Below are positions 1 through 64,000 of a DNA stretch of 64,000 nt, piece after piece. Origin of the DNA: Pelosinus fermentans JBW45. Its GTDB lineage: Bacteria; Bacillota; Negativicutes; DSM-13327. The notes under the pieces are model-generated. The model saw nothing but the letters and a program-made list of their open reading frames with translations. It made no database searches and was not told where the DNA came from. Both the position numbers and the translations under genes were made by a program. The first letter of the stretch is position 1. Each line of letters starts with the position of its first letter. Where the stretch lies: NCBI RefSeq assembly GCF_000271665.2, contig NZ_CP010978.1:2386501-2450500 (forward strand), in the 5' to 3' direction.

Positions 1-308
1 CTGATTCTCGCTGGAGAAAGACCGAGGATATGTTTAAGGAATTACCGATATTACAAATGGCTATTTTAAAAAGTGCTGCGGAATGCGTAAAATTGGGTGG
101 CACCTTAGTATATAGTACTTGTACAACTGAGCCGGAAGAAAACCAAGATGTTGTTAACAATTTTTTGAAGGGAAATCCGGATTTTGCCTTGCAGCATGCC
201 GGGGAAATGTTTCCAGTTACAGAAAATAAGGCTGAGATGGTGCAGTTATGGCCACATATTGATCATGTAGATGGATTTTTCATTTCTCGTTTAGTGCGAG
301 TGAAATAG
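1..308 (+). CDS. rsmB: 16S rRNA m5C967 methyltransferase RsmB, C-terminal part (5' end outside window)
   Basis: The reading frame is already open at the window edge and ends at the TAG at 306-308, so only about the last 100 residues are present. They contain the Rossmann-fold end of an m5C RNA methyltransferase. The RWRK segment is followed by a helix and then LVYSTCTTEPEEN, in which the Cys of STCT is the family's conserved TC-type cysteine. RsmB methylates C967 of 16S rRNA using S-adenosylmethionine. In many Firmicutes the gene sits, as here, directly before rlmN and the phosphatase/kinase genes. Only 10 bases separate it from rlmN, which suggests a shared transcript. Confidence 0.85.
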   Translation, partial: DSRWRKTEDMFKELPILQMAILKSAAECVKLGGTLVYSTCTTEPEENQDVVNNFLKGNPDFALQHAGEMFPVTENKAEMVQLWPHIDHVDGFFISRLVRVK

Positions 309-318
309 GTGAACAAAA

Positions 319-1362
319 ATGAATATTAATATTTTTGGAATGTTTATAGAGGAGATTGCAGCGGCCATCCAGCCCTATGGTTTGCCTAAATACAGTGCTG
401 TGCAAATTGCAAAATGGATGTATCAGGATGGGGTTTATGATTTTAAAGATATGACGAATATATCCAAGAAACATAGGACATTATTAACGGAGTACTTTGT
501 GATTCATTCTGTAACGGCGCGAGCTGTTGAACAATCTTCAGACGGTAAGACTAGTAAATATTTGTTGGAGTTTCATGATGGCATGGCAGTAGAAACTGTT
601 TTAATGCGCCAGTTCTATGGTAATAGTGTGTGTATATCAACTCAGGTTGGATGCGCCATGGGATGTGTATTTTGTGCATCCACTTTAAATGGTGTTTCAA
701 GGAATTTAACTGGTGGCGAAATGTTGGCGCAAGTTTTATATATTAATAAAGTATTGCAGCAGGAAGGGAGCACTGTGAATACCATTGTTATTATGGGATC
801 AGGAGAACCCTTGGCCAATTATGACAATGTTTTAAAATTCATTAAATTATGCCATGCCGAATATAGCCTTCACTTAAGTTATCGAGGCATAACATTATCT
901 ACATCTGGTTTAGTGCCAGAAATAAACAGATTAGCAGCAGAGGGATTGCCGTTGACGCTGTCTATTTCTCTGCATGCATCGAATAACGAATTACGTTCTT
1001 TGTTAATGCCAATTAATAATCGCTATTCCCTACCGGAGGTCATGGCTGCAGGCGATTTTTATGCCGAACAAACAGGCAGGCGAGTGACATACGAGTATAT
1101 ATTAATTGCAGATCTGAATGATAAGATAGAACATGCTAAAGAGTTGGCGATTTTGATGAGGGGACGTCTGGCCAATGTCAATTTGATTCCCGTTAATCCA
1201 GTAATTGAGCGTGGATTATTACGACCTGACAGCAAAACAATTCAACACTTTGAGAAGATTCTTCTTGAAAGAAGAATTAACGTTACAGTTCGTCGTGAAA
1301 TGGGAACAGATATACGTGCTGCCTGTGGGCAGCTTCGAAATAAAGTTTTAAATGAAAATTAA
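319..1362 (+). CDS. rlmN: Dual-specificity RNA methyltransferase RlmN
   Basis: Radical SAM enzyme that methylates C2 of A2503 in 23S rRNA and A37 in some tRNAs. The 347 residues match the usual family length. The radical SAM cluster motif CxxxCxxC is at about residues 112-119 (GCAMGCVFC). A second conserved cysteine near the C-terminus (about 336, RAACGQ) corresponds to the transiently methylated Cys. The N-terminus (NIFGM..EEI...GLPKYSAVQI) is the standard RlmN accessory domain, which supports the ATG at 319. AGGTGA lies six bases upstream. It probably shares a transcript with rsmB. Confidence 0.95.
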   Translation: MNINIFGMFIEEIAAAIQPYGLPKYSAVQIAKWMYQDGVYDFKDMTNISKKHRTLLTEYFVIHSVTARAVEQSSDGKTSKYLLEFHDGMAVETVLMRQFYGNSVCISTQVGCAMGCVFCASTLNGVSRNLTGGEMLAQVLYINKVLQQEGSTVNTIVIMGSGEPLANYDNVLKFIKLCHAEYSLHLSYRGITLSTSGLVPEINRLAAEGLPLTLSISLHASNNELRSLLMPINNRYSLPEVMAAGDFYAEQTGRRVTYEYILIADLNDKIEHAKELAILMRGRLANVNLIPVNPVIERGLLRPDSKTIQHFEKILLERRINVTVRREMGTDIRAACGQLRNKVLNEN

Positions 1363-1461
1363 AAGCTAAGCAAAAATAAATAGTATCTTGACTTTCTTAT
1401 AAGCAAAATTAGCATATAATTTTGTTCTAAGGAAAATAGTTGAGGTCTATAGCTGCCAAAT

Positions 1462-1490
1462 AAGGACTTGGTACAAGCCAGGTCTTTTTT
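1462..1490 (+). terminator. Rho-independent terminator after rlmN
   Basis: A stem of nine pairs with one bulged G (AAGGACTTGG against CCAGGTCTT) is followed by TTTTTT. It ends the rsmB-rlmN transcript before the strong promoter at 1533. A TTGACT...TATAAT pair at 1388-1420 lies upstream with a poor 21-base spacer, so a short independent transcript is possible but weakly supported. Confidence 0.6.
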
Positions 1491-1532
1491 ATGTTACTCT
1501 ATTTAAATAAAATGGGATAATATTACCTTATT

Positions 1533-1561
1533 TTGACTATGCTGATAATATAACGTATAAT
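1533..1561 (+). promoter_or_regulatory. SigA promoter of the FHA-phosphatase-RodA-PBP-kinase operon
   Basis: TTGACT at 1533-1538 and TATAAT at 1556-1561 are separated by exactly 17 bases, close to the vegetative consensus. It lies about 30 bases upstream of the first FHA gene, and the following genes are packed closely enough to be one operon. Confidence 0.75.
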
Positions 1562-1593
1562 AAAATAGATTAAATTATTGGTGAGGTAATGAC

Positions 1594-2361
1594 ATGAAGT
1601 TTGTAAGAAGTTTAGAAAATATGTTTGAAAAATATATTGAAGGCTTTTTTAACAATAAATTTTCCAGTGGGTTACAGCCTATTGAAATTGGTAAGCAATT
1701 AGTTAGGACAATGGATGATGAAAAAACAGTGGGTATTTCTAAAACCTATGTTCCTAATTTATACATCGTTTATTTAAATAATGCAGATTACAGACGAATC
1801 GTTTCTTATAGCCAGACGATTTGCAAAGAGTTATCCCTTTACATAGCAGGTCAGGCAGAGCAAAGGCAATATACGATTATCGGTACACCTGTCATCGAAT
1901 TTAATGAGGATATAGGGATTACAAAAGGTAATTTTCGCGTGGTTAGTTTCTTTAGTGAACCACTGCCAGAAGAAAATAAGTTGGAAAGTGAGGATCCTGG
2001 ATGTCATCTTGAGTCGGATACTCGTGTGTTTGATAAAGTAGAATGTAATATGATGGGTAAGGAGCCATGTTTATTAGGGACATTAAAAGTTTTGGAAGGA
2101 CCTGATATAGGAGTAAAAGTTGATGTAAAGAACAATCGAGTGAATATTGGTCGACGGGCCAGTAATGAATTACCACTTACGGATTTAAATACATCCCGTT
2201 TACAGGCTTATGTGATCGTAGAGGATAAAAATCACATCTTATATGATGCTAAAAGCCTTAATGGCACATATGTTAATGATCATCGGATTATGCGTAAAGA
2301 ATTAGAAAATGGTGATCATATAAAAATAGGTAATACTGTTATTTTATATGAGGTGAATTAA
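1594..2361 (+). CDS. FhaA-type protein: DUF3662 domain plus FHA domain
   Basis: 255 residues. The N-terminal part (about 1-110) matches the DUF3662/FhaA_N family. A forkhead-associated domain (about 165-253) carries the usual NIGRR, TSR and SLNGTYVN signature segments, which bind phosphothreonine peptides. In Actinobacteria FhaA links PknB signalling to wall synthesis. The same role is inferred here because the phosphatase, RodA, PBP and kinase follow at once. The start is the ATG at 1594 with GGTGAGGT upstream. The gene abuts the next one with no gap. Confidence 0.85.
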   Translation: MKFVRSLENMFEKYIEGFFNNKFSSGLQPIEIGKQLVRTMDDEKTVGISKTYVPNLYIVYLNNADYRRIVSYSQTICKELSLYIAGQAEQRQYTIIGTPVIEFNEDIGITKGNFRVVSFFSEPLPEENKLESEDPGCHLESDTRVFDKVECNMMGKEPCLLGTLKVLEGPDIGVKVDVKNNRVNIGRRASNELPLTDLNTSRLQAYVIVEDKNHILYDAKSLNGTYVNDHRIMRKELENGDHIKIGNTVILYEVN

Positions 2362-2832
2362 ATGCCCAATAAGGAGGCTTTTTTCAACTATATTGGAATA
2401 GTATTACAATATAGTTTGCTAGGATTAATCTATTATTTTTTAAGCAAAGTCATAAAAATTATATATACTGATTTAGACCGATCAGGACAAAAAAAATTAT
2501 CTATAGGAAATGAAGGTAATCAATCTAATTTTCATAAGCGGGCTAATCTGCTTGTTGTTGATAGCGGACACATCAAATTATCCCAGAATAGTTTTTCTTT
2601 AGATGATATTACATACCTTGGACGTAATGAACAAAATGGAATTATCATTGATGATTCATTTGTATCTCATGAACATGCCAGTATTAATAAAGGACAGCAG
2701 GGATATTTGCTGACAGACTTGAACAGTACCAATAAAACGTATTTAAATGGTCAGCCTATAGTGGAGGCGACTTTATTGAAAAATGGTGATTTAATTAAAA
2801 TTGGAGCGGTAACATTTAGCTTTAAGGGGTGA
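2362..2832 (+). CDS. Membrane-anchored FHA-domain protein (FhaB-like)
   Basis: 156 residues. One hydrophobic segment near the N-terminus (about 10-31) would anchor it in the membrane. A C-terminal FHA domain (about 75-155) shows LGRNEQNGI, SHEHA and LNSTNKTYLNG, the phosphothreonine-binding signature. It begins immediately after the stop of the upstream FHA gene. In the mycobacterial cluster FhaB/FipA occupies the same place and recruits phosphorylated divisome or elongasome proteins. The function here is inferred from that order. Confidence 0.8.
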   Translation: MPNKEAFFNYIGIVLQYSLLGLIYYFLSKVIKIIYTDLDRSGQKKLSIGNEGNQSNFHKRANLLVVDSGHIKLSQNSFSLDDITYLGRNEQNGIIIDDSFVSHEHASINKGQQGYLLTDLNSTNKTYLNGQPIVEATLLKNGDLIKIGAVTFSFKG

Positions 2833-2838
2833 GGGGTA

Positions 2839-3558
2839 TTGCTAGCACATGTAATTTCTGATATTGGGTTGGTTAGAGAAACAAATGAAGATAGCTATAT
2901 CTGTGATCCGCCGCATTTATTTATTGTGGCGGATGGCATGGGAGGTCATGTGGCTGGAGAAATTGCAAGTAAGCTTGCAATAAGTACAGTTAATGGTTAT
3001 ATTCAAGAGCATGTGGGGAAGGATAATCTTGAAATATTGTTAAAAGACGCGATAATACAGGCGAATACCTCAATATATCAAATGGCACTGTCTAAAGAAG
3101 AGTTCAGTGGTATGGGTACTACTGTCACAGCTTCTTATATAGATGGAGATACAATATACTGGGGTCATGTTGGTGATAGTCGTATGTATCTATTGCGTAA
3201 TGGAAAACTTAATCAACTAACAAGTGATCATTCCTTAGTTTGGGAATTGGTCCAAAGTGGTAATATAACTAGAGATGAGGCCTACGTTCATCCTAAAAGG
3301 AATTTGTTGACTCGTGCAGTTGGTACTAGTTGCCTTATTACAGTTGATACTGGTTTTGTACAATGGAAGCCAGGTGATATTGTATTAATGTGTACAGATG
3401 GGCTAACAAATATGGTCAGTGAGCAGAATATCTGTACTCTAATGCAGAGAAAAGATTTTGAAATTTCTTCTATTGTAGAACAATTAGTAAATCAGGCTAA
3501 AGATGCTGGTGGGTTTGATAATATTACTGTGATCTTGTTAAAAAATGAGGACAGATAG
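2839..3558 (+). CDS. stp: PP2C-family Ser/Thr phosphatase (Stp1/PrpC/PstP type)
   Basis: 239 residues covering a single PP2C catalytic domain. Metal-binding motifs are visible: RETNED (about 14-19), VADGMGGH (about 31-38), GDSR and TDG. It removes phosphate from substrates of the kinase encoded at 6246. The start is a TTG at 2839, preceded by GGGGTGAGGGG. The protein begins LAHVISDIGLVRETNED, as is normal for the family, and no better start is present. The gap to the rodA-like gene is 2 bases, indicating tight coupling. Confidence 0.92.
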   Translation: MLAHVISDIGLVRETNEDSYICDPPHLFIVADGMGGHVAGEIASKLAISTVNGYIQEHVGKDNLEILLKDAIIQANTSIYQMALSKEEFSGMGTTVTASYIDGDTIYWGHVGDSRMYLLRNGKLNQLTSDHSLVWELVQSGNITRDEAYVHPKRNLLTRAVGTSCLITVDTGFVQWKPGDIVLMCTDGLTNMVSEQNICTLMQRKDFEISSIVEQLVNQAKDAGGFDNITVILLKNEDR

Positions 3559-3560
3559 GC

Positions 3561-4826
3561 ATGATTAACACACGACAACTGGAGCGTAACTTGCTTGTAG
3601 TTGCAGGTATAATTATGTTAAATGGCATTTTAGCAGTTAACTTAGCTCATGGTGTTCTAAATTACCAGACCCTAGGGGCAGTCGCTTTCATCTTTGCCGG
3701 ATTTATGGCTGCCAATATAGTATTATGCAAAGTTGGACATACTGGTGATCCTTTGTTTTTACCTTTGGCATCTTTATTAGTTGGAATAGGGCTAATTATC
3801 ATTTTGAGACTTAAACCAGAGCTTTTCATGCTGCAAGTGATGTGGGTAGGTGTGGGTTTAAGTGCTTTTCTAATCTCAGCAATTCTTGCTAAGCGGTTAG
3901 AACAAATAGCTTACTTTAAATATATCTGTGGTTTTATTGGTGTTGGATTATTATTATCAGCGATACTATTTGGAGTAGACATTGGCGGGAATAAGAATTG
4001 GATCATCATGGGACCTATTCGGTTTCAGCCTTCTGAGTTTGCAAAGATCTTTATTGTATTGTTTTTAGCAGCCTATTTGAGTGAAAGGCGGGAATTACTT
4101 ACTCTTGCTACGAAGCATTATGGTCCCTTTGTATTGCCCCATCCAAGATTTATTGCACCTCTTATTGCGGTGTGGGGTCTTGGAATGTTAATGTTTGTTT
4201 TGCAGCGGGATATGGGTGCCGCTTTATTATATTTTGGTCTTGCCATTATCATGACATATATGGTTAGCGGCAGATCCAGTTATGTGATAATTGGCATGAT
4301 CTCATTTCTAGTTGGTTCTGTAATCTGTTATAATTTATATTCTCATATTCAACTGCGAGTTGATATTTGGCTTAATCCTTGGAGTGATCCCTCGGGCGGG
4401 GCTTATCAAATTGTTCAATCTTTGTTTGCTTTAGGATCGGGAGGAATCATGGGAAGTGGTCTCACTTATGGATTTCCTACGATGATTCCTGAGGTTCATA
4501 CAGACTTTATTTTTGCAGCGATTGGAGAAGAAATGGGGCTTATCGGTGCGGGAGCTGTCATCTTGCTTTATATCCTTATGATTTACCGTGCCTTTCGAAC
4601 ATCTTTGTTGTCTTTAATGCCCTTTAGTATGATGGTTGCTGCTGGACTAGCAGTTTCCATGGCATTGCAGACTTTTTTAATTATTGCTGGTGTCATTAAA
4701 TTTTTCCCTCTAACAGGTATTACTTTACCTTTCATTAGCTATGGCGGGAGTTCCATTGTTTCTAATTTTATTTTACTCGGTATGTTATTTTCCATATCGG
4801 AAGTGAGAGGCTACGATGCGAAATGA
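3561..4826 (+). CDS. RodA/FtsW/SpoVE (SEDS) family peptidoglycan glycosyltransferase
   Basis: 421 residues with about ten hydrophobic segments. SEDS signatures are visible: QPSEFAK (about 157-163) and the C-terminal FPLTGITLPFISYGGSS. These proteins polymerise lipid II at the membrane together with a class B PBP, and the PBP is encoded next door with an 11-base overlap. RodA, FtsW and SpoVE cannot be separated from sequence alone. Pairing with a short class B PBP and a PASTA kinase resembles the actinobacterial rodA-pbpA pair. Confidence 0.88.
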   Translation: MINTRQLERNLLVVAGIIMLNGILAVNLAHGVLNYQTLGAVAFIFAGFMAANIVLCKVGHTGDPLFLPLASLLVGIGLIIILRLKPELFMLQVMWVGVGLSAFLISAILAKRLEQIAYFKYICGFIGVGLLLSAILFGVDIGGNKNWIIMGPIRFQPSEFAKIFIVLFLAAYLSERRELLTLATKHYGPFVLPHPRFIAPLIAVWGLGMLMFVLQRDMGAALLYFGLAIIMTYMVSGRSSYVIIGMISFLVGSVICYNLYSHIQLRVDIWLNPWSDPSGGAYQIVQSLFALGSGGIMGSGLTYGFPTMIPEVHTDFIFAAIGEEMGLIGAGAVILLYILMIYRAFRTSLLSLMPFSMMVAAGLAVSMALQTFLIIAGVIKFFPLTGITLPFISYGGSSIVSNFILLGMLFSISEVRGYDAK

Positions 4827-6228
4827 CATGAATGATTTGGCTAAGAATATTCGTAAGGTTGCTTTTGGACTATTAAGTTTATTGGTTGTTTTACTTTTCT
4901 ATTTAACTTATATTCAAGTAGTTCAAAGTGATTTCTTAATAGCGCATCCCTTAAATCGCCGTACTCTTGAAGCTTCTCGTATGATTCCCCAGGGTATGAT
5001 ACTCGATAAGAGTGGTGAAAAGCTAGCATATAGTAAAAAAGTAGGAGATAGTTTTAAACGGGAATATCCTTATGGATCAATTGCTGCTCAGGTAGTGGGC
5101 TATGATAGTATTACCTATGGCCGGAGTGGTGTTGAGAGTACTTTCAATAGTGACTTAACAGGAAATAATACCTCCATTGCTCATTTAGGTGCTGTAAGCC
5201 ATTTATTTACGAACAGGTCTGGTAATAATGTGGTGTTAACATTGGATGCTACTGTGCAGGAAACAGCCTATAAAGCACTTGGTAATCATAAAGGTGCAAT
5301 TGTGGCGATCAATCCTAATACAGGAGCTATATTAGCGATGGTAAGCAAACCAAGCTTTGACCCCAATGAAATTGATCAGCAATGGAAGCGTATTTCTACT
5401 GATAAAAACAGTCCTTTATTAAACCGAGTAACCCAGGGATTATATCCTCCAGGGTCTACGCTTAAGGTTATGATTGCAGAGGCAGCACGCAGGGAAAAGG
5501 TAATCGATTTAAAAGAAAAAATATATTGTGAAGCGGCTTTAAAGATTCCACCAGACTATATTTTACAAGAAAGCCATTTGGAAGCTTATGGGAATATTAA
5601 TTTAGAAGAAGCATTAGCTGTTTCGTCCAATGTATTTTTTGGTACATTATCTTTAAAATTAGGGTATAAAAAAATGAAAAATACCTTTGAGCGATTTGGA
5701 TTTAAGCGTTCTGTTGGTCAAGAATTGCAAGAAGTTGCTTCTCATTTGCCTGATTTTTCTTCTTTAGGAGATGGAGATCTAGTGCAAACAGGTATTGGAC
5801 AAGGAAGTTTATTAGTTACTCCTTTGCGGATGGCTATGTTAGCAAGCAGTTTCGCAAATGAGGGGAAAATTATGAGACCTTATCTTGTTGACAAAATAAC
5901 AGGCTTAGATGGAAGTCTTATAAAAACGTTTGCACCTGAAGAATGGCTTACTCCCACAACTCCTCAATTGGCTGATGAAATTAGTAAGATGATGGTGAAG
6001 GTAGTTCGCAATGGTACAGGTACAGCGGCCTCTTTGCCAGGAGTATTAGTAGCAGGTAAGACTGGTACAGCAGAGAATTCCCAAGGCGATTCTCATGCTT
6101 GGTTTATTGGTTTTGCACCAGCAGATAATCCCCAAGTTGCAATTGCGGTAATTGTTGAGAACGCTGGATTTGGGGGAAGCATTGCAGCGCCGATGGCTCG
6201 TCAAGTATTTAAGGCGGCATTACAATAA
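4816..6228 (+). CDS. Class B penicillin-binding protein (PbpA-like transpeptidase)
   Basis: 470 residues. A single N-terminal membrane helix (about 13-33) is followed by a short dimerisation region and a transpeptidase domain. The three active-site motifs are present: STLK with nucleophile Ser214, SSN at about 270-272, and KTGT at 415-418. It cross-links peptidoglycan outside the membrane, probably as partner of the upstream SEDS protein. The ATG at 4816 lies inside the end of that gene; a second ATG at 4828 is possible. The domain layout matches actinobacterial PbpA. Confidence 0.88.
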   Translation: MRNDMNDLAKNIRKVAFGLLSLLVVLLFYLTYIQVVQSDFLIAHPLNRRTLEASRMIPQGMILDKSGEKLAYSKKVGDSFKREYPYGSIAAQVVGYDSITYGRSGVESTFNSDLTGNNTSIAHLGAVSHLFTNRSGNNVVLTLDATVQETAYKALGNHKGAIVAINPNTGAILAMVSKPSFDPNEIDQQWKRISTDKNSPLLNRVTQGLYPPGSTLKVMIAEAARREKVIDLKEKIYCEAALKIPPDYILQESHLEAYGNINLEEALAVSSNVFFGTLSLKLGYKKMKNTFERFGFKRSVGQELQEVASHLPDFSSLGDGDLVQTGIGQGSLLVTPLRMAMLASSFANEGKIMRPYLVDKITGLDGSLIKTFAPEEWLTPTTPQLADEISKMMVKVVRNGTGTAASLPGVLVAGKTGTAENSQGDSHAWFIGFAPADNPQVAIAVIVENAGFGGSIAAPMARQVFKAALQ

Positions 6229-6245
6229 GGAGGTGATAGTTCACC

Positions 6246-8126
6246 ATGATTGATCGAACTCTTGATAAAAGATATACTATTTTGGAACATATTGGCGGCG
6301 GCGGTATGGCTGATGTTTATCGTGCTCATGATAAACTATTGGATCGCTCTGTAGCTGTAAAAGTGCTACGCTCGCAATTTGCTAATGATGAAGAATTTGT
6401 TACTCGTTTTCGTCGCGAAGCGCAGGCTGCTGCCCGACTATCCCATCATAATATTGTGAATATGTATGATGTTGGCAAAGATGATGAAATACATTATATT
6501 GTTATGGAATATATTTCAGGTGAAACTCTTAAGGAACGTATTTTGCGAGAGCCACTGCCGATTGAAATGGCCGTGAGAATTGCTGCAGATATTGCAGAAG
6601 CATTAGAACACGCTCATCAAAATAATTTAGTGCATTGTGATATAAAGCCTCATAATATTCTTATGACTCGTGCAGGACGTATTAAAGTTACAGACTTTGG
6701 TATTGCAAGAGCTGTAAGTTCTGTGACGATGCATCATACCGCGACGATTATTGGATCGGTGCATTATTTTTCGCCAGAACAAGCGAAAGGAACTGCAGTT
6801 GGAGCAAAGTCTGATATTTATTCTTTAGGGGTAGTTCTTTACGAAATGCTGACAGGTACAGTGCCTTTTAATGGTGAGACACCGATTAGTATTGCATTGA
6901 AGCACTTACAAGAAGAACCTCGTCCTATACGAGAATTAAAACCAGAGGTACCGCCATTGTTAGAAGCTATTGTATTAAAGGCAATGGCTAAAGATGTATC
7001 TAATCGTTATAATGATATTGGTGAAATGATTACGGACTTAAAGTCCGTACAGAATTATTTCAGAGATGATCATACGCGACGCTTATCAAGAGGAGATTTT
7101 CCCACACAGATATTGCCGCGTTTAGATGAGCCCATTATATCTCAAGCCAATTCGGGGACTGCGCTAGAAGTGGATAATAATCATTTGCAGAAAAAAAATC
7201 ATTCCAAACGAGTAGTATGGGGACTGGTATTATTACTGCTATTTGGTTTTATGATAGGTGCCTTTTTCGCATTTGGTAAGTTCTGGAGCAACAATGAAGT
7301 TACTGTGCCTAATGTTATTGGTAAGCAAGTTGAGGTTGCCCGCAGTCTTTTAGTAGATCAAAACTTGCGAGTGAATGTATCCGAAGCATTTAGTGATAAA
7401 ATACCAGCCGGACATGTTATTTCCCAATCTCCAGATGCTGGAAATATTGTAAAAGAGCAGCGTATGATTAATCTTGTCGTTAGTAAGGGTGGCGAAATTA
7501 CTGTAGTTCCTGATCTTAGAGGACTTAGTCGGCGAGATGCAGAGCTGCAAATTAAAAATGCAGGACTTGTGGTAGGGAGAATTGATGAGCAGTTTAATGC
7601 TGATACGCCTGTTGATGTTATTATTAATCAGCAGCCGCGGCCACCTGCACAGGTTAATAAAAATACAGCGATTGATCTTGTTGTAAGTAAAGGGGCTGGT
7701 CCGCGCAAATTTGCTTTGCCAGATTTCCGTGGAACGCCAATTAATACTGTAAATACTCAATTTGAAAGTTTAAAATTAAAGGTTGGTAAAGTAACAGAAG
7801 AAGTGAGTGACAAATATCCTTCTGGGACGATTATTGGACAAAACCCCAGTCCTGCTGCTGAGATTACAGAAGGTGCAGCCGTTGACTTAACGGTTGCCAA
7901 GGGAAATACTAGTGCTACCAAAAAGGCTGTAGTGCAGATCACTGTTCCTGAAGGAGCAATACGGCAGGCTGTACAAATCGTCATAACAGATACAAATGGA
8001 CGGCGTGTAGTTTATGAAAATGTACACAAGCCTGGTGATAAGGTTGAAAAAACAGTTGATGGTGTAGGACAAGTAAGAGTACAAGTATATATAAATGGTG
8101 TATTGTTGCAAGAGCAAACAATATAA
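6246..8126 (+). CDS. prkC: PASTA-domain Ser/Thr protein kinase (PrkC/PknB type)
   Basis: 626 residues. The kinase domain (1-275) has the glycine loop GGGGMADVY (17-25), Lys39 in VAVK, catalytic Asp132 and DFG at 150-152. A transmembrane helix follows at about 323-346. Three PASTA repeats (about 352-415, 418-484, 487-553) end in VSKG or VAKG, and a C-terminal beta-rich tail follows. PASTA domains bind muropeptides or lipid II outside the cell. The catalytic loop reads HCDIKPHN rather than the usual HRD. AAGGAGGTGAT precedes the ATG. In Bacillus PrkC signals spore germination and stationary phase. Confidence 0.95.
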   Translation: MIDRTLDKRYTILEHIGGGGMADVYRAHDKLLDRSVAVKVLRSQFANDEEFVTRFRREAQAAARLSHHNIVNMYDVGKDDEIHYIVMEYISGETLKERILREPLPIEMAVRIAADIAEALEHAHQNNLVHCDIKPHNILMTRAGRIKVTDFGIARAVSSVTMHHTATIIGSVHYFSPEQAKGTAVGAKSDIYSLGVVLYEMLTGTVPFNGETPISIALKHLQEEPRPIRELKPEVPPLLEAIVLKAMAKDVSNRYNDIGEMITDLKSVQNYFRDDHTRRLSRGDFPTQILPRLDEPIISQANSGTALEVDNNHLQKKNHSKRVVWGLVLLLLFGFMIGAFFAFGKFWSNNEVTVPNVIGKQVEVARSLLVDQNLRVNVSEAFSDKIPAGHVISQSPDAGNIVKEQRMINLVVSKGGEITVVPDLRGLSRRDAELQIKNAGLVVGRIDEQFNADTPVDVIINQQPRPPAQVNKNTAIDLVVSKGAGPRKFALPDFRGTPINTVNTQFESLKLKVGKVTEEVSDKYPSGTIIGQNPSPAAEITEGAAVDLTVAKGNTSATKKAVVQITVPEGAIRQAVQIVITDTNGRRVVYENVHKPGDKVEKTVDGVGQVRVQVYINGVLLQEQTI

Positions 8127-8140
8127 CAGGAGGCAAAAAA

Positions 8141-9016
8141 GTGCAGCATGGGGTGATATTGAAAACATATAATAGTTTTTATTATGTGAAGACCAATGCG
8201 AAAGTAACAATGTGTACTTTGCGAGGACGTTTTAAGAAAGAGCGCTTTTCTCTTCTAGTAGGGGATGAAGTAGAGTATAATATAACAGAAAATGGCAAGG
8301 GAATCATTGAAAAGATTTTACCGCGTCGTAGTATGCTGCAACGACCGATGATTGCGAATATCGATCAAGTGATCATCACTTTTGCAGCAGTAAGCCCAGA
8401 TATCAATACCATATTAATAGACCGATTTTTAGTATTGGCTGAAATGTCAGATTTAGATATTGTCATCTGTATTAATAAAATTGATTTAGCAGATAGTGAG
8501 GAATTAAAACCAATTCTGGAACTATATCGTAGCATTGGATATTGTGTTATTACGATATCTGCTAAGATGGGTGTTGGCATAGAAGAATTACGTAATCAGC
8601 TATCTGGGAAGATTAGCGTATTTGCCGGTCCCTCTGGGGCTGGTAAATCTACGATCTTAAATACTGTAGAAGAGGGTCTTACATTGGTAACTGGTCAAGT
8701 TAGTGAAAAGATAGGACGTGGTAAACATACGACTCGCTTTGCTGAATTGTTACCTCTTTCTAGTGGCGGATTTGTAGTAGATACACCAGGTTTTAGCTTT
8801 ACTGAGTTTGAGAATGTGAAAAAAAATGAACTGATGTATTATTTTCCTGAAATTGCAGCCGTTGTGCATGAGTGTAAATTTAATACTTGCCTACATTTAA
8901 AAGAGCCTCAGTGTGCTGTAAAGCAGTTAGTGGCAGAGGGGCGTATTCAGGAGCAACGCTATCATTCCTATACTGAAATATTGGCAGAAATTCAAGATAA
9001 GAAGAAAGGATTTTAA
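8141..9016 (+). CDS. rsgA: Ribosome small-subunit-dependent GTPase A
   Basis: 291 residues of a circularly permuted GTPase. An OB-fold N-terminus is followed by the G4 motif NKID (112-115), then the P-loop GPSGAGKS (163-170), then DTPG. The C-terminal zinc-binding motif is visible as CxxxxCxHxxxxxC. RsgA helps late 30S maturation and releases RbfA. It begins with a GTG at 8141 preceded by AGGAGG. Following prkC and preceding rpe is the conserved Firmicute order. Confidence 0.95.
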
Positions 9017-9021
9017 ATAGT

Positions 9022-9669
9022 ATGATTAAAATTTCACCATCGATTCTTTCAGCCGATTTCTCGAAATTAGCTGAAGATATAAAACTAGTAGAGGCAGCAG
9101 GTGCTGATATGTTGCACATCGACATAATGGATGGTCATTTTGTGCCGAATCTTACTTTTGGGCCACCTGTTGTAGCTGCGATTCGTAAGGTTACTACATT
9201 GTTATTTGATGTACATTTAATGGTTAATAATCCTCAAGATTTCATTGAACCCTTTGCTAAAGCAGGAGCCGATCTTTTAACAATCCATGTTGAAACAGCT
9301 CCACACTTGCATAGAATCTTGCAATGTGTTCGAGAACTAGGGCTAAAAACAGGAGTGTCTCTTAATCCGGCAACACCGCTATCCTCAATCGAAGAAGTAC
9401 TTGGAGAAGTGGATATGGTCTTATTAATGACTGTAAATCCGGGATTTGGCGGTCAAAAATTTATCCCTAGTATGATTCATAAAATAGCGAAACTAAAAAA
9501 AATGATTGATGAACGTAATCTGAAGGTCGATATACAAGTTGATGGAGGCATAAATCCAGTAACGGCTAGAGAAGTTGTAGCTGCAGGTGCCAATATTTTA
9601 GTAGCAGGTTCTGCGATATATCAGGCAGATGACATAAAAAAAGCGATTTGTGAAATTAGAGGGACTTGA
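9022..9669 (+). CDS. rpe: Ribulose-phosphate 3-epimerase
   Basis: 215 residues of a TIM-barrel enzyme of the pentose phosphate pathway that interconverts ribulose-5-phosphate and xylulose-5-phosphate. Family motifs are visible: SILSADF at the N-terminus, [12 protein letters not shown] with metal-binding His and Asp, [12 protein letters not shown], and VDGGI. The gap to rsgA is 5 bases. Its product pool also feeds the riboflavin genes that follow under separate control. Confidence 0.96.
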
Positions 9670-9716
9670 TTATTTCCCTTAATGCTGGTAACATATACAG
9701 TAATTGAATAAGTAAG

Positions 9717-9838
9717 CCTTTGGGGCAAGGTGAAAAAGAGCGATCTTTTAACTCCTTACCGGCGGTGATTAGCCCGCGAGCCGTATGGCTGATCCGGTGG
9801 AATTCCGGAGCCGACAGTATAGTCTGGATGGAAAAAGG
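9717..9838 (+). promoter_or_regulatory. FMN riboswitch (RFN element)
   Basis: The conserved RFN segments appear in order: GGGGCAAGGTGAAA, ACCGGCGGTGATTAGCCCGC, GAGCCGTATGGCTGATCCGG, GGAGCCGACAGTATAGTC, and TGGATGG. The closing P1 helix pairs CCTTT at 9717-9721 with AAAGG at 9834-9838. FMN binding should favour the terminator at 9896 and reduce expression of the four rib genes downstream. Confidence 0.96.
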
Positions 9839-9842
9839 TGAT

Positions 9843-9869
9843 GATTTAAGTCTTATATAAGGCTTAATC
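9843..9869 (+). promoter_or_regulatory. Hairpin in the riboswitch expression platform
   Basis: GATTTAAGTCTTA and TAAGGCTTAATC form a near-perfect stem with one bulge and a tiny loop between the aptamer and the terminator. It may be part of the switching platform, but no mutually exclusive pairing was worked out. Confidence 0.4.
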
Positions 9870-9895
9870 AATGTTGCATTCTAATGTTCTATGAG

Positions 9896-9941
9896 GCTGT
9901 TAAAAAGTTTTTTTAAACTTTTTTAACAGCTTAATTTTTTT
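9896..9941 (+). terminator. Riboswitch-controlled terminator upstream of ribD
   Basis: GCTGTTAAAAAGTTT pairs with AAACTTTTTTAACAGC and is followed by TTAATTTTTTT. The ribD ribosome-binding site GGAGGG begins right after the T-tract, so termination here would shut off the whole rib operon. Confidence 0.85.
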
Positions 9942-9953
9942 GGAGGGTCAATT

Positions 9954-11084
9954 ATGGATGAAAAGTATATGGGGCAGGCATTAGCTTTAGCTCAGTATGC
10001 TAAAGGTCGTACCAGTCCCAATCCTATGGTTGGAGCGGTGATTGTTCGTGATGGGCGAGTGGTTGGCGAAGGATGGCATAGAAAGGCTGGTACGCCCCAT
10101 GCTGAAATTAATGCATTGCAGCAAGCTGGAGATTTAGCCTATAATGCCAGTATCTATGTTACATTAGAGCCTTGCTCTCATCATGGCAGAACAGGACCAT
10201 GTGTGGAAGCTTTAATTGCAGCTGGTATTAAAAAAGTAATTATTGCCATGACAGATCCTAACCCCTTAGTAGCCGGGCAAGGTATTTCTAAGTTACGTGA
10301 GGCTGGGATTGAAGTAATAGAAGGTGTCTTGGCAAAGGAAGCAGCAAAGCTAAATGAAACGTTTATAAAATGGATTTCTACGAAAAAGCCTTTTGTACTT
10401 TTGAAAAGTGCCATGTCTTTAGATGGGAAAATTGCTTCTTATACAGGACATTCTAAGTGGATCACAGGGGTAGAATCACGAATTTATGTTCATCAATTAC
10501 GAGATACTTATGATGCTATCTTAGTCGGGATTGGTACAGTGCTCGCTGATAACCCCACTTTAACTACTCGTCTGGCGTATCAGGGGAAAAATCCTATTCG
10601 TGTGGTCGTTGACAGTATGGCACGCACACCAATTCATTCTAATGTCGTTACGGATGGATTAGCGCGAACCATGATTGCTGTTACTGATAAAGCACCTCAA
10701 GAGAAAATTGATGCTCTTAGAGCTTATGGTGTGGAAGTAATTGAGTGTGAGAAAACGCCGGCTGGTGTGAATTTGTCTCATTTATTTAAGATATTAGGTG
10801 AGCAGCAAATTACGAGTACTTTGATTGAGGGTGGAGCTGCCATCAATGCTTCTGTTCTAGAAGATAATTTGGTTGATAAAATCAATTGGTTTATTGCTCC
10901 TAAAATAATTGGTGGTGTGGATGCTCCAGGTCCAGTTGGCGGAAAAGGGATAGCTGATGTAAATGACGCCAAAGGATTTGAAGATATACATATGGAAGCA
11001 ATTGGAGAAGATATATTAATTAGCGCATATCTGCGTAACCGGGAGGGACGAGATGTTTACCGGACTTGTGGAAGAATTAGGTAA
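9954..11084 (+). CDS. ribD: Bifunctional riboflavin deaminase/reductase RibD
   Basis: 376 residues. The N-terminal deaminase (1-145) has the zinc motif HAE (49-51) and PCSHHGRTGPC (Cys74, Cys83). The C-terminal reductase begins SAMSLDGKIA. Together they carry out the second and third steps of riboflavin synthesis from GTP. It is the first gene of the riboswitch-controlled operon. Its 3' end overlaps ribE by 32 bases, so translation is likely coupled. Confidence 0.96.
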   Translation: MDEKYMGQALALAQYAKGRTSPNPMVGAVIVRDGRVVGEGWHRKAGTPHAEINALQQAGDLAYNASIYVTLEPCSHHGRTGPCVEALIAAGIKKVIIAMTDPNPLVAGQGISKLREAGIEVIEGVLAKEAAKLNETFIKWISTKKPFVLLKSAMSLDGKIASYTGHSKWITGVESRIYVHQLRDTYDAILVGIGTVLADNPTLTTRLAYQGKNPIRVVVDSMARTPIHSNVVTDGLARTMIAVTDKAPQEKIDALRAYGVEVIECEKTPAGVNLSHLFKILGEQQITSTLIEGGAAINASVLEDNLVDKINWFIAPKIIGGVDAPGPVGGKGIADVNDAKGFEDIHMEAIGEDILISAYLRNREGRDVYRTCGRIR

Positions 11085-11712
11085 AGTCAAAGCCATTGCA
11101 CGTGGTGTAAAATCTGTGCGTTTAACGGTAACGGCAAATAAGGTCTTACAAGATGTTAAATTAGGCGATAGTATTGCTGTTAATGGAACTTGTCTTACGG
11201 TAGTTGAATATGATGCATATTACTTTACGGCTGATGTTATGCCTGAAACAGTGGATAGTACAGCCCTGGCAAGTTTACAAATTGGTTCTAAGGTAAATCT
11301 TGAGAGAACGCTTAGTATTGGTGATCGCTTTGGCGGTCATATTGTAAGCGGGCATATTGATGGTATTGGAATCATTCGAGCTAAAGATAATAATGATAAT
11401 GCCGTAATTGTTAAAATAGAGGCTGGTTCCGAGGTTATGCGCTATATTGTAAAAAAAGGTTCTATTGCAATTGATGGTATCAGTCTCACTATCGTAGATT
11501 ATGGACAGGATTGGTTTATTGTATCATTAATACCTCATAGCGCTTCTGCCACTACATTAGGATTTAAGAAAACGGGGGATGTCGTAAATCTAGAAGTGGA
11601 TGTTATTGGAAAATATGTAGAGAAGCTGCTAAATTTAGACTCGGCTCAACAACAATCTAAAACTTCTGCTATTAACATGAATTTTCTAGAGAAAAATGGG
11701 TTTACACTATAA
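11053..11712 (+). CDS. ribE: Riboflavin synthase alpha subunit
   Basis: 219 residues made of two homologous lumazine-binding barrels (about 1-97 and 98-200). Each begins with the family pattern MFTGLVEELG or GHIVSGHIDGIG. The enzyme dismutates two molecules of 6,7-dimethyl-8-ribityllumazine to riboflavin. GGGAGGGA lies just upstream of the ATG, inside the end of ribD. Confidence 0.95.
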   Translation: MFTGLVEELGKVKAIARGVKSVRLTVTANKVLQDVKLGDSIAVNGTCLTVVEYDAYYFTADVMPETVDSTALASLQIGSKVNLERTLSIGDRFGGHIVSGHIDGIGIIRAKDNNDNAVIVKIEAGSEVMRYIVKKGSIAIDGISLTIVDYGQDWFIVSLIPHSASATTLGFKKTGDVVNLEVDVIGKYVEKLLNLDSAQQQSKTSAINMNFLEKNGFTL

Positions 11713-11727
11713 ATTGGAGGAATGAAC

Positions 11728-12936
11728 ATGAAATTTAATACGATTGAAGAAGCAATTGAAGACATTAAAAATGGTAAAATCATCGTGGTAGTTGATGATG
11801 ATGATAGAGAAAATGAGGGCGACTTATTAATGGCTGCTGATAAAGTGACTCCTGAGGCTATTAATTTTATGGCGACTCATGGACGTGGGCTTATTTGTAT
11901 GCCAGTTATTGGTTCTAAATTGGATGAACTGGGTATTGGTGCGATGGTATGTGACAATACGGATCCAAATTGTACTGCTTTTACAGTATCGGTTGATGCA
12001 CATACTGTGACAACAGGTATTTCAGCCCATGAAAGAGCAGAAACGATTAGGGCTATGTTAGACCCCAATGCTCTCCCAGAACATTTTAGAAGACCAGGTC
12101 ATATTTTCCCATTGCGGTATGTAGAAGGCGGGGTCTTAAGACGTGCAGGGCATACGGAAGCCGCAGTTGACTTACCAAAGTTAGCTGGATGTTACCCTGC
12201 AGGTGTAATTTGCGAAATTATGAATGATGATGGAAGAATGGCTAGAGTTCCAGACCTACTGGAATTTGTTGCGAAACATAATCTGAAGATCATTTCCATT
12301 GCAGAATTAATTAAGTATCGGAAGGCTAATGAATCATTTATCATACGCGGTGCAGAAACAAAAATGCCAACTAAATATGGCGATTTTCAATTAGTTGCTT
12401 ATGAGAGCAAATTAGATAATCAATGTCATGTTGCTTTAGTGAAAGGTGAAGTGGCAGGTAAAGAAAATGTACTAGTGCGCATACATTCAGAATGCTTAAC
12501 GGGTGATGTATTAGGATCACTGCGCTGTGATTGCGGCGAACAACTAGATAATGCATTAAAACGTATTAGTCAGGAAGACGCAGGGGTCCTGGTTTATATG
12601 CGCCAAGAAGGTCGTGGAATTGGTCTTGCCAATAAAATTCGTGCTTATGCATTGCAGGATCAGGGCAAGGATACAGTAGAAGCAAATGAAATATTGGGTT
12701 TTGCACCTGATCTCAGAGATTATGGGATTGGAGCTCAAATATTAGTCGATTTAGGGTTAACAAGTATTAAGCTGCTTACGAATAATCCTAAAAAAAGAGC
12801 AGGTTTAGAAGGTTATGGATTAACGATTACGGAAAGAGTACCTGTGGAAATTAAAGCGAATAAATTCAATCAACGTTACTTATCTGTTAAAAAAGTAAAG
12901 TTAGGGCATTTACTTAAACAATATGGGGAGGAATAA
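11728..12936 (+). CDS. ribBA: Bifunctional DHBP synthase / GTP cyclohydrolase II
   Basis: 402 residues from the ATG at 11728. An earlier ATG at 11722 is only one base from the GGAGG and is less likely. The N-terminal DHBP synthase domain (1-200) has [16 protein letters not shown] and the HTEAAVDL segment. The C-terminal GTP cyclohydrolase II has the zinc cysteines in [17 protein letters not shown] and the RQEGRGIG motif. It makes both entry intermediates of riboflavin synthesis. It lies between ribE and ribH, the usual Firmicute order. Confidence 0.95.
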
Positions 12937-12940
12937 GAAT

Positions 12941-13405
12941 ATGGTAAAATTTATTGAAGGACAATTAGTAGCTGAAGGATTAAAAATTGGTGTTGTAGTG
13001 GCGAGATTCAATGAGTTTATAAACAGTAAGCTGTTAGATGGAGCTTTAGATGGTCTTAAAAGACATGGTGTAAAGGAAGAGGATATCGAAGTTGCTTGGG
13101 TACCTGGTGCATTTGAAATACCTTTAGTAGCACAGAAAATGGCTAACAGCAATAAATATCAAGCTGTGATATGCTTAGGTACTGTTATAAGAGGAAGTAC
13201 TAGTCATTATGATTATGTTTGTGCAGAAGTATCTAAAGGAGTAGCTCACGTAGGTATGGCTACAGGTGTTCCTACTATCTTTGGTGTTCTTACCACAGAA
13301 AGCATTGAACAAGCAATCGAAAGAGCAGGTACGAAAGCAGGGAATAAAGGTTTTGAGTCTGCAGTAACCGCTATTGAAATGGCTAATTTATTAAGGCAAA
13401 TATAA
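12941..13405 (+). CDS. ribH: 6,7-dimethyl-8-ribityllumazine synthase
   Basis: 154 residues. The ATG at 12941 is chosen because GGGGAGGAA sits eight bases upstream; the in-frame ATG at 12923 lies inside ribBA and would put that site inside the gene. Family motifs are [30 protein letters not shown] with the catalytic His, and GVLTTE. It condenses the ribityl pyrimidine with dihydroxybutanone phosphate and usually forms an icosahedral shell. Confidence 0.95.
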
Positions 13406-13444
13406 TAAAAGTAAAATATTTCCAGGGAAATGGTGAGTGATTAC

Positions 13445-13999
13445 ATGAATATTGGTATTATCAGTGATACTCATGGTTGTGCAAAAACATGGGAAACAAT
13501 TTATGATAAATATTTTACACAGTGTGATTTTATTATTCATGCTGGAGATATACTATATCATGGTCCACGAAATGATATTCCGGCAGAATACAATCCTAAG
13601 CAATTAGCAAATGTACTGAATGATTGTCCTATTCCCATTATAGCAGCGTGTGGTAATTGCGATGCTGAGGTGGATAGCATGGTATTAAATATGCCCATAC
13701 AGTCACCCTACACTTATACGATGGTAGATGGCTTACGTATTATTGCTACGCATGGACATAATCTTACAGATGATGCTAAGAAGGAAATGGCAATCAAGTT
13801 TAAGGCCAATTTATTTATCACAGGGCATACTCATGTAGCAGTACTGGAAAAAAATAATAACATTGTGTATTTGAATCCAGGATCGCCAGCGATGTCCAAG
13901 AGAGCCGATGGACTTGGTACATTTGCTAGGTTAACAGGAGATACTATTGAGGTTTTAGATGCTATGAGTGGGCAAGTTTTAATGTCAGAAAGGTTATAA
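13445..13999 (+). CDS. YfcE/MJ0936-family metallophosphodiesterase
   Basis: 184 residues from the ATG at 13445 with GGTGAG upstream. Two-metal phosphoesterase motifs are present in order: SDTHG, GDILYHG, GNCD, a later His, and GHTH. Relatives hydrolyse phosphodiesters such as cyclic nucleotides, but the true substrate is unknown. It lies just after the rib operon and 13 bases before hslO. Confidence 0.88.
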   Translation: MNIGIISDTHGCAKTWETIYDKYFTQCDFIIHAGDILYHGPRNDIPAEYNPKQLANVLNDCPIPIIAACGNCDAEVDSMVLNMPIQSPYTYTMVDGLRIIATHGHNLTDDAKKEMAIKFKANLFITGHTHVAVLEKNNNIVYLNPGSPAMSKRADGLGTFARLTGDTIEVLDAMSGQVLMSERL

Positions 14000-14012
14000 A
14001 GGGGGGAAAATC

Positions 14013-14888
14013 ATGGGTGACCATATTACAAGGGCAACTATAGTGGGTGGAGTGCGGGCTTTTGCCGCGGTGACTACAACCCTAGTAGAAGAGGCTAGAA
14101 AACGCCATGATTGTTATCCGGTAGCAGCTGCTGCTCTAGGGCGGACTATGACTGGAGCTCTATTATTAGCTGCAAATCTTAAAACAGATGAGAGCATTAC
14201 AATAAAAATTAGTGGAGATGGTCCTCTAGGTGAGGTTGTTACTGATGCTCATGCTAATGGAAGCGTTCGTGGGTATGTTAAAAATCCACATGCCCACTTA
14301 CCCTTACGAGAGGGGAAGTTAGATGTTGGTCATGCTGTTGGTAAGGGGCAGATATCTGTTACTCGATTTACAGGTTTAAAGCAGCCTTTTACAGGTAGTG
14401 CAGAATTAGTGAGTGGTGAAATAGCTGAAGATATTACTAATTACTTATATGTATCAGAGCAAACTCCGTCAACAGTAGCTTTAGGTGTTTTAGTGCAGCC
14501 AGATATGATTGTTACTGCGGCTGGAGGATTTATGGTACAAGCGTTACCTAATGCTGATGATGAGGTTTTAAGTAAAATTGAAAAAAATATAGCTTTATTA
14601 CCACCCATTTCCCAATTGATAAGCGAGGGATTAGATGCAGCTGGTATCATAAATCGAATCTTTACTGGCTTATCAGTTACCATTTATGAAGAAGTTCCTT
14701 TGGAATTTAAATGTACTTGTTCCTTGGAAAAGGTGCAGAAAGTGCTGGTTAGTCTTGGTGTAGAAGAGATCAACGATATTTTAGTTGAGGATGGAGAAGC
14801 TGAAGTTTGTTGCCCTTTTTGTAGTGCTAAATATCAATTTAATAAAAGTAATCTAGAAGAAATAATCGACATAATTGAAAAACAATAG
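14013..14888 (+). CDS. hslO: Redox-regulated chaperone Hsp33
   Basis: 291 residues. The N-terminal substrate-binding domain is followed by a C-terminal redox switch with the zinc cysteines CTC (about 235-237) and CPFC (about 268-271). It becomes a holdase when these cysteines oxidise. GGGGGG precedes the ATG. A strong hairpin follows the gene at 14901. Confidence 0.95.
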   Translation: MGDHITRATIVGGVRAFAAVTTTLVEEARKRHDCYPVAAAALGRTMTGALLLAANLKTDESITIKISGDGPLGEVVTDAHANGSVRGYVKNPHAHLPLREGKLDVGHAVGKGQISVTRFTGLKQPFTGSAELVSGEIAEDITNYLYVSEQTPSTVALGVLVQPDMIVTAAGGFMVQALPNADDEVLSKIEKNIALLPPISQLISEGLDAAGIINRIFTGLSVTIYEEVPLEFKCTCSLEKVQKVLVSLGVEEINDILVEDGEAEVCCPFCSAKYQFNKSNLEEIIDIIEKQ

Positions 14889-14900
14889 AAAGACTGGGTT

Positions 14901-14956
14901 ATACAATGAAAAAAGGTACTTTATGCTTTGCGTAAAGTACCTTTTTTCATTGTATA
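14901..14956. terminator. Bidirectional terminator between hslO and the convergent small gene
   Basis: A perfect inverted repeat of 23 bases (ATACAATGAAAAAAGGTACT and on into the loop, mirrored at 14934-14956) surrounds a nine-base loop. Runs of T on either strand near its ends let it stop transcripts from both sides. Confidence 0.8.
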
Positions 14957-14987
14957 AATTAGATTTCCTAAAGAAATTTTAAAAATA

Positions 14988-15104
14988 TCAACAAGAGGAA
15001 AAATCATCAGATGAACAGCAGAAAAATAACAAAATGATGATGATGATAATAATAGACCAATTACCACCACAGCCGTTGCCATTACCTCCAAACCCGAAGC
15101 CCAT
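14988..15104 (-). CDS. 38-residue Gly/Ile/Cys-rich membrane peptide, copy 1
   Basis: This short gene encodes a glycine- and asparagine-rich head (MGFGFGGNGNGCGG), a hydrophobic run with seven isoleucines (about 17-28), and a CC...DD..SSC tail. AGGAGGA (TCCTCCT at 15111-15117 on the + strand) is placed normally before the ATG. A paralogue of identical length lies at 57564, with 26 of 38 positions identical by hand alignment. The layout recalls tiny YjcZ-like sporulation peptides of Bacillus (Gly head, single membrane segment, Cys end), but family membership is not shown. The promoter at 15145 suggests mother-cell expression during sporulation. Confidence 0.8.
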   Translation of the reverse strand: MGFGFGGNGNGCGGNWSIIIIIIILLFFCCSSDDFSSC

Positions 15105-15144
15105 AATTATTCCTCCTTTTTTCATGCGTAGTCTTGTGACTTAC

Positions 15145-15174
15145 TACATTGTATGCTTACTAGGCGGAGTAGGT
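15145..15174 (-). promoter_or_regulatory. SigK/SigE-like sporulation promoter of small peptide copy 1
   Basis: Reading the minus strand, AC is followed by 17 bases and CATACAATGTA. This matches the SigK pattern (AC, 16-17 bases, CATAnnnTA) in all but one base, and the SigE -10 box CATACAAT exactly. The -10 box is about 40 bases before the ATG. Confidence 0.6.
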
Positions 15175-15323
15175 GATAATTCAACAAATAATCTTAGTTA
15201 AAGGAAAGCAACATTTATTTGTTTTTCCTTCTTAAGATATTCCCAAGCGACATTAGGTATGTGTGCAGGAGTTTATAACTTCTCGCCGAATTTTGTACAT
15301 ACAAATTTAGAAGGAAGAGAGAG

Positions 15324-15638
15324 TTGCAGATGATAATTAAAAATGCTTTAGAACAAATTGAGGTCTTAGTGCGTAATCTCAAAAAGGAAAATAATATGGA
15401 AAGGCTATTATGCTATTCTGCAGTTATTACCATAATTAATCGTATCGAAGATATTACAAAAGAAGAGAGGATACCCAATTACGTAATCTATAAAAATGAC
15501 TTATTGGAAAGTTGCGAAAAAATTTGCAACTTAGAGGACAATACTGGAGATGTTGGTCAACTTATTGGAAAGGCATTGGTAGCAATCCGTAATTTAAAGT
15601 CCTATCAATGTTTTAATGTGGATAATCATCATATTTAA
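15324..15638 (+). CDS. Hypothetical helical protein, 104 residues
   Basis: Not recognised. The frame opens with a TTG at 15324, and an in-frame ATG lies two codons later at 15330; AAGGAAGAGAGAG upstream could serve either. The product is soluble-looking, mostly alpha-helical and acidic, with three cysteines near the middle and end. It stands alone between two terminators. Codon use and G+C look like those of the neighbours, so it is probably a real gene. Confidence 0.6.
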   Translation: MQMIIKNALEQIEVLVRNLKKENNMERLLCYSAVITIINRIEDITKEERIPNYVIYKNDLLESCEKICNLEDNTGDVGQLIGKALVAIRNLKSYQCFNVDNHHI

Positions 15639-15670
15639 TTGTTGAACCAATATAAGATACAAATTTGATT

Positions 15671-15700
15671 GGGTTATCCTAGCAATGGGATAACCGTTTT
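15671..15700 (+). terminator. Terminator after the 104-residue hypothetical gene
   Basis: GGTTATCC and GGATAACC form an eight-pair stem with a short loop, followed by GTTTT. The T-run is short, so strength is uncertain. Confidence 0.55.
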
Positions 15701-15988
15701 ACGATTTAGAATGAAGTAGGGATTTAGTGAGTACATTTAATTAGCCCTTTTATGAATTAAAGTAGGCAAAAGAGGAATTTTATTATGAGAAATAGAAAAC
15801 AATACCAGGAGAAACTCGTTTCCTTTTTGGGGTGTATGTATAGCAACAAAAAATATTATAGTCGGAATCATTGAAAAATAAGAATAACGATTAATTCGCC
15901 ATGGCTAAACTACTTCACTATATGGGTTTATCAATAGTGAATGTATAGTTGTTTTGAAAGTACACTTATAGAAATAAAGGAGGATATT
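15701..15988 (+). other. Non-coding gap with one possible 29-codon ORF
   Basis: No recognisable gene. A small frame at 15785-15874 (MRNRKQYQEKLVSFLGCMY and on to a His) has AGAGGA eight bases before its ATG and is basic, but nothing else supports it. The rest is A+T-rich leader for the M42 peptidase gene. Confidence 0.4.
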
Positions 15989-17062
15989 GTGGATAAGACA
16001 TTAGTATGGTTAAAGAAAATATCGGAGGTTCCTGGAGTATCCGGATTTGAGCATCGTGTAAAGGATTTACTGTTAGAAAAAATTAATAATCATGTAACGG
16101 TATCCTATGATAAGTTAGGCAGTATCATATTTGAAAAAGAAGGTCAACAATCTGGGCCTAAAATTATGTTAGCTAGTCATATGGATGAAATTGGATTTAT
16201 GGTAAAAAATATTACTAAAGAAGGTTTTATTAAATTTGTCACTCTAGGTGGTTGGTGGGAACAAGTCATGCTAGGGCAAAAAGTTACATTACTATCTGCC
16301 AAAGGCGATATTCCAGGTGTTATTGGTAGTAAGCCGCCTCATGTTCTGACTCCAGAAGATCGCAAGAAGGTTGTACAAAAGCGTGAGATGTATATTGATG
16401 TTGGGGCTAGTAGTGAAGAAGAGGCTAAAGTTAAATTTGGAATTCGTCCTGGTGATGCGATTGTTCCATATAGTGAATTTACTGTTATGGCAAATGAAAA
16501 ACTTTTAATGGCTAAAGCCTGGGATAATCGAATTGGTTGTGCCATAATGGCGGAGGTTATGGAACAACTTGCTTTAGAAAAACATTCAAATACCGTATAT
16601 GGGGTAGGAACTGTCCAAGAGGAAGTTGGTTTACGGGGCGCAACGACTAGTGCAGGTGTTGTCAATCCAGATCTTTCATTCGCAATTGACACTTGTATTG
16701 CTGGGGATACACCGGGTATTTCTGAAGATCAGGCATCGAGTAAGTTAGGTAAAGGTGTTGCGATTTGTATTTATGATGCTAGTATGATTCCACATACAAA
16801 ATTGCGTGATTTCGTTATTGAAATTGCTAATGAAAATCAAATTCCTTATCAACTGCAATTTACAGAAGGGGGTGGGACGGATGCTGGGCGCATTCATGTT
16901 CATGCAAAGGGAGTACCTAGCTTGGTATTGAGTATCCCTACACGTTACATACATAGTCATCACAGTATTATCCATCGGGATGACTACCAGTCTGCAATCG
17001 AGTTATTAATGGCAATCATAAAGAAGTTAGATGCTACGACATATGATAAGTTGGTGAATTAA
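15989..17062 (+). CDS. M42-family glutamyl aminopeptidase/endoglucanase-like metallopeptidase
   Basis: 357 residues starting at the GTG at 15989, which has AAAGGAGG five bases upstream. The frame also runs 16 codons further up without a ribosome-binding site. Dinuclear metal ligands of the family appear as ASHMDEIGFM, AKAWDNRIG, VQEEVGLRG and IDTC, with a final His in the HSHHSI segment. Members (FrvX, YsdC) are tetrahedral cytoplasmic aminopeptidases. The next gene begins directly at the stop codon. Confidence 0.9.
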   Translation: MDKTLVWLKKISEVPGVSGFEHRVKDLLLEKINNHVTVSYDKLGSIIFEKEGQQSGPKIMLASHMDEIGFMVKNITKEGFIKFVTLGGWWEQVMLGQKVTLLSAKGDIPGVIGSKPPHVLTPEDRKKVVQKREMYIDVGASSEEEAKVKFGIRPGDAIVPYSEFTVMANEKLLMAKAWDNRIGCAIMAEVMEQLALEKHSNTVYGVGTVQEEVGLRGATTSAGVVNPDLSFAIDTCIAGDTPGISEDQASSKLGKGVAICIYDASMIPHTKLRDFVIEIANENQIPYQLQFTEGGGTDAGRIHVHAKGVPSLVLSIPTRYIHSHHSIIHRDDYQSAIELLMAIIKKLDATTYDKLVN

Positions 17063-17575
17063 ATGTTGAAAGATAATGTAATACCTTATAAGGGAACCGT
17101 TCCTCAAATTGATGATAATGTATTTTTGGCTGGTGGCGCATATATTATAGGTGATGTTACAATTTCCTCCCATGCCAGTATCTGGTTTAATACTGTAATA
17201 CGCGGTGATGTTCATCCTATCCGTATTGGCAACTTTACGAATATACAGGATAACTCCACGATTCATGCAATGCATGACTATGAAACGATTATTGAAGATT
17301 ATGTTACTGTTGGTCATGGAGTTATCTTACATGCTTGTCATATAGGCAGTAATTGCCTTATAGGTATGGGATCTACTATATTAAGTTATACAGATATCAG
17401 AGAAAATTGTATTATCGGTGCAGGATGCCTCATCACAGAGCATAAAAAAATTCCTCCTAATTCTTTGGTGATGGGAGCACCAGGAAGAGTGATCAGAACA
17501 GTAACCGAAGAGGAAATTGAAAATATTAGGCAATCTGCTCTTAATTATTATAAAGAATCATTACATTATCGTTAA
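17063..17575 (+). CDS. Gamma-carbonic-anhydrase-like hexapeptide-repeat protein
   Basis: 170 residues folding as a left-handed beta helix. Repeated hexapeptides run from about residue 14 to 135. Metal-binding histidines are expected at the HAMHDYE, GHGVILHACHIG segments. The family (YrdA/PaaY/gamma-CA) includes active carbonic anhydrases and enzymes of unknown substrate. The start ATG abuts the stop of the peptidase gene, so the two are co-transcribed. Confidence 0.88.
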   Translation: MLKDNVIPYKGTVPQIDDNVFLAGGAYIIGDVTISSHASIWFNTVIRGDVHPIRIGNFTNIQDNSTIHAMHDYETIIEDYVTVGHGVILHACHIGSNCLIGMGSTILSYTDIRENCIIGAGCLITEHKKIPPNSLVMGAPGRVIRTVTEEEIENIRQSALNYYKESLHYR

Positions 17576-17596
17576 GAAATTGAAGAGGTGATACTC

Positions 17597-18013
17597 ATGG
17601 AAAAGACCTTACTTCTATTAAAACCTGATGCTATCGTTAAAGGTGTATGTGGGCAAATTATTGATCGCTTTGAAAAACGTGGTTTTAAAATTGCTGCAAT
17701 AAAGATGGTGCAATTAACCAGGAAGCAAGCTGAAATTCATTATTATGAACACACTGATAAACCCTTTTTTCATGAATTAGTCGATTTTATTACCTCTAGT
17801 CCTCTTATTGCTATGGTAATAGCAGGAGAAAATGCGATTAAAGCTTCAAGATTTATGATGGGGTCGACTAATCCTATTGATGCTGCAGCAGGTACGATTC
17901 GTGGAGATTTCGCGTTAAATATTAGAAAAAATATTATTCATGGCTCTGATAGTTTGATAAGTGCAGAAAGAGAAATTAAGAATTTTTTCACTGAGAAAGA
18001 ACTTTATTTATAA
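17597..18013 (+). CDS. ndk: Nucleoside diphosphate kinase
   Basis: 138 residues from the ATG at 17597, six bases after GAAGAGGTG. The phosphorylated active-site His lies in NIIHGSDS near the C-terminus, and the N-terminal KTLLLLKPDAI is typical. It transfers phosphate between nucleoside tri- and diphosphates. It is closely spaced after the carbonic-anhydrase-like gene. Confidence 0.93.
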   Translation: MEKTLLLLKPDAIVKGVCGQIIDRFEKRGFKIAAIKMVQLTRKQAEIHYYEHTDKPFFHELVDFITSSPLIAMVIAGENAIKASRFMMGSTNPIDAAAGTIRGDFALNIRKNIIHGSDSLISAEREIKNFFTEKELYL

Positions 18014-18051
18014 GGTTTCTCTTTGAAAAACAGCCATCTATAGCCATGCAG

Positions 18052-18122
18052 GTAAAGGATGAACATAACTATAAGCGTAGGGTAAGTAAAACGGTGAAGT
18101 GTTAGTTATGCTCATCCTTTGA
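18052..18122 (+). repeat. Long imperfect inverted repeat upstream of the cobalamin adenosyltransferase gene
   Basis: AAAGGATGAACATAACTA at about 18055-18072 pairs with TAGTTATGCTCATCCTTT at about 18104-18121, with a bulge near the middle. No T-run follows, so it is not a typical terminator. It may be a structured leader for the gene at 18174. No cobalamin riboswitch core was found. Confidence 0.5.
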
Positions 18123-18173
18123 CGTTCTAAATGAAGCTTTAGACTACTATAAGATTTAAGGAGGAGATTTTCC

Positions 18174-18680
18174 ATGAAAGTATATACAAAAACTGGCGAT
18201 AAAGGAACTACAGGTTTATTGACGGGAGAGCGCATTGACAAAGATAGTTTGAGAGTAGAAGCTTATGGTATAGTTGATGAAATTAACTCTGCTTTAGGAT
18301 TAGCAAGGGTGTGGTGCTGTAAAAACGATAATAAAGATATTATTTATAGCGTACAAAAAATGTTAATGATGGTCATGGCAGATCTTGCTAGTGTTAATAA
18401 GGAATCATATTATATTACGGAAGCTCATGTAAAACAATTGGAGCAATACATTGATGCACTTGATGCTAAGCTGCCTCCATTAAAAGAATTTATTATTCCT
18501 GGTGGAAGTGCCGGGGCTGCTGCTTTGGATTTAGCTCGCACTACTGCTAGAAGAGGGGAACGGCAAGCCATTAAATTGTCAAAGCAAGAAGACGTAAACG
18601 AACAAGTTTTAATTGCTTTAAATCGGTTATCTGATTTATGCTTTATGTTATCTCGAGCAGAGCTTGCGCAAAATCAATAA
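18174..18680 (+). CDS. PduO-type ATP:cob(I)alamin adenosyltransferase
   Basis: 168 residues of the PduO/MMAB family. The ATP-binding N-terminus (KVYTKTGDKGTTGLLTG) and the conserved ARTTARRGER helix with the substrate-binding Arg are visible. It makes adenosylcobalamin from cob(I)alamin and ATP. AAGGAGGAG precedes the ATG. It is a single-gene unit preceded by a long hairpin, and no other B12 genes are in the window. Confidence 0.92.
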   Translation: MKVYTKTGDKGTTGLLTGERIDKDSLRVEAYGIVDEINSALGLARVWCCKNDNKDIIYSVQKMLMMVMADLASVNKESYYITEAHVKQLEQYIDALDAKLPPLKEFIIPGGSAGAAALDLARTTARRGERQAIKLSKQEDVNEQVLIALNRLSDLCFMLSRAELAQNQ

Positions 18681-18694
18681 TGAATATCAGATAC

Positions 18695-18724
18695 ACCAAT
18701 GCCTCTATCGTAGCATACAATATA
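18695..18724 (+). promoter_or_regulatory. SigK/SigE-like sporulation promoter of the SpoVM-like peptide
   Basis: AC at 18695-18696, 17 bases, then CATACAATATA at 18714-18724. This fits SigK (AC, 16-17, CATAnnnTA) and contains the SigE -10 box CATACAAT. In Bacillus spoVM is transcribed in the mother cell by SigE. The two small Cys-rich peptide genes in this window carry the same pattern. Confidence 0.6.
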
Positions 18725-18771
18725 AATATATAATGTGTGTATCATGTTAAGTAATGAGGGAGGCGAACGCG

Positions 18772-18852
18772 GTGAAACCTTTAAAAATCTATGTTATGTC
18801 AGTACCTAAGCCACTGCGTAAAATTATGCAGCTGTTTTGTAAAAGTTCGTAA
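18772..18852 (+). CDS. spoVM: SpoVM-like 26-residue peptide
   Basis: A 26-residue basic, amphipathic peptide (MKPLKIYVMSVPKPLRKIMQ, then LFCKSS) starts at a GTG with GGGAGG eight bases upstream and is followed by a terminator. It has exactly the length of Bacillus SpoVM. With a three-residue offset the pattern K-x-Y-x-x-x-(L/V)-P-K-x-L-x-x-I can be aligned to it, including the functionally important Pro of the Bacillus peptide. SpoVM binds the convex forespore membrane and anchors SpoIVA. The assignment is inference from length, pattern, promoter and a spore-forming host; a different sporulation peptide cannot be excluded. Confidence 0.6.
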   Translation: MKPLKIYVMSVPKPLRKIMQLFCKSS

Positions 18853-18863
18853 GCTGATTAAAG

Positions 18864-18898
18864 AATAACCGCCTATTATAGGCGGTTATTAATTTTTA
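18864..18898 (+). terminator. Terminator after the SpoVM-like gene
   Basis: AATAACCGCCTAT and ATAGGCGGTTATT form a strong stem followed by AATTTTTA. It makes the small gene a self-contained transcription unit together with the promoter at 18695. Confidence 0.85.
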
Positions 18899-19006
18899 TA
18901 ATGAATAAACTGAAAAGAAGGAATGTTCAGTATTCACGGAGAAGTGTAAAAAAAGTTATATTAATTAGTATGGGTAGAAGGCTAAATTAATATAGGGGGA
19001 ATTAAT

Positions 19007-21091
19007 TTGAAAGAGTACAGAAGTGATAAGCTTAGAAGCGTGGGGATTGTGGCTCATGGTGGGGCAGGAAAAACAAGTGTTGCTGAAGCTTTATTATTTA
19101 ATGCAGGAGCCATAACTCGCATCGGACGTGTGGATGATGGGACAACGACCACAGATTTTGAGCCAGAAGAAATTAAACGAAAAGTAACGATTAGTGCGGC
19201 GTTAGCGCCGTGTGAGTGGCGTGATCATAAAATTAATTTTATTGATACTCCTGGATATGCTGACTTTGTTGGAGAAGTAAAAAGTACATTAAGAGCTGTT
19301 GACAGTACTTTAGTTGTAGTATGCGCTGCATCAGGAGTTGAAGTAGAAACCGAAAAAGCTTGGCAATATATTAGTGAACTAAATTTACCTCGTATTGTTT
19401 TTATTAACAAAATGGATCGTGAGAATGCGGATTTTTATAATGTAATTCAGGAGATGAAAGATAAATTCGGTTCCATTATTTTGCCAATTCAACTACCCAT
19501 TGGCGCAGAAGAAAACTTTAAGGGGATTATCGATTTAGTAAGAATGAAAGCAATTTTACCTTCCCCTAGTCAACGCTCTCAAGGAGCAGAGGCAGATATT
19601 CCAGAAGATTTAAGAGAAATGGCTTTGGAACTTCGTCAGAAATTGATTGAAGTTGTCGCCGAGTCAGATGATGATCTTTTAGCTAAATACCTGGATGGAG
19701 AAGAATTATCGGATGATGAAATAAAAATAGGGTTAGTAAAAGGTGTCTTTCAAGGAAATATAATTCCTGTTATGTGCGGTGCAGCCTATAAAAATATCGG
19801 AATACAAGAAATTATGAATGCAGTATTGGATTATACTCCATCTTCTGAAGCTAGTCGTTTCTTAGGGACTCATCCTGTCTCAAAGGAAATTGTGGAGAGA
19901 AAAGCTTCTGATGGTTTTTCAGCATTAGTATTTAAAACCACTGCGGATCCTTTCGTTGGGCGTCTTAGTTATATACGCATATTTTCAGGAGCTATGAAAC
20001 CTGACAGTATGATATATAATGCATCTAAGGAAAAAACAGAGAGGATTGGAAATCTTTTTACATTGCGTGGCAAACATCAAGAACCTTTAAATATTATATA
20101 TGCTGGTGATATTGCTGTTGTTGCAAAATTACAGGAGACAGGAACAGGTGATACCCTATGTGAGAAAGATAAACCTATGATTTTTGAACCGATAACGTAT
20201 CCTAAACCGATGTTTACGATGAGTATTGAAGCGAAGAATAAAGGCGATGAAGACAAAATTGGAAATGCTTTAAATCGTCTTATGGATGAAGATAAAACAT
20301 TTAAAGTTGTAAAAAATGTGGAAACGAAACAATTGTTGATTAGTGGTATCGGGGAATTACATACGGACATTATGGCAGAACGTATGAAACGTAAATTTGG
20401 TGTAGATGTAATCCTATCAGACCCTAAGGTTCCTTATCGGGAAACTATTCGTGGTTCTGTCAAAGTAGAAGGAAAGCATAAAAAGCAAAGTGGTGGTCAT
20501 GGACAATACGGGCATGTATGGCTACAATTAGATCCATTACCGATGGGGACTAATTTCGAATTTGTTGATTCCATTTTTGGTGGAGCTGTACCGCGTCAAT
20601 ATATTCCTGCTGTTGAAAAAGGAGTGCGTGAGGCACTCGTAGGTGGTATTTTAGGTGGCTATCCAATGGTAGATGTAAAAGTAACTCTATATGATGGTTC
20701 GTATCATAATGTTGATTCTTCAGAAATGGCATTTAAAATTGCCAGTACAATGGCTTTACGTAAAGGCGCTTTACAAGCAAAGCCAGCATTATTAGAGCCA
20801 ATTTGTAATGTTAATATAAATGTACCAGATTCTTTTATGGGAGATGTAATTGCTGATTTAAATGGTAAACGTGGACGAATTCAAGGAATGGAGCCTATTA
20901 CTAAAGGAGCTGGCGTTATTAAAGCACAAGTTCCCATGTCCGAAATGTTTCGTTACGCGATTGATTTACGTTCTATTACCCAAGGACGCGGCCATTTTGA
21001 TTTAAATTTTTCTCACTACGAAGAAGTGCCTCAACGTATTGCAGAAATGATAATAGCTACTAGCAAAAAGGAAAAAAATGAAGAACATTAA
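19007..21091 (+). CDS. Elongation factor G paralogue (EF-G2-like GTPase)
   Basis: 694 residues with the full EF-G domain order: GTPase (1-275), domain II, then III, IV and V. The P-loop reads AHGGAGKTS instead of AHVDAGKTT. DTPG and NKMD are intact. It stands alone and is not in the usual rpsL-rpsG-fusA-tuf operon, so it is probably the second EF-G found in many Clostridia and Negativicutes. A role as main translocase or in a special condition is not decided by sequence. The start is a TTG at 19007 after AGGGGGA. Confidence 0.88.
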   Translation: MKEYRSDKLRSVGIVAHGGAGKTSVAEALLFNAGAITRIGRVDDGTTTTDFEPEEIKRKVTISAALAPCEWRDHKINFIDTPGYADFVGEVKSTLRAVDSTLVVVCAASGVEVETEKAWQYISELNLPRIVFINKMDRENADFYNVIQEMKDKFGSIILPIQLPIGAEENFKGIIDLVRMKAILPSPSQRSQGAEADIPEDLREMALELRQKLIEVVAESDDDLLAKYLDGEELSDDEIKIGLVKGVFQGNIIPVMCGAAYKNIGIQEIMNAVLDYTPSSEASRFLGTHPVSKEIVERKASDGFSALVFKTTADPFVGRLSYIRIFSGAMKPDSMIYNASKEKTERIGNLFTLRGKHQEPLNIIYAGDIAVVAKLQETGTGDTLCEKDKPMIFEPITYPKPMFTMSIEAKNKGDEDKIGNALNRLMDEDKTFKVVKNVETKQLLISGIGELHTDIMAERMKRKFGVDVILSDPKVPYRETIRGSVKVEGKHKKQSGGHGQYGHVWLQLDPLPMGTNFEFVDSIFGGAVPRQYIPAVEKGVREALVGGILGGYPMVDVKVTLYDGSYHNVDSSEMAFKIASTMALRKGALQAKPALLEPICNVNINVPDSFMGDVIADLNGKRGRIQGMEPITKGAGVIKAQVPMSEMFRYAIDLRSITQGRGHFDLNFSHYEEVPQRIAEMIIATSKKEKNEEH

Positions 21092-21100
21092 TTACATTTG

Positions 21101-21130
21101 AAAGCAGGCTAAAGGTCTGCTTTTTATTTT
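21101..21130 (+). terminator. Terminator after the EF-G gene
   Basis: AAAGCAG and CTGCTTT close a hairpin with the loop GCTAAAGGT, followed by TTTTATTTT. Confidence 0.75.
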
Positions 21131-21334
21131 ATGTCAAATCATAGTAAAAAATAAAATTTTATAAATTGAAGGAATTTTTAGATTATTTAGCTAATATTAT
21201 ATATGGGAAATAAATGTGCAATTAAGTGATTTCATATCGATTAATATGCAAGGGAGTACTTGTCTTTTATTCAAAATTAGAATAAGCTATAAGTATATAA
21301 TAATTGGGATATTTATGTAAAAAAAGATAGTAAA

Positions 21335-21362
21335 ACAGCATCCAGTAAAATACTGAATGCCA
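21335..21362 (-). terminator. Terminator downstream of tRNA-Gln (minus strand)
   Basis: On the minus strand GCATTCAGTA pairs with TACTGGATGC (one mismatch), followed by TGTTTTACTATCTTTTTTT. It lies about 25 bases past the tRNA 3' end. Confidence 0.6.
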
Positions 21363-21387
21363 TTCGGTTTATATTTTAAGTTATAAA

Positions 21388-21463
21388 TGGCAGGGGCAGC
21401 TGGACTCGAACCAACGGATGCGGGAGTCAAAGTCCCGTGCCTTACCAACTTGGCTATGCCCCT
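21388..21463 (-). tRNA. tRNA-Gln (anticodon TTG)
   Basis: The 76-base minus-strand gene folds as a cloverleaf. The acceptor pairs AGGGGCA with TGCCCCT. The anticodon stem CGGGA/TCCCG encloses the loop CTTTGAC, giving anticodon TTG. The T arm contains GGTTCGAGTCC. The 3' CCA is encoded (TGG at 21388-21390 on the + strand). Confidence 0.96.
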
Positions 21464-21566
21464 GTAAATGGATACATTAAGAAATATATAATATTATATT
21501 CTTTACCCACGAATATTAATTATACGTATCTAATATAGATATGTCAATAAAATTTAAGGAGAATCT

Positions 21567-22262
21567 ATGATAAAAATATCAAAAAATATAATAAGTTTAG
21601 TTGTATGCTGCGCAATGTTTTTTATCATATATGGTTCTGCTGAAGCACAGAGTTTGAAATTGCAATTAGGCATGTCTGGGGAAGCTGTATATTTATTACA
21701 AAGTAAGCTGCAGGAACTTGGGTTTTACTCAGGAGAACTTGATGAAAAATTTGGTTCTGGTACGTTAAATGCCGTTATCCGGTTTCAAGAAGCCTGCGAC
21801 CTTGAGGCTGACGGTATTGTAGGTGCTCAAACACTTGCTGCACTGCATCAGTATAAAACAGGCAACATAAGCAGTCGAGGTCAGATGACAAGAAGACCAG
21901 AAAAAAACATTGGTTCTTTTGCACAAAAGTTTATTAACATTCCTTATCAATGGGGCGGTTCCTCTCCTAGTGGATTTGATTGTTCGGGATTTATATGCTA
22001 TATTTTTAACCAATACGGTATCTTTATGCCTCGTATGGCTGATGAACAATTTAAAGTTGGATTGGCAATCCGTGTATCTGAGCTAAAAGCTGGAGATTTA
22101 GTTTTTTTTAGCACTTACGAGCCAGGTCCATCCCACGTGGGAATATATATTGGTAATGATCAGTTCATTCATGCCAGCTCTGCTGCAGAAAGAGTAATAA
22201 TAACAGCTTTATCCAAGCCTTATTATCAAGCAAGATACCTTGGTGCGCGAAGAATGCTATAA
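21567..22262 (+). CDS. Secreted NlpC/P60 endopeptidase with peptidoglycan-binding domain
   Basis: 231 residues. A signal peptide (1-27, ending GSAEA) is followed by a PG_binding_1 repeat (about 30-90) and an NlpC/P60 catalytic domain (about 112-230). The catalytic Cys lies in FDCSGF and the His in PSHVGIY, with a later His in FIHASS. It should cleave D-gamma-glutamyl-diaminopimelate bonds in peptidoglycan. AAGGAG precedes the ATG. It is a single-gene unit; a cell-separation or spore cortex role is possible but not shown. Confidence 0.92.
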   Translation: MIKISKNIISLVVCCAMFFIIYGSAEAQSLKLQLGMSGEAVYLLQSKLQELGFYSGELDEKFGSGTLNAVIRFQEACDLEADGIVGAQTLAALHQYKTGNISSRGQMTRRPEKNIGSFAQKFINIPYQWGGSSPSGFDCSGFICYIFNQYGIFMPRMADEQFKVGLAIRVSELKAGDLVFFSTYEPGPSHVGIYIGNDQFIHASSAAERVIITALSKPYYQARYLGARRML

Positions 22263-22279
22263 TGACGGATGAACTGGTA

Positions 22280-22322
22280 AACAAAGAAAACAACCATTAG
22301 CCTGGTTGTTTTCTTTGTTTTA
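22280..22322. terminator. Strong terminator after the NlpC/P60 gene, possibly bidirectional
   Basis: ACAAAGAAAACAACC pairs with GGTTGTTTTCTTTGT over 15 bases, with an eight-base loop. T-rich sequence follows on the + strand. Confidence 0.8.
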
Positions 22323-22437
22323 TCGCTGACCAAGGCGATCTTAGACTCCATCTTCTACAATCGGGAGTTAAGAGCGGTTTAGTAAGTCATAAGTATAGTG
22401 TGATTTAGATCGGTGAGGAAGTTAAAAGTCCATCGCC
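22322..22437. repeat. Dispersed hairpin element, degenerate copy R1
   Basis: This segment aligns by eye with the element at 25357-25490. Shared blocks are TTAGACTCC, TTCTACAA, GGGAGTTAAGAGCGG and ATAAGTATAG against ATAAGTGTAG. The first hairpin has decayed. A second hairpin remains at the 3' end (GGTGAGGA with TCCATCGCC). It sits exactly between the terminator of the NlpC/P60 gene and the end of the DUF4127 gene. Confidence 0.5.
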
Positions 22438-22439
22438 AA

Positions 22440-24119
22440 TTAACTCTTCTTTATAGCAGTGAGTGCTAATGTTGGTTTTATCCATATTTCAAATGTACGT
22501 TGCCAAGGTAAATAGGTTTGTATCTCTAAGTCGGTTATAACAATTTGTTCTAATCCTTGATCCGTACGAATTGTGATGGGAGAATTTCTTAATCCTTCAC
22601 GTAATAAATGCTTTCCTTTACTAACCATCATTTTTTGCACTTGAACATTCGTTTGATAATAAGCGGTTTGTAAATGATAAGGGTCTATCTTTCGTCTTTG
22701 TAATTGTTTGTTAATGTACGGATTAATTTCTTTTTGGTAATATAAATCATCTAAGAACCTTGCTGTTAGAAACTCTAAATTTTCTTTGTATACAGCCATT
22801 ACTTCTGTTAAGTTGCTTTCTTTCTTTAATGCTTTCGTAAAGATACTAGCTTGAGTGACAGCGGTTCCAATCGAGTTACTGGTAGTATTCCACCCTGCGT
22901 AAGCAATAAGTTTAGGAATATCAACATCCTGTGCTAACAACACAGGTAATAATGTTTCAGAAGCTTGAAAACTCTCTGTTAAGTCGACTAAGGCTACTTG
23001 ATAGCCTTGATCTAATAGATTTCTAATTTGTTCAGCCGAAGATGAAAATGTTGATTGATTATTCGTAGTACCAACATGTACATAAAGAATAAAATCAGCT
23101 TCATCTATCATTTCTACCTCTACGGCACCAGCAATCCTGATTTTTTCCTGTACTGTTTTGGCTACAGTATGAGGCATAAAGGGCATAATAAGCTGTGCAG
23201 CATCGTGATTGGAATACATCACAAAGACTTTTGGATGATCGTTGGAATACTCTATTGCAATGTGTCCTAAAAGGCTTATGGCTACTTCATCGGTACCACG
23301 AGTAATGAATACTTTATTTGCGAGTGAAGGTTTCTGTGACAGTTGATGCTGTAATTGTTGTTTGTTCATGTTGGGAATGCCAAAGGGTTGACCATCATCT
23401 TGCCCAATCACTAAGCCAGCGAGCATTCCTTGTTCTACCATATTCATTAGTGTTAGATTTAGTGTAGTATTTTTTTCATATAGAGCGGTATAATGTTGTA
23501 TAACATTAGCTGGAAGTCGCTTTTCTAACGAATGTATTGTATTGATATCTTCAGTATTTTCAAAAGTATAAACTTGGTCTTTGATTATTGAGTATTTTAA
23601 CATATTTTTTTGATAAGCAATATTTTCTTGATTATCCGCAATCAATAATCGAGGAATAATATTAAAAGCATACATTTTCAAATGGGGACTTTCTTGGTGT
23701 ATAACGGTTAGCAGATCAAGGACTTCATTCGTGTCTTCAGTGCTTCCCATAGATAGGCGCGATGCTAATAAACTCCCGTGGATTAGCATGTCAGTTGAAA
23801 TAATAGCTGCATCTGCCTGTGGGCTTACTTGCTTTAGCCAGATGCGCAGTTCCTTTTTATTAGCGGGAGTTTTATAGTTATCCAATAATTCTGGTTGAGG
23901 AAGTAATACTCGAATTCCTGCGATTTGACCTAATTGTTCCACGAATTGTGTACAGGGGGGACGGCTATCTAAAGGAAGTAAAACTACAGTTAACCAATAA
24001 TTTGTATTGAATTTCCATGTCATAATAGGATCCGATCTCCAATGGAAAATATGTAAAATAATAGTAGCTGCAATAAAGAAAGGGATGATAAGAACGAAAT
24101 ATTTAAAGTTCTTGGACAT
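22440..24119 (-). CDS. DUF4127 family protein with N-terminal membrane anchor
   Basis: 559 residues. A hydrophobic segment (about 8-25) is a signal anchor or uncleaved signal peptide. It is followed by the DUF4127 signature LLPLDSRPPCTQF (about 51-63) and further conserved blocks such as STDMLIHGSLLASR. The domain has no established function. The protein probably sits at the outer face of the membrane. It is the only gene on this strand here and has no operon partner. Confidence 0.85.
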   Translation of the reverse strand: MSKNFKYFVLIIPFFIAATIILHIFHWRSDPIMTWKFNTNYWLTVVLLPLDSRPPCTQFVEQLGQIAGIRVLLPQPELLDNYKTPANKKELRIWLKQVSPQADAAIISTDMLIHGSLLASRLSMGSTEDTNEVLDLLTVIHQESPHLKMYAFNIIPRLLIADNQENIAYQKNMLKYSIIKDQVYTFENTEDINTIHSLEKRLPANVIQHYTALYEKNTTLNLTLMNMVEQGMLAGLVIGQDDGQPFGIPNMNKQQLQHQLSQKPSLANKVFITRGTDEVAISLLGHIAIEYSNDHPKVFVMYSNHDAAQLIMPFMPHTVAKTVQEKIRIAGAVEVEMIDEADFILYVHVGTTNNQSTFSSSAEQIRNLLDQGYQVALVDLTESFQASETLLPVLLAQDVDIPKLIAYAGWNTTSNSIGTAVTQASIFTKALKKESNLTEVMAVYKENLEFLTARFLDDLYYQKEINPYINKQLQRRKIDPYHLQTAYYQTNVQVQKMMVSKGKHLLREGLRNSPITIRTDQGLEQIVITDLEIQTYLPWQRTFEIWIKPTLALTAIKKS

Positions 24120-24230
24120 AATAAGGCACCTCGTTATGAAAATATACTATATAATCATACCATATGTTTTGTAAATCACAAAAGATGATATGTGACCTAT
24201 CAAAAAATACAAAATATAAAAGTATTATAG

Positions 24231-24258
24231 TTGTATAGTAAAAAATATGTAGTATACT
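24231..24258 (+). promoter_or_regulatory. Possible SigA promoter of rsmD-coaD
   Basis: TTGTAT at 24231-24236 and TATACT at 24253-24258 with a 16-base spacer, in A+T-rich DNA about 45 bases before rsmD. The high A+T content makes chance matches likely. Confidence 0.4.
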
Positions 24259-24303
24259 ATAAAAATATGTTACAATAAAAGATGTGATTATAGGTGATTT
24301 AAG

Positions 24304-24873
24304 ATGAGAATAATTACAGGAAGTGCCAAGGGTATAAAATTAAGTGCACCACGCGGTCTTGGAACGAGACCTACAGCTGATCGAGTTAAAGAAGCGGTCT
24401 TTAATATACTAGGAGATATTGTTGTTGATGCTCAGGTGCTGGATATTTTTGCAGGTACAGGGAATTTGGGGTTGGAAGCATTGAGCCGTGGTGCGTCAGC
24501 TGCCGTTTTTATTGACAGCAGCATTGATAGCATTACAAGCATCAAAGAAAATGCACAGCGTACTAAATTGATTGGACAAGCGGAGATTCTTAAAAATGAC
24601 GTAATAAGGGCTCTAGATCGATTTGCAGGAACTGGTCGTTCATTTGATTTAATTTTTTGCGATCCTCCTTATAATAAAGGATTGGTTCAAAAAGTATTAG
24701 AAAAAATTGAAACAAATGCAATAGTAAATCCAAAGGGGATACTTGTTATCGAACATTCTAAGCATGAAGAAATAAAAAATCAATGGGATCATTTGCAGCT
24801 AAGACGTGTTGAAAAATATGGAGAAACATTAATCAGTTTTTTATTATATAATACCAATCAGGAGGTTAGATAG
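24304..24873 (+). CDS. rsmD: 16S rRNA m2G966 methyltransferase RsmD
   Basis: 189 residues of a SAM-dependent methyltransferase. Motifs are MRIITGSAKGIKL, RPTADRVKEAVFNIL, the SAM-binding LDIFAGTGNLGLEALSRGA, and the catalytic DPPY. It methylates G966 of 16S rRNA. Its stop codon overlaps the GTG of coaD by one base (TAGTG), the same pair as ylbH-coaD in Bacillus. Confidence 0.94.
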   Translation: MRIITGSAKGIKLSAPRGLGTRPTADRVKEAVFNILGDIVVDAQVLDIFAGTGNLGLEALSRGASAAVFIDSSIDSITSIKENAQRTKLIGQAEILKNDVIRALDRFAGTGRSFDLIFCDPPYNKGLVQKVLEKIETNAIVNPKGILVIEHSKHEEIKNQWDHLQLRRVEKYGETLISFLLYNTNQEVR

Positions 24874-25355
24874 TGCGCATTGCGGTTTGTCCAGGAAGTT
24901 TTGACCCAGTAACCAACGGTCATATTGATATTTTTGAAAGGGCTAGTAAATTATTTGATGTATTAATTATAGCCGTATTTCATAACCCTAACAAAAAACC
25001 TCTTTTTGACATGGCGGAGAGGGTAGAATTATTAACATTAACAACTAAGCATATCCCTAATATTCGCATTGATTCTTTTTCAGGTTTACTGAATGAATAT
25101 GCTCATCAACAAAATGCTAATATTATTGTTAGAGGTCTGCGGGCATTAAGTGATTTTGAATATGAATTCCAGCGGGCGTTATTAATAAAAAAAATCGATC
25201 CGACGTTAGAAACGGTATTTATTATGACTAGTAGTGAATATTCATTCATAAGTTCAAGTGGAATAAAAGAATTGGCTAGCTTTGGTGGCTGTATAACAGG
25301 ATTGGTGCCTAAGGGTGTAGAAGATAGAATTGGTAGTAGGATTAAAAGAATCTAA
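24873..25355 (+). CDS. coaD: Phosphopantetheine adenylyltransferase
   Basis: 160 residues of a nucleotidyltransferase fold. The T/HxGH motif lies in GSFDPVTNGHIDI, and the C-terminal SSSGIKE loop is conserved. It makes dephospho-CoA from 4'-phosphopantetheine and ATP. It starts with GTG and the AGGAGG site lies within the end of rsmD, so translation is coupled. Confidence 0.95.
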   Translation: MRIAVCPGSFDPVTNGHIDIFERASKLFDVLIIAVFHNPNKKPLFDMAERVELLTLTTKHIPNIRIDSFSGLLNEYAHQQNANIIVRGLRALSDFEYEFQRALLIKKIDPTLETVFIMTSSEYSFISSSGIKELASFGGCITGLVPKGVEDRIGSRIKRI

Positions 25356-25356
25356 T

Positions 25357-25490
25357 GTATCCGATGACTAAACCGCTCTAAGACTCCCACTTTCTACAAG
25401 TGGGAGTCAAGAGCGGCCTAAGTCCTAAGGATAAGTGTAGTAAGACCAGGTGGAGTTTAAACTCTATCTGAATTCAAGTTTTCTTTATCA
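25357..25490. repeat. Dispersed hairpin element, intact copy R2
   Basis: The element starts near ATCCGATGACTAA and contains a double stem. Outer CCGCTCT (25373-25379) pairs with AGAGCGG (25410-25416), and inner GACTCCCACTT (25382-25392) pairs perfectly with AAGTGGGAGTC (25398-25408). A second palindromic hairpin lies at 25447-25470 (CAGGTGGAGTT...). Related sequence occurs at 22322, and the first 14 bases recur at 63690. The shape resembles the palindromic right ends and guide-RNA scaffolds of IS200/IS605-type elements, but no transposase or TnpB is present, so this is inference. Confidence 0.55.
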
Positions 25491-25581
25491 TAGCACTAGC
25501 GTTGTGATATACACGGAATTTACACCAAAACATTTTTAATGAAGAATGTATTGTAAGTAATACCGAATGGGGAGAGGTTTT

Positions 25582-26034
25582 ATGACTATTGAAGGAATAT
25601 TAGATGAATTAGAGGGACTATTAATCGATGCTGCACGTGTGCCTTTTACGAATAAAAGAGTTTTAGAAGAAGATGATGTTGTCCGGTTGCTTGATGAATT
25701 ACGGGAGGCATTGCCAAAAGCAATTTCTGATGCTAGTAAGATCATGGAAGAGCGGCAACGTATTTTAGAAGATGCTCAAAAAGAAGCTCAAAATATTGTT
25801 GAAAAAGCTAAAAGCTATACAATTAAACTAACTGATGAAAATATGATTACAAAACAAGCACAAGAGCAGAGTGCCGAGATTCTTACCCAAGCACATAAGC
25901 AAGCATCCGATTTGCACGATGATGCAGTGGTATATGCTGATCAAGTTTTTAAGCATCTTTCAGGGAATTTAGAAAAAGCATTAGAAGTTGTTAAGCAGGG
26001 GCACAGTGAACTTCACCAACAACAAAAGAAATAA
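25582..26034 (+). CDS. Coiled-coil protein resembling ATP synthase b/V-ATPase H-like subunits
   Basis: 150 residues from the ATG at 25582, which follows GGGGAGAGG. It is a soluble, almost entirely helical protein. A basic/acidic helix (about 50-130) rich in Ala, Glu and Gln recalls the stalk helices of b-type subunits and DivIVA-like proteins. Similar genes sit between coaD and ylbJ in other Negativicutes as I recall them. The function is unknown; a structural or membrane-remodelling role is only a guess. Confidence 0.7.
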   Translation: MTIEGILDELEGLLIDAARVPFTNKRVLEEDDVVRLLDELREALPKAISDASKIMEERQRILEDAQKEAQNIVEKAKSYTIKLTDENMITKQAQEQSAEILTQAHKQASDLHDDAVVYADQVFKHLSGNLEKALEVVKQGHSELHQQQKK

Positions 26035-26048
26035 AATAAGATTTACTA

Positions 26049-26113
26049 GCAAGGCAGCCGTAAAAATAAGGAGGAGTATGTTTTTCCTTATTTTTATGGC
26101 TGCTTTGTTTTGC
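26049..26113 (+). terminator. Terminator between the coiled-coil gene and convergent ylbJ
   Basis: A long stem (GGCAGCC, then TAAAAATAAGGA, with their complements) is followed by TTTGTTTTGC. A+T-rich ends may also serve the minus-strand transcript of ylbJ. Confidence 0.75.
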
Positions 26114-26144
26114 AAATCTTATAAGTGTTATAGATTCTAAAGAA

Positions 26145-27404
26145 TTAATAGCTTTTTTTTCTTATATATCCATATAATTCTCTAATAATGTGTATCGCAA
26201 TAGATAAGGCAATCATAATACTTAACAATACTAAAATCTGATAACTTACTTGTTCAATTCTTGTAAGAAATGAACTAACAGGCGTTGAATTAGGAGTTAG
26301 TAGAACTGGTAAAATAAATAGTTGTGTGGCATTCATAAAGGAAGATTTCATTAAGAATATTGTAATGATCGCTGCTAAAATCGCGTGCAAAAGCCTTCCT
26401 ACCATATAAGGGAACATTCGTATGCCTGACTCAATAACGATGCTGGCTACTTGCCCGTGTACTGAAAGGCCGCTCCATGCAATGATTATACTTGCGACTA
26501 CTGTTTTCTCAAGTAACGATCCATCGGCTTGACTTGCTGCTAGTGCACCTAAATCGATTTCGAATAAACCGCTCACTAAAGCAGGAGCAAGATTTGTGGT
26601 GAAGCCGATCAATCCTAATAATCCTGCAAAAACAGTTGCTAATATATCAGTAATGCCGATAATAGATAAAATGCGCAAAAAGACAGAGAAAAGGATAATA
26701 AAGCCACCAATTAATAAGATGGTATTCATTGAATTCTTTACTGAATCGCCCAATAATTGCCCCATAGAGCGTTTATCTTCCTGTTTAGCAGCGTATAGAG
26801 CCCGAAAGGCTCTTAGTAAGATATTTCCCTTTACTATTTTTGTTTCATTAGTATAATCATCTCGCTCGCGACCGTGGAAGCGAAAGACAATCCCAACAAG
26901 GAAACTAGAAAGATAATGTGCCAGTGCAATAACTGCACCTAATTCTGGCATCCCAAACATGCCAACAGCAACGGCGCCAAACATAAATAGAGGGTCAGCT
27001 GTATTAGTAAAAGATAATAGTCGTTCCGCCTCAACAGCAGTACAGAGTCGATTTTTACGGAAATTGCCTGTTATTACAGCATCCATAGGATATCCAGAAG
27101 CTAATCCCATAGATAAAGCAAAAGCTCCCACTCCTGGCACATTAAAAACAGGTCTCATTAATGGTTCTAGTAAAATACCGATAAAATGAACTACACCCAA
27201 TCCCATTAGAAGTTCGGATAAAATAAAAAAAGGTAATAAGGAAGGGAAAACAACAGTCCACCATAAATTTAGTCCCATAATCGCAGAATCAAATGCTTCT
27301 TTTGGGTAATTCACCATAGAAATAGTAATAAAGACTACACTAAACGCCATAAAATATGCTAGTAGACGCGAATGGTATCGTTTTCCTCTGCCGAAAATTC
27401 TCAT
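26145..27404 (-). CDS. ylbJ: Sporulation integral membrane protein YlbJ
   Basis: 419 residues with eight or more membrane helices and a pair of nucleoside-transporter-like gate repeats. Segments such as WWTVVFPSLLPFFILSE and GYPMDAVITGNFR are typical of YlbJ. In Bacillus YlbJ is needed for a functional spore coat/cortex and belongs to the SigE regulon. It is divergent from the patatin gene, keeping the ylbJ-ylbK pairing. A SigE-like promoter is proposed at 27447. Confidence 0.9.
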   Translation of the reverse strand: MRIFGRGKRYHSRLLAYFMAFSVVFITISMVNYPKEAFDSAIMGLNLWWTVVFPSLLPFFILSELLMGLGVVHFIGILLEPLMRPVFNVPGVGAFALSMGLASGYPMDAVITGNFRKNRLCTAVEAERLLSFTNTADPLFMFGAVAVGMFGMPELGAVIALAHYLSSFLVGIVFRFHGRERDDYTNETKIVKGNILLRAFRALYAAKQEDKRSMGQLLGDSVKNSMNTILLIGGFIILFSVFLRILSIIGITDILATVFAGLLGLIGFTTNLAPALVSGLFEIDLGALAASQADGSLLEKTVVASIIIAWSGLSVHGQVASIVIESGIRMFPYMVGRLLHAILAAIITIFLMKSSFMNATQLFILPVLLTPNSTPVSSFLTRIEQVSYQILVLLSIMIALSIAIHIIRELYGYIRKKSY

Positions 27405-27446
27405 ATAATTATCTCCTCTCCTATCAGGCGGTCTTTAATATATATT

Positions 27447-27475
27447 GAAATATGAGAGATAATATAACTATATGA
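27447..27475 (-). promoter_or_regulatory. Possible SigE promoter of ylbJ
   Basis: On the minus strand TCATATAG is followed after 13 bases by CATATTTC. This is close to the SigE consensus (-35 KMATATT, 13-15 bases, CATACAHT) but differs in several positions. It is placed about 45 bases before the ATG. Confidence 0.35.
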
Positions 27476-27534
27476 GATAGGAATTAATAAAATAGCTGGG
27501 ATGTATTTCTTACTATTTTCTAAGGAGTGGTTTT

Positions 27535-28359
27535 ATGCGGCCGAAAATTGGCGTGGCTCTTGGATCTGGTGGATTAAGAGGGTTAGCACATATTGGTGTA
27601 CTCAAGGTTTTAGAAAGGGAAGAAATTCCTATTGATTACATTGCAGGTTGTAGTATTGGTAGCTTAATTGGAGCTTTATATTGTTCAGGACAAACGCCAG
27701 AAACTATTTTACGATTAGCGAAACACTTGAAACCTCGCCATTGGATGGATTTCATGATTTCAAAAATGGGAATTGTTTCTGGTGACAAAGTATTGGAAAT
27801 TATACATTTACTAACAAAAGGAAAAAAATTTTCGGATTTGAGGATTCCGTTAGCTATCGTTGCCACAGATATAAAACAAGGCAAGGAAATTATCTTTACG
27901 GAAGGTAATGTAGCTGTTGCTGTAAGAGCAAGTACTTCGGTACCAGGATTTTTTGTGCCCTTTATCTTAGAAGATATGCTACTCGTTGATGGTGCAGTGC
28001 TAAATCCTACTCCCATTGATATAGTGCGAAAAATGGGGGCTGATATTGTCATTGCTGTAGATTTGGCACATGCAGGAACGATTTGTAACATTACGAATAT
28101 TTTTGATGTCATTATTCAGTCAATCGACATTATGGAACGGGAGTTATTCAAATATCGACAACACAATTGGGATATATTAATTCGGCCAGATGTTGCTCAT
28201 ATTCAACCAAGTTCTTTTGAATATATGGATGAAAGCGTACTCCTAGGAGAACAAGCAGCAGAGAAGATGATTTTAGATATTAAGCATTTATTAAATCATT
28301 CTATGTTGGAATATAAAGAGCTGGATAACGAAAATCCCATGCACCCATATTCCAACTAG
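27535..28359 (+). CDS. ylbK: Patatin-like phospholipase (YlbK/RssA family)
   Basis: 274 residues. The Ser-Asp dyad hydrolase motifs are GSGGLRGLAHIG (oxyanion hole), GCSIGS with the catalytic Ser, and DGA with the catalytic Asp in LLVDGAVLNP. It probably hydrolyses acyl ester bonds of lipids; the natural substrate is unknown. A TAAGGAG site precedes the ATG. Its last 59 bases overlap the end of tmcAL on the opposite strand. Confidence 0.9.
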   Translation: MRPKIGVALGSGGLRGLAHIGVLKVLEREEIPIDYIAGCSIGSLIGALYCSGQTPETILRLAKHLKPRHWMDFMISKMGIVSGDKVLEIIHLLTKGKKFSDLRIPLAIVATDIKQGKEIIFTEGNVAVAVRASTSVPGFFVPFILEDMLLVDGAVLNPTPIDIVRKMGADIVIAVDLAHAGTICNITNIFDVIIQSIDIMERELFKYRQHNWDILIRPDVAHIQPSSFEYMDESVLLGEQAAEKMILDIKHLLNHSMLEYKELDNENPMHPYSN

Positions 28360-29548
28360 AGGAAGGGATTCCTAAACTATAAATATCACTAGCTAAAGTG
28401 TCAACAGACAGCATTTGTTGCAGTGGAGTGAGGGTATCTGTATCACGTTGTTTGCTGCTTAGATAATGAGTGGTTTTAGTTATCAGAGGTATCGCATTAG
28501 TTTGGTTCATCTTTTTTAAAAGTAAACGTCCATTTTGATTAAAGGCTAAAATTCGAGCATATAAAGGACCTTCTTTATCAAAACTTGCTAATTGATCCTG
28601 TGTAGCTCCTAATAACGCATGAATCAGGATACGCTGTAAACGTGTATAAGTATAACGCTTGCTTTTTAGTAGTGCTAACAAATGCTCTATATTTGCTGCC
28701 AATAGAGAAGAATCACGGATTTTGTAATGCAGCCCCTCTGACACATTCGGTAATTTTTCTAATTGTTTAGAACTTGTTATTCTTAATTGGGCTAATACAA
28801 TAGAAGAGAAGTTAGATAAAGTAACTGGTCCACGCTTTTGGGACAGAAGGTCATAAAGTATTTTCGACGTTGTTTCAGGGACAGACATTTTTATTTCGTC
28901 AGTAATGGTCATATGATTTATAATTGCTTGCCTTATGGCCGTGGCACTGGCAAAGGATGAGGTAATCGTAGTATCATTATATTTTGACTGTTGCCTAGTA
29001 ACTGCAATTGGCTGCAATGTCGGCGAAAACTTTTTTATAGCACGTAAATATTCTACAGCTAAAATATTATTAGAAGAAGATATAATATTGCCCGCAATGT
29101 TATATTGCTTTTCTAAGGCTTGTCCTAAAGCGGAGGCATATGTATTACCTAATTGCAAGTTTATATGCATTTGGTTCATGATATTTACATCATTTGCAGC
29201 TGTGGCAATTTTATTCAATAGTTCCAAGTCGGCGTGTTCCGCTCCAAAACAAACATGGCTGACAATACCTAAAGAATGCAAAAGACGAATACCTCCAGCA
29301 GCGAAATACTGAGCGCTGCGAACTGCAAATACAGTAGGAAGTTCAATAATAAGATCTACACCACCCCGAATTGCCATTTCGGCTCTTTTCCATTTATCAA
29401 ACATTGCTGGTTCGCCTCTTTGTACAAAATTTCCACTCATAACACCTATGACAAAGGGACAGCCAGATCTTTTTTTTGCAGCATCTATATGCCATTTATG
29501 ACCGTTATGAAAAGGATTGTATTCAACAATAACACCAACTGCTTGCAT
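28301..29548 (-). CDS. tmcAL: tRNA(Met) cytidine acetate ligase TmcAL
   Basis: 415 residues. The nucleotidyltransferase HxGH motif lies in VEYNPFHNGHKWHI at the N-terminus, followed by GNFVQRGEPAM and IELPTVFAVRSA. It uses ATP and acetate to acetylate C34 of elongator tRNA-Met. Bacillus YlbM is the orthologue and lies in the same neighbourhood. The divergent acetate kinase gene next door uses the same metabolite, which may be coincidence. Confidence 0.93.
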   Translation of the reverse strand: MQAVGVIVEYNPFHNGHKWHIDAAKKRSGCPFVIGVMSGNFVQRGEPAMFDKWKRAEMAIRGGVDLIIELPTVFAVRSAQYFAAGGIRLLHSLGIVSHVCFGAEHADLELLNKIATAANDVNIMNQMHINLQLGNTYASALGQALEKQYNIAGNIISSSNNILAVEYLRAIKKFSPTLQPIAVTRQQSKYNDTTITSSFASATAIRQAIINHMTITDEIKMSVPETTSKILYDLLSQKRGPVTLSNFSSIVLAQLRITSSKQLEKLPNVSEGLHYKIRDSSLLAANIEHLLALLKSKRYTYTRLQRILIHALLGATQDQLASFDKEGPLYARILAFNQNGRLLLKKMNQTNAIPLITKTTHYLSSKQRDTDTLTPLQQMLSVDTLASDIYSLGIPSSSWNMGAWDFRYPALYIPT

Positions 29549-29831
29549 AATAATATGGTCACTCCAGTTTCAAAAGATTATTATAACTGTGTATTCAGTT
29601 ATAATATCCATTATACTGATAAAACTCTACAAATATAAATAAAAATACCCAGATCTCTATTTCTTTTTGTAATTTATAAAAGAAAATTGCTAATACTATA
29701 GAAAAACAGTTTTTTTTAGTTACTTTGTATAAAATTAAAGGAAAAAATAGTACTGTGTCGAAACTTAAGTACTTGTATGATCGTATAAAGAGAATAGTAA
29801 AGAAGAGAAGAATGCGAGGAGGAATTGAATT

Positions 29832-31028
29832 ATGAAAGTTTTAGTAGTGAATTGCGGAAGTTCTTCTATCAAATATCAATTATTTGAGATGAATGATGAG
29901 TCAGTAGTAGCAAAGGGGTTAGTTGAACGTATCGGTTTAGATGGAGCAGTGTTAACTCATCAGCCTGCTGACAAAGAAAAAGTTGTTATTAATGCTAATA
30001 TTTCAAATCATACAATCGGTATTAGCTTAGTATTAGAGGCATTAACTGATGCCAAACATGGAGTCATTTCTAGCATGAAGGAAATTGATGCGATTGGACA
30101 TCGTGGTATTCATGGCGGTGAAAAATTTTCTGACTCTGTGATGGTAGATGCAGGTGTAATAAAGGCAATTGAAGATTGTATCGAAATGGCACCTCTTCAT
30201 AACCCACCAAGTATTGCAGGAATTAATGCTTGCACTGAATTAATGCCAGGAATACCACAAGTTGTAGTGTTTGATACTGCTTTTCATCAAACAATGCCTA
30301 AGAAAGCTTTCATGTATGGATTGCCTTATGAAGCGTATGAGAAATATGGCATTCGACGTTATGGCTTCCATGGAACTTCTCACAAGTATGTGTCACAACG
30401 AGTTGCTGACTTAATGGGTAAAGATTATAATGATTTAAAAATTATTACTTGTCATTTAGGTAACGGATCTAGCGTAGCTGCCATTGAAAATGGAAAATGT
30501 GTTGATACCAGTATGGGGTTCACACCACTAGAAGGACTTTTGATGGGAACCCGCTGTGGTAATATCGATCCAGCTATTATTCCATTTTTGATGAAAAAAG
30601 AAAATATGACTATGGAAGAAATTGATACTTACATTAATAAAAAATCAGGTGTTTTAGGAGTTTCTGGAGTATCAAGTGACTTTAGAGATATTGAAAAAGC
30701 CGCCCAAGAGGGGAATGAACGTGCTCAATTGGCATTGGATATGTTTACATATGAGGTTGTAAAGTTTGTTGGCAGCTATGCAGCGGCAATGAATGGCGTT
30801 GATGCAATCATCTTTACAGCTGGTGTTGGTGAGAACTCTATCGAAATGCGTGAAAATATTTCAAAGGGTTTGGAATATTTGAATACTAAAATTGATTATG
30901 AAAAAAATAATGTTCGTGGTAAAGAAAGAGAAATTAGTACTGACGGCTCTAAAGTAAAATTGTTTGTAATTCCTACAAATGAAGAATTAATGATCGCTCG
31001 AGATACAAAAAGTATTTGTACTAAGTAA
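29832..31028 (+). CDS. ackA: Acetate kinase
   Basis: 398 residues, the usual family length. Motifs include [22 protein letters not shown], the catalytic Arg region [20 protein letters not shown], and FTAGVGENS. It makes ATP and acetate from acetyl phosphate, fitting a fermentative anaerobe with pyruvate:ferredoxin oxidoreductase. GGAGGA precedes the ATG. No pta gene is adjacent. The 283-base gap to divergent tmcAL is A+T-rich and shows no promoter I would rank. Confidence 0.96.
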
Positions 31029-31040
31029 TATTATTGTCGA

Positions 31041-31077
31041 TAAGAAAAGACTTGGTGTTAGCCAAGCCTTTTCTTGT
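31041..31077 (+). terminator. Terminator after ackA
   Basis: AAGAAAAGACTTGG pairs with CCAAGCCTTTTCTT (one mismatch) with the loop TGTTAG. The following T-run is short (TTGTTG). Confidence 0.65.
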
Positions 31078-31129
31078 TGACAAAATATAGAGGGGTAGCT
31101 ATAATTAATGAAGGTTGAGGTGGAAAATG

Positions 31130-31633
31130 ATGAAAATTAATGTCTTACAGGCTAAAAAGGCTATTGGTAATGAACAAACATTTGAATTTGTCACTTCTGC
31201 TGAAGAACTAGCTATCGAGGGTGAAACTCCTTGGAAGAGTAGTGTTATACACGTTGAAGGCAAATTGATAAATAATGGACGAGTAATAGCTGTTGAAGGT
31301 ATGATCTCTGCTAATGCTCAATATCAATGTAGTTGCTGTTTAGAGGATTTTTCTGCAAATATGGAAATTCCTTTTAGTGATAACTATCAGCAAGCTATTG
31401 ATGAAGCTATTGATGATGAAGTTGATTTGGCTTGTTATACTGGTGATGAAATTGATATTGCCGATTTAGTGCGTGAAAGCTTAATATTAGCAGAACCATT
31501 GAAAAGCTTATGTAGTGAAACTTGTCGAGGATTGTGTCCTCATTGTGGTATTAATCTTAATACTGCGCAATGCGGTTGTCAGGGTAAGTTAATCGATCCA
31601 AGACTCGCAGTACTGCAAAAACTTTTAAAGTGA
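31130..31633 (+). CDS. YceD/DUF177 family protein (YlbN)
   Basis: 167 residues from the second of two adjacent ATGs (31130), which is six bases after GAGGTGG. The DUF177 fold is suggested by the central C-x-C-C-L-x-x-F segment and the C-terminal cysteine-rich zinc segment CRGLCPHCG...CGC. In E. coli and plants members affect 23S rRNA accumulation. It is followed by rpmF, as in nearly all bacteria. Confidence 0.88.
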   Translation: MKINVLQAKKAIGNEQTFEFVTSAEELAIEGETPWKSSVIHVEGKLINNGRVIAVEGMISANAQYQCSCCLEDFSANMEIPFSDNYQQAIDEAIDDEVDLACYTGDEIDIADLVRESLILAEPLKSLCSETCRGLCPHCGINLNTAQCGCQGKLIDPRLAVLQKLLK

Positions 31634-31719
31634 AATTTAAAGGCTTTTCTAACTGCGTTGCTTGAAATTTATTTATTCGATAACCATAATTGAAACCCTG
31701 TTAAGGAGGTGTGTAGTAA

Positions 31720-31902
31720 ATGGCAGTACCTAAGCGTAAGATGTCCAAAGCTCGTCGTGACAAACGTCGTGCGAATTGGAAATTAACCGTTCCTGGCTTT
31801 GTAGCATGTCCACAATGTCACGAATTGAAAATGCCTCATAGAGTTTGTCCTGAATGTGGTCATTACAATGGTAAGGTAGTTATAAAAGCAAAAGCAGAAT
31901 AA
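31720..31902 (+). CDS. rpmF: Ribosomal protein bL32, zinc-binding form
   Basis: 60 residues beginning MAVPKRKMSKARRDKRR. A four-cysteine zinc ribbon is visible (CPQC and CPEC). AAGGAGGTG precedes the ATG. A Cys+ form contrasts with zinc-independent paralogues that some bacteria also carry; none is in this window. Confidence 0.96.
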   Translation: MAVPKRKMSKARRDKRRANWKLTVPGFVACPQCHELKMPHRVCPECGHYNGKVVIKAKAE

Positions 31903-31912
31903 GATCTTACTT

Positions 31913-31963
31913 AGTGAGCAAGATAAGAGTTACTTGAACTTTTTTCTTGCTCACTGTTTTTTT
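31913..31963 (+). terminator. Terminator after rpmF
   Basis: AGTGAGCAAGA and TCTTGCTCACT form an 11-pair stem with a 22-base loop, followed by GTTTTTTT. It separates the DUF177-rpmF unit from the fapR-fab operon. Confidence 0.8.
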
Positions 31964-31964
31964 C

Positions 31965-31993
31965 TTGCTTTTTATTTGCTAAGTGATTATAAT
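31965..31993 (+). promoter_or_regulatory. Likely SigA promoter of the fapR-plsX-fab operon
   Basis: TATAAT at 31988-31993 is perfect; TTGCTT at 31965-31970 is a weak -35 at the ideal 17-base spacing. The candidate FapR operator starts 11 bases downstream, over the transcription start. Confidence 0.5.
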
Positions 31994-32004
31994 AGTAACT
32001 GGTT

Positions 32005-32021
32005 ATAGTAGCAACTACTAA
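32005..32021 (+). promoter_or_regulatory. Candidate FapR operator
   Basis: ATAGTA-gcaac-TACTAA is a 17-base inverted repeat, with 6+5+6 spacing and TTAGTA-like half sites, as in known FapR boxes. It overlaps the predicted start of fapR transcription, which would give autoregulation relieved by malonyl-CoA. Confidence 0.55.
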
Positions 32022-32055
32022 AAACTAGTGTAATGAAATAAAACTGGGTGATATG

Positions 32056-32613
32056 ATGGCGCGAATTCATAAAAAACTACGACAAGAAATACTTAAGGAA
32101 AAAATAGATTCAAACCCATTTCTTACGGATGGCGAATTAGCAGTATTGCTAAATGTAAGTATTCAAACTTTGCGACTAGATCGCTTGGAGTTAGGTATTC
32201 CTGAATTGCGAGAACGTACGAAACAAATGGCAGAACGTGCTCAAGATAAATTAAAGGCAATTGCCAGTAATGAAATTGTAGGCGATTTAATTGATTTAGA
32301 GTTGGATAAACAAGGAATCTCCATTTTACATATAACGCCTGAAATGGTTTTTGAAAAAACGCAGATTGCTCGTGGGCATTATGTGTTCTCGCAAGCAAAT
32401 TCCTTAGCTCTTGCCGTTATTGATGCGCCTACAGCACTGACTGGTGTTGCGAATGTAAAATATAAAATGCCAATTCACGTTGGAGAAAAGTTAATAGCGA
32501 AAGCTGAAGTAATCAGAAAACGTGGAAATAAATCGTTTATTTGGGTAAAAACTAGAAATGAAAAGCAGGAAGTATTTCGTGCTAAATTTATTATGGTATC
32601 TTTAGAACCATGA
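32056..32613 (+). CDS. fapR: Fatty acid and phospholipid biosynthesis regulator FapR
   Basis: 185 residues. An N-terminal helix-turn-helix (about 20-50, [20 protein letters not shown]) is followed by a hot-dog thioesterase-like domain that binds malonyl-CoA. Two ATGs occur at 32053 and 32056; the second is better spaced from GGGTG. It heads the lipid operon and its candidate operator lies just upstream. Its 3' end nearly touches plsX. Confidence 0.93.
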
Positions 32614-32627
32614 AAGGGAGACTATCA

Positions 32628-33653
32628 ATGAAAGTTGCCGTTGATGCCATGGGTAGCGACTATGCACCGGAAGAAATTGTATTAGGAGCAATACAAGCCG
32701 CTAGCGAGTATCAATGTGAAATTGTTTTAGTTGGAGACGAAATCCAAATTAAAAAAGTATTGGATAAAGCAGGGCAGTGGAAACATTTAAATATCAGTGT
32801 CCAGCACGCTAGCGAAACAATTGAAATGCATGAACATCCTGGAGCAGCAGCTCGTAAGAAAAAGGATGCATCGATTGTTGTGGCTACACGTTTAGTTAAA
32901 GAGGGTTTATGTGATGCCGTTGTTTCAGCAGGTAGTACAGGTGCCGCAGTAGCGGCTGCATTATTCGGACTTGGACGCATCCCTGGTGTGGAAAGACCCA
33001 CCATTGCTACTCCTATTCCGAATCTTACGGGCACAACTGTATTATTAGATTCTGGTGCTAATGTGGATTGTAAGCCAAAACATTTAGTACAAAGTGCAAT
33101 TATGGGCTCTATTTATGCTCAATATATTTTGGATATAAAAACTCCTCGTGTGGGTTTGTTAAATATAGGTGAAGAAGAAACGAAGGGAAATGAGCAAGCT
33201 TTAGCTACGTACCCGCTTTTAAAGCAATTGCAAACAGTTAACTTTATTGGTAATGTAGAGGGAAGAGATGTTCCTAAAGGAACTGTTGATGTAGTTGTGT
33301 GTGATGGTTTTGTAGGTAATGTAGTATTAAAATTGGGAGAAGGTTTAAGTAGCGCTATTATGCAGTTGATAAAAGAGAGTATTAAAAATAGCGGCATTTT
33401 AACCAAAATGGCATCATTAATGGTTTTACCTGCATTAAAAGGCTTAAAACGAAAGCTTGATTATGCAGAATACGGAGGAGCTCCTCTTTTGGGTGTTAAT
33501 GGGTGTTTTATTATTTGCCATGGAAGTTCTAAGGCAAAAGCTATAAAAAATGCAATTAGAGTTGCGACTGAATTTACACAAAATAATGTTGTTGAACATA
33601 TAAGTGAAAATATTGCACGGGAAGGAGTTGTTACGAATGCAGGAGATGAATAA
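32628..33653 (+). CDS. plsX: Phosphate acyltransferase PlsX
   Basis: 341 residues from the ATG at 32628 with AAAGGGAG upstream; an earlier in-frame ATG lies inside fapR. The N-terminus KVAVDAMGSDYAP and the segments SAGSTGA and LLDSGANVDCKP are typical. It converts acyl-ACP to acyl phosphate for PlsY, linking fatty acid and phospholipid synthesis. It overlaps fabH by 17 bases. Confidence 0.95.
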   Translation: MKVAVDAMGSDYAPEEIVLGAIQAASEYQCEIVLVGDEIQIKKVLDKAGQWKHLNISVQHASETIEMHEHPGAAARKKKDASIVVATRLVKEGLCDAVVSAGSTGAAVAAALFGLGRIPGVERPTIATPIPNLTGTTVLLDSGANVDCKPKHLVQSAIMGSIYAQYILDIKTPRVGLLNIGEEETKGNEQALATYPLLKQLQTVNFIGNVEGRDVPKGTVDVVVCDGFVGNVVLKLGEGLSSAIMQLIKESIKNSGILTKMASLMVLPALKGLKRKLDYAEYGGAPLLGVNGCFIICHGSSKAKAIKNAIRVATEFTQNNVVEHISENIAREGVVTNAGDE

Positions 33654-34656
33654 AGGGGTAGGTATTATTGGTATCGGCAGCTATGCCCCTGAGAAAATAG
33701 TTACAAATAAAGATTTGGAAAAAATAGTCGAGACTTCTGATGAGTGGATTGTTAGCCGAACTGGTATAAAGCAACGTCATATTGTTGAACCGGGGGTTGC
33801 TACTTCTTCCTTGGCAGCTCTGGCTGCTGAAAGAGCTTTACTGGATGCTGGTGTAACTGCAGATGAAATTGACTTGATTATTGTGGCTACGGCTACTCCA
33901 GACATGTTGTTTCCTTCTACTGCATGTCTGGTACAAGATAAAATCAAGGCTAGTAAAGCAGCTGCTTTTGATTTATCAGCAGGATGTTCTGGTTTTGCCT
34001 ATGGTCTGGTAACCGGTAGCCAATTTATTAAAACCGGATTGTATAAAAAGATTTTGGTTATTGGGGCAGAAACATTATCAACTATTCTTGACTGGAATGA
34101 CCGCAATACTTGCGTGCTATTCGGTGATGGTGCTGGAGCCGTAGTTTTAGGAGAGGTTCCTGCAGGTTATGGAATTTTAGGAGTTGAACTTGGTGCTGAT
34201 GGCTCAGGTGGAGAACTATTAAAAATGCCTGCAGGTGGTTCACGTATTCCAGCTACAAATGAGAGCATTGGGCAGCGTTTGCATTATCTTCAAATGAGTG
34301 GAAATGATGTTTTTAAATTTGCTGTTAAAGTAATGGGAGAAGCTGCGGTTAAGGCTTTAGAAAATTCAGGTTTATCTCACACGGATGTAGATTGTTTAAT
34401 TCCTCATCAAGCAAATATTAGAATTATTCAATCCGCTGCTAAACGATTAAAGCTGCCTATGGAAAAAGTCGTTATAAATGTTGATAATTATGGTAATACT
34501 TCCGCTGCATCCATTCCTCTTGCAATGGATGAAGCAATGAAAAATGGTAGGCTTAAAAATGATGATATAGTTGTATTAGTTGGATTTGGTGCAGGACTTA
34601 CATGGGCATCTTGTGTCATCAAATGGTACAAGGAGGATAAAGCTGTTGAAAAATAA
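33637..34656 (+). CDS. fabH: Beta-ketoacyl-ACP synthase III
   Basis: 339 residues from the ATG at 33637, with GGAAGGAG upstream and a 17-base overlap with plsX. The catalytic triad is visible: Cys in LSAGCSGF, His in IPHQANIRI and Asn in NVDNYGNTS. It starts fatty acid chains by condensing acetyl- or branched acyl-CoA with malonyl-ACP. Start choice is slightly uncertain because another ATG follows three codons later. Confidence 0.95.
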   Translation: MQEMNKGVGIIGIGSYAPEKIVTNKDLEKIVETSDEWIVSRTGIKQRHIVEPGVATSSLAALAAERALLDAGVTADEIDLIIVATATPDMLFPSTACLVQDKIKASKAAAFDLSAGCSGFAYGLVTGSQFIKTGLYKKILVIGAETLSTILDWNDRNTCVLFGDGAGAVVLGEVPAGYGILGVELGADGSGGELLKMPAGGSRIPATNESIGQRLHYLQMSGNDVFKFAVKVMGEAAVKALENSGLSHTDVDCLIPHQANIRIIQSAAKRLKLPMEKVVINVDNYGNTSAASIPLAMDEAMKNGRLKNDDIVVLVGFGAGLTWASCVIKWYKEDKAVEK

Positions 34657-35584
34657 ACTTTGCCAAGTGTTAAATATTAAGTATCCTATATTGCAAGGTG
34701 GAATGGCTTGGGTAGCTACTGCTGAACTTGCTGCTGCTGTTTCCAATGCTGGTGGCTTAGGCATTATTGGCGCTGGTCATATGCCACCAGATGTGCTTCG
34801 CAGGGAAATACAGAAAACAAAATCGTTGACCAAAAAAGTTTTTGGTGTTAATATCATGCTTATGTCACCATTTGTAAAAGAAGTGATGCAAGTAGTGATC
34901 GATGAGAAAGTAGCAGTAATTACTACGGGTGCTGGTAACCCGGCAGAGTATATACCAGCTTTAAAAGAGATCGGTAGTAGAATCATACCTGTGGTTGCTT
35001 CTGTAGCATTAGCTAAAAGATTGGAGCGGACGGGTGTAGATGCTATTATTGCTGAGGGGCAGGAAAGTGGCGGTCATGTTGGCGAAATCAGTACCATGTC
35101 TTTGATTCCTCAAATTGTCGATGCAGTAAGTGTACCTGTAATTGCAGCAGGTGGTATCGCCGATAGTAGAGGCATGGCAGCAGCTTTAGCCTTAGGGGCT
35201 CAAGGTGTTCAAATCGGTACTCGTTTTGTGGCATCTTTAGAATGTATTGCACATTCTAATTATAAAAATGCTATTTTAAAAGCAAAAGATCGTTCTACAA
35301 TTGTAACTGGCATTGCAACTGGTCATCCTGTAAGGGTGCTTACCAATAAATTTACCCGTGAATATCATGCTATGGAAAAAAATGGATCTTCCCCTGAAGA
35401 GCTTGAACAGTTAGGTGCAGGTAAACTACGCATAGCTGCTCGTGAAGGCGATGTAGATCATGGTTCTGTTATGGTTGGACAAATCTCAGGTATGATTACA
35501 GATATTAAGTCTGTAGAAGAGATTATCCAAGATTTAGTTAACGGTCTTCCAAAGGTTTTATCTGGTATATCTGATAATATTTAA
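34646..35584 (+). CDS. fabK: Flavin-dependent enoyl-ACP reductase (FabK)
   Basis: 312 residues. The TTG at 34646 is chosen because AAGGAGG lies nine bases upstream and the protein then begins KNKLCQVLNIKYPILQGGMA. The TIM-barrel FMN-binding blocks GGLGIIGAGHM, EGQESGGHVG and AAGGIADSRG are visible. It reduces trans-2-enoyl-ACP and lies between fabH and fabD, the classic fabK place in streptococci and clostridia. A second related gene lies at 37661. Confidence 0.9.
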   Translation: MKNKLCQVLNIKYPILQGGMAWVATAELAAAVSNAGGLGIIGAGHMPPDVLRREIQKTKSLTKKVFGVNIMLMSPFVKEVMQVVIDEKVAVITTGAGNPAEYIPALKEIGSRIIPVVASVALAKRLERTGVDAIIAEGQESGGHVGEISTMSLIPQIVDAVSVPVIAAGGIADSRGMAAALALGAQGVQIGTRFVASLECIAHSNYKNAILKAKDRSTIVTGIATGHPVRVLTNKFTREYHAMEKNGSSPEELEQLGAGKLRIAAREGDVDHGSVMVGQISGMITDIKSVEEIIQDLVNGLPKVLSGISDNI

Positions 35585-35608
35585 CTATAGTTAAAGGGAA
35601 GGTATAAT

Positions 35609-36553
35609 ATGAAAAAGATAGCTTTTGTTTTTCCTGGTCAAGGCTCGCAAACGGTAGGAATGGGAAAAGAATTATATGAAAACTTTGATGTAGCTAAAAG
35701 GGTATTTCAGGCGGCAGATGAGGCATTAGGATTTTCAATTACTCATATGTGCTTTAATGGTCCAGAGGATGAATTGCGCAAAACAGTGAATACACAACCT
35801 GCCATTTTGACAGTCAGTATTGCTTTATATGAAGTACTAAAAGGACATGGTATCGTACCTACAATTGTAGCTGGACATAGCCTAGGTGAATATTCTGCTT
35901 TAGTGGCAGCTGGTGCGATCTCTTTTAGTGATGCTGTACAATTGGTCCGCAAACGTGGATTGTTTATGCAAGAAGCAGTTCCATTGGGGGAAGGTAGTAT
36001 GGCAGCAATACTTGGCAGCGATCGTCAAACTGTTATTGCTATTTGCCAAAAAGCAGAGGCTGAATTTGGCGCTGTCCAAGCTGTGAATTTTAATTGTCCG
36101 GGGCAAATCGTTATTGCGGGAAGGACTAAGGCCGTTGAGAAAGCAGCCGAAATGTTAAAAACGGCTGGTGCGAAACGAGCTGTAATACTACCTGTAAGTG
36201 CTCCTTTTCATAGTACATTAATGAAACCAGCTGCTGAGAAGTTAGCAGTAGAGTTAAGTAAAATAACGATCAATGACGCAGTAATCCCAGTTGTAGCTAA
36301 TGTTAATGGACAAACTCTTACCAAGAGTCAGGATATTGAAGTTTCTTTAGTGAAGCAAGCAGATCATCCTGTAGAGTGGGAAGAGTGTGTAGCCGAGATC
36401 GTAAAATTTGGTGCTGATACGTTTATTGAAGTGGGCCCTGGAAAGGTATTATCATCTTTTACTAAAAAAATTGCTAAAGAAATAGCGAATTTAAATGTAG
36501 AAGATAGTAGTAGTTTAGAAAAAACCCTTGATTATTTCAAGGAGGTTCGTTAA
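35609..36553 (+). CDS. fabD: Malonyl-CoA:ACP transacylase
   Basis: 314 residues. FPGQGSQ at the N-terminus, the GHSLG nucleophile elbow (Ser in AGHSLGEYSAL) and the His in PVSAPFHS are present. It charges ACP with malonyl groups. GGGAAGG precedes the ATG. A 1-base gap separates it from fabG. Confidence 0.96.
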   Translation: MKKIAFVFPGQGSQTVGMGKELYENFDVAKRVFQAADEALGFSITHMCFNGPEDELRKTVNTQPAILTVSIALYEVLKGHGIVPTIVAGHSLGEYSALVAAGAISFSDAVQLVRKRGLFMQEAVPLGEGSMAAILGSDRQTVIAICQKAEAEFGAVQAVNFNCPGQIVIAGRTKAVEKAAEMLKTAGAKRAVILPVSAPFHSTLMKPAAEKLAVELSKITINDAVIPVVANVNGQTLTKSQDIEVSLVKQADHPVEWEECVAEIVKFGADTFIEVGPGKVLSSFTKKIAKEIANLNVEDSSSLEKTLDYFKEVR

Positions 36554-36554
36554 A

Positions 36555-37298
36555 ATGCATTTAGATGGAAAAGTTGCAATTATCACTGGTGCTTCTAGAG
36601 GTATTGGCCGTTCTGTTGCAATTGAATTAGCAAAATTAGGCGCCAAAGTTGTAATTAACTATGCTGGTAATGAAGCAGCAGCAGAGGAAGTTAAAAACAT
36701 AATAGTCGCTGCTGGTGGTCAAGGGATTATTGTAAAAGCAGACGTTGGTGATGTGGAAGCAGTAGATGCGATGGTTAAAGAAACAATTAATACTTTTGGT
36801 AAAATTGATATTTTAGTAAATAATGCTGGAATTACTCGTGACAATCTTTTAATGCGAATGAAAGAGGAAGATTGGGATGCAGTTATGAATATCAATTTAA
36901 AAGGTGTCTTTGTTTGTACAAAAGCTGTTTCTCGCATTATGATGAAGCAAAAAGCCGGTAAAATTATCAATATGACATCTGTTGTTGGTTTAATGGGGAA
37001 CGCAGGTCAAGCAAATTATGCTGCAGCTAAAGCTGGCGTCATTGGATTTACTAAATCGATGGCTAAAGAATTGGCTTCGAGAGGCATTACTGTAAATGCG
37101 ATTGCTCCAGGGTTTATTAGTACAGACATGACTGCTGTTTTATCTGATCAAGTTAAGACGGAATTAACTGAAAAAATACCTGCCGGAAGATTAGGTAGTC
37201 CTGAAGATGTTGCAGCTGCTGTGACGTTCTTAGCGTCAGACTCGGCAAATTATATTACGGGTCAAACATTGAACGTTGATGGTGGTATGTTAATGTAA
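36555..37298 (+). CDS. fabG: 3-oxoacyl-ACP reductase
   Basis: 247 residues of a short-chain dehydrogenase. The start is the ATG at 36555 after AAGGAGG. The NADPH-binding TGASRGIGRS, the NNAG motif, catalytic Ser and YxxxK (YAAAK) and the C-terminal YITGQTLNVDGGM are all seen. It carries out the first reduction of each elongation round. Confidence 0.96.
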   Translation: MHLDGKVAIITGASRGIGRSVAIELAKLGAKVVINYAGNEAAAEEVKNIIVAAGGQGIIVKADVGDVEAVDAMVKETINTFGKIDILVNNAGITRDNLLMRMKEEDWDAVMNINLKGVFVCTKAVSRIMMKQKAGKIINMTSVVGLMGNAGQANYAAAKAGVIGFTKSMAKELASRGITVNAIAPGFISTDMTAVLSDQVKTELTEKIPAGRLGSPEDVAAAVTFLASDSANYITGQTLNVDGGMLM

Positions 37299-37327
37299 AT
37301 CCTTGCCTTTGAAAGGAGGTGAATATC

Positions 37328-37564
37328 GTGACAACATTTGAAAAAGTTAAACAAATTTCAGTAGAACAACTTGGTGTTGATGAAGCTGATGTTACTATGG
37401 ATTCTACTTTTATAGATGATTTAGGTGCTGACTCTCTTGACATCGTTGAGTTAATTATGGCCTTTGAAGAGGAATTTAACATTGAGATTCCTGATGAAAT
37501 TGCTGAAAAAATTAAAGCTGTAAAAGATGCGGTAGAGTACATAGAAAAAGAAAAACAAGGTTAA
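37328..37564 (+). CDS. acpP: Acyl carrier protein
   Basis: 78 residues, acidic and helical, with the phosphopantetheine attachment site in [11 protein letters not shown] (Ser in DSL). It starts with GTG at 37328; AAAGGAGG is eight bases upstream, and the earlier in-frame GTG overlaps that site. It carries the growing acyl chain for all fab enzymes around it. Confidence 0.95.
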
Positions 37565-37582
37565 TTTTCTAGTATTAAAAAT

Positions 37583-37625
37583 GGAAAGTCCCGTGAAATA
37601 ATGATTTTTTCGCGGGACTTTCTTA
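37583..37625 (+). terminator. Hairpin after acpP (possible attenuating terminator)
   Basis: GAAAGTCCCG and CGGGACTTTC form a ten-pair stem with a 20-base, T-rich loop. Only a short T-run follows. It divides the operon between acpP and the second FabK-like gene and may lower downstream expression. Confidence 0.5.
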
Positions 37626-37660
37626 AAAGACAATGTCCTATCGAATGGAGGAGTTATAAC

Positions 37661-38611
37661 TTGAAACTTCCAGAACTTAAAATAGGTAATTTAGTAGCAA
37701 AAATACCCATCATACAAGGTGGTATGGCAATTCGAATTTCGACAGCTCCTTTAGCAGCTGCTGTAGGTGAAGCTGGTGGTATTGGGCTAATTGCTGCTTC
37801 TGGTATGAGTTTTGATGAGTTGCGCAAAGAGATTCGCTTAGCGCGTTCACTTACTAGTACAGGTATCATTGGCATCAATGCAATGGTTGCAGCAAGAGAA
37901 TTTGCAGGTCTTGTAAAAACTGCAATTGAAGAAGGTATTGATTTGGTAGTCGCAGGTGCGGGATTTTCTCGCGATATGTTTGGATTAGGAAAAGAATCAG
38001 GTACACCGATTGTACCCATTGTCTCTTCTGCAAAATTAGCAAAAATTTCGGAATCATTAGGCGCTTCTGCCGTAATTGTTGAAGGTAAAGAAGCTGGTGG
38101 ACATTTAGGTACAGATCAACCCCTACATTCATTACTTCCTAGCATAAAAAATGCAGTAAAAATACCAGTGATTGGTGCTGGTGGCATCATTAGCGGTCAA
38201 GATATTGTTGATACACTAAGGCTGGGTGCAGATGGCGTGCAAATGGGAACGAGATTTGCTGCCAGTGAGGAATCAAATGCTGCTCCTGCTTTAAAAGCAT
38301 TTTATTTAAAAGCTAGACCAGAAGATATTGTGGAAATCAACAGTCCAGTGGGGATGCCTGGTCGCGCTTTATTGAATCCATTTGCAGAGAAAATTATTGA
38401 AGGTACTGCACCGATTCCTGAAAGCTGTGATGCTTGTTTAAAACATTGTAAAAAGAACTTTTGCATTATTAAGGCATTAATTCGCGCTCAACAGGGTGAT
38501 GTAGAAACTGGATTAGTATTTACCGGTGAGTACATTCATAAGATAGATGAAATACTACCTGTTAAAGAGATTTTCAATAGACTTCTTGCAGAGGTTGAAG
38601 TTATAAATTAA
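37661..38611 (+). CDS. Second FabK/nitronate-monooxygenase-like flavoprotein with C-terminal Cys cluster
   Basis: 316 residues from the TTG at 37661 (GGAGGAG upstream). The FMN TIM barrel resembles FabK and 2-nitropropane dioxygenases (IIQGGMAIRIS, EGKEAGGHLG, GAGGIISGQD). Unlike the first copy it ends with four closely spaced cysteines, C-x2-C-x3-C-x4-C (CDACLKHCKKNFC), which could bind zinc or an iron-sulfur cluster. It could be a second enoyl-ACP reductase with different specificity or a nitronate monooxygenase. Its place between acpP and fabF favours a fatty-acid role. Confidence 0.8.
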   Translation: MKLPELKIGNLVAKIPIIQGGMAIRISTAPLAAAVGEAGGIGLIAASGMSFDELRKEIRLARSLTSTGIIGINAMVAAREFAGLVKTAIEEGIDLVVAGAGFSRDMFGLGKESGTPIVPIVSSAKLAKISESLGASAVIVEGKEAGGHLGTDQPLHSLLPSIKNAVKIPVIGAGGIISGQDIVDTLRLGADGVQMGTRFAASEESNAAPALKAFYLKARPEDIVEINSPVGMPGRALLNPFAEKIIEGTAPIPESCDACLKHCKKNFCIIKALIRAQQGDVETGLVFTGEYIHKIDEILPVKEIFNRLLAEVEVIN

Positions 38612-38627
38612 CGTGAGGTGATTCCGT

Positions 38628-39869
38628 TTGAAAAAACGAGTTGTGGTAACAGGATTAGGTGCGATAACACCTATCGGAATTGGTAAAGATGAATTCTGGC
38701 AGTCTCTTTTAAACGGTAAATCTGGTATCGGTAAAATCACTCATTTTGATGCGAGTGAATATACTACCCAGATTGCTGGTGAGGTTAAAGATTTTGATCC
38801 CGCAAAATATATTGATAAAAAAGAAGCGAAACGCATGGACCCCTTTACTCAATTTGCTGTTGCTGCTAGTAAAATGGCATTTGAAGATTCAGGAATTAAT
38901 TTGGAAACCGAAGATCGTACCCGTATTGGCACTATGATTGGTACTGGTATTGGTGGAATGGATACATTAAATGAACAATACAAAAATTTATTTGATAAAG
39001 GACCAAATCGTATCAGTCCGTTTTTTATCCCAATGATGATTGGTAACATGGCTGCTGGACAAACATCGATTACCTTTGGTTTACAAGGTCCATGTAGTTG
39101 TGTAACTACAGCTTGTGCAACAGGAACTAATGCAATTGGTGATGCTTTTAAAGTCATTCAACGCGGCGATGCAGATGTCATGGTGGCTGGTGGTACGGAA
39201 GCGGCTATTTCTCCTATTGCAGTAGCTGGTTTTTGCTCAATGAAAGCCCTGTCAACGCGTAATGATGAACCAGAAAAAGCTTCACGCCCTTTTGACAAAG
39301 ACCGTAATGGCTTTGTAATGGGTGAGGGAGCAGGTGTGGTTATTCTTGAATCGTTAGAACACGCAGTTGCCAGAGGCGCACATATTTACGCAGAAGTTAT
39401 CGGTTATGGTTTTAATGCTGATGCTTATCACATTACTGCACCTGCCCCTGAAGGAGCACAGGCAGCAAAATGTATGGAGATGGCTCTTAAAGATGCTGGT
39501 ATTGCTCCAGAAGCTGTTGATTACATTAATGCCCATGGTACTTCGACTCCTCTTAATGACAAAAATGAAACATTGGCAATCAAATCATTATTTGGTGAGC
39601 ATGCATATAAATTAGCTGTTAGCTCTATCAAATCCATGACTGGACATTTACTAGGTGCAGCAGGTGGCATCGAATGTATTGCTACTGTTTTAACCTTGGA
39701 AAATGATATGATTCCTCCTACTATTAATTGTGATGCGCCCGATGAAGAAATGGACTTGGATTATGTTCCTCATACATCTCGCAAACAAGTCGTAAATGTA
39801 GCATTATCTAATTCTTTAGGTTTTGGCGGACATAACGCAACTATCTTATTAAAAAAATTCGAAAATTAA
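38628..39869 (+). CDS. fabF: Beta-ketoacyl-ACP synthase II
   Basis: 413 residues. The catalytic Cys lies in [12 protein letters not shown], and histidines in [11 protein letters not shown] and [12 protein letters not shown]. It elongates acyl-ACP with malonyl-ACP. The start is a TTG at 38628 preceded by GTGAGGTG. No accBC or fabZ gene follows; rnc comes next. Confidence 0.96.
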
Positions 39870-39875
39870 TATGAT

Positions 39876-40604
39876 ATGATTGAAATGCTTACGAAAAAAA
39901 GAATGGACGCATTATCCAGGTTATCGAATACATTAGGTGTGCAATTTACAGATATCAATTTATTGCATCAAGCTCTTACCCACACTTCTTATGCGAATGA
40001 GTGTAAAAAAACACTAATTTCTCATAATGAACGGTTGGAATTTCTCGGTGATGCTGTATTAGATTTGATTGTTAGTGAATATTTATTTCGCCAATTTAGT
40101 CACCTTCCTGAAGGGGAATTGACAAAGGCTCGAGCAGTAATTGTCTGCGAGCCTACTTTGGCTCGGTGTGCTGCTGAACTTGGTATTGGAGAATATTTAT
40201 TTTTAGGAAAAGGTGAGACTAGCTCAGGTGGCCGTGAACGCGTGTCTATTTTGGCAGATTCATTTGAAGCTGTAATTGGTGCTATATACTTAGATAGCGG
40301 TTTTCTTCAGGTTAGTAATTTTGTATTAAGACAGCTTCAGGCTGATTTACACTTAGTTGCACGTGGCGAATACGTGAAGGACTATAAGACCGTACTGCAA
40401 GAGGTTGTTCAAAAGAAAAACGACAGTAAGATCACCTATGAGATTATCTCTGAAAATGGTCCTGATCATAATAAACTATTTGAAGTAATTGTTTTAGTAA
40501 ATACAGATTTATTTGGTAAGGGTTTAGGTAAAAGTAAAAAAGAGGCTGAACAATATGCTGCAAAGCAAGCATTAGTGAAGTTAGGAATTATAAATAATAA
40601 TTAA
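39876..40604 (+). CDS. rnc: Ribonuclease III
   Basis: 242 residues. The RNase III signature NERLEFLGDAVLDL and the second acidic cluster LADSFEAVIGAIYLD are intact. A double-stranded-RNA-binding domain covers about 165-240. It cuts rRNA precursors and structured RNAs. No good ribosome-binding site precedes the ATG at 39876, so start and coupling to fabF are uncertain. It precedes smc by two genes. Confidence 0.94.
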   Translation: MIEMLTKKRMDALSRLSNTLGVQFTDINLLHQALTHTSYANECKKTLISHNERLEFLGDAVLDLIVSEYLFRQFSHLPEGELTKARAVIVCEPTLARCAAELGIGEYLFLGKGETSSGGRERVSILADSFEAVIGAIYLDSGFLQVSNFVLRQLQADLHLVARGEYVKDYKTVLQEVVQKKNDSKITYEIISENGPDHNKLFEVIVLVNTDLFGKGLGKSKKEAEQYAAKQALVKLGIINNN

Positions 40605-40645
40605 TGTAGGCGACCATATGGTCGTCTATATTAATTATTATTTAT
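40603..40645 (+). terminator. Terminator after rnc
   Basis: AATGTAGGCGACCA and TGGTCGTCTATATT form a stem with a two-base turn, followed by A+T-rich sequence with broken T-runs. Confidence 0.5.
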
Positions 40646-40694
40646 AATTAGAAATTGATTGAGTCTTGAATTGGGAAATAGCGAAGGAGTGTTT

Positions 40695-41753
40695 ATGAGA
40701 CATTATATTATACCTATATTTATTCCACATTATGGTTGTAAACATAGTTGTATTTTTTGTAATCAACGAAAAATTACGGGTAGAGATACTCCTGTAAGGC
40801 ATCAGGAAGTACAGGCTATCATTGATGAACATTTGGCAAGAATCACAGAAAAAAGGCACATCGAAGTGGCCTTTTATGGTGGCAGTTTTACTGCCTTGCC
40901 TCTTAGTATGCAGTCAGAATTATTAGAACCGGCATATACAGCTTTAATAAACAAGAAAATTCATGGGATTCGTCTTTCAACCCGTCCGGATTGTATTACA
41001 CATAGGATTTTGGAAAATCTTAAAAAGTTTGGAGTATCTATCATTGAATTAGGAGTGCAATCTTTGGATAATACTGTATTGGAGGCGAGCGCTCGGGGGC
41101 ATAATGCACTACATGTATTTCAGGCAATGAACCTTATAAAAAAAATGAATATAACCTGTGGCATTCAATTAATGCCAGGTTTACCTTTAGAAGATTGGAA
41201 CAGTTTGATTCATACTGCATATGGTGTTATTAAGCTTGTTCCAGACTTTGTGCGTATTTACCCTACTTTAGTCATTGCCAATACTCAACTGGCTACTAGG
41301 TATGATGATGGAAGTTATAAGGCTTTATCTTTATCAGCAGGAATTATTCGTAGCGCCTATTTAAAATTATTTTTTGAACAGCAGGGGATATTAACGATTC
41401 GTACTGGCTTGCAAGCAACAGAAGATTTGGACAAAGGCAATATTGTATTGGCTGGCCCCTACCATCCTGCATTTGGAGAAATGGTAGATTCCTATATTTT
41501 TTATTGCATGCTAGCCCATTTCATAGAGTCGATTCTTCCTATGGACAAGAATGATCCTATCATTATCCATCATCATTCTCGTGATACTTCTAAAATTAGA
41601 GGCATTTCTAATCAAAATATAAAACAAGTAAAGCATATCTATGGTATTGACCATCTTATTCTAAAACAAGATGGTCATAATAAGGATGAAATAGGATTTG
41701 AGTATAACAATCTATATTATGTACTTAATAAAAAAATGATATTTTTTATTTAA
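40695..41753 (+). CDS. Radical SAM protein of the rnc-smc neighbourhood (Elp3-like)
   Basis: 352 residues from the ATG at 40695 after GAAGGAG. The radical SAM motif C-x3-C-x2-C lies in GCKHSCIFC near residue 15-22. A glycine-rich SAM motif (YGGSFTAL) and Elp3-like sequence (RLSTRPDCI, LMPGLP) follow. A short gene of this type commonly lies between rnc and smc in clostridia. The substrate is unknown. The lack of an acetyltransferase domain separates it from true Elp3. Confidence 0.85.
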   Translation: MRHYIIPIFIPHYGCKHSCIFCNQRKITGRDTPVRHQEVQAIIDEHLARITEKRHIEVAFYGGSFTALPLSMQSELLEPAYTALINKKIHGIRLSTRPDCITHRILENLKKFGVSIIELGVQSLDNTVLEASARGHNALHVFQAMNLIKKMNITCGIQLMPGLPLEDWNSLIHTAYGVIKLVPDFVRIYPTLVIANTQLATRYDDGSYKALSLSAGIIRSAYLKLFFEQQGILTIRTGLQATEDLDKGNIVLAGPYHPAFGEMVDSYIFYCMLAHFIESILPMDKNDPIIIHHHSRDTSKIRGISNQNIKQVKHIYGIDHLILKQDGHNKDEIGFEYNNLYYVLNKKMIFFI

Positions 41754-41762
41754 ATTATAAAA

Positions 41763-41790
41763 AAAGGTATTTCTGGAAAATCCAGAGAAT
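41763..41790 (+). promoter_or_regulatory. Possible SigH promoter of spoVS
   Basis: AAAGGTATT, 12 bases, then AGAGAAT resembles the SigH pattern (AGGAATT, 11-12 bases, RnnGAAT) with a mismatch in the -35. spoVS of Bacillus is SigH-dependent. The same bases also form a weak hairpin. Confidence 0.3.
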
Positions 41791-41834
41791 ATCATGTATT
41801 GTAATACGTCCTGATACCAAAAGGAGGTTAGCTA

Positions 41835-42095
41835 ATGGATGTGCTCAAAGTATCTGCACAGTCAAATCCTAAATCGGTAGCAGGTGCCTTAGCTGCAGTG
41901 TTAAGAGAAAAAGGTTCTGCGGAAGTCCAAGCAGTAGGTGCCGGCGCAGTGAATCAAGCCATCAAAGCAATTGCAATTTCTCGTGGATTTGTTGCACCCA
42001 ATGGTATTAATCTAATTGCAATTCCTGCCTTTGCCGAAATCATTATTGATGGTGAACAGCGCACTGCGATTCGTTTTATTGTGGAACCCAGGTAA
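41835..42095 (+). CDS. spoVS: Stage V sporulation protein S
   Basis: 86 residues, the exact family size, an Alba-like nucleic-acid-binding fold (MDVLKVSAQSNPKSVAGALA...). In Bacillus it affects septation, cortex and coat formation; its molecular action is unclear. AAAGGAGG precedes the ATG. It is a single-gene unit between a radical SAM gene and smc. Confidence 0.95.
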   Translation: MDVLKVSAQSNPKSVAGALAAVLREKGSAEVQAVGAGAVNQAIKAIAISRGFVAPNGINLIAIPAFAEIIIDGEQRTAIRFIVEPR

Positions 42096-42182
42096 CAATT
42101 GATTTTAGTGCTAAATTCCTAAGCGTAATCAGGGACCTAATCGAAGTTGAAATTAATATAGCTTTTTAATTTCGTAAATATG

Positions 42183-42210
42183 CCTGTTTGCTCAGCAAGC
42201 AGGTTTTTTA
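42183..42210 (+). terminator. Terminator after spoVS
   Basis: CCTGTTTGCT and AGCAAGCAGG form a stem with one mismatch, followed by TTTTTTA. Confidence 0.75.
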
Positions 42211-42220
42211 CTTAAGTTTA

Positions 42221-42249
42221 TTGTATAAACAACCAACGCATGGTAAAAT
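42221..42249 (+). promoter_or_regulatory. Possible SigA promoter of smc
   Basis: TTGTAT and TAAAAT with a 17-base spacer, about 40 bases before the smc start and right after the spoVS terminator. Confidence 0.45.
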
Positions 42250-42288
42250 TCTAAAGTTAGATATAATAATATTGTGTGGTGATTTAGT

Positions 42289-45200
42289 TTGCTGTTACGT
42301 AGGCTTGAAGCATATGGGTTTAAATCTTTTGCAGATAAAACAGAAATAGAATTTGGCAATGGTATTACTGCTATTGTAGGTCCAAATGGCAGCGGAAAAA
42401 GTAATATTTCCGATGCGATTCGTTGGGTTCTTGGTGAACAAAGTGTTCGCAATCTACGCAGCACAAAAATGGAAGATGTAATATTTTCTGGTAGCTTAGG
42501 TCGCAGACCTTTAGGTGCAGCTGAAGTATCCGTAATTTTTGATAACAGTGATGGTACCCTACCCTTAGATTTTAGTGAAGTTATCATTACTAGGCGAGTC
42601 TTCCGATCTGGTGATAGTGAATATTTCATCAATAAAGCAGCATGCCGTTTAAAAGACATATATGAATTATTGGCTGATACAGGTCTAGGCAGGGATGCGA
42701 TGACTGTCATTGGACAAAATAAAGTCGATGAAGTTCTAAATAGCAAGCCAGAAGAGCGGCGTTTATTATTTGAAGAATCAGCTGGTATTTCCAAGTACAA
42801 ACAACGAAAAAAAGATGCAATGCGCAAATTAGAAGATACTACTCAAAATCTCATTCGAGTGTCCGATATTACAAATGAAATTGAAGATCAACTTGTTCCA
42901 CTTAGAGAAAGTGCTGAAAAGACAAAGCAGTATAATACTCTTAAGACCGAACTAACATCTTGTCAAGTGACATTACTGCTTAGCACATTAGACAAGTCTG
43001 AGAAAATAATAGAAAGTGCCAACTTGCAGAAAGAGCATTTAACAGAAAATGAACTTACTGTAAGTACAAATTTGAATTTAAAAGAAACTGATAAAGAGAA
43101 ATTGGCAACTGAGTTAATACAAGTAGAAGAAAAACTTACTTCTTATACGAATTTTATAAATGAGGCAGAAACAGAACTAGAAAGAATTCATGGTAAGGTT
43201 GCTGTACTAGAAGAACGAATCAGTCAAGGAAAACGTAATCAAGAGCGTGTAAGTGATGAAGAAATCCGTGTCGGAAAACAAAAAAATGAACTTGAGAAAA
43301 AATATAGTGAAGTAAATGAAATTCTAATTGAGAAAAAAAAGTTCACAGAGAATCTGCAACAAATCTTAATTGACAAAAATGTGCTCTATCAAAATATAGT
43401 TACTAGTTTAGAACAAGCAGGAAAGCAGTTAGAATCTAGTAAAGACAAAACTCTTACATTTTTACAAGAAATTGTTGAAGAACGAAATAAACTTGTGACA
43501 ATTAAAAATGATATTGTAAGAATCGAAACTCGGGAACTTAACTTTGATCAAGAATATCAGGGTTACCAGACCCAGTTACAGCAAGCAGAATCAGCATATA
43601 CATCTCTCTTGGCAGAGCAAGAGGCAATACAAGTTAAGATTACAAAATTAAATCAAGAAAATAACGCCTTGCAAATCAAGAAAAAAAATACTGAGGATAC
43701 CTTACAACAATTCTTGCATCAAGAACAACAATTGACTAGACAGGTAAACGAATTACAATCCCGGTTCAAAATTTTATCGAACATGCAAAATGACTATGAA
43801 GGCTTTGCTCGTGGAATAAAAAGTATTCTGAAAAGTGACGCTCCTTGGCATAGAGGGATTTGTGGTGCAGTGGCGCAAACGATTACAGTGCCTGATGAAT
43901 ATGTTACGGCCATTGAAATTGCATTAGGTGGGGCGCTACAACACATTATTACGGAGAATTCCGACATCGCTAAAGAGGCCATGCATTTTCTAAAGACGGA
44001 GCGCTTAGGACGAGCTACCTTTTTACCTTTAAATACGATTAAACCTTTTAAACCTAGAGATACAGAAATAGCTGCTGCTAAAATGAATGGCTCATTAGGA
44101 TTTGCTGCTGATCTTGTAACTTGTGATTCACGTTATCGCAAAGTAATTGAGTTTTTATTGGGACGTACGATTATAGCAAAAGACGTTGAGATTGCTCTTA
44201 CCATCGCTAAGCAATCCGGCTTTTCGGTAAAAATCGTTACATTAGACGGCGAAGTATTAAATCCAGGTGGTTCGATGACAGGTGGCAGCACGGGTAAGCG
44301 AGAAACTAGTTTTTTAGGGCGTAATAATGAAATCACTGCCATTAAGTTAAAATTAGATGAGGGACGAAATAGTTTCGAGGCAATGCAAGAAAAGGTAATA
44401 AACGTTAGAGCTGAGGTACAAAATATTAATTATGAGCTGGCTGCGATTCAAGAACAGCGTCAGCAGATGGATGTTCGTCAAGCTGAAATTACGGTTCATA
44501 CTGATAAAATGCAATTTGATATAAAGCGGATCACTTTAGCAATTACTACTATTAATAATGATAGAGCTGCATGCTCACGAGAAAAAGAGCAGTTAGAGGT
44601 CACTTTATCTCAGTGTAAAGCAAGGATTGTTTCTTTAGAAAACCGTGATGGCCAGCACAAGCAGACAATTGCGCTAGAACAGCAAAAATGTAAAGAGTTG
44701 CAAGCTTCAAAAGATATATTGCAGACGAGTCTCACTGATCTTAAAATTGACATTACAGCAGTGCAGCAAGAAATTGCTGGGTTTGTTGCCAATTGTGAGC
44801 AATCAGAACAAGCTAAGCAATTACTACAAGAGCAGCTTCAACAGTTGTTTGCAGAACGCACTGACATTGCAGCGCAAATATTACAGTCCGGCCAAGAGTT
44901 ATCTGATACCTCTTCAAAATTTAAAACACTCACAGAAGAAAAGATCAACTATGAGCAACATCATAAAAATCACTATGGAATAAAGCTTAATTTATTGGTA
45001 GAAATGCAAAACCTGGAAAAAGAACTAAAAGATTTGAGGCGTAACCACCATGAAGTACAAACTCGTCTACATGAGAGTGAACTTTTGGCAACTAAATATA
45101 GTTTTGAAGTTACACGATCTTTAGAACAGCTAGAGCAACAGTTTTGCCTTACGATCGATCAGGCAAAAGAACTTTGCCGTACTGAAAGCTTAGATTCTAT

Positions 45201-45846
45201 TAGCAAGTTAATAAAAAACTTAGAAAAAGAACTTATGATACTAGGGCCAGTAAATCATGGCGCAGTAGAAGATTATATTCGTTTACAAGAACGATGTGAT
45301 TTTCTTAAAAATCAATTTCAAGATTTAACATCTGCTAAAGAATATTTGGCCTCGATTATTGCCGATATTGACAAAACAATGTCAACTAAATTTTTAATCG
45401 CTTTTACCAAAATTAATGAACATTTTTCCGATATTTTTTCTCGTTTGTTTGGTGGTGGACAAGCCCAATTAAAATTAGTTGACCCTGATAATATTCTACA
45501 TACAGGTATAGAAATTAGCGTACAGCCACCCGGGAAAAAAATGCAGAACTTAATATTACTATCAGGCGGTGAACGAGCTCTTACGGTGATTGCTCTGTTA
45601 TTTTCTTTCTTAGCTTATCGTCCTGCTCCATTTATTGTGGTAGATGAAATCGATGCACCTCTAGATGAAGCAAATATCGATCGATTACGTGAGTTTTTAC
45701 GTGATTATGCTCGCCATACTCAATTCATCGTTGTTACTCATCGCAAGGGGACAATGGAGGCTGCTGATATTATACATGGAATTACGATGGAACAATCAGG
45801 TATATCACGTTTAGTTTCTGTTAAATTAACAGATGAAATAAAGTAG
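42289..45846 (+). CDS. smc: Chromosome segregation protein SMC
   Basis: 1185 residues. Walker A GPNGSGKSN (about 32-40) is followed by a first coiled coil (about 165-500), the hinge (about 515-680, GGALQHIITEN and a glycine-rich end) and a second coiled coil. The C-terminal ABC signature LSGGERAL and Walker B FIVVDEIDAPLDEAN come last. It forms condensin with ScpA/ScpB and compacts the chromosome. The start is a TTG at 42289 with GTGGTGAT upstream. It precedes ftsY by 20 bases, as in Bacillus. Confidence 0.97.
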   Translation: MLLRRLEAYGFKSFADKTEIEFGNGITAIVGPNGSGKSNISDAIRWVLGEQSVRNLRSTKMEDVIFSGSLGRRPLGAAEVSVIFDNSDGTLPLDFSEVIITRRVFRSGDSEYFINKAACRLKDIYELLADTGLGRDAMTVIGQNKVDEVLNSKPEERRLLFEESAGISKYKQRKKDAMRKLEDTTQNLIRVSDITNEIEDQLVPLRESAEKTKQYNTLKTELTSCQVTLLLSTLDKSEKIIESANLQKEHLTENELTVSTNLNLKETDKEKLATELIQVEEKLTSYTNFINEAETELERIHGKVAVLEERISQGKRNQERVSDEEIRVGKQKNELEKKYSEVNEILIEKKKFTENLQQILIDKNVLYQNIVTSLEQAGKQLESSKDKTLTFLQEIVEERNKLVTIKNDIVRIETRELNFDQEYQGYQTQLQQAESAYTSLLAEQEAIQVKITKLNQENNALQIKKKNTEDTLQQFLHQEQQLTRQVNELQSRFKILSNMQNDYEGFARGIKSILKSDAPWHRGICGAVAQTITVPDEYVTAIEIALGGALQHIITENSDIAKEAMHFLKTERLGRATFLPLNTIKPFKPRDTEIAAAKMNGSLGFAADLVTCDSRYRKVIEFLLGRTIIAKDVEIALTIAKQSGFSVKIVTLDGEVLNPGGSMTGGSTGKRETSFLGRNNEITAIKLKLDEGRNSFEAMQEKVINVRAEVQNINYELAAIQEQRQQMDVRQAEITVHTDKMQFDIKRITLAITTINNDRAACSREKEQLEVTLSQCKARIVSLENRDGQHKQTIALEQQKCKELQASKDILQTSLTDLKIDITAVQQEIAGFVANCEQSEQAKQLLQEQLQQLFAERTDIAAQILQSGQELSDTSSKFKTLTEEKINYEQHHKNHYGIKLNLLVEMQNLEKELKDLRRNHHEVQTRLHESELLATKYSFEVTRSLEQLEQQFCLTIDQAKELCRTESLDSISKLIKNLEKELMILGPVNHGAVEDYIRLQERCDFLKNQFQDLTSAKEYLASIIADIDKTMSTKFLIAFTKINEHFSDIFSRLFGGGQAQLKLVDPDNILHTGIEISVQPPGKKMQNLILLSGGERALTVIALLFSFLAYRPAPFIVVDEIDAPLDEANIDRLREFLRDYARHTQFIVVTHRKGTMEAADIIHGITMEQSGISRLVSVKLTDEIK

Positions 45847-45866
45847 TTGAACTGGAGGAATATAAT

Positions 45867-46784
45867 ATGGGTTTTTTGGGAAAATTAAAAGCTGGTTTAG
45901 AAAAGACTAGAAAGAATTTCACGGAGAAGATTGAACAATTGGTGGTTGGATATGCAACCATTGATGATGAGTTTCTTGATGATTTGGAGGCCGTATTATT
46001 ATCGGCGGATGTAGGTGTGCATACAACTGCCAAATTAATGACTGATATCAAAAAAGGTATCAAGAGTAAAGATATTAATGGTCCTGAGGATTTAAAACCT
46101 TTTTTACAAAATAAAATCAGCGAAATGCTGACAGAAGATAGTAATGAGATCAAACTTGCTGCTGCTCCTCCTACTGTAATTGTTGTTGTTGGTGTGAATG
46201 GTGTAGGTAAGACGACGACGATAGGAAAGTTAGGTCAATATTACAAAGAGCAGGGGTATAAAGTAATATTGGCAGCAGCGGATACCTTTCGTGCAGCTGC
46301 TATTGATCAGTTAGAAATATGGGGAACGAGAACGGGTTCTGAAATCATTAAGCATAAGGAAGGTTCTGATCCTGCTGCGGTGGCTTTTGACGCAGTGCAA
46401 TCTGCTAGAGCTAAGAAAGCTGATATTGTTATTATTGATACAGCTGGAAGACTACATACAAAATCGAATTTAATGGAAGAATTAAAAAAAATCGGACGTA
46501 TAACCAGCCGTGAGATTCCTGATGCTCCTCATGAAACCCTGCTAGTCTTGGACGCAACAACGGGGCAAAATGCTATTAATCAAGCAAAACTATTTGGAGA
46601 AGCAATACCATTGACAGGAATTGTACTCACTAAGCTAGATGGTACTGCAAAAGGCGGAGTAGTCATTGCGATTAAGTCTGAGCTGAATGTACCTGTAAAA
46701 TGGATTGGAGTAGGAGAAGGCGTCGGTGACTTACGGCCTTTCGTGCCGCAGGAATTTGCAGAGGCATTATTTGGTGACAAGTAA
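45867..46784 (+). CDS. ftsY: Signal recognition particle receptor FtsY
   Basis: 305 residues with the NG domains only; the long acidic A domain of enterobacterial FtsY is absent, as is usual in Firmicutes. GTPase motifs GVNGVGKTTTIGKL, DTAGRLH and TKLDGTAKGG are visible. It receives ribosome-SRP complexes at the membrane. TGGAGG precedes the ATG. A strong promoter for ylxM-ffh lies immediately after its stop. Confidence 0.96.
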   Translation: MGFLGKLKAGLEKTRKNFTEKIEQLVVGYATIDDEFLDDLEAVLLSADVGVHTTAKLMTDIKKGIKSKDINGPEDLKPFLQNKISEMLTEDSNEIKLAAAPPTVIVVVGVNGVGKTTTIGKLGQYYKEQGYKVILAAADTFRAAAIDQLEIWGTRTGSEIIKHKEGSDPAAVAFDAVQSARAKKADIVIIDTAGRLHTKSNLMEELKKIGRITSREIPDAPHETLLVLDATTGQNAINQAKLFGEAIPLTGIVLTKLDGTAKGGVVIAIKSELNVPVKWIGVGEGVGDLRPFVPQEFAEALFGDK

Positions 46785-46790
46785 AAATAC

Positions 46791-46819
46791 TTGACAGCAA
46801 ATACATTTTATTTTATAAT
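46791..46819 (+). promoter_or_regulatory. Consensus SigA promoter of ylxM-ffh
   Basis: TTGACA at 46791-46796 and TATAAT at 46814-46819 are both perfect, with a 17-base spacer. It begins seven bases after the ftsY stop codon, so ylxM and ffh have their own strong promoter. Confidence 0.85.
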
Positions 46820-46865
46820 ATGGTCTGTAAAGTATTTTCCCTTGTCAGGCAAGAGGTGATAAAAA

Positions 46866-47225
46866 CTGTTAGATAAAATATTGCGTATTATTTTATTATT
46901 TGATTTTTATGGTGCTTTGTTGACTAAAAAACAACAGCTTGCTATAGAAATGCATCACCTAAATGATTTATCACTGGCTGAAATTGCTGATGAATTAGGG
47001 GTAACAAGACAAGCAGTCCATGATATTTTAAAAAGGGCTGAACAGGTGCTTACAGAATATGAAGAAAAACTTAAGTTTGTTGAAAAACACCAACGTGAAC
47101 AACAGGCTATACAACATATATATGAATTGATGCATGAGTTGCCAAAAGAAGTACAGCAAGTACCTACGTTACGTTTGGCACTACAAGAATTGAATTGTTT
47201 ATTAGACTATTCAAAAGAGGTGTAG
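46866..47225 (+). CDS. ylxM: YlxM, SRP-associated helix-turn-helix protein, probable CTG start
   Basis: 119 residues if translation begins at the CTG at 46866. GAGGTGAT (46853-46860) is five bases before it, and TAA at 46860-46862 closes the frame upstream. Starting there gives LLDKILRIILLFDFYGALLT, which keeps the family's N-terminal helix and LFDFY motif. The first standard start, TTG at 46881, would lose part of this and has no ribosome-binding site. A sigma-like HTH (SLAEIADELGVTRQAVHDIL) is clear. YlxM modulates SRP GTPase activity in streptococci. It ends one base before ffh. Confidence 0.85.
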   Translation: MLDKILRIILLFDFYGALLTKKQQLAIEMHHLNDLSLAEIADELGVTRQAVHDILKRAEQVLTEYEEKLKFVEKHQREQQAIQHIYELMHELPKEVQQVPTLRLALQELNCLLDYSKEV

Positions 47226-47226
47226 T

Positions 47227-48576
47227 ATGGTTTTTGAAGGGTTAGCCGACAAGTTACAAGAAACGTTTAAGAAACTACGGGGTAAAGGTAAGTTATCGGA
47301 AACAGATATTAATGAGGCAATGCGTGAAGTACGAATGGCTTTATTAGAGGCTGATGTTAACTTTAAAGTTGTTAAGGATTTTATCGCGAATATAAAAGAA
47401 AAAGCAATTGGGCAAGAAGTGATGCAAAGCCTAACACCTGCCCAATTTGTAGTAAAAATAGTTAATGATGAACTGACCGCTCTTATGGGTGGTACGCAAA
47501 GCCGCATTACGGTTTCTTCACGCCCTCCGACGATCATTATGCTTGTTGGGTTACAAGGTGCTGGTAAGACAACTACCGCAGGTAAATTAGCTCACTTACT
47601 TAAAAAGCAAAGCAAACGACCTTTATTAGTAGCTGCGGATATATATCGTCCTGCTGCTATAAAACAATTGCAAGTTTTAGGCGGACAATTGGATATACCT
47701 GTCTTTACGGTGGACGAATGCAAAGATGCGGTGTTGATTGCACAAAAAGCAATTGAATATGCCACTTCTTATGCTAGAGATACAGTGATTATTGATACTG
47801 CTGGTCGTTTACACATTAATGAAGATTTAATGCAGGAATTAAAATCAATCAAAACAAAAGTAAAACCACATGAAATCTTATTAGTAGTGGATGCTATGAC
47901 AGGGCAAGACTCTGTTACAGTAGCAGAGTCTTTTAATAAGGATTTAGGATTAGATGGTGTGATTCTTACTAAACTAGATGGGGATGCTCGTGGTGGCGCA
48001 GCATTATCCATTAAAGCCGTTACCGGCTGTCCAATTAAATTTACGGGTATGGGCGAAAAATTAGATGCTCTTGAAATCTTTCATCCAGATCGTATGGCAT
48101 CACGTATCTTAGGGATGGGGGATGTCCTTAGCTTAATCGAAAAGGCTGGTACTTCCATTGATTTGGAACAAGCCAAAGAGATGGAAAAGAAGTTACGTAA
48201 AGATGATTTTAACTTAGATGATTTTTTAAGCCAATTACAGCAAGTGCGTAAGCTAGGTCCTTTAGACCAAATATTGGGTATGTTACCTGGCATGGGTGAT
48301 TTGAAAAAATTAAAAGATGTTGAAATTGATGAGAAAGAATTGACACGTACGGAAGCTATTATACGTTCGATGACTAAGAAAGAACGACGTGACGCTTCGC
48401 TTATAAATGGCAGTCGTCGTAAGCGTATTGCTATGGGGAGTGGCACTAGAGTGCAAGATGTCAATAAATTACTCAAACAATTTGCGGAAGCAAAAAAAAT
48501 GATGAAGCGTTTTCAAGATATGCAGAAAAGTGGTAAAAAATCTTTTGGTGGTTTTAAATTACCCTTTATGAAATAA
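47227..48576 (+). CDS. ffh: Signal recognition particle protein Ffh
   Basis: 449 residues: N domain, G domain (GLQGAGKTTTAGKLA, DTAGRLHIN, TKLDGDARGGAAL) and a methionine-rich M domain (about 300-449, MLPGMGD, GSGTRVQDVN) ending GGFKLPF. It binds signal sequences and 4.5S/6S-type SRP RNA. AGAGGTG precedes the ATG. It is translationally coupled to ylxM. Confidence 0.97.
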   Translation: MVFEGLADKLQETFKKLRGKGKLSETDINEAMREVRMALLEADVNFKVVKDFIANIKEKAIGQEVMQSLTPAQFVVKIVNDELTALMGGTQSRITVSSRPPTIIMLVGLQGAGKTTTAGKLAHLLKKQSKRPLLVAADIYRPAAIKQLQVLGGQLDIPVFTVDECKDAVLIAQKAIEYATSYARDTVIIDTAGRLHINEDLMQELKSIKTKVKPHEILLVVDAMTGQDSVTVAESFNKDLGLDGVILTKLDGDARGGAALSIKAVTGCPIKFTGMGEKLDALEIFHPDRMASRILGMGDVLSLIEKAGTSIDLEQAKEMEKKLRKDDFNLDDFLSQLQQVRKLGPLDQILGMLPGMGDLKKLKDVEIDEKELTRTEAIIRSMTKKERRDASLINGSRRKRIAMGSGTRVQDVNKLLKQFAEAKKMMKRFQDMQKSGKKSFGGFKLPFMK

Positions 48577-48612
48577 TTAAAAAATGGATATTCTATGAAG
48601 GAGGTGATTTTT

Positions 48613-48894
48613 GTGGCAGTAAAAATTCGTTTAATGCGTATGGGTGCGAAGAAAAACCCTTTCTACCGTGTAGTTGTGGCTGATTCTCGTGCTCCTCGTG
48701 ATGGACGTTCTATCGAAACTTTAGGACATTATGATTCCACTGTTGAACCTGCAATTGTTAAAATTGATGAAGATAAAGCCATCAGTTGGATGCAAAAAGG
48801 TGCGCAACCTACTGATACCGTTAAAGCTCTTTTCAGCAAAGCTGGTATTATGAAAAAATGGGATGAACTAAAGCGTACGAAGAAAGAGGCGTAA
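48613..48894 (+). CDS. rpsP: Ribosomal protein bS16
   Basis: 93 residues starting at the GTG at 48613 (AAGGAGGTGAT upstream; earlier in-frame codons overlap that site). [19 protein letters not shown] is the standard N-terminus. It begins the conserved rpsP-khpA-ylqD-rimM-trmD-rplS group. Confidence 0.96.
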
Positions 48895-48900
48895 TGAACT

Positions 48901-49128
48901 ATGAAAACATTAGTTGGGGTCATCGCCAAAGCGTTAGTTAAAAATCAGGAACAAGTGAGTGTCACAGAGTCTGTCGATGCTGATACCACTATTTATGAGT
49001 TGCATGTAGCCCCTGAAGATATGGGGAAAGTGATTGGCAAGCAGGGACGTATTGCTAAAGCAATGCGTACTGTTGTCAAAGCTGCCGCTACTCGTGAAAA
49101 TAAGAAAATAATGATAGAAATCATTTAA
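48901..49128 (+). CDS. khpA: KH-domain RNA-binding protein KhpA
   Basis: 75 residues with one KH domain; the GxxG loop is VIGKQGRIAKAMR. It forms a complex with KhpB in other Firmicutes and influences cell length and small RNAs. It starts 6 bases after rpsP. Confidence 0.92.
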   Translation: MKTLVGVIAKALVKNQEQVSVTESVDADTTIYELHVAPEDMGKVIGKQGRIAKAMRTVVKAAATRENKKIMIEII

Positions 49129-49165
49129 TATGTATAATTACACTATTAAATGATACAAACTATTA

Positions 49166-49250
49166 GAAAAGGTTCAGATGCAAGTTGCGTATAGAAGTAC
49201 TGTGTAGTAAAATACATTTCTTCAGCGTAGCATTGCAGATGAGCCTTTTC
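49166..49250 (+). repeat. Inverted repeat in the leader of ylqD
   Basis: GAAAAGGTTCA pairs with TGAGCCTTTTC across about 63 bases. No T-run follows. It may be a structured leader or a processing site in the rpsP-rplS transcript. Confidence 0.4.
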
Positions 49251-49276
49251 CAACAACATTAGGAGAGTGATCACAC

Positions 49277-49684
49277 ATGGATAGTATTACGTTAAAATGT
49301 CCAGTCACGATTAAAGCTAAAGTTACAGAACAGCTTAAAAAGAACCTAGCTGCTGAAATTCAAGAAAATATCCGCAAGGCTGATGTAGAACTACAACAGA
49401 TTGAATTTCATGCAAAACGTATGATGAGTGAACAAGCAAAGCAAGATGCTCAAGGACTGACTGCACTTCGGCAACAAATTGATGGTGAAACACAAAAACG
49501 TCTTGAATTTAAAAATCATATGACGGAGAAACTAAAAGAAACAGCTCAATTAGAACTTGGTGCAGAAATTTCTCAAGGAACTTTAGAACAAATCGTGACT
49601 GTAAAAGTAGGCGATGACTTACATACATATATGAATGCTGAAATTTTGCTAGAAGATGGCAAAGTTATCGCTTTTAGAAACTAA
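49277..49684 (+). CDS. ylqD: YlqD family protein
   Basis: 135 residues. A helical, Gln/Lys/Glu-rich coiled region (about 15-85) is followed by a beta-rich end (VTVKVGDDLHTYMNAEILLEDGK). It matches YlqD, which lies in the same place in Bacillus. The function is unknown. AGGAGAG precedes the ATG. Confidence 0.88.
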   Translation: MDSITLKCPVTIKAKVTEQLKKNLAAEIQENIRKADVELQQIEFHAKRMMSEQAKQDAQGLTALRQQIDGETQKRLEFKNHMTEKLKETAQLELGAEISQGTLEQIVTVKVGDDLHTYMNAEILLEDGKVIAFRN

Positions 49685-49689
49685 TCATT

Positions 49690-50202
49690 ATGAATGATAA
49701 TATGATAGTTATTGGAAAAATTATTGCTCCTCAAGGAGTGCGTGGTGAAGTTCGTGTTATGCCGCTTACCGATTTTCCTGAGCGATTTCGTGAACTGAAA
49801 AGTGCACAGCTTGATGATGGAACGAATTTACCAATTGAAAGTGTCAGATATCATCAACAATTTGTTTTATTGAAATTTCGTGATATGAATGATCGAAATG
49901 CAATAGAGCATTTACGAGGTAAACTAATCCAAATAGAGCATAAGGATTTAGTTCCGTTACCTACGGGACATTATTATATCTTTGATATTGTTGGTTTAGA
50001 AGTGTTTACGGAAGAAGATGAATACCTGGGAAAAGTTACAGATGTTTTGGAAACAGGTAGTAATGATGTATACATTGTTGAGCAAAAAGATAAAAAGCCG
50101 TTACTAATTCCAGCATTAAAAACAGTTGTCTTAAAAATTAATATCCCAGATGGAAAAATGATTGTAAAATTACAGGAAGTATGGGAAAGCGATGCAGATT
50201 GA
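49690..50202 (+). CDS. rimM: 16S rRNA processing protein RimM
   Basis: 170 residues: an N-terminal beta-barrel RimM domain ([22 protein letters not shown]) and a C-terminal PRC barrel (about 95-170). It assists 30S head maturation by acting with uS19. The ribosome-binding site is weak. Its stop overlaps trmD by 11 bases. Confidence 0.95.
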
Positions 50203-50938
50203 CATTGTTTCTTTATTTCCTGAAATGTTTACTGGTCCTTTGGGACATAGTATTTTAAAACGAGCACAAGAAGCTGATGTATTAAAGATTAATGTAACAA
50301 ATCCTCGTGATTTTGCTTTTAATAAACACAATATTGTTGATGACTATCCTTTCGGTGGAGGAGCGGGTATGGTAATGAAGCCAGATCCCATCTTTCGATC
50401 CGTGGAAAATATCATTACCTCAAGTAATATCACCAATCGACGAGTGATTCTAATGTGTCCAGGGGGCTATAGACTGGACCAAGAAAAAGTTAAAGAATTA
50501 GCTGGCTATGAGCAACTTATTTTATTATGCGGACATTATGAGGGAATTGATGAGCGAGTACGATTGCACTTAGTTGATGAAAGCATATCCATTGGTGATT
50601 ATGTATTGACTGGTGGAGAATTGCCAGCGATGGTAATTGTTGATTCAGTAGCTAGAATGTTACCAGGTGTGCTTGGATCTAGTAGCTCAGCTCCCCAAGA
50701 TTCTTTTTATAATGGTTTGCTAGAATATCCTCAATATACTCGTCCACGGGATTTTGAAGGAATGGTAGCTCCTGAGGTATTATTATCAGGGGATCATGCA
50801 AAAATTAAGAGATGGCGTAATAAACAAGCGCTAAAAAATACTCTTGAACGTAGACCAGAGTTGTTGAAAAATAAAGAGTTAAGCCCAGATGATGCTAAAT
50901 TATTAGCGGAAATCATAGCTGAGCAGACTGGAGACTAA
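50192..50938 (+). CDS. trmD: tRNA (guanine-N1-)-methyltransferase
   Basis: 248 residues with the SPOUT knot. [12 protein letters not shown], the [15 protein letters not shown] loop and SAPQDSF are characteristic. It methylates G37 of tRNAs to prevent frameshifting. It overlaps rimM. Confidence 0.96.
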
Positions 50939-50939
50939 T

Positions 50940-51515
50940 ATGGCTTTACCAATTTATCTCGGCTTGGTACACCATCCTATATATAATAAAAACGATGAAA
51001 TTATTACTACGGCCATTACTAATTTTGATATTCATGACATTGCGCGTACTTCACGAACCTATGATATAAAAAAATATTTTATTATCCATCCACATGAAAG
51101 CCAAACGATGTTAGCACAAGAGATTATGGATTACTGGCAGCATGGTTATGGTGGTGAATATAATCCTGATCGTCGTGAAGCGTTTCGTGTTTTAGATATT
51201 AAGACTGATATTCAAAGTGCTGTAGAATACATTACGGAGTCTGAAGGTGTAAAACCGTTTATTATTACTACTGATGCCCGTACATTTCCCAATACCATAT
51301 CTTATAAGAAAATGCGGAAGCAGATTGAACTGGCAGACCGCCCTTATCTCATTTTATTTGGTACTGGCTGGGGGATTGAAAAGTCTGTAATGGAAAAGTT
51401 TGATTTTACATTAGAACCTATTTATGGCCCTGGTGATTATAATCACTTGCCAGTAAGAGCGGCAGTGGCGATTATTTTGGATCGATTATTAGGTGAGAAA
51501 TGGTGGGAATCATAA
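50940..51515 (+). CDS. SPOUT-type RNA methyltransferase (COG4752-like)
   Basis: 191 residues starting one base after trmD. Sequence such as YLGLVHHPIYNKN, TSRTYDI and the knot region LILFGTGWGIEK...GPGDYNHLPVRAA indicates a SAM-dependent SPOUT RNA methyltransferase. The RNA target is unknown. Such a gene follows trmD in many Negativicutes and thermophiles. It is a paralogue rather than a fragment of TrmD. Confidence 0.85.
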   Translation: MALPIYLGLVHHPIYNKNDEIITTAITNFDIHDIARTSRTYDIKKYFIIHPHESQTMLAQEIMDYWQHGYGGEYNPDRREAFRVLDIKTDIQSAVEYITESEGVKPFIITTDARTFPNTISYKKMRKQIELADRPYLILFGTGWGIEKSVMEKFDFTLEPIYGPGDYNHLPVRAAVAIILDRLLGEKWWES

Positions 51516-51540
51516 TATATACTATAACCTTATAATCTGC

Positions 51541-51569
51541 TTGAGTTTATAGTATTGGTATGTTATAAT
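51541..51569 (+). promoter_or_regulatory. SigA promoter of rplS
   Basis: TTGAGT and TATAAT with a 17-base spacer; TG three bases before the -10 gives an extended -10. It lets L19 be made independently of the upstream operon. Confidence 0.7.
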
Positions 51570-51574
51570 TTTTA

Positions 51575-51640
51575 AGGTGTGACGGACGGTCCTCTGCACA
51601 ATGTAATAGTGGATTGGCATGAACGTCTAGGATAAGGAGG
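51575..51640 (+). promoter_or_regulatory. Possible L19 leader (structured 5' UTR of rplS)
   Basis: About 65 transcribed bases lie between promoter and ribosome-binding site. GACG near 51581 can pair with CGTC near 51625, and GGTCC near 51588 can partly pair with GGATT. Bacillus has an autoregulatory L19 leader, but similarity of structure was not tested. Confidence 0.3.
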
Positions 51641-51650
51641 AAAAATAGAT

Positions 51651-51992
51651 ATGAATATGATTCAAGCATTAGAACAAGAACAATTACGTCAGGATATTCC
51701 GGCTTTTAAACCGGGAGATACTGTACGAGTCCATGTTAAAGTTGTTGAGGGTACCCGTGAGCGTATTCAATTGTTTGAAGGTGTTGTTATTGCCAGAAAT
51801 AATGGCGGTATCCGGGAAACTTTCACAGTTAGACGTGTTTCTTACAACATTGGTGTAGAACGTACTTTCCCTGTACATTCTCCACGTTTGGAAAAAATTG
51901 AAGTAGTACGTAAAGGTATCGTACGCCGTGCAAAATTATACTATCTGCGTAAACTCAAAGGTAAAGCAGCTCGTATTAAAGAAAGACGGTAG
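51651..51992 (+). CDS. rplS: Ribosomal protein bL19
   Basis: 113 residues: [28 protein letters not shown] and the basic C-terminus [18 protein letters not shown]. It lies at the 30S-50S interface. AAGGAGG precedes the ATG at 51651; a second ATG two codons later is possible. Confidence 0.96.
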
Positions 51993-52001
51993 CTTTTGTT
52001 T

Positions 52002-52025
52002 GGGACTGTTTTCAGTCCCTTTTCT
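52002..52025 (+). terminator. Terminator after rplS
   Basis: GGGACTG and CAGTCCC with a TTTT loop, followed by TTTTCTTC. Confidence 0.75.
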
Positions 52026-52048
52026 TCATTTACGAAGGAGGATTAATC

Positions 52049-52576
52049 ATGAGTAATACTAATTTAGGCGAAGAGGTAAAAGATTGGATAGTCTCGATAC
52101 TTATTGCTGTCGTATTAGCGTTTTTTATTCGCTATTTTATCGTTGAGCTCTATATGGTCGAAGGTCCTTCTATGCGTCCTACGCTGGTAAACAGTGAGAG
52201 ATTAGTAGTGAATAAATTCATTTATCGCTTTAAAGCACCTGAAAAAGGTGATGTATTAGTATTTCGCTATCCTAAAGACCCAAGTCGTGATTTTATTAAG
52301 AGGGTAATTGCGGTAGCTGGTGATACTATTGAAATAAAAGAAGGCCGTGTATTTTTAAATGGTCAATTATTGAATGAAACTTATATTTTAGAAAAAACCC
52401 GTGGATCCTACCCTCTGGCTACCGTGCCTGCAGGACATGTTTTTGTTATGGGGGACAATCGTAACAATTCGGAGGATAGTCGTTTCCGTGATGTTGGTTT
52501 TGTACCTCTGGAAATGATAAAGGGAAAAGCGGTTATGATATTTTGGCCGATTGATCAATTAAAAACTCTCCCATAG
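52049..52576 (+). CDS. lepB: Signal peptidase I
   Basis: 175 residues. One N-terminal membrane helix (about 13-33) is followed by the catalytic Ser in EGPSMRPTL and Lys in DFIKRVIAVAGD. The GDNRNNSEDSR box is also present. The Ser-Lys dyad cleaves signal peptides outside the membrane. The short form is typical of Firmicutes. GAAGGAGG precedes the ATG. Confidence 0.94.
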   Translation: MSNTNLGEEVKDWIVSILIAVVLAFFIRYFIVELYMVEGPSMRPTLVNSERLVVNKFIYRFKAPEKGDVLVFRYPKDPSRDFIKRVIAVAGDTIEIKEGRVFLNGQLLNETYILEKTRGSYPLATVPAGHVFVMGDNRNNSEDSRFRDVGFVPLEMIKGKAVMIFWPIDQLKTLP

Positions 52577-52635
52577 CTGCATAATGGTTTTACACATAAC
52601 TGAAGAAGAAAATAGCGTTATAGAGAGTGATAATA

Positions 52636-53496
52636 ATGGATAATTTGAATATTAATTGGTTCCCTGGTCATATGACAAAAGCCCTGCGTATGATTCAGGC
52701 AAATCTAAAATTAGTTGACGTAGTCATTGAATTGTTAGATGCTCGTATTCCCGTAAGTAGTGCCAATCCGGTAATTCATCAAATTTTAGAAGGCAAACCA
52801 AGAGTGGTAGCCTTAAATAAGATCGATTTGGCTGAACCGGAATGGACCAAACAATGGGTAGATACTTTTCATGTACAAGGCCTGCAAGTGGTCACCATAG
52901 ATTCTATGACAGGAAAAGGTACTAAAGCATTGGTTAGCCAAGTGGAACAATTAGGCAGTGCAAAAGCAGCCAAATTAGTAGCAAAAGGTGTTAATCCACG
53001 AGCAGTTCGAGCGATGATTCTAGGTATTCCTAATGTAGGTAAATCTTCGCTGATTAATCGTTTATTGGGGACAAAAGCAGTACGTACTGCTGATAAACCA
53101 GGCGTTACTCGAGGTAAACAATGGATTACTATCGGAAAAAATCTGGAGCTCTTAGACACACCGGGTGTTTTATGGCCCAAATTTGAGGATCCCGAAGTTG
53201 GATTTAAACTAGCGATGACAGGTGCTATCAATGATGATATCTATGATGTCGAAACAGCCATGTCAAAGCTGTTACTATTCTTACGTGAGAATTATAGTGA
53301 TCGTTTAATTGAAAGATATAATTTGTCTTCTCCATTACCTGAAGACTCCACTGAGTTATTAGGCCTAATCGGAGCGCGCCGTGGTTGTCTACGTAGTGGC
53401 GGTTTAATTGATTATGAAAAAGCAAGACGTATTATTCTTAATGAATTTCGTGGCAGCAAGTTAGGTAATTTCACCTTGGATCGTCCCAATCAGTAA
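52636..53496 (+). CDS. rbgA: Ribosome biogenesis GTPase RbgA (YlqF)
   Basis: 286 residues from the ATG at 52636, after GAGAGTGAT. It is a circularly permuted GTPase: NKIDLAE (G4), then GIPNVGKSSLINRL (P-loop), then DTPGV. The N-terminal WFPGHMTKA is diagnostic. It is required for late 50S assembly. In Bacillus it lies downstream of the same rplS/lepB block. Conserved gene order in the window ends here. Confidence 0.95.
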   Translation: MDNLNINWFPGHMTKALRMIQANLKLVDVVIELLDARIPVSSANPVIHQILEGKPRVVALNKIDLAEPEWTKQWVDTFHVQGLQVVTIDSMTGKGTKALVSQVEQLGSAKAAKLVAKGVNPRAVRAMILGIPNVGKSSLINRLLGTKAVRTADKPGVTRGKQWITIGKNLELLDTPGVLWPKFEDPEVGFKLAMTGAINDDIYDVETAMSKLLLFLRENYSDRLIERYNLSSPLPEDSTELLGLIGARRGCLRSGGLIDYEKARRIILNEFRGSKLGNFTLDRPNQ

Positions 53497-53508
53497 AAGA
53501 ATATAAGG

Positions 53509-53550
53509 AAGAGACTATCACGATAATTTGAGATAGTCTCTTTTTTTATA
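53509..53550 (+). terminator. Terminator after rbgA
   Basis: AGAGACTATC and GATAGTCTCT form a ten-pair stem followed by TTTTTTT. A separate inverted repeat (ATACAAGAT against ATCTTGTAT) lies just after, at about 53551-53592. Confidence 0.8.
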
Positions 53551-53646
53551 TAATACAAGATATGATTTCTTAAGAACCCACATCTTGTATTGTATAAAAA
53601 ATTTCCAGTTCAAGAATTGCTCAAGAAATACAGTCCCAGTTGAGAA

Positions 53647-53904
53647 TTAAAAGATCATTTTATAGACGGCCCAATTTTTTTTATTCATATAAGAAAAAAC
53701 TACATTTTGGATCAAATTTTCATCAACTTTTTGTTTGAATAATTTACCAAGTTTCAATCGTGAAGAATTAGGTACTTCAAACCATTCCTCTTCTGAAAAG
53801 AAATCAGGTAGTGAAAATTCAGAAGTATCTTCATTGCTACGCCTTTGTCTCATTCCCGATAGGATTTTTATATATAAAATATGTTCATCTTCTTGAAGAT
53901 TCAT
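53647..53904 (-). CDS. Small DUF1413-like protein, 85 residues
   Basis: The start at 53904 is chosen because AAAGGATGAT, a good Shine-Dalgarno-like site, lies six bases upstream; an ATG at 53916 overlaps it. The middle of the product (FSLPDFFSEEEWFEVP, SSRLKLGKLFKQKV) resembles the DUF1413 pattern of a small protein of unknown function seen in Firmicutes and phages. A possible promoter (TTGCTA, 18 bases, TATAAT) ends at 53933. It is soluble and has no partner gene nearby. Confidence 0.65.
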   Translation of the reverse strand: MNLQEDEHILYIKILSGMRQRRSNEDTSEFSLPDFFSEEEWFEVPNSSRLKLGKLFKQKVDENLIQNVVFSYMNKKNWAVYKMIF

Positions 53905-53916
53905 TAAAAATATCAT

Positions 53917-54237
53917 CCTTTCATTACTTTATATTATACTTTAATTCTTTACCATATAGCAAAAATCCTTTGTTTACATAAGAAAATATTAAAACACTAG
54001 TATCATCTCACTGATAAAAGTGCCATTATCATAACTATTTGTGAAAGGTACGGAAAGGTTAAGGGATTTAATCTCCAGCATTGGCAACATTTCTTGGATG
54101 TGAAAAGCATGGCAAGGTCATAATAATATAATAGTGTGAAGAATGTTGAGCCGCTTAGAGATAAGCGATTTGTTACGTTGCAGGAATTTAAGCTCCTTTG
54201 ACGAATTATGTATTAAAATGGCAAAGGAGGGATATAT
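53917..54237. other. Intergenic region before the 145-residue hypothetical gene
   Basis: No gene recognised. The minus-strand promoter of the 85-residue gene occupies the first 45 bases. Nearer the + strand gene, AGGA...TCCT at about 54182-54197 forms a small hairpin ahead of its ribosome-binding site. The remainder shows nothing I can name. Confidence 0.4.
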
Positions 54238-54675
54238 GTGCATAACAAAATAATTGATATCAACTCAGAAGAAGATTTCTTTGAAATCATTAAAAATAGC
54301 TTTATAAAATATAAAAATGAAAAAAACAAAAGAGTCGAACTATTACTATTTATTATTATGGGATTAAATCATTTAAATGAATGGATAACACCAGGCTATG
54401 CTCCCTTCACAAAGAGCGGAAATATAAACGTCCCTAAAACGAAGTATGAGCAATTCTCAAATGATGTCTATCTTACCAATGAACATAAAATAGTAAGAGA
54501 CATATGCAATAAATCAAAGCAAATTGAGTCTAGCTTTAATACACCTACCAGTCATACAATGTCATTTGATGAAGTAGATAACGGACCAGTTACTTGTTAT
54601 ACGGTAGATGGCAGGGATATTGCAGAAATTATAGAAAATTTAATCTTGTTTTATCAAACAAGGTGGTTTAATTAA
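54238..54675 (+). CDS. Hypothetical helical protein, 145 residues
   Basis: The start is a GTG at 54238 with AAAGGAGGG upstream; the nearby ATG at 54236 is in another frame. The product is soluble and largely helical. An amphipathic core (KRVELLLFIIMGLNHLNEWI, then TPGYAP) is the kind of segment seen in HEPN-like or other all-helical accessory proteins, but no HEPN catalytic motif (RxxxxH) is clear. Not recognised; it lies in the accessory region. Confidence 0.65.
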   Translation: MHNKIIDINSEEDFFEIIKNSFIKYKNEKNKRVELLLFIIMGLNHLNEWITPGYAPFTKSGNINVPKTKYEQFSNDVYLTNEHKIVRDICNKSKQIESSFNTPTSHTMSFDEVDNGPVTCYTVDGRDIAEIIENLILFYQTRWFN

Positions 54676-54698
54676 CCACTGGTTATATGCATAGGCAA

Positions 54699-54739
54699 TA
54701 CTCAATGGGAGAAAGTACCTAATAAGGTCTCATTGAGTA
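54699..54739 (+). repeat. Inverted repeat after the 145-residue gene
   Basis: TACTCAATG pairs with CATTGAGTA around a 23-base loop with further GA/TC pairing. A second small hairpin with a T-run (ACGTCC, TATG, GGGCGT, TTTTT) at 54795-54815 is a better terminator. Confidence 0.45.
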
Positions 54740-54794
54740 CATAGAAATAGGATTGCTACCAAAGGAAAACATCTTATTTCACTAGATTATAGAT

Positions 54795-54815
54795 ACGTCC
54801 TATGGGGCGTTTTTC
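54795..54815 (+). terminator. Terminator downstream of the 145-residue gene
   Basis: ACGTCC and GGGCGT (with a G-U pair) close a TATG loop, followed by TTTTTC. Confidence 0.55.
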
Positions 54816-54857
54816 TTATGTTCAATATAGAAGAAAAGGCTGCTGCTAAGCACCCTT

Positions 54858-55106
54858 TCACGAATTTCTGCTAATTATTTTCCGTATTACTTCCGTCACC
54901 CGCATATAATCATCATTTCCAACAGGATAGGATGGAGGTCTACGATCAGCTATTTTCCCATCATAAACCATCTGGACTTTTACTACTCTGTGATTTTCTC
55001 CACCCCAAGTTTCAAGTCCTATCGAAACTCGATATTGAGTATTAGGAGGGTGGGGTGAACTTGCTGGTACCATAGCTGCTGCTTCAGGGTAATATACTTT
55101 TGCCAT
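54858..55106 (-). CDS. Hypothetical protein, 82 residues
   Basis: A small soluble protein (MAKVYYPEAAAMVP..., central VSIGLETWGGENHRVVKVQM, basic C-terminal helix VTEVIRKIISR). No family recognised. A plausible SigA promoter lies at 55141-55169 on the minus strand (TTGAAA, 17 bases, TATACT). The ribosome-binding site GAGTG is weak. Confidence 0.6.
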   Translation of the reverse strand: MAKVYYPEAAAMVPASSPHPPNTQYRVSIGLETWGGENHRVVKVQMVYDGKIADRRPPSYPVGNDDYMRVTEVIRKIISRNS

Positions 55107-55140
55107 ATGCTCACACTCATTTCTATTTTAAAATACCTTT

Positions 55141-55169
55141 AGTATACCTTTAGAATATATATTTTTCAA
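55141..55169 (-). promoter_or_regulatory. SigA promoter of the 82-residue gene
   Basis: On the minus strand TTGAAA and TATACT are separated by exactly 17 bases, about 35 bases before the ATG at 55106. Confidence 0.55.
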
Positions 55170-55509
55170 GCTGAAAAATACAGTCGAGTAAGTACTTAAC
55201 TTTTGCAAACGTACAGCTTCTAATTGATTGTCGTTTAGTACTAATTGTACATATTCCAAACGTCTTAAGTGACAACAGTATAATTGGATTCTTACTTAAA
55301 GTATGAGCATCGTTTTACATTTCAGGAAAATTATAAAACTTTAGTAGGAATTATCGATCTAGAAGGAGAATTAGCTGTAATTAATGACTATCTTTTCACC
55401 ATGTTGATGCTGAATGTGCGGTTCTGTTGGTGACTGTGCGTGTCATCAGTTAGAGCATGAGGATATCGGTAAAATTTATTCCATGGCGCGATAAATTACA
55501 AACAAAAAT
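55170..55509. other. Gap with a possible decayed ORF
   Basis: A frame at 55284-55433 (starting TTG, containing YLKYEHRFTFQENYKTLVG) is followed in another frame by VGDCACHQLEHEDIGKIYS and a stop near 55492. This suggests a frameshifted remnant of a small metal-binding or redox protein. No family was recognised and no ribosome-binding site is present. Confidence 0.3.
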
Positions 55510-55548
55510 GAGCAGGAGGCTAATCATTCATTGATTAGCCTCCTGCTC
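55510..55548 (-). terminator. Terminator of the YkvI-like transporter gene
   Basis: AGCAGGAGGCTAATCA pairs perfectly with its complement over 16 bases around a five-base loop. On the minus strand the hairpin is followed by CATTTTTGTTTG, so it stops transcripts from the gene at 55688. Confidence 0.8.
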
Positions 55549-55555
55549 TGGTATG

Positions 55556-55650
55556 CCTAGCATGGGGTGATAACTAGACGGTGCAAGTCGTAGTAGTGGG
55601 AGCCGATAGCAAGGATGCTCAGTCGGGTCCGTAATACCCGAGTTCCATGA
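55556..55650. other. Compact structured segment between transporter stop and terminator
   Basis: G-rich sequence with several short hairpins: GAGC...GCTC at about 55600-55622 and CGGGT...ACCCG at about 55624-55641. The motif GACGGTGCAAGTC followed by GAGCCGATAGCAAGGA recalls domain I of group II introns, but only a fragment is present. No reverse transcriptase is nearby. Confidence 0.3.
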
Positions 55651-55687
55651 TAGTAGATTTTGTGATTACATGGGATGAACGTTTATT

Positions 55688-56836
55688 TTAAACGGCTCTA
55701 TTCAGCTTCTGTTCTCTTCGCGACTTAGCATTTTTAATTTTTATAGTGCCGACAATAATCTCGGGAAGTAAGACAAAGAATAGACCGATATAACCAACCG
55801 AACCATATCCTTTGACAACGATATTCGTTAAACCAAATACAGAGATACCTGTGCACAGGGCAATGGTAACAAGAGAAATGAAAATTCTACGAGTGCTCAA
55901 GCTTCTTAAAATATTTCTTTTAACCAATACAGGTTCAAAACGAGCAACTGTAGAAAATATCAAAGATATTGCGGTACCTAATAATGCCACAAACAAAATG
56001 ACACTGTATAAGATCTTTAGCCAAGGCAAGTCAAGTTTTGTAGTGACAAAATATACCGGCAGAGTCTGGTTGAGAACTTCTGGGGAGAAACCTAATAGCA
56101 TGATACAAATAATTGCCAGAAAGGCGCCATTTAGAAGGGTGCCAAATAGCATAAATCTATTACAGTCTTTAGTAGTTTTAATATTATGAGAGACGGAGAT
56201 TATAGGCAATACCGTAAAGGCTTGAAAGCCAATGTAGATTAGCATATACCAAACTGCGTCCCCAAAACTAGTGCCAAATGTTTCATGATTAGCCAAAACG
56301 TGTTGGAAATTAAATGCCCCCATTTGAATACCTAACACGCAGAGAATGAGAAGGGTAACGATTATGAAATAAGTCTTGAGATTTAAGACTTTAACAATCA
56401 ATTCGCTACCAAATATGGTTAATAACAGTAAAATAGTTCCTACGGTTACTATGCCGACTCCATAAGGAATTGCCAAGGAACTCTTTAATAGGGCACCTGA
56501 ACCTGCAATTGAAGTACTTACGCCACAAACAATCAACATGATAAATCCCAACTCAAAGACGATAGAAAAATATTTTTCATAAGGATGAAAAAGGGCATCA
56601 CAGAAGCTTTTATAATCATAAGTTTTATAGTCTTTAGCTAAGACAAGTGCATTCCGATGGCCCCAGCCTAAAAGTAGCATGGCAACTAATGGGAGAAAAA
56701 CTGAGTACCAACCATATTTTACAAAATAGTTAACTTCTTGGTTGCCGGTGGCAAAGCCTCCACCGCTATGTGTTGCAAACCACACGGCCGCCATCGCAAA
56801 TGATGTTCCAATTGGACTGGATTTCTGATTTTCCAT
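55688..56836 (-). CDS. YkvI-family membrane transporter under T-box control
   Basis: 382 residues with about ten membrane helices. The N-terminal segment GTSFAMAAVWFATHSGGGFATG is typical of YkvI-like proteins, distant relatives of LeuT-fold amino acid symporters. A T-box leader upstream makes an amino acid (or its precursor) the likely substrate; which one is not determined. AAAGGAAGG precedes the ATG. The transcript ends at the hairpin at 55510. Confidence 0.85.
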   Translation of the reverse strand: MENQKSSPIGTSFAMAAVWFATHSGGGFATGNQEVNYFVKYGWYSVFLPLVAMLLLGWGHRNALVLAKDYKTYDYKSFCDALFHPYEKYFSIVFELGFIMLIVCGVSTSIAGSGALLKSSLAIPYGVGIVTVGTILLLLTIFGSELIVKVLNLKTYFIIVTLLILCVLGIQMGAFNFQHVLANHETFGTSFGDAVWYMLIYIGFQAFTVLPIISVSHNIKTTKDCNRFMLFGTLLNGAFLAIICIMLLGFSPEVLNQTLPVYFVTTKLDLPWLKILYSVILFVALLGTAISLIFSTVARFEPVLVKRNILRSLSTRRIFISLVTIALCTGISVFGLTNIVVKGYGSVGYIGLFFVLLPEIIVGTIKIKNAKSRREQKLNRAV

Positions 56837-56937
56837 AATTATCGTCCTTCCTTTATTATTTTCAGTACTTAAGATTTCGTGAAGAGATAGCCCTAGGATT
56901 TATTAAATGGTACTAACTCAAAGAATTTTAGGACATA

Positions 56938-56972
56938 GAAAGGCCCCTATTGACACACACGTCAATAGGGGC
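56938..56972 (-). terminator. T-box-controlled terminator
   Basis: On the minus strand GCCCCTATTGAC pairs with GTCAATAGGGGC, followed by CTTTCTAT. The T-box sequence lies just before it, as expected for an antiterminator switch. Confidence 0.8.
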
Positions 56973-57250
56973 GACAATATCGCGGTACCACCCTACATTA
57001 GGCTCGTAATTCAGCCTAATGTAGTACAACGGCTGATATCCTATAACGTAGATACACGCTTTTACTTAAATAAGTTCAATTCTTACATTCAGCAAAAGAA
57101 TTCATGGGTGAGTTTCGCGATAAATATCTGTACCGGTTTTCACCAGCCACCGGATCTCTGGAACAGAATGTTAATTGCTTTTTCCCAATCATTATTTTTT
57201 ATCAATTTTAATTTTATTAAGCATTACACGCCTGCAGGACGAAGTAATTA
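56973..57250 (-). promoter_or_regulatory. T-box leader of the transporter gene
   Basis: The minus strand carries the T-box signature AGGGTGGTACCGCG (56981-56994 on the + strand). Before it lies a strong stem III (CTACATTAGGCT with its mirror, 56994-57025). Further upstream is a stem I region with an AGAGA-type segment and the distal hairpin CCGG...CCGG. Uncharged tRNA should stabilise the antiterminator and turn on the transporter. I could not fix the specifier codon by eye. Confidence 0.9.
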
Positions 57251-57252
57251 TT

Positions 57253-57282
57253 ATAATATTACACTTATTGCCCTTTTGTCAA
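57253..57282 (-). promoter_or_regulatory. SigA promoter of the T-box transcript
   Basis: On the minus strand TTGACA (57282-57277) and TATTAT (57258-57253) are 18 bases apart; a TATAAT overlaps three bases further on. Confidence 0.65.
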
Positions 57283-57492
57283 TGTAATAATAAAAATTTT
57301 GTAACTTTTAATTTTTATTAATGGTTCTAGTATTCAGATGGGGAAGATAATTCTAGCTAGTTAAATGACTAATGTCAGTGTCACAGCACTAAAAATAGTT
57401 GACACCATGGCAGCTTGAGAGGCAAAATCCTGACAACTATCGCATTCGACAGCGATTGCTAACCAATGATCTTATATGGCAATTTAATAAGG

Positions 57493-57528
57493 CAAAAAAA
57501 TAAACCACGTCTTGGTGGAACGTGGTTG
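57493..57528 (-). terminator. Terminator of small peptide copy 2
   Basis: On the minus strand AACCACGT and ACGTGGTT close a hairpin followed by TATTTTTTTGCC, about 35 bases after the stop codon. Confidence 0.75.
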
Positions 57529-57563
57529 CAAGAGAAATGGTTTGGTGGATTAGTTCAGAAAAA

Positions 57564-57680
57564 TTAACAACTAGAAGAACAATCGTCATTGCAGCAGAAA
57601 AATAATAAGAGGATAATTATGATAATAATACAGCCGGAACCGCCAAAGCCATTGCGGCCGCCTCCAAAACCTAGGCCCAT
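57564..57680 (-). CDS. 38-residue Gly/Ile/Cys-rich membrane peptide, copy 2
   Basis: It has the same length and layout as the peptide at 14988: head MGLGFGGGRNGFGG, six isoleucines then leucines and phenylalanines, and tail CCNDDCSSSC. The ATG at 57680 is set by AAGGAGGG on the minus strand (57687-57694); the frame is open further up but without a second site. It has its own promoter (57708) and terminator (57493), so it is a complete single-gene unit. A spore-associated membrane or coat peptide is inferred from the promoter and composition. Confidence 0.85.
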   Translation of the reverse strand: MGLGFGGGRNGFGGSGCIIIIIILLLFFCCNDDCSSSC

Positions 57681-57707
57681 ATGTATCCCTCCTTTATCGT
57701 CGATTAA

Positions 57708-57737
57708 TATATTGTATGATAGATAAATAGAAGAGGT
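57708..57737 (-). promoter_or_regulatory. SigK/SigE-like sporulation promoter of small peptide copy 2
   Basis: On the minus strand AC, 17 bases, then CATACAATATA. This satisfies the SigK pattern AC-N16/17-CATAnnnTA fully. The ATG follows 27 bases after the -10 box. Confidence 0.65.
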
Positions 57738-58347
57738 GAGTATCAAGTAGCGGTAATTATTGACAAAAATAGAGCTAGGGGCTGATCTAAAACTACTTTA
57801 AATTAGCCCTTAATATTATAAAGAACCACCGATTAGTAGATGAGAGGGAGAGTGCAAGCCTAATGGCTCCTTAGACGACAATCTCGCCTAAGTTGTGATC
57901 TACATGCTTGTCCGTGCAAACAATTACTTCACGTACGAGTTGCTTAACCAATGCTCCGTTTGTTTTCATACGTAACTTCACCTGAGATTTTTCCTTTTAA
58001 ATCATTTTTAAAGGTATAATAACGTCCTTTTTGCTATTAACTTCATTATTATTCGTAAGAAGGACGTTATTTTATTCTTTATGGCGGTCTTCGAGAGCAA
58101 CTCGTTCATTGATAATTTTAAAAAAGCTGATCTTCAACATCTTTAGCGGTTATAAGTTGTTTTCTATAGGAAATTATGAATGGAATGTTTTTCTGTATCC
58201 TTTTGGGTATTTGCTGATAGTCAGGTGGACAAGATACCTATCCGAGTGATGGCGCAGAAGTAGTGATGTGTAGGCTGGTTTTAGAAATAAATAGGCGGGA
58301 GTGAATCATATACGGTTTTCAGTTATTCTGTAAAATAAAAGGAAGGT
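57738..58347. other. Gap with remnants and inverted repeats
   Basis: No intact gene. On the minus strand 57871-57966 could encode KTNGALVKQLVREVIVCTDK and a short tail, which resembles the C-terminal end of a large serine recombinase and may be a relic. AACGTCCTT (58021-58029) and AAGGACGTT (58060-58068) form an inverted repeat with outward T-runs. The rest is not recognisable. Confidence 0.35.
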
Positions 58348-58361
58348 CTAATGACCTTCAA
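58342..58361 (-). terminator. Terminator overlapping the stop of the toxin-like peptide gene
   Basis: On the minus strand GAAGGTC, ATTA, GACCTTC is followed by CTTTTATTTTAC. The stop codon TAG lies within the hairpin, which indicates a very compact minus-strand gene. Confidence 0.7.
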
Positions 58362-58446
58362 ATATTTTGCAAATTATCCATATAAGTGCGACGGTTGCTA
58401 CCGGAGTAATCATAAGCAAAATTGAATTTTGAATGATTTCAATCAC
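58348..58446 (-). CDS. 32-residue hydrophobic single-helix peptide, type I toxin-like
   Basis: The start is a GTG with GGGGGAGA eight bases upstream (58455-58462). The product has a polar N-terminus (MIEIIQNS), a hydrophobic helix with a central Pro (ILLMITPVATVALIWII) and a short charged tail (CKIFEGH). Size, layout and the terminator overlapping the stop resemble Fst/holin-like type I toxins, but the sequence is not a recognised member. An antisense antitoxin was not identified. It could instead be a small regulatory membrane peptide. Confidence 0.55.
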   Translation of the reverse strand: MIEIIQNSILLMITPVATVALIWIICKIFEGH

Positions 58447-58604
58447 CAAGTTGATCTCCCCCTGGATCCAATGTATGCATGGAAATCAACGTATAGAACA
58501 TACGATTCAAGAACGTTAGGCTGTCCCGTTGGGGGCGATTTTTATATTGCAGGAATTTATTGCCTTTTGGCCGAAGTATAGTCAAAAATAGAGGAGATGA
58601 TAGT

Positions 58605-58799
58605 ATGGCTGGGGCTTTGATTATTTGGGTAAACGACGATAAGAGTGAACAAATAGCATATTTCAATAATGAGTATGTCTTGATAACAATAACCGACATG
58701 AAGAGAATAGTACTTGGGGAAACCTTGGAAGATGCGAAAGAAAAATTAAAAGAGATTGGTAGATATGATATCTATAAAGAAATAAAAAAAGAGCCATAA
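58605..58799 (+). CDS. Hypothetical protein, 64 residues
   Basis: The ATG at 58605 follows AGAGGAGATGAT, a strong site; an earlier in-frame start lacks one. The product is an acidic/basic mixed alpha-beta protein (beta strands about 3-8 and 18-30, C-terminal helix ETLEDAKEKLKEIGRYDIYK). Not recognised. No promoter stands out. Confidence 0.65.
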   Translation: MAGALIIWVNDDKSEQIAYFNNEYVLITITDMKRIVLGETLEDAKEKLKEIGRYDIYKEIKKEP

Positions 58800-58810
58800 G
58801 GCCCTTTTAT

Positions 58811-58933
58811 ATGAAGAAAACCTTAGGAGTAATCTTTACAAACTGTGGAACAGAATGGCATCAGGTAGCTATTTTCCAATGGAAAGATACGGTTGCTCGG
58901 AATAACCTACAATTACCAATCTCTCATGAATAA
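58811..58933 (+). CDS. Possible 40-residue ORF
   Basis: The frame MKKTLGVIFTNCGTEWHQVA continues to a stop at 58931. It follows the 64-residue gene by 11 bases but has no ribosome-binding site. Amino-acid composition looks protein-like. It may be a remnant. Confidence 0.25.
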   Translation: MKKTLGVIFTNCGTEWHQVAIFQWKDTVARNNLQLPISHE

Positions 58934-58943
58934 ATTTATGCTA

Positions 58944-58997
58944 AAAAAACTAGGGGGGCTGTCTTAAATTTTTATTTTGAGACAGCCCCCTAGTTTT
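58944..58997. repeat. Large perfect-looking inverted repeat
   Basis: AAAACTAGGGGGGCTGTCTTA and TTGAGACAGCCCCCTAGTTTT face each other around an A+T-rich centre. It can act as a bidirectional terminator. The GGGGGCTGTCTCA core also resembles insertion-sequence ends, and the pseudogene to its right has lost its 5' half near this point. Confidence 0.6.
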
Positions 58998-59024
58998 GTG
59001 AACTTTTTTTTATTTATGATGTCA

Positions 59025-59325
59025 CTATATAATAAAAGGCGGGTGTTAGTAGCGGGAGATGTTTTTGTTACTGTTAAACAGGAATCGGCAGTTGCAGTAT
59101 TAACGCAAGATGAGGCGGTTCATGGTCCATCTGCTTATTTTACAACAGATTGGCATGCGGCCAAAGGCATCAGTCAAACTTCTTAATTCGCTCCAACCAT
59201 CTATTGATGTACCAGGACATGGAGTACCAATGCATGGGACACAGTTGAAAAAAAAGGCAGTTAGATGCTTTGTCAGATCATTTTGGAGAAATAGCTATTC
59301 CATGATCAAGGATATGAAATAGAAA
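59025..59325 (+). pseudogene. Metallo-beta-lactamase-fold hydrolase, C-terminal remnant with frameshifts
   Basis: Three frames read in turn give RVLVAGDVFVTVKQES...VHGPSAYFTTDWHAAK (to about 59165), then ASVKLLNSLQPSIDVPGHGVPMHGTQL (to about 59250), then QLDALSDHFGEIAIP and a last DQGYEI in a further frame. The GD and GHG blocks are those of MBL-fold hydrolases, with AGD and PGHG supplying metal ligands. The N-terminal half with HxHxDH is missing. At least three frameshifts show it is dead. Confidence 0.75.
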
Positions 59326-59370
59326 TCTACTATAGGAGTATATACATTCCGATAGTAGATTTTTATATTT
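59323..59370 (+). terminator. Terminator after the pseudogene
   Basis: AAATCTACTAT and ATAGTAGATTT form an 11-pair stem followed by TTATATTT. Its survival suggests that the pseudogene once had its own transcript end. Confidence 0.65.
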
Positions 59371-59689
59371 ATCCCTCAAATCTATCCTTAGTTGGATCGC
59401 AGTCGGGCATGTTTACATGCTGTACTTGTTATTTCCATGATTTGCTTTCGGCTCAGTTTCTACAACTCCTGCCAGATATATTTGTAAACTAGGCTGTAAC
59501 GCATAATTTTCTTGGGTTGTGAGATCTATTTCTTAAAAATAATAAATTTACATTACTGTATTAAGGTTAGATTGCTAAGAGGAATAAGGGACAATAGAAA
59601 CTTGTAATGTGTATGATAAATTGATAACCGCCTAATAAAATTTTAAACTTGGAAAATACTAAGACGAGGATTAAAAGGAGGTATTTATT
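59371..59689. other. Gap before the DUF3787 gene
   Basis: No intact gene. On the minus strand an open stretch of about 39 codons without a start (EIDLTTQENYALQPSLQIYL...NNKYSM) lies between about 59404 and 59523 and may be the tail of a lost gene. The last 150 bases hold the leader and ribosome-binding site of the next gene. Confidence 0.35.
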
Positions 59690-59863
59690 ATGAGCGAAAA
59701 TCGTTCAAAAGAAAAGTTTCAAGCAAATCCCATTGAGCGACATGAGACTGCGGCTTGGCGCGGACATATCGAAAAAATGAAGCCCGAGTCAAATGTTCCT
59801 GTTCCCAGCGAGGAGTCCGTGGCTGAGGCCAGGGAATGGGTAAATACGAATTCCTTATCGTAA
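59690..59863 (+). CDS. DUF3787 family spore-surface protein (CDIF630_02480 type)
   Basis: 57 residues starting at an ATG with AAAAGGAGG seven bases upstream. The pattern NPIERHETAAW in the first third, then K-P-x-S-x-V and a C-terminal EAREWVNTN, matches the short clostridial DUF3787 proteins, one of which was described as a spore surface protein. It is hydrophilic and lacks a signal peptide. It has its own terminator at 59878. A sporulation promoter was looked for but none was convincing. Confidence 0.8.
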   Translation: MSENRSKEKFQANPIERHETAAWRGHIEKMKPESNVPVPSEESVAEAREWVNTNSLS

Positions 59864-59877
59864 CTTACTGAAGTAAA

Positions 59878-59918
59878 AAGCAGGGGTGCCTCACATCTGA
59901 GACACCCCTGCTTTTTTT
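59878..59918. terminator. Bidirectional terminator between DUF3787 gene and nifJ
   Basis: AAGCAGGGGTG(C)CTCA pairs with TGAG(A)CACCCCTGCTT around CATC, with one mismatch, followed by TTTTTTTAAT on the + strand and TTTTTACTTC on the minus strand. The nifJ stop codon lies at its edge. Confidence 0.85.
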
Positions 59919-62900
59919 AATATTGCATTTCTGCGAGACGCTTTAAGGTACGATATTTTTCTTGGGCATGTTTTTCTGCAGTTGCAAACATCCCATCCGC
60001 AATTTCCGGGAAGGTCGTCTTGAGTGAGGAGTAACGAATTTCGCCCTTTAAGAAATCTTGGAAGGAGGCTGTTGGTTCCTTGGAATCGAGTACAAAAGGA
60101 TTCTTACCTTCATCTTTAAGACGAGGATCGTGACGCCAGAGATGCCAATATCCCGCTTCAACGGCCTTTTTCATCTCATAAATACTCGTGCCCATACCGG
60201 TTTTAATCCCATGGTTTACGCAAGAAGCATAGGCAATAATGAGGGACGGCCCTTTGTAGCTTTCCGCTTCGGTAATTGCTTTAAGGGTTTGATTCATATT
60301 GGCCCCCATGGCGATTTGGGCGACATAAACATAGCCATATGTTGTAGCCATAAGCCCGAGATCTTTTTTGCGAATTTTCTTCCCGGCCGCCGCGAATTTT
60401 GCAATAGCTGCTGTCGGCGTAGCCTTTGAGGCTTGACCGCCTGTGTTAGAATAAACCTCTGTATCCATAATGAAAATGTTTACATCATCTCCGCTGGCGA
60501 TAACATGATCCAATCCGTTATAACCAATGTCGTAAGCAAAGCCATCCCCGCCAAGAATCCAGACCGAAGGTTTCACGAGATAATCTTTTCGGGCCATAAT
60601 TTCTGACAAAATCGGGTTGCCGGACACGGTTTCCTTTTTCAACGCTTCAATTACGCGGTCTGCAGCTTTTCTAGACCCCGCACCATTGTCCATATTGTCA
60701 AGCCATTCCTGGAAGGAATGCTTCAAGTTTTCGTTGATCGAACTTTTTAAGCCTTGTTGCATGAGATCGGCAATTTTCTCGCGAATTTGTTTTGAGCCGA
60801 GATACATACCGTAGCCGAATTCGGCATTATCTTCGAAGAGAGGATTCATCCAGGCCGGTCCTTTTCCGTCGGCATTCGTTGTATAAGGAATGGAGGGAGA
60901 ACTGCCGCCCCAGATGGAAGAACAGCCTGTAGCGTTGGCGATCAGCATACGATCGCCATATAATTGTGTGAGAAGTCTGATATAGGGAGTCTCACCGCAG
61001 CCGGGACAAGCTCCGTTAAATTCAAGGAGTGGCCGAGCAAGCTGGCTGCCAAAAAGAGTATTTTTATCCATTAAATCCGATTTTTCCGTTACCCTCATAG
61101 CATATTCCCAGTTTTCCGACTCCATCTCAATTTCATGGTCAGCCGGCTTCATAATAAGCGCTTTTCCCGGTGCCGGACATATATCGGCACAGTTGCCGCA
61201 TCCGGTACAATCAAGGGGAGCAACTTGAATACGGTAATGATATCCTGCCAGTTTTTTGTTTTTGGGTTCCTTTGTCTTAAAAGTATCAGGAGCTTTTTCT
61301 CGTTCTTCATCATTTAAGAGGAAAGCTCGAACGGTCGCATGGGGGCATACATAGGCACATTGGTTACACTGAATACATTTATCAATTTGCCATTCAGGAA
61401 GATAAACGGCAATTCCTCTTTTTTCGTATTTTGTTGTACCAAGGGGATGCGTTCCGTCCTCCATGCCAACAAAGGCGCTGACTGGAAGGTCATCCCCTTC
61501 ATGGCTAGCCATGGGACGTTGAATGTTTTTAACGAAATCAGGTTCGTCTTTTACAGGTAAATCTTCATCTTTAGCATCAGCCCAGGAGGTAGGAACTTTA
61601 ACCTGGTGCAATCCATCAACGCCACGGTCGACAGCCTTTTGGTTCATTTCAACAATATTAGCGCCTTTTTTGCCGTACATTTTTTCGATGGAATCCTTTA
61701 GGTACTTAATGGATTCTTCGACGGGTATGACGTTCGCTAATTTAAAGAAAGCTGCCTGCATGACCATATTAATGCGTCCGCCCAGGCCGATGCTTTCGGC
61801 AATGGATATGGCATCTATGGTATAGAATTTGATATTGTTTTTCGCGATATAGCGTTTGAAGAGGGCTGGTATATGTTCTTCCAGTTCTTCTGGCCCCCAA
61901 GGGCAGTTAAGGACAAAACTACCATTCTTTTTGAGTCCTTTGAGTAGGTGATAATGATAAATGAATGACCGGTTGTGGCAGGCAATATAGTCGGCATCGG
62001 ATACTAAATAGGAGGATTTGATTGGTTTTTTGCCAAAGCGTAAATGAGATATTGTTGTACCACCGGATTTTTTACTGTCGTATTCAAAGTATCCCTGTGC
62101 ATAGAGGGCGGTATTGTCACCGATAATTTTGATCGCTGTTTTATTGGCGCCAACAGTACCATCAGACCCAAGACCCCAGAATTTACAACTAATCGTGCCT
62201 TCTGGCGTAGTATCTACCGACTCTTTTATCGGTAGTGAGGTGTGGGTGACATCGTCAACAATTCCTACTGTGAAGTGATCTTTAGGCTGGCTTTGTTTCA
62301 GATTCTCATAAACAGCGAGGATGTGACTGGGTGTGGTATCTTTCGATCCAAGGCCGTATCTCCCGCCAACTACCACTGGTTTTACAGTCTCATGATTAAA
62401 CATCTGGAGCAAATCAAGATAGAGCGGTTCACCAGTTGCTCCAGGTTCTTTGGTGCGGTCCAAAACAGCAATCTTCTTCACAGACTTAGGCAAAACCGCA
62501 AAGAAATATTTCTTAGAAAACGGACGGTATAAGTGAACTTTGAGCAGTCCAACTTTTTCGCCTTTTGCCTGCAGGTAATCGATAGTTTCTTCCGTTGTGT
62601 TGCAAACTGAACCCATGGCCACGATTATGTTCTCGGCTTCAGGATCCCCGTAGTACTCGAAGGGGTGGTATTCACGCCCAGTAATTTTCTTAAATTCTTG
62701 GAAGTAGTTTTCCACAATATCAGGAATCGCTTCGATAAAAGGATTAGAAGCCTCGCGATTTTGGAAATAAATATCAGGGTTTTCAGCAGTGCCCCTTAAT
62801 ACGGGGTGCTCGGGATTCAAGGCCCGGTTTCTAAATTCTTCAATTGCTTTATGATCGACAAGTTTCGCAATCGCGTCAGCGGGTGTGACTTCAATTTTCT

Positions 62901-63441
62901 GGATTTCATGAGATGTTCTAAATCCGTCAAAGAAATGTAAGAACGGTACCCTGGACTTGATTGCGGAAAGATGCGCAATATAACCAAGATCCATAGCTTC
63001 TTGAACATCGTTAGAGCAAAGTAAGGTAAAACCGGTTTGCCGGCAGGCGTTAATATCTTGGTGATCGCCGAAAATTGACAAAGCATGCGATGCTAGGGCA
63101 CGGGCGGTTACATGAAAAACTGCCGGTACCAAATTACCCGCCATTTTATACATTTCAGGAACCATCAAGAGTAACCCTTGGGAAGACGTATACGTTGTTG
63201 TGAGAGCTCCTGCCTGAAGTGAGCCATGAACTGCTGCTGAGGCACCTGACTCAGATTGCATCTCTACGACTTTTACAGGTTGGTCAAACAAGTTCTTTTT
63301 GCCGTGAGCTGATGCTTCATCAACCCCTTCGGCCATCGGTGATGAGGGTGTAATCGGAAAAATGATTGCAACCTCAGTAAGGGCGTAAGAGGCTTCAGCA
63401 GCCGCTTGATTGCCATCCATTGTTTTCATTTTTTTTGCCAT
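59917..63441 (-). CDS. nifJ: Pyruvate:ferredoxin (flavodoxin) oxidoreductase
   Basis: 1174 residues from the ATG at 63441 (AAAGGTGG upstream; the frame is open further up without a site). It is the single-chain PFOR with fused alpha, gamma, delta and beta domains. IIFPITPSSPMAE is at the N-terminus. Two [4Fe-4S] motifs lie near residues 690 and 745 (CIQCNQCAYVCP, CTGCGNCADICP). The C-terminal TPP site GDGFAYDIGYNG is near 970. It converts pyruvate and CoA to acetyl-CoA, CO2 and reduced ferredoxin, feeding acetate kinase. It appears more G+C-rich than its neighbours. Confidence 0.97.
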   Translation of the reverse strand: MAKKMKTMDGNQAAAEASYALTEVAIIFPITPSSPMAEGVDEASAHGKKNLFDQPVKVVEMQSESGASAAVHGSLQAGALTTTYTSSQGLLLMVPEMYKMAGNLVPAVFHVTARALASHALSIFGDHQDINACRQTGFTLLCSNDVQEAMDLGYIAHLSAIKSRVPFLHFFDGFRTSHEIQKIEVTPADAIAKLVDHKAIEEFRNRALNPEHPVLRGTAENPDIYFQNREASNPFIEAIPDIVENYFQEFKKITGREYHPFEYYGDPEAENIIVAMGSVCNTTEETIDYLQAKGEKVGLLKVHLYRPFSKKYFFAVLPKSVKKIAVLDRTKEPGATGEPLYLDLLQMFNHETVKPVVVGGRYGLGSKDTTPSHILAVYENLKQSQPKDHFTVGIVDDVTHTSLPIKESVDTTPEGTISCKFWGLGSDGTVGANKTAIKIIGDNTALYAQGYFEYDSKKSGGTTISHLRFGKKPIKSSYLVSDADYIACHNRSFIYHYHLLKGLKKNGSFVLNCPWGPEELEEHIPALFKRYIAKNNIKFYTIDAISIAESIGLGGRINMVMQAAFFKLANVIPVEESIKYLKDSIEKMYGKKGANIVEMNQKAVDRGVDGLHQVKVPTSWADAKDEDLPVKDEPDFVKNIQRPMASHEGDDLPVSAFVGMEDGTHPLGTTKYEKRGIAVYLPEWQIDKCIQCNQCAYVCPHATVRAFLLNDEEREKAPDTFKTKEPKNKKLAGYHYRIQVAPLDCTGCGNCADICPAPGKALIMKPADHEIEMESENWEYAMRVTEKSDLMDKNTLFGSQLARPLLEFNGACPGCGETPYIRLLTQLYGDRMLIANATGCSSIWGGSSPSIPYTTNADGKGPAWMNPLFEDNAEFGYGMYLGSKQIREKIADLMQQGLKSSINENLKHSFQEWLDNMDNGAGSRKAADRVIEALKKETVSGNPILSEIMARKDYLVKPSVWILGGDGFAYDIGYNGLDHVIASGDDVNIFIMDTEVYSNTGGQASKATPTAAIAKFAAAGKKIRKKDLGLMATTYGYVYVAQIAMGANMNQTLKAITEAESYKGPSLIIAYASCVNHGIKTGMGTSIYEMKKAVEAGYWHLWRHDPRLKDEGKNPFVLDSKEPTASFQDFLKGEIRYSSLKTTFPEIADGMFATAEKHAQEKYRTLKRLAEMQY

Positions 63442-64000
63442 ACTAGAGCCACCTTTGTTACAAGAATATTTCCTGTTTAGTATTTGAAGTTTACGGGTCT
63501 TCATACATATGATTTGTACTCAGACGGTAATTGTGAAATCTTAAATAATTTTATATAGGTGAGATATTGAATGCCCCATTTATAGGGCTCTTCGTCCTAT
63601 CAAGAATCGGATAAGCTTAACGGCTGAAAACCAGCCAAGTAGCTAATGATACAAGCAACCAGAAAGATTACGTCTTATCTGCTTTGCCTTTATCCGATGA
63701 CTAAGGTGCTCATATGATATAATAACGAAAATAACAACCAAAATAGAAACAAAAACGAGAATAAAAGGTCAAATTTCTTGTAAGGGTTACTATAATATGC
63801 TATTTCATTTAAATGAACTTATGGATACAATAATAAGGTGATCTTGTGGAGAATATTTGGTAATGATAAGATATTAACTTTGATAGACAGCTAAACAACT
63901 AGAAAGAATGCGAAAAACTAGCCCCCCAAGGGGGCTAGAAAGAAGTTACTAGACGATGAGAAATCGTCAACGTCAATAGTAATATGCTCGATAAGTAAGG
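63442..64000. other. nifJ upstream region and window end
   Basis: No intact gene. A multibranched inverted repeat is closed by CGGATAA (about 63609) and TTATCCG (about 63688) and contains the hairpin GGCTG...CAGCC; it could be a structured nifJ leader or a mobile-element end. The bases ATCCGATGACTAA at about 63690 repeat the start of element R2. A minus-strand terminator lies at 63918-63937. Confidence 0.45.
63914..63940 (-). terminator. Terminator at the end of a minus-strand unit outside the window
   Basis: On the minus strand CTAGCCCCC, TT, GGGGGGCTAG is followed by TTTTTCGC. An open frame (LLIEHITIDVDDFSSSSNFF..., stop at 63918) runs in from the window edge and might be the tail of the gene it serves, but this is very uncertain. 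Confidence 0.55.

Follow-up and report, generated by a model that had tools for sequence, protein, structure and literature searches.

Do two very small genes of Pelosinus fermentans JBW45, both specifying a glycine-rich head, an isoleucine core and an acidic, cysteine-bearing tail, encode spore peptides, and are they the only ones of their kind in that genome? They lie in the 64,000-nucleotide stretch of DNA analysed here (the window), gene 1 at 14988..15104 and gene 2 at 57564..57680 (stop codons included), on the minus strand in both cases, a fact left unstated in the original prediction, which was made from the letters alone. Each gene starts with ATG and specifies 38 amino acids (MGFGFGGNGNGCGGNWSIIIIIIILLFFCCSSDDFSSC and MGLGFGGGRNGFGGSGCIIIIIILLLFFCCNDDCSSSC, respectively). 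Alignment confirmed that 26 of the 38 columns are identical, as had been counted by hand (E 1.7e-8), and every element of the predicted layout is found in the translations: a Gly-rich head, seven Ile followed by LLFFCC in peptide 1 and six followed by LLLFFCC in peptide 2, and an acidic Ser/Cys tail. Peptide 1 contains neither Lys nor Arg.

The expression signals claimed for the two genes were largely retrieved. Both are preceded by strong, AAGGAGG-type ribosome-binding sites, with the GGAGG read from the sequence at 15112..15116 and 57688..57692 (minus strand). Downstream of gene 2, a hairpin scan and folding agree on an intrinsic terminator with a 9-bp stem and a T-rich tail (57503..57527, minus strand). 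Gene 1 and hsp33 (14013-14888, plus strand; identified by its Hsp33 match) converge tail-to-tail, and the long palindrome at 14899..14957, with A/T runs on either side and a stem of 25 pairs (-33.2 kcal/mol; z -12.4), forms a terminator common to both; the simple terminator scan missed it, and it was seen by folding. The claim that each gene has its own promoter stands only for one type of promoter. Scans for sigma-70 sites returned two near gene 1, both on the opposite strand (shuffle mean 2.3, sd 1.3), and four near gene 2 (shuffle mean 2.1, sd 1.5), with just one of these on the strand of the gene (57766-57739, 9/12 bases); because these counts are no higher than chance, sigma-70 promoters were rejected. 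Judged by the family statistics given below, both genes have a putative sigma-K-type promoter on the minus strand: CACC-16-CATACAATG at 15147..15175 for gene 1, where the last base deviates from the consensus CATAnnnTA, and CACC-16-CATACAATA at 57710..57738 for gene 2, a complete match. Computation thus supports that genes 1 and 2 are single-gene transcription units.

The word “pair” in the original prediction proved wrong. The Pelosinus genome, a single contig of 5.38 Mb, contains 13 matching places (two form a tandem, separated by about 0.27 kb), and all 13 score E ≤ 2.1e-12 with a profile of the family. “Unlinked” understates what is a dispersed multi-copy family: six copies occur inside some 175 kb around the window (2.40-2.58 Mb). 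Some of the copies align mutually over up to 965 bp, which indicates that they spread by local or segmental duplication. Across 200 genomes of the class Negativicutes searched with the profile, the number of copies per genome goes up to 14.

From the Pelosinus genome and sporulating relatives, we assembled 166 distinct ATG-started members of 31-49 amino acids (median 37). The scan excluded 36 loci (L043; L069-L097; L104; L106-L110), and one of 167 unique matches, L174, was removed (TTG start, 20.3 bits). All 166 can be anchored at the first LL after the I/V run. Ile occupies the five positions preceding LL in 93, 96, 97, 99 and 100% of the members (to be anchored, a member must have I, V or L there, and the LL is fixed); then follow L/F, F/C, F/C and C/F, an acidic stretch of D, N or E, Ser/Thr and, often, a final Cys. 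The head averages 14.5 residues with Gly the commonest, next to Phe, Ser, Asn, Cys, Arg and Trp. The hydrophobic core has a mode of 15 residues and measures 13-16 in 151 members. Most members (145 of the 166) carry a net charge of -1 or -2. Basic residues are scarce: Lys occurs three times in the entire set, 162 members have neither Lys nor Arg in the core or after it, and 28, including peptide 1, lack them altogether. Cys is present at least once in 164 members and beyond residue 20 in 129; it is absent altogether from two, and 37 have none past residue 20. One subgroup of neighbouring copies (L171, L153, L036/L068, L099) has MARGF or MGR heads and Cys-poor tails of the LLFFFEDD type and may represent another building block within the family.

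Very short, Gly-rich and poly-Ile frames invite the suspicion that they are low-complexity or repeat sequences from which no peptide is made, and the segmental duplications of up to 965 bp amongst Pelosinus copies could be taken in the same sense. The codons speak otherwise. The Ile positions draw on all three codons (ATT 473, ATC 438, ATA 179), and each of the 45 close pairs, equal in length and differing at 5-22% of nucleotides, has a dN/dS below 1 (median 0.12). The close pairs are under purifying selection, and the mixed Ile codons together with the low dN/dS indicate that selection keeps the amino acids, not a DNA repeat. Moreover, GGAGG occurs within 20 nt of the start in 145 of the 166 members, and a hairpin with a T-run follows 68 of them (mononucleotide-shuffle mean 1.6, max 5). 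Given also the promoter motif retained in otherwise dissimilar upstream sequences (below), we consider a chance or non-coding origin practically negligible; it is already contradicted by the dN/dS values and the phyletic results. The similarity of the two window peptides is well beyond chance, as evident from its E-value, the 166 members and dN/dS.

When are these genes transcribed? We compared the 120-nt upstream sequences of the 166 members, all of sufficient length, reduced to 132 by dropping those with more than 25% of their 8-mers in common with an earlier one. CATAnnnTA is found in 94 of the 132 (mean 9.9 and max 18 in 200 dinucleotide shuffles) and in 4 of 56 control ORFs of at least 130 aa from the window; gene 1 (CATACAATG) is amongst the 38 upstream sequences that lack it. 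The full motif, mACm-15..17-CATAnnnTA, occurs in 45 of the 132 (shuffle mean 0.34, max 3) and in none of the 56 controls. Most of the CATAnnnTA sites (65/98) sit 45-59 nt before the start codon. When 93 sequences were aligned on the -10 alone (one site each, 30-90 nt before the start, with the 24 nt preceding), a second element emerged, G(72%)T(76%)A(60%)[A 58/G 30]C(86%)[A 45/C 47], the last base of which is 16 nt before CATA. The -35 dinucleotide [AG]C is present in 75 of the 93 aligned sites, with AC at spacer 16 in 49, and the ATA of a sigma-E -35 element is found in none of the 93 at spacers of 15-18. In Clostridioides difficile, sigma-E and sigma-K promoters are described as sharing the -10 element and differing at the -35, ATA versus AC, and the late, mother-cell-specific sigma-K is described with a regulon that includes coat genes (PMC3789822); for sigma-K of Bacillus subtilis, a distance of 15 ± 1 bp between the 5-base and 10-base elements is given (PMC517825). 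Read against the C. difficile criteria, the presence of AC and the absence of ATA at the -35 indicate that the family promoter is of the late mother-cell, sigma-K type. We also note that the family -35 is extended, GTA[AG]C[AC]AA (93 sites; e.g., L020, L030, L032 and L152), and longer than the plain AC set out in PMC3789822. Both the promoter type and the 13 copies go beyond what was originally proposed, and a sporulation-type promoter, which formed no part of that proposal, lends independent support to the spore-peptide reading.

The phyletic distribution bears directly on the same point. With a single peptide as the query (E ≤ 0.01), 27 of 60 genomes including Pelosinus match, while SpoIVA occurs in 30 of the 60. 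Three genomes of this set (G004, G037, G043) have the peptide without SpoIVA, all three with SpoIIR, and six of the 30 SpoIVA genomes remained unmatched. Since the single query underestimated the family, a profile of 32 members was run on 200 genomes of the class with a completeness of 90% or more (E ≤ 0.01). Five of the six missed SpoIVA genomes were thereby searched again and all match (G011, G013 and G025 at ≤ 5e-9, G014 at 3.8e-5 and G032 at 1.3e-4), although the scores of G014 and G032 are no clearer than that of the non-sporulator G083 (8.7e-5); the sixth, G027 (87% complete), was left out of the profile search.

In all, the profile matches 49 of the 200 genomes. SpoIVA exceeds its cut-off in 40 of the 200, and all 40 are amongst the 49, so that 40/40 stands against 9/160 (Fisher p 1.0e-33, uncorrected for relatedness: whole families sporulate, and independent events are fewer). 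Two of the other nine, G037 and G043, give strong matches and have SpoIIR; counting them as sporulators yields 42/42 against 7/158 (Fisher p 2.8e-36), a grouping set after the matches had been seen. The SpoIIR search covered 13 selected genomes, two of which were picked because they are peptide-positive, and a sporulator with neither SpoIVA in its assembly nor the peptide would escape, for which reason 40/40 is the unbiased count. The remaining seven are weak single matches (E 8.7e-5 to 0.008) in genomes without SpoIVA over the cut-off or SpoIIR. Three of them are segments of frames of 556, 559 and 287 residues; those in G075 and G083, two genomes of one genus, lie within 89-residue frames in which Gly precedes hydrophobic residues, with no LL and with a basic tail; the last two are short frames without the family layout. 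All seven look like chance matches, a remote relative being conceivable for the piece in G075 and G083. In the wider phylum, 29 of 299 genomes match, Pelosinus included, with a best E of 2.8e-6 outside the class; amongst 28 loci that we read (L069-L096, of which L094 is in the class), about 22 are by eye short Gly-head peptides, mostly with mixed hydrophobic cores, and the rest are chance-like. The family is thus specific to the sporulating genomes of the class and absent from their non-sporulating relatives, save for weak, chance-like matches: the profile finds it in the 40 SpoIVA genomes and the two SpoIIR genomes, as against seven weak matches in 158 others.

Small, hydrophobic, Cys-containing, multi-copy peptides might instead act on membranes, as the toxin of a toxin-antitoxin system, a holin-like protein, a bacteriocin or a sporulation killing factor, and one profile row does give a weak match with a daptide model (E 0.54). 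Seven ORFs adjoining the window genes were scanned: four correspond to a metallophosphoesterase, Hsp33, an M42 peptidase and PFOR, three have no Pfam match, and no export or immunity gene was recognised amongst the seven. Each window gene furthermore has its own promoter and terminator, and the distribution follows sporulation with purifying selection on the peptide. We regard such a membrane-active role as highly improbable.

The window also holds a 26-aa ORF, MKPLKIYVMSVPKPLRKIMQLFCKSS, at 18772-18849 on the plus strand (18694-18849 with its promoter). It starts with GTG and is preceded by a ribosome-binding site and a CACC-16-CATACAATA promoter at 18694, with a 16-base spacer. We take it to resemble SpoVM in length and pattern; it has no match in NCBIfam, Pfam or PDB. 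Matches to it occur in 32 of 60 genomes, namely all 30 with SpoIVA plus the SpoIIR-positive G037 and G043; G004, an 83%-complete assembly with SpoIIR and the main peptide and no SpoIVA, is without it.

The gene for sigma-K itself is interrupted in Pelosinus. TIGR02846 (sigK) is over its cut-off in two of seven genomes and gives split matches in G000, G002 and G066; G057 and G075 are without SpoIVA. Pelosinus sigK (G000:C1:2226609-2235744; L188, L207) is in three pieces, and each of the two intervening elements encodes a large serine recombinase. The N-terminal part (2226609-2227028) is followed by a first element, about 6.2 kb long, whose 517-aa recombinase has Resolvase and Recombinase domains, the middle part (2233254 to about 2233399) by a second element of 2.3 kb with a second recombinase, and the last 21 or so codons lie at 2235682-2235744. 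The two elements are skin-like and arranged in series, and short repeats of the GTCTCG..TATTGAGAA type occur at the ends of the second. No paper on skin elements in Negativicutes came up in the open-access literature searched. In G002 (L189:9025-9219; G002:C1:2231626-2231733), the 3′ part of sigK is without the second interruption and a family peptide is found about 0.6 kb beyond. In G066 (L190; G066:C12:164563-184944), the sigK halves are some 20 kb apart, with two family peptides between them.

Some other ORFs near peptide copies deserve mention. Two His/Cys-rich ORFs of the CPKCHHECEKDWHKCPKC type (L193:2781-3047, 88 aa; L194:2762-2983, 73 aa) converge on peptide copies, and a 137-aa ORF with CWPQQGC repeats (L003:2312-2722) lies behind another. 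The L193 and L003 ORFs have no Pfam match, and by eye there is no CATAnnnTA just upstream of the L193, L194 and L003 ORFs; we consider them candidate spore-surface proteins.

Is the family already known under another name? No Pfam or NCBIfam model fits the scanned members (32 profile rows; best E 0.0054 for NCBIfam and 0.0013 for Pfam), and no description was recognised in the open-access literature searched. The closest likeness is that noted in the original prediction, which held the peptides distinct from YjcZ. YjcZ proteins are tiny, with a Gly-rich head and one hydrophobic core, and the 166 members, of 31-49 aa with a Gly-rich head and a single I/L/V core, are equal in size and architecture. 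YjcZ_2 is not known to have an acidic Cys tail, and the Negativicute peptides differ from it by the Ile-run/LL core and the acidic Ser/Cys tail. They also go undetected by PF09680: this model is silent in the Pelosinus genome (E ≤ 10) and surpasses its curated Pfam cut-off of 21 bits in none of the 200 class genomes, where the peptides occur throughout the sporulating ones. Sub-threshold PF09680 matches (E ≤ 1; best 0.0027) are seen in 38 of the 200, of which 34 are without SpoIVA; the model is over its cut-off in one of 14 control genomes, by list position presumably B. subtilis. The peptides are therefore similar in kind to YjcZ and are not recognised members of that family by the PF09680 model, as the original prediction had it.

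They could nonetheless be divergent YjcZ proteins that share descent with those of Bacilli and Clostridia, in which case the Ile core and the Cys tail would be gains of the Negativicute branch. The common architecture would fit such a history, as would the sigma-K link, a predicted promoter type here and a place in the sigma-K regulon for B. subtilis yjcZ (PMC517825), and the several paralogues, with at least five YjcZ-family genes described for one B. cereus strain; sORFdb describes the YjcZ family as membrane-associated. A possible bridge is provided by weak matches outside the class, which include Gly-head peptides with FILFLILILLFFGDN-type cores (L071, L072, L075, L077, L080). These are likewise small, with a short hydrophobic core, and differ in that the core mixes Phe, Leu and Ile, a Cys tail is mostly missing and the profile score is weak (E 8.8e-6 to 0.0016). 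The silence of PF09680 speaks against common descent, and short low-complexity sequences can converge; on balance, we rate it a real possibility of about one chance in three. In other classes of the phylum, we further observed tiny Gly-head peptides with FILFLILILLFF-type cores (L071, L072, L075, L077, L080, L086, L090), candidates for kin or look-alikes of YjcZ.

Other systems are more distant. CotY/ExsY-type proteins are much larger and Cys-rich. With these coat and exosporium proteins (PMC9562818), the likeness that we propose is a Cys cross-linked outer spore layer under mother-cell control; the Pfam and NCBIfam scans of the peptides named no CotY/ExsY. TatA/TatE proteins, with an amphipathic helix after the core, have a similarly short N-terminal hydrophobic segment and gave weak matches for 9 of the 32 rows (best E 0.0054, TIGR01411); identity was rejected since the score is not significant, there is no room for the amphipathic helix and the peptides are far too short. 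Orthoreovirus p10 appeared for 21 of the 32 rows at E ≤ 1 (best 0.0013) and was rejected as a composition match, both window peptides being below the cut-off, as were TatA and other viral membrane-protein matches; for every row after the first, the TatA and p10 scans gave E-values without cut-offs.

Taken together, we estimate at roughly 0.65 the probability that both window genes belong to a multi-copy family of spore-envelope micro-proteins of 31-49 residues, transcribed by sigma-K late in the mother cell. The peptides are probably structural micro-proteins of the spore coat or the outer spore membrane. The phyletic and PF09680 tests support the predicted undescribed family of spore-membrane or coat peptides, the location itself being inferred. 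In the course of events that we envisage, sigma-K RNA polymerase would transcribe the copies late in the mother cell, many of them at once; indeed, the many copies, their common promoter type and the strong ribosome-binding sites point to bulk production. The peptides would settle at the outer forespore membrane or coat, where the Ile-run/LL/(L,F)(F,C) core may insert in or pack against the membrane, or stack with its own copies, the Gly-rich head and the acidic tail remaining at surfaces. Upon lysis of the mother cell, disulfides could cross-link the peptides and thereby fix them in an insoluble layer of the envelope. Such oxidative cross-linking is suggested by the Cys residues in 164 of the 166 members, and the Cys-free members and those with Cys-poor tails indicate that it is not obligatory for every copy.

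How the core is accommodated is a separate question. At 13-16 residues, it is short for a bilayer-spanning helix. Conceivably, it forms a beta-strand, with Ile runs stacked as a steric zipper into a cross-beta sheet of the coat or exosporium, locked by the Cys tails. Ile at 93-100% before LL is stricter than hydrophobicity needs (the anchor restricts these positions to I, V or L), and Val and Leu codons, one base away from Ile codons, are rare at these positions; a core of mainly 13-16 residues would agree, as would copy numbers of up to 14 in a genome, which suit a structural protein made in bulk. AlphaFold2, run on two sequences only, predicts a single helix (15-35) at low confidence (mean pLDDT 60.9), which would argue against a strand, although our reading does not build on this model. 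We offer the zipper as a tentative proposal. In its widest form, the micro-protein reading would have every sporulating Negativicute build an envelope layer from multi-copy peptides of about 37 residues, polymerised through the Ile-run/LL core and locked by Cys, a generalisation that we hold to be speculative and rather doubtful.

In our judgement, little is known about the proteins that cover the spores of outer-membrane bacteria. Gene callers can easily skip a gene of some 117 bp whose product is of low complexity. As of the data of a 2012 survey of sporulation genes, no spore-forming Negativicute had been completely sequenced. The family is unnamed, with no fitting Pfam or NCBIfam model for the members scanned. 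In the 162 members that have no Lys or Arg in the core or after it, trypsin would leave a long hydrophobic piece, and this predicted resistance may explain why proteomics has missed the peptides. Its presence in 42 of 42 sporulators of the profile search makes the family a sporulation marker for the class, and its upstream sequences supply many sigma-K-type promoters in which the extended -35 is clear. The peptides are a testable candidate for a main structural component. If the wider reading is true, the polymer of Ile-run/LL cores would amount to a bulk material peculiar to the spores of diderm sporeformers, forming a peptide layer nearly invisible to standard tryptic proteomics.
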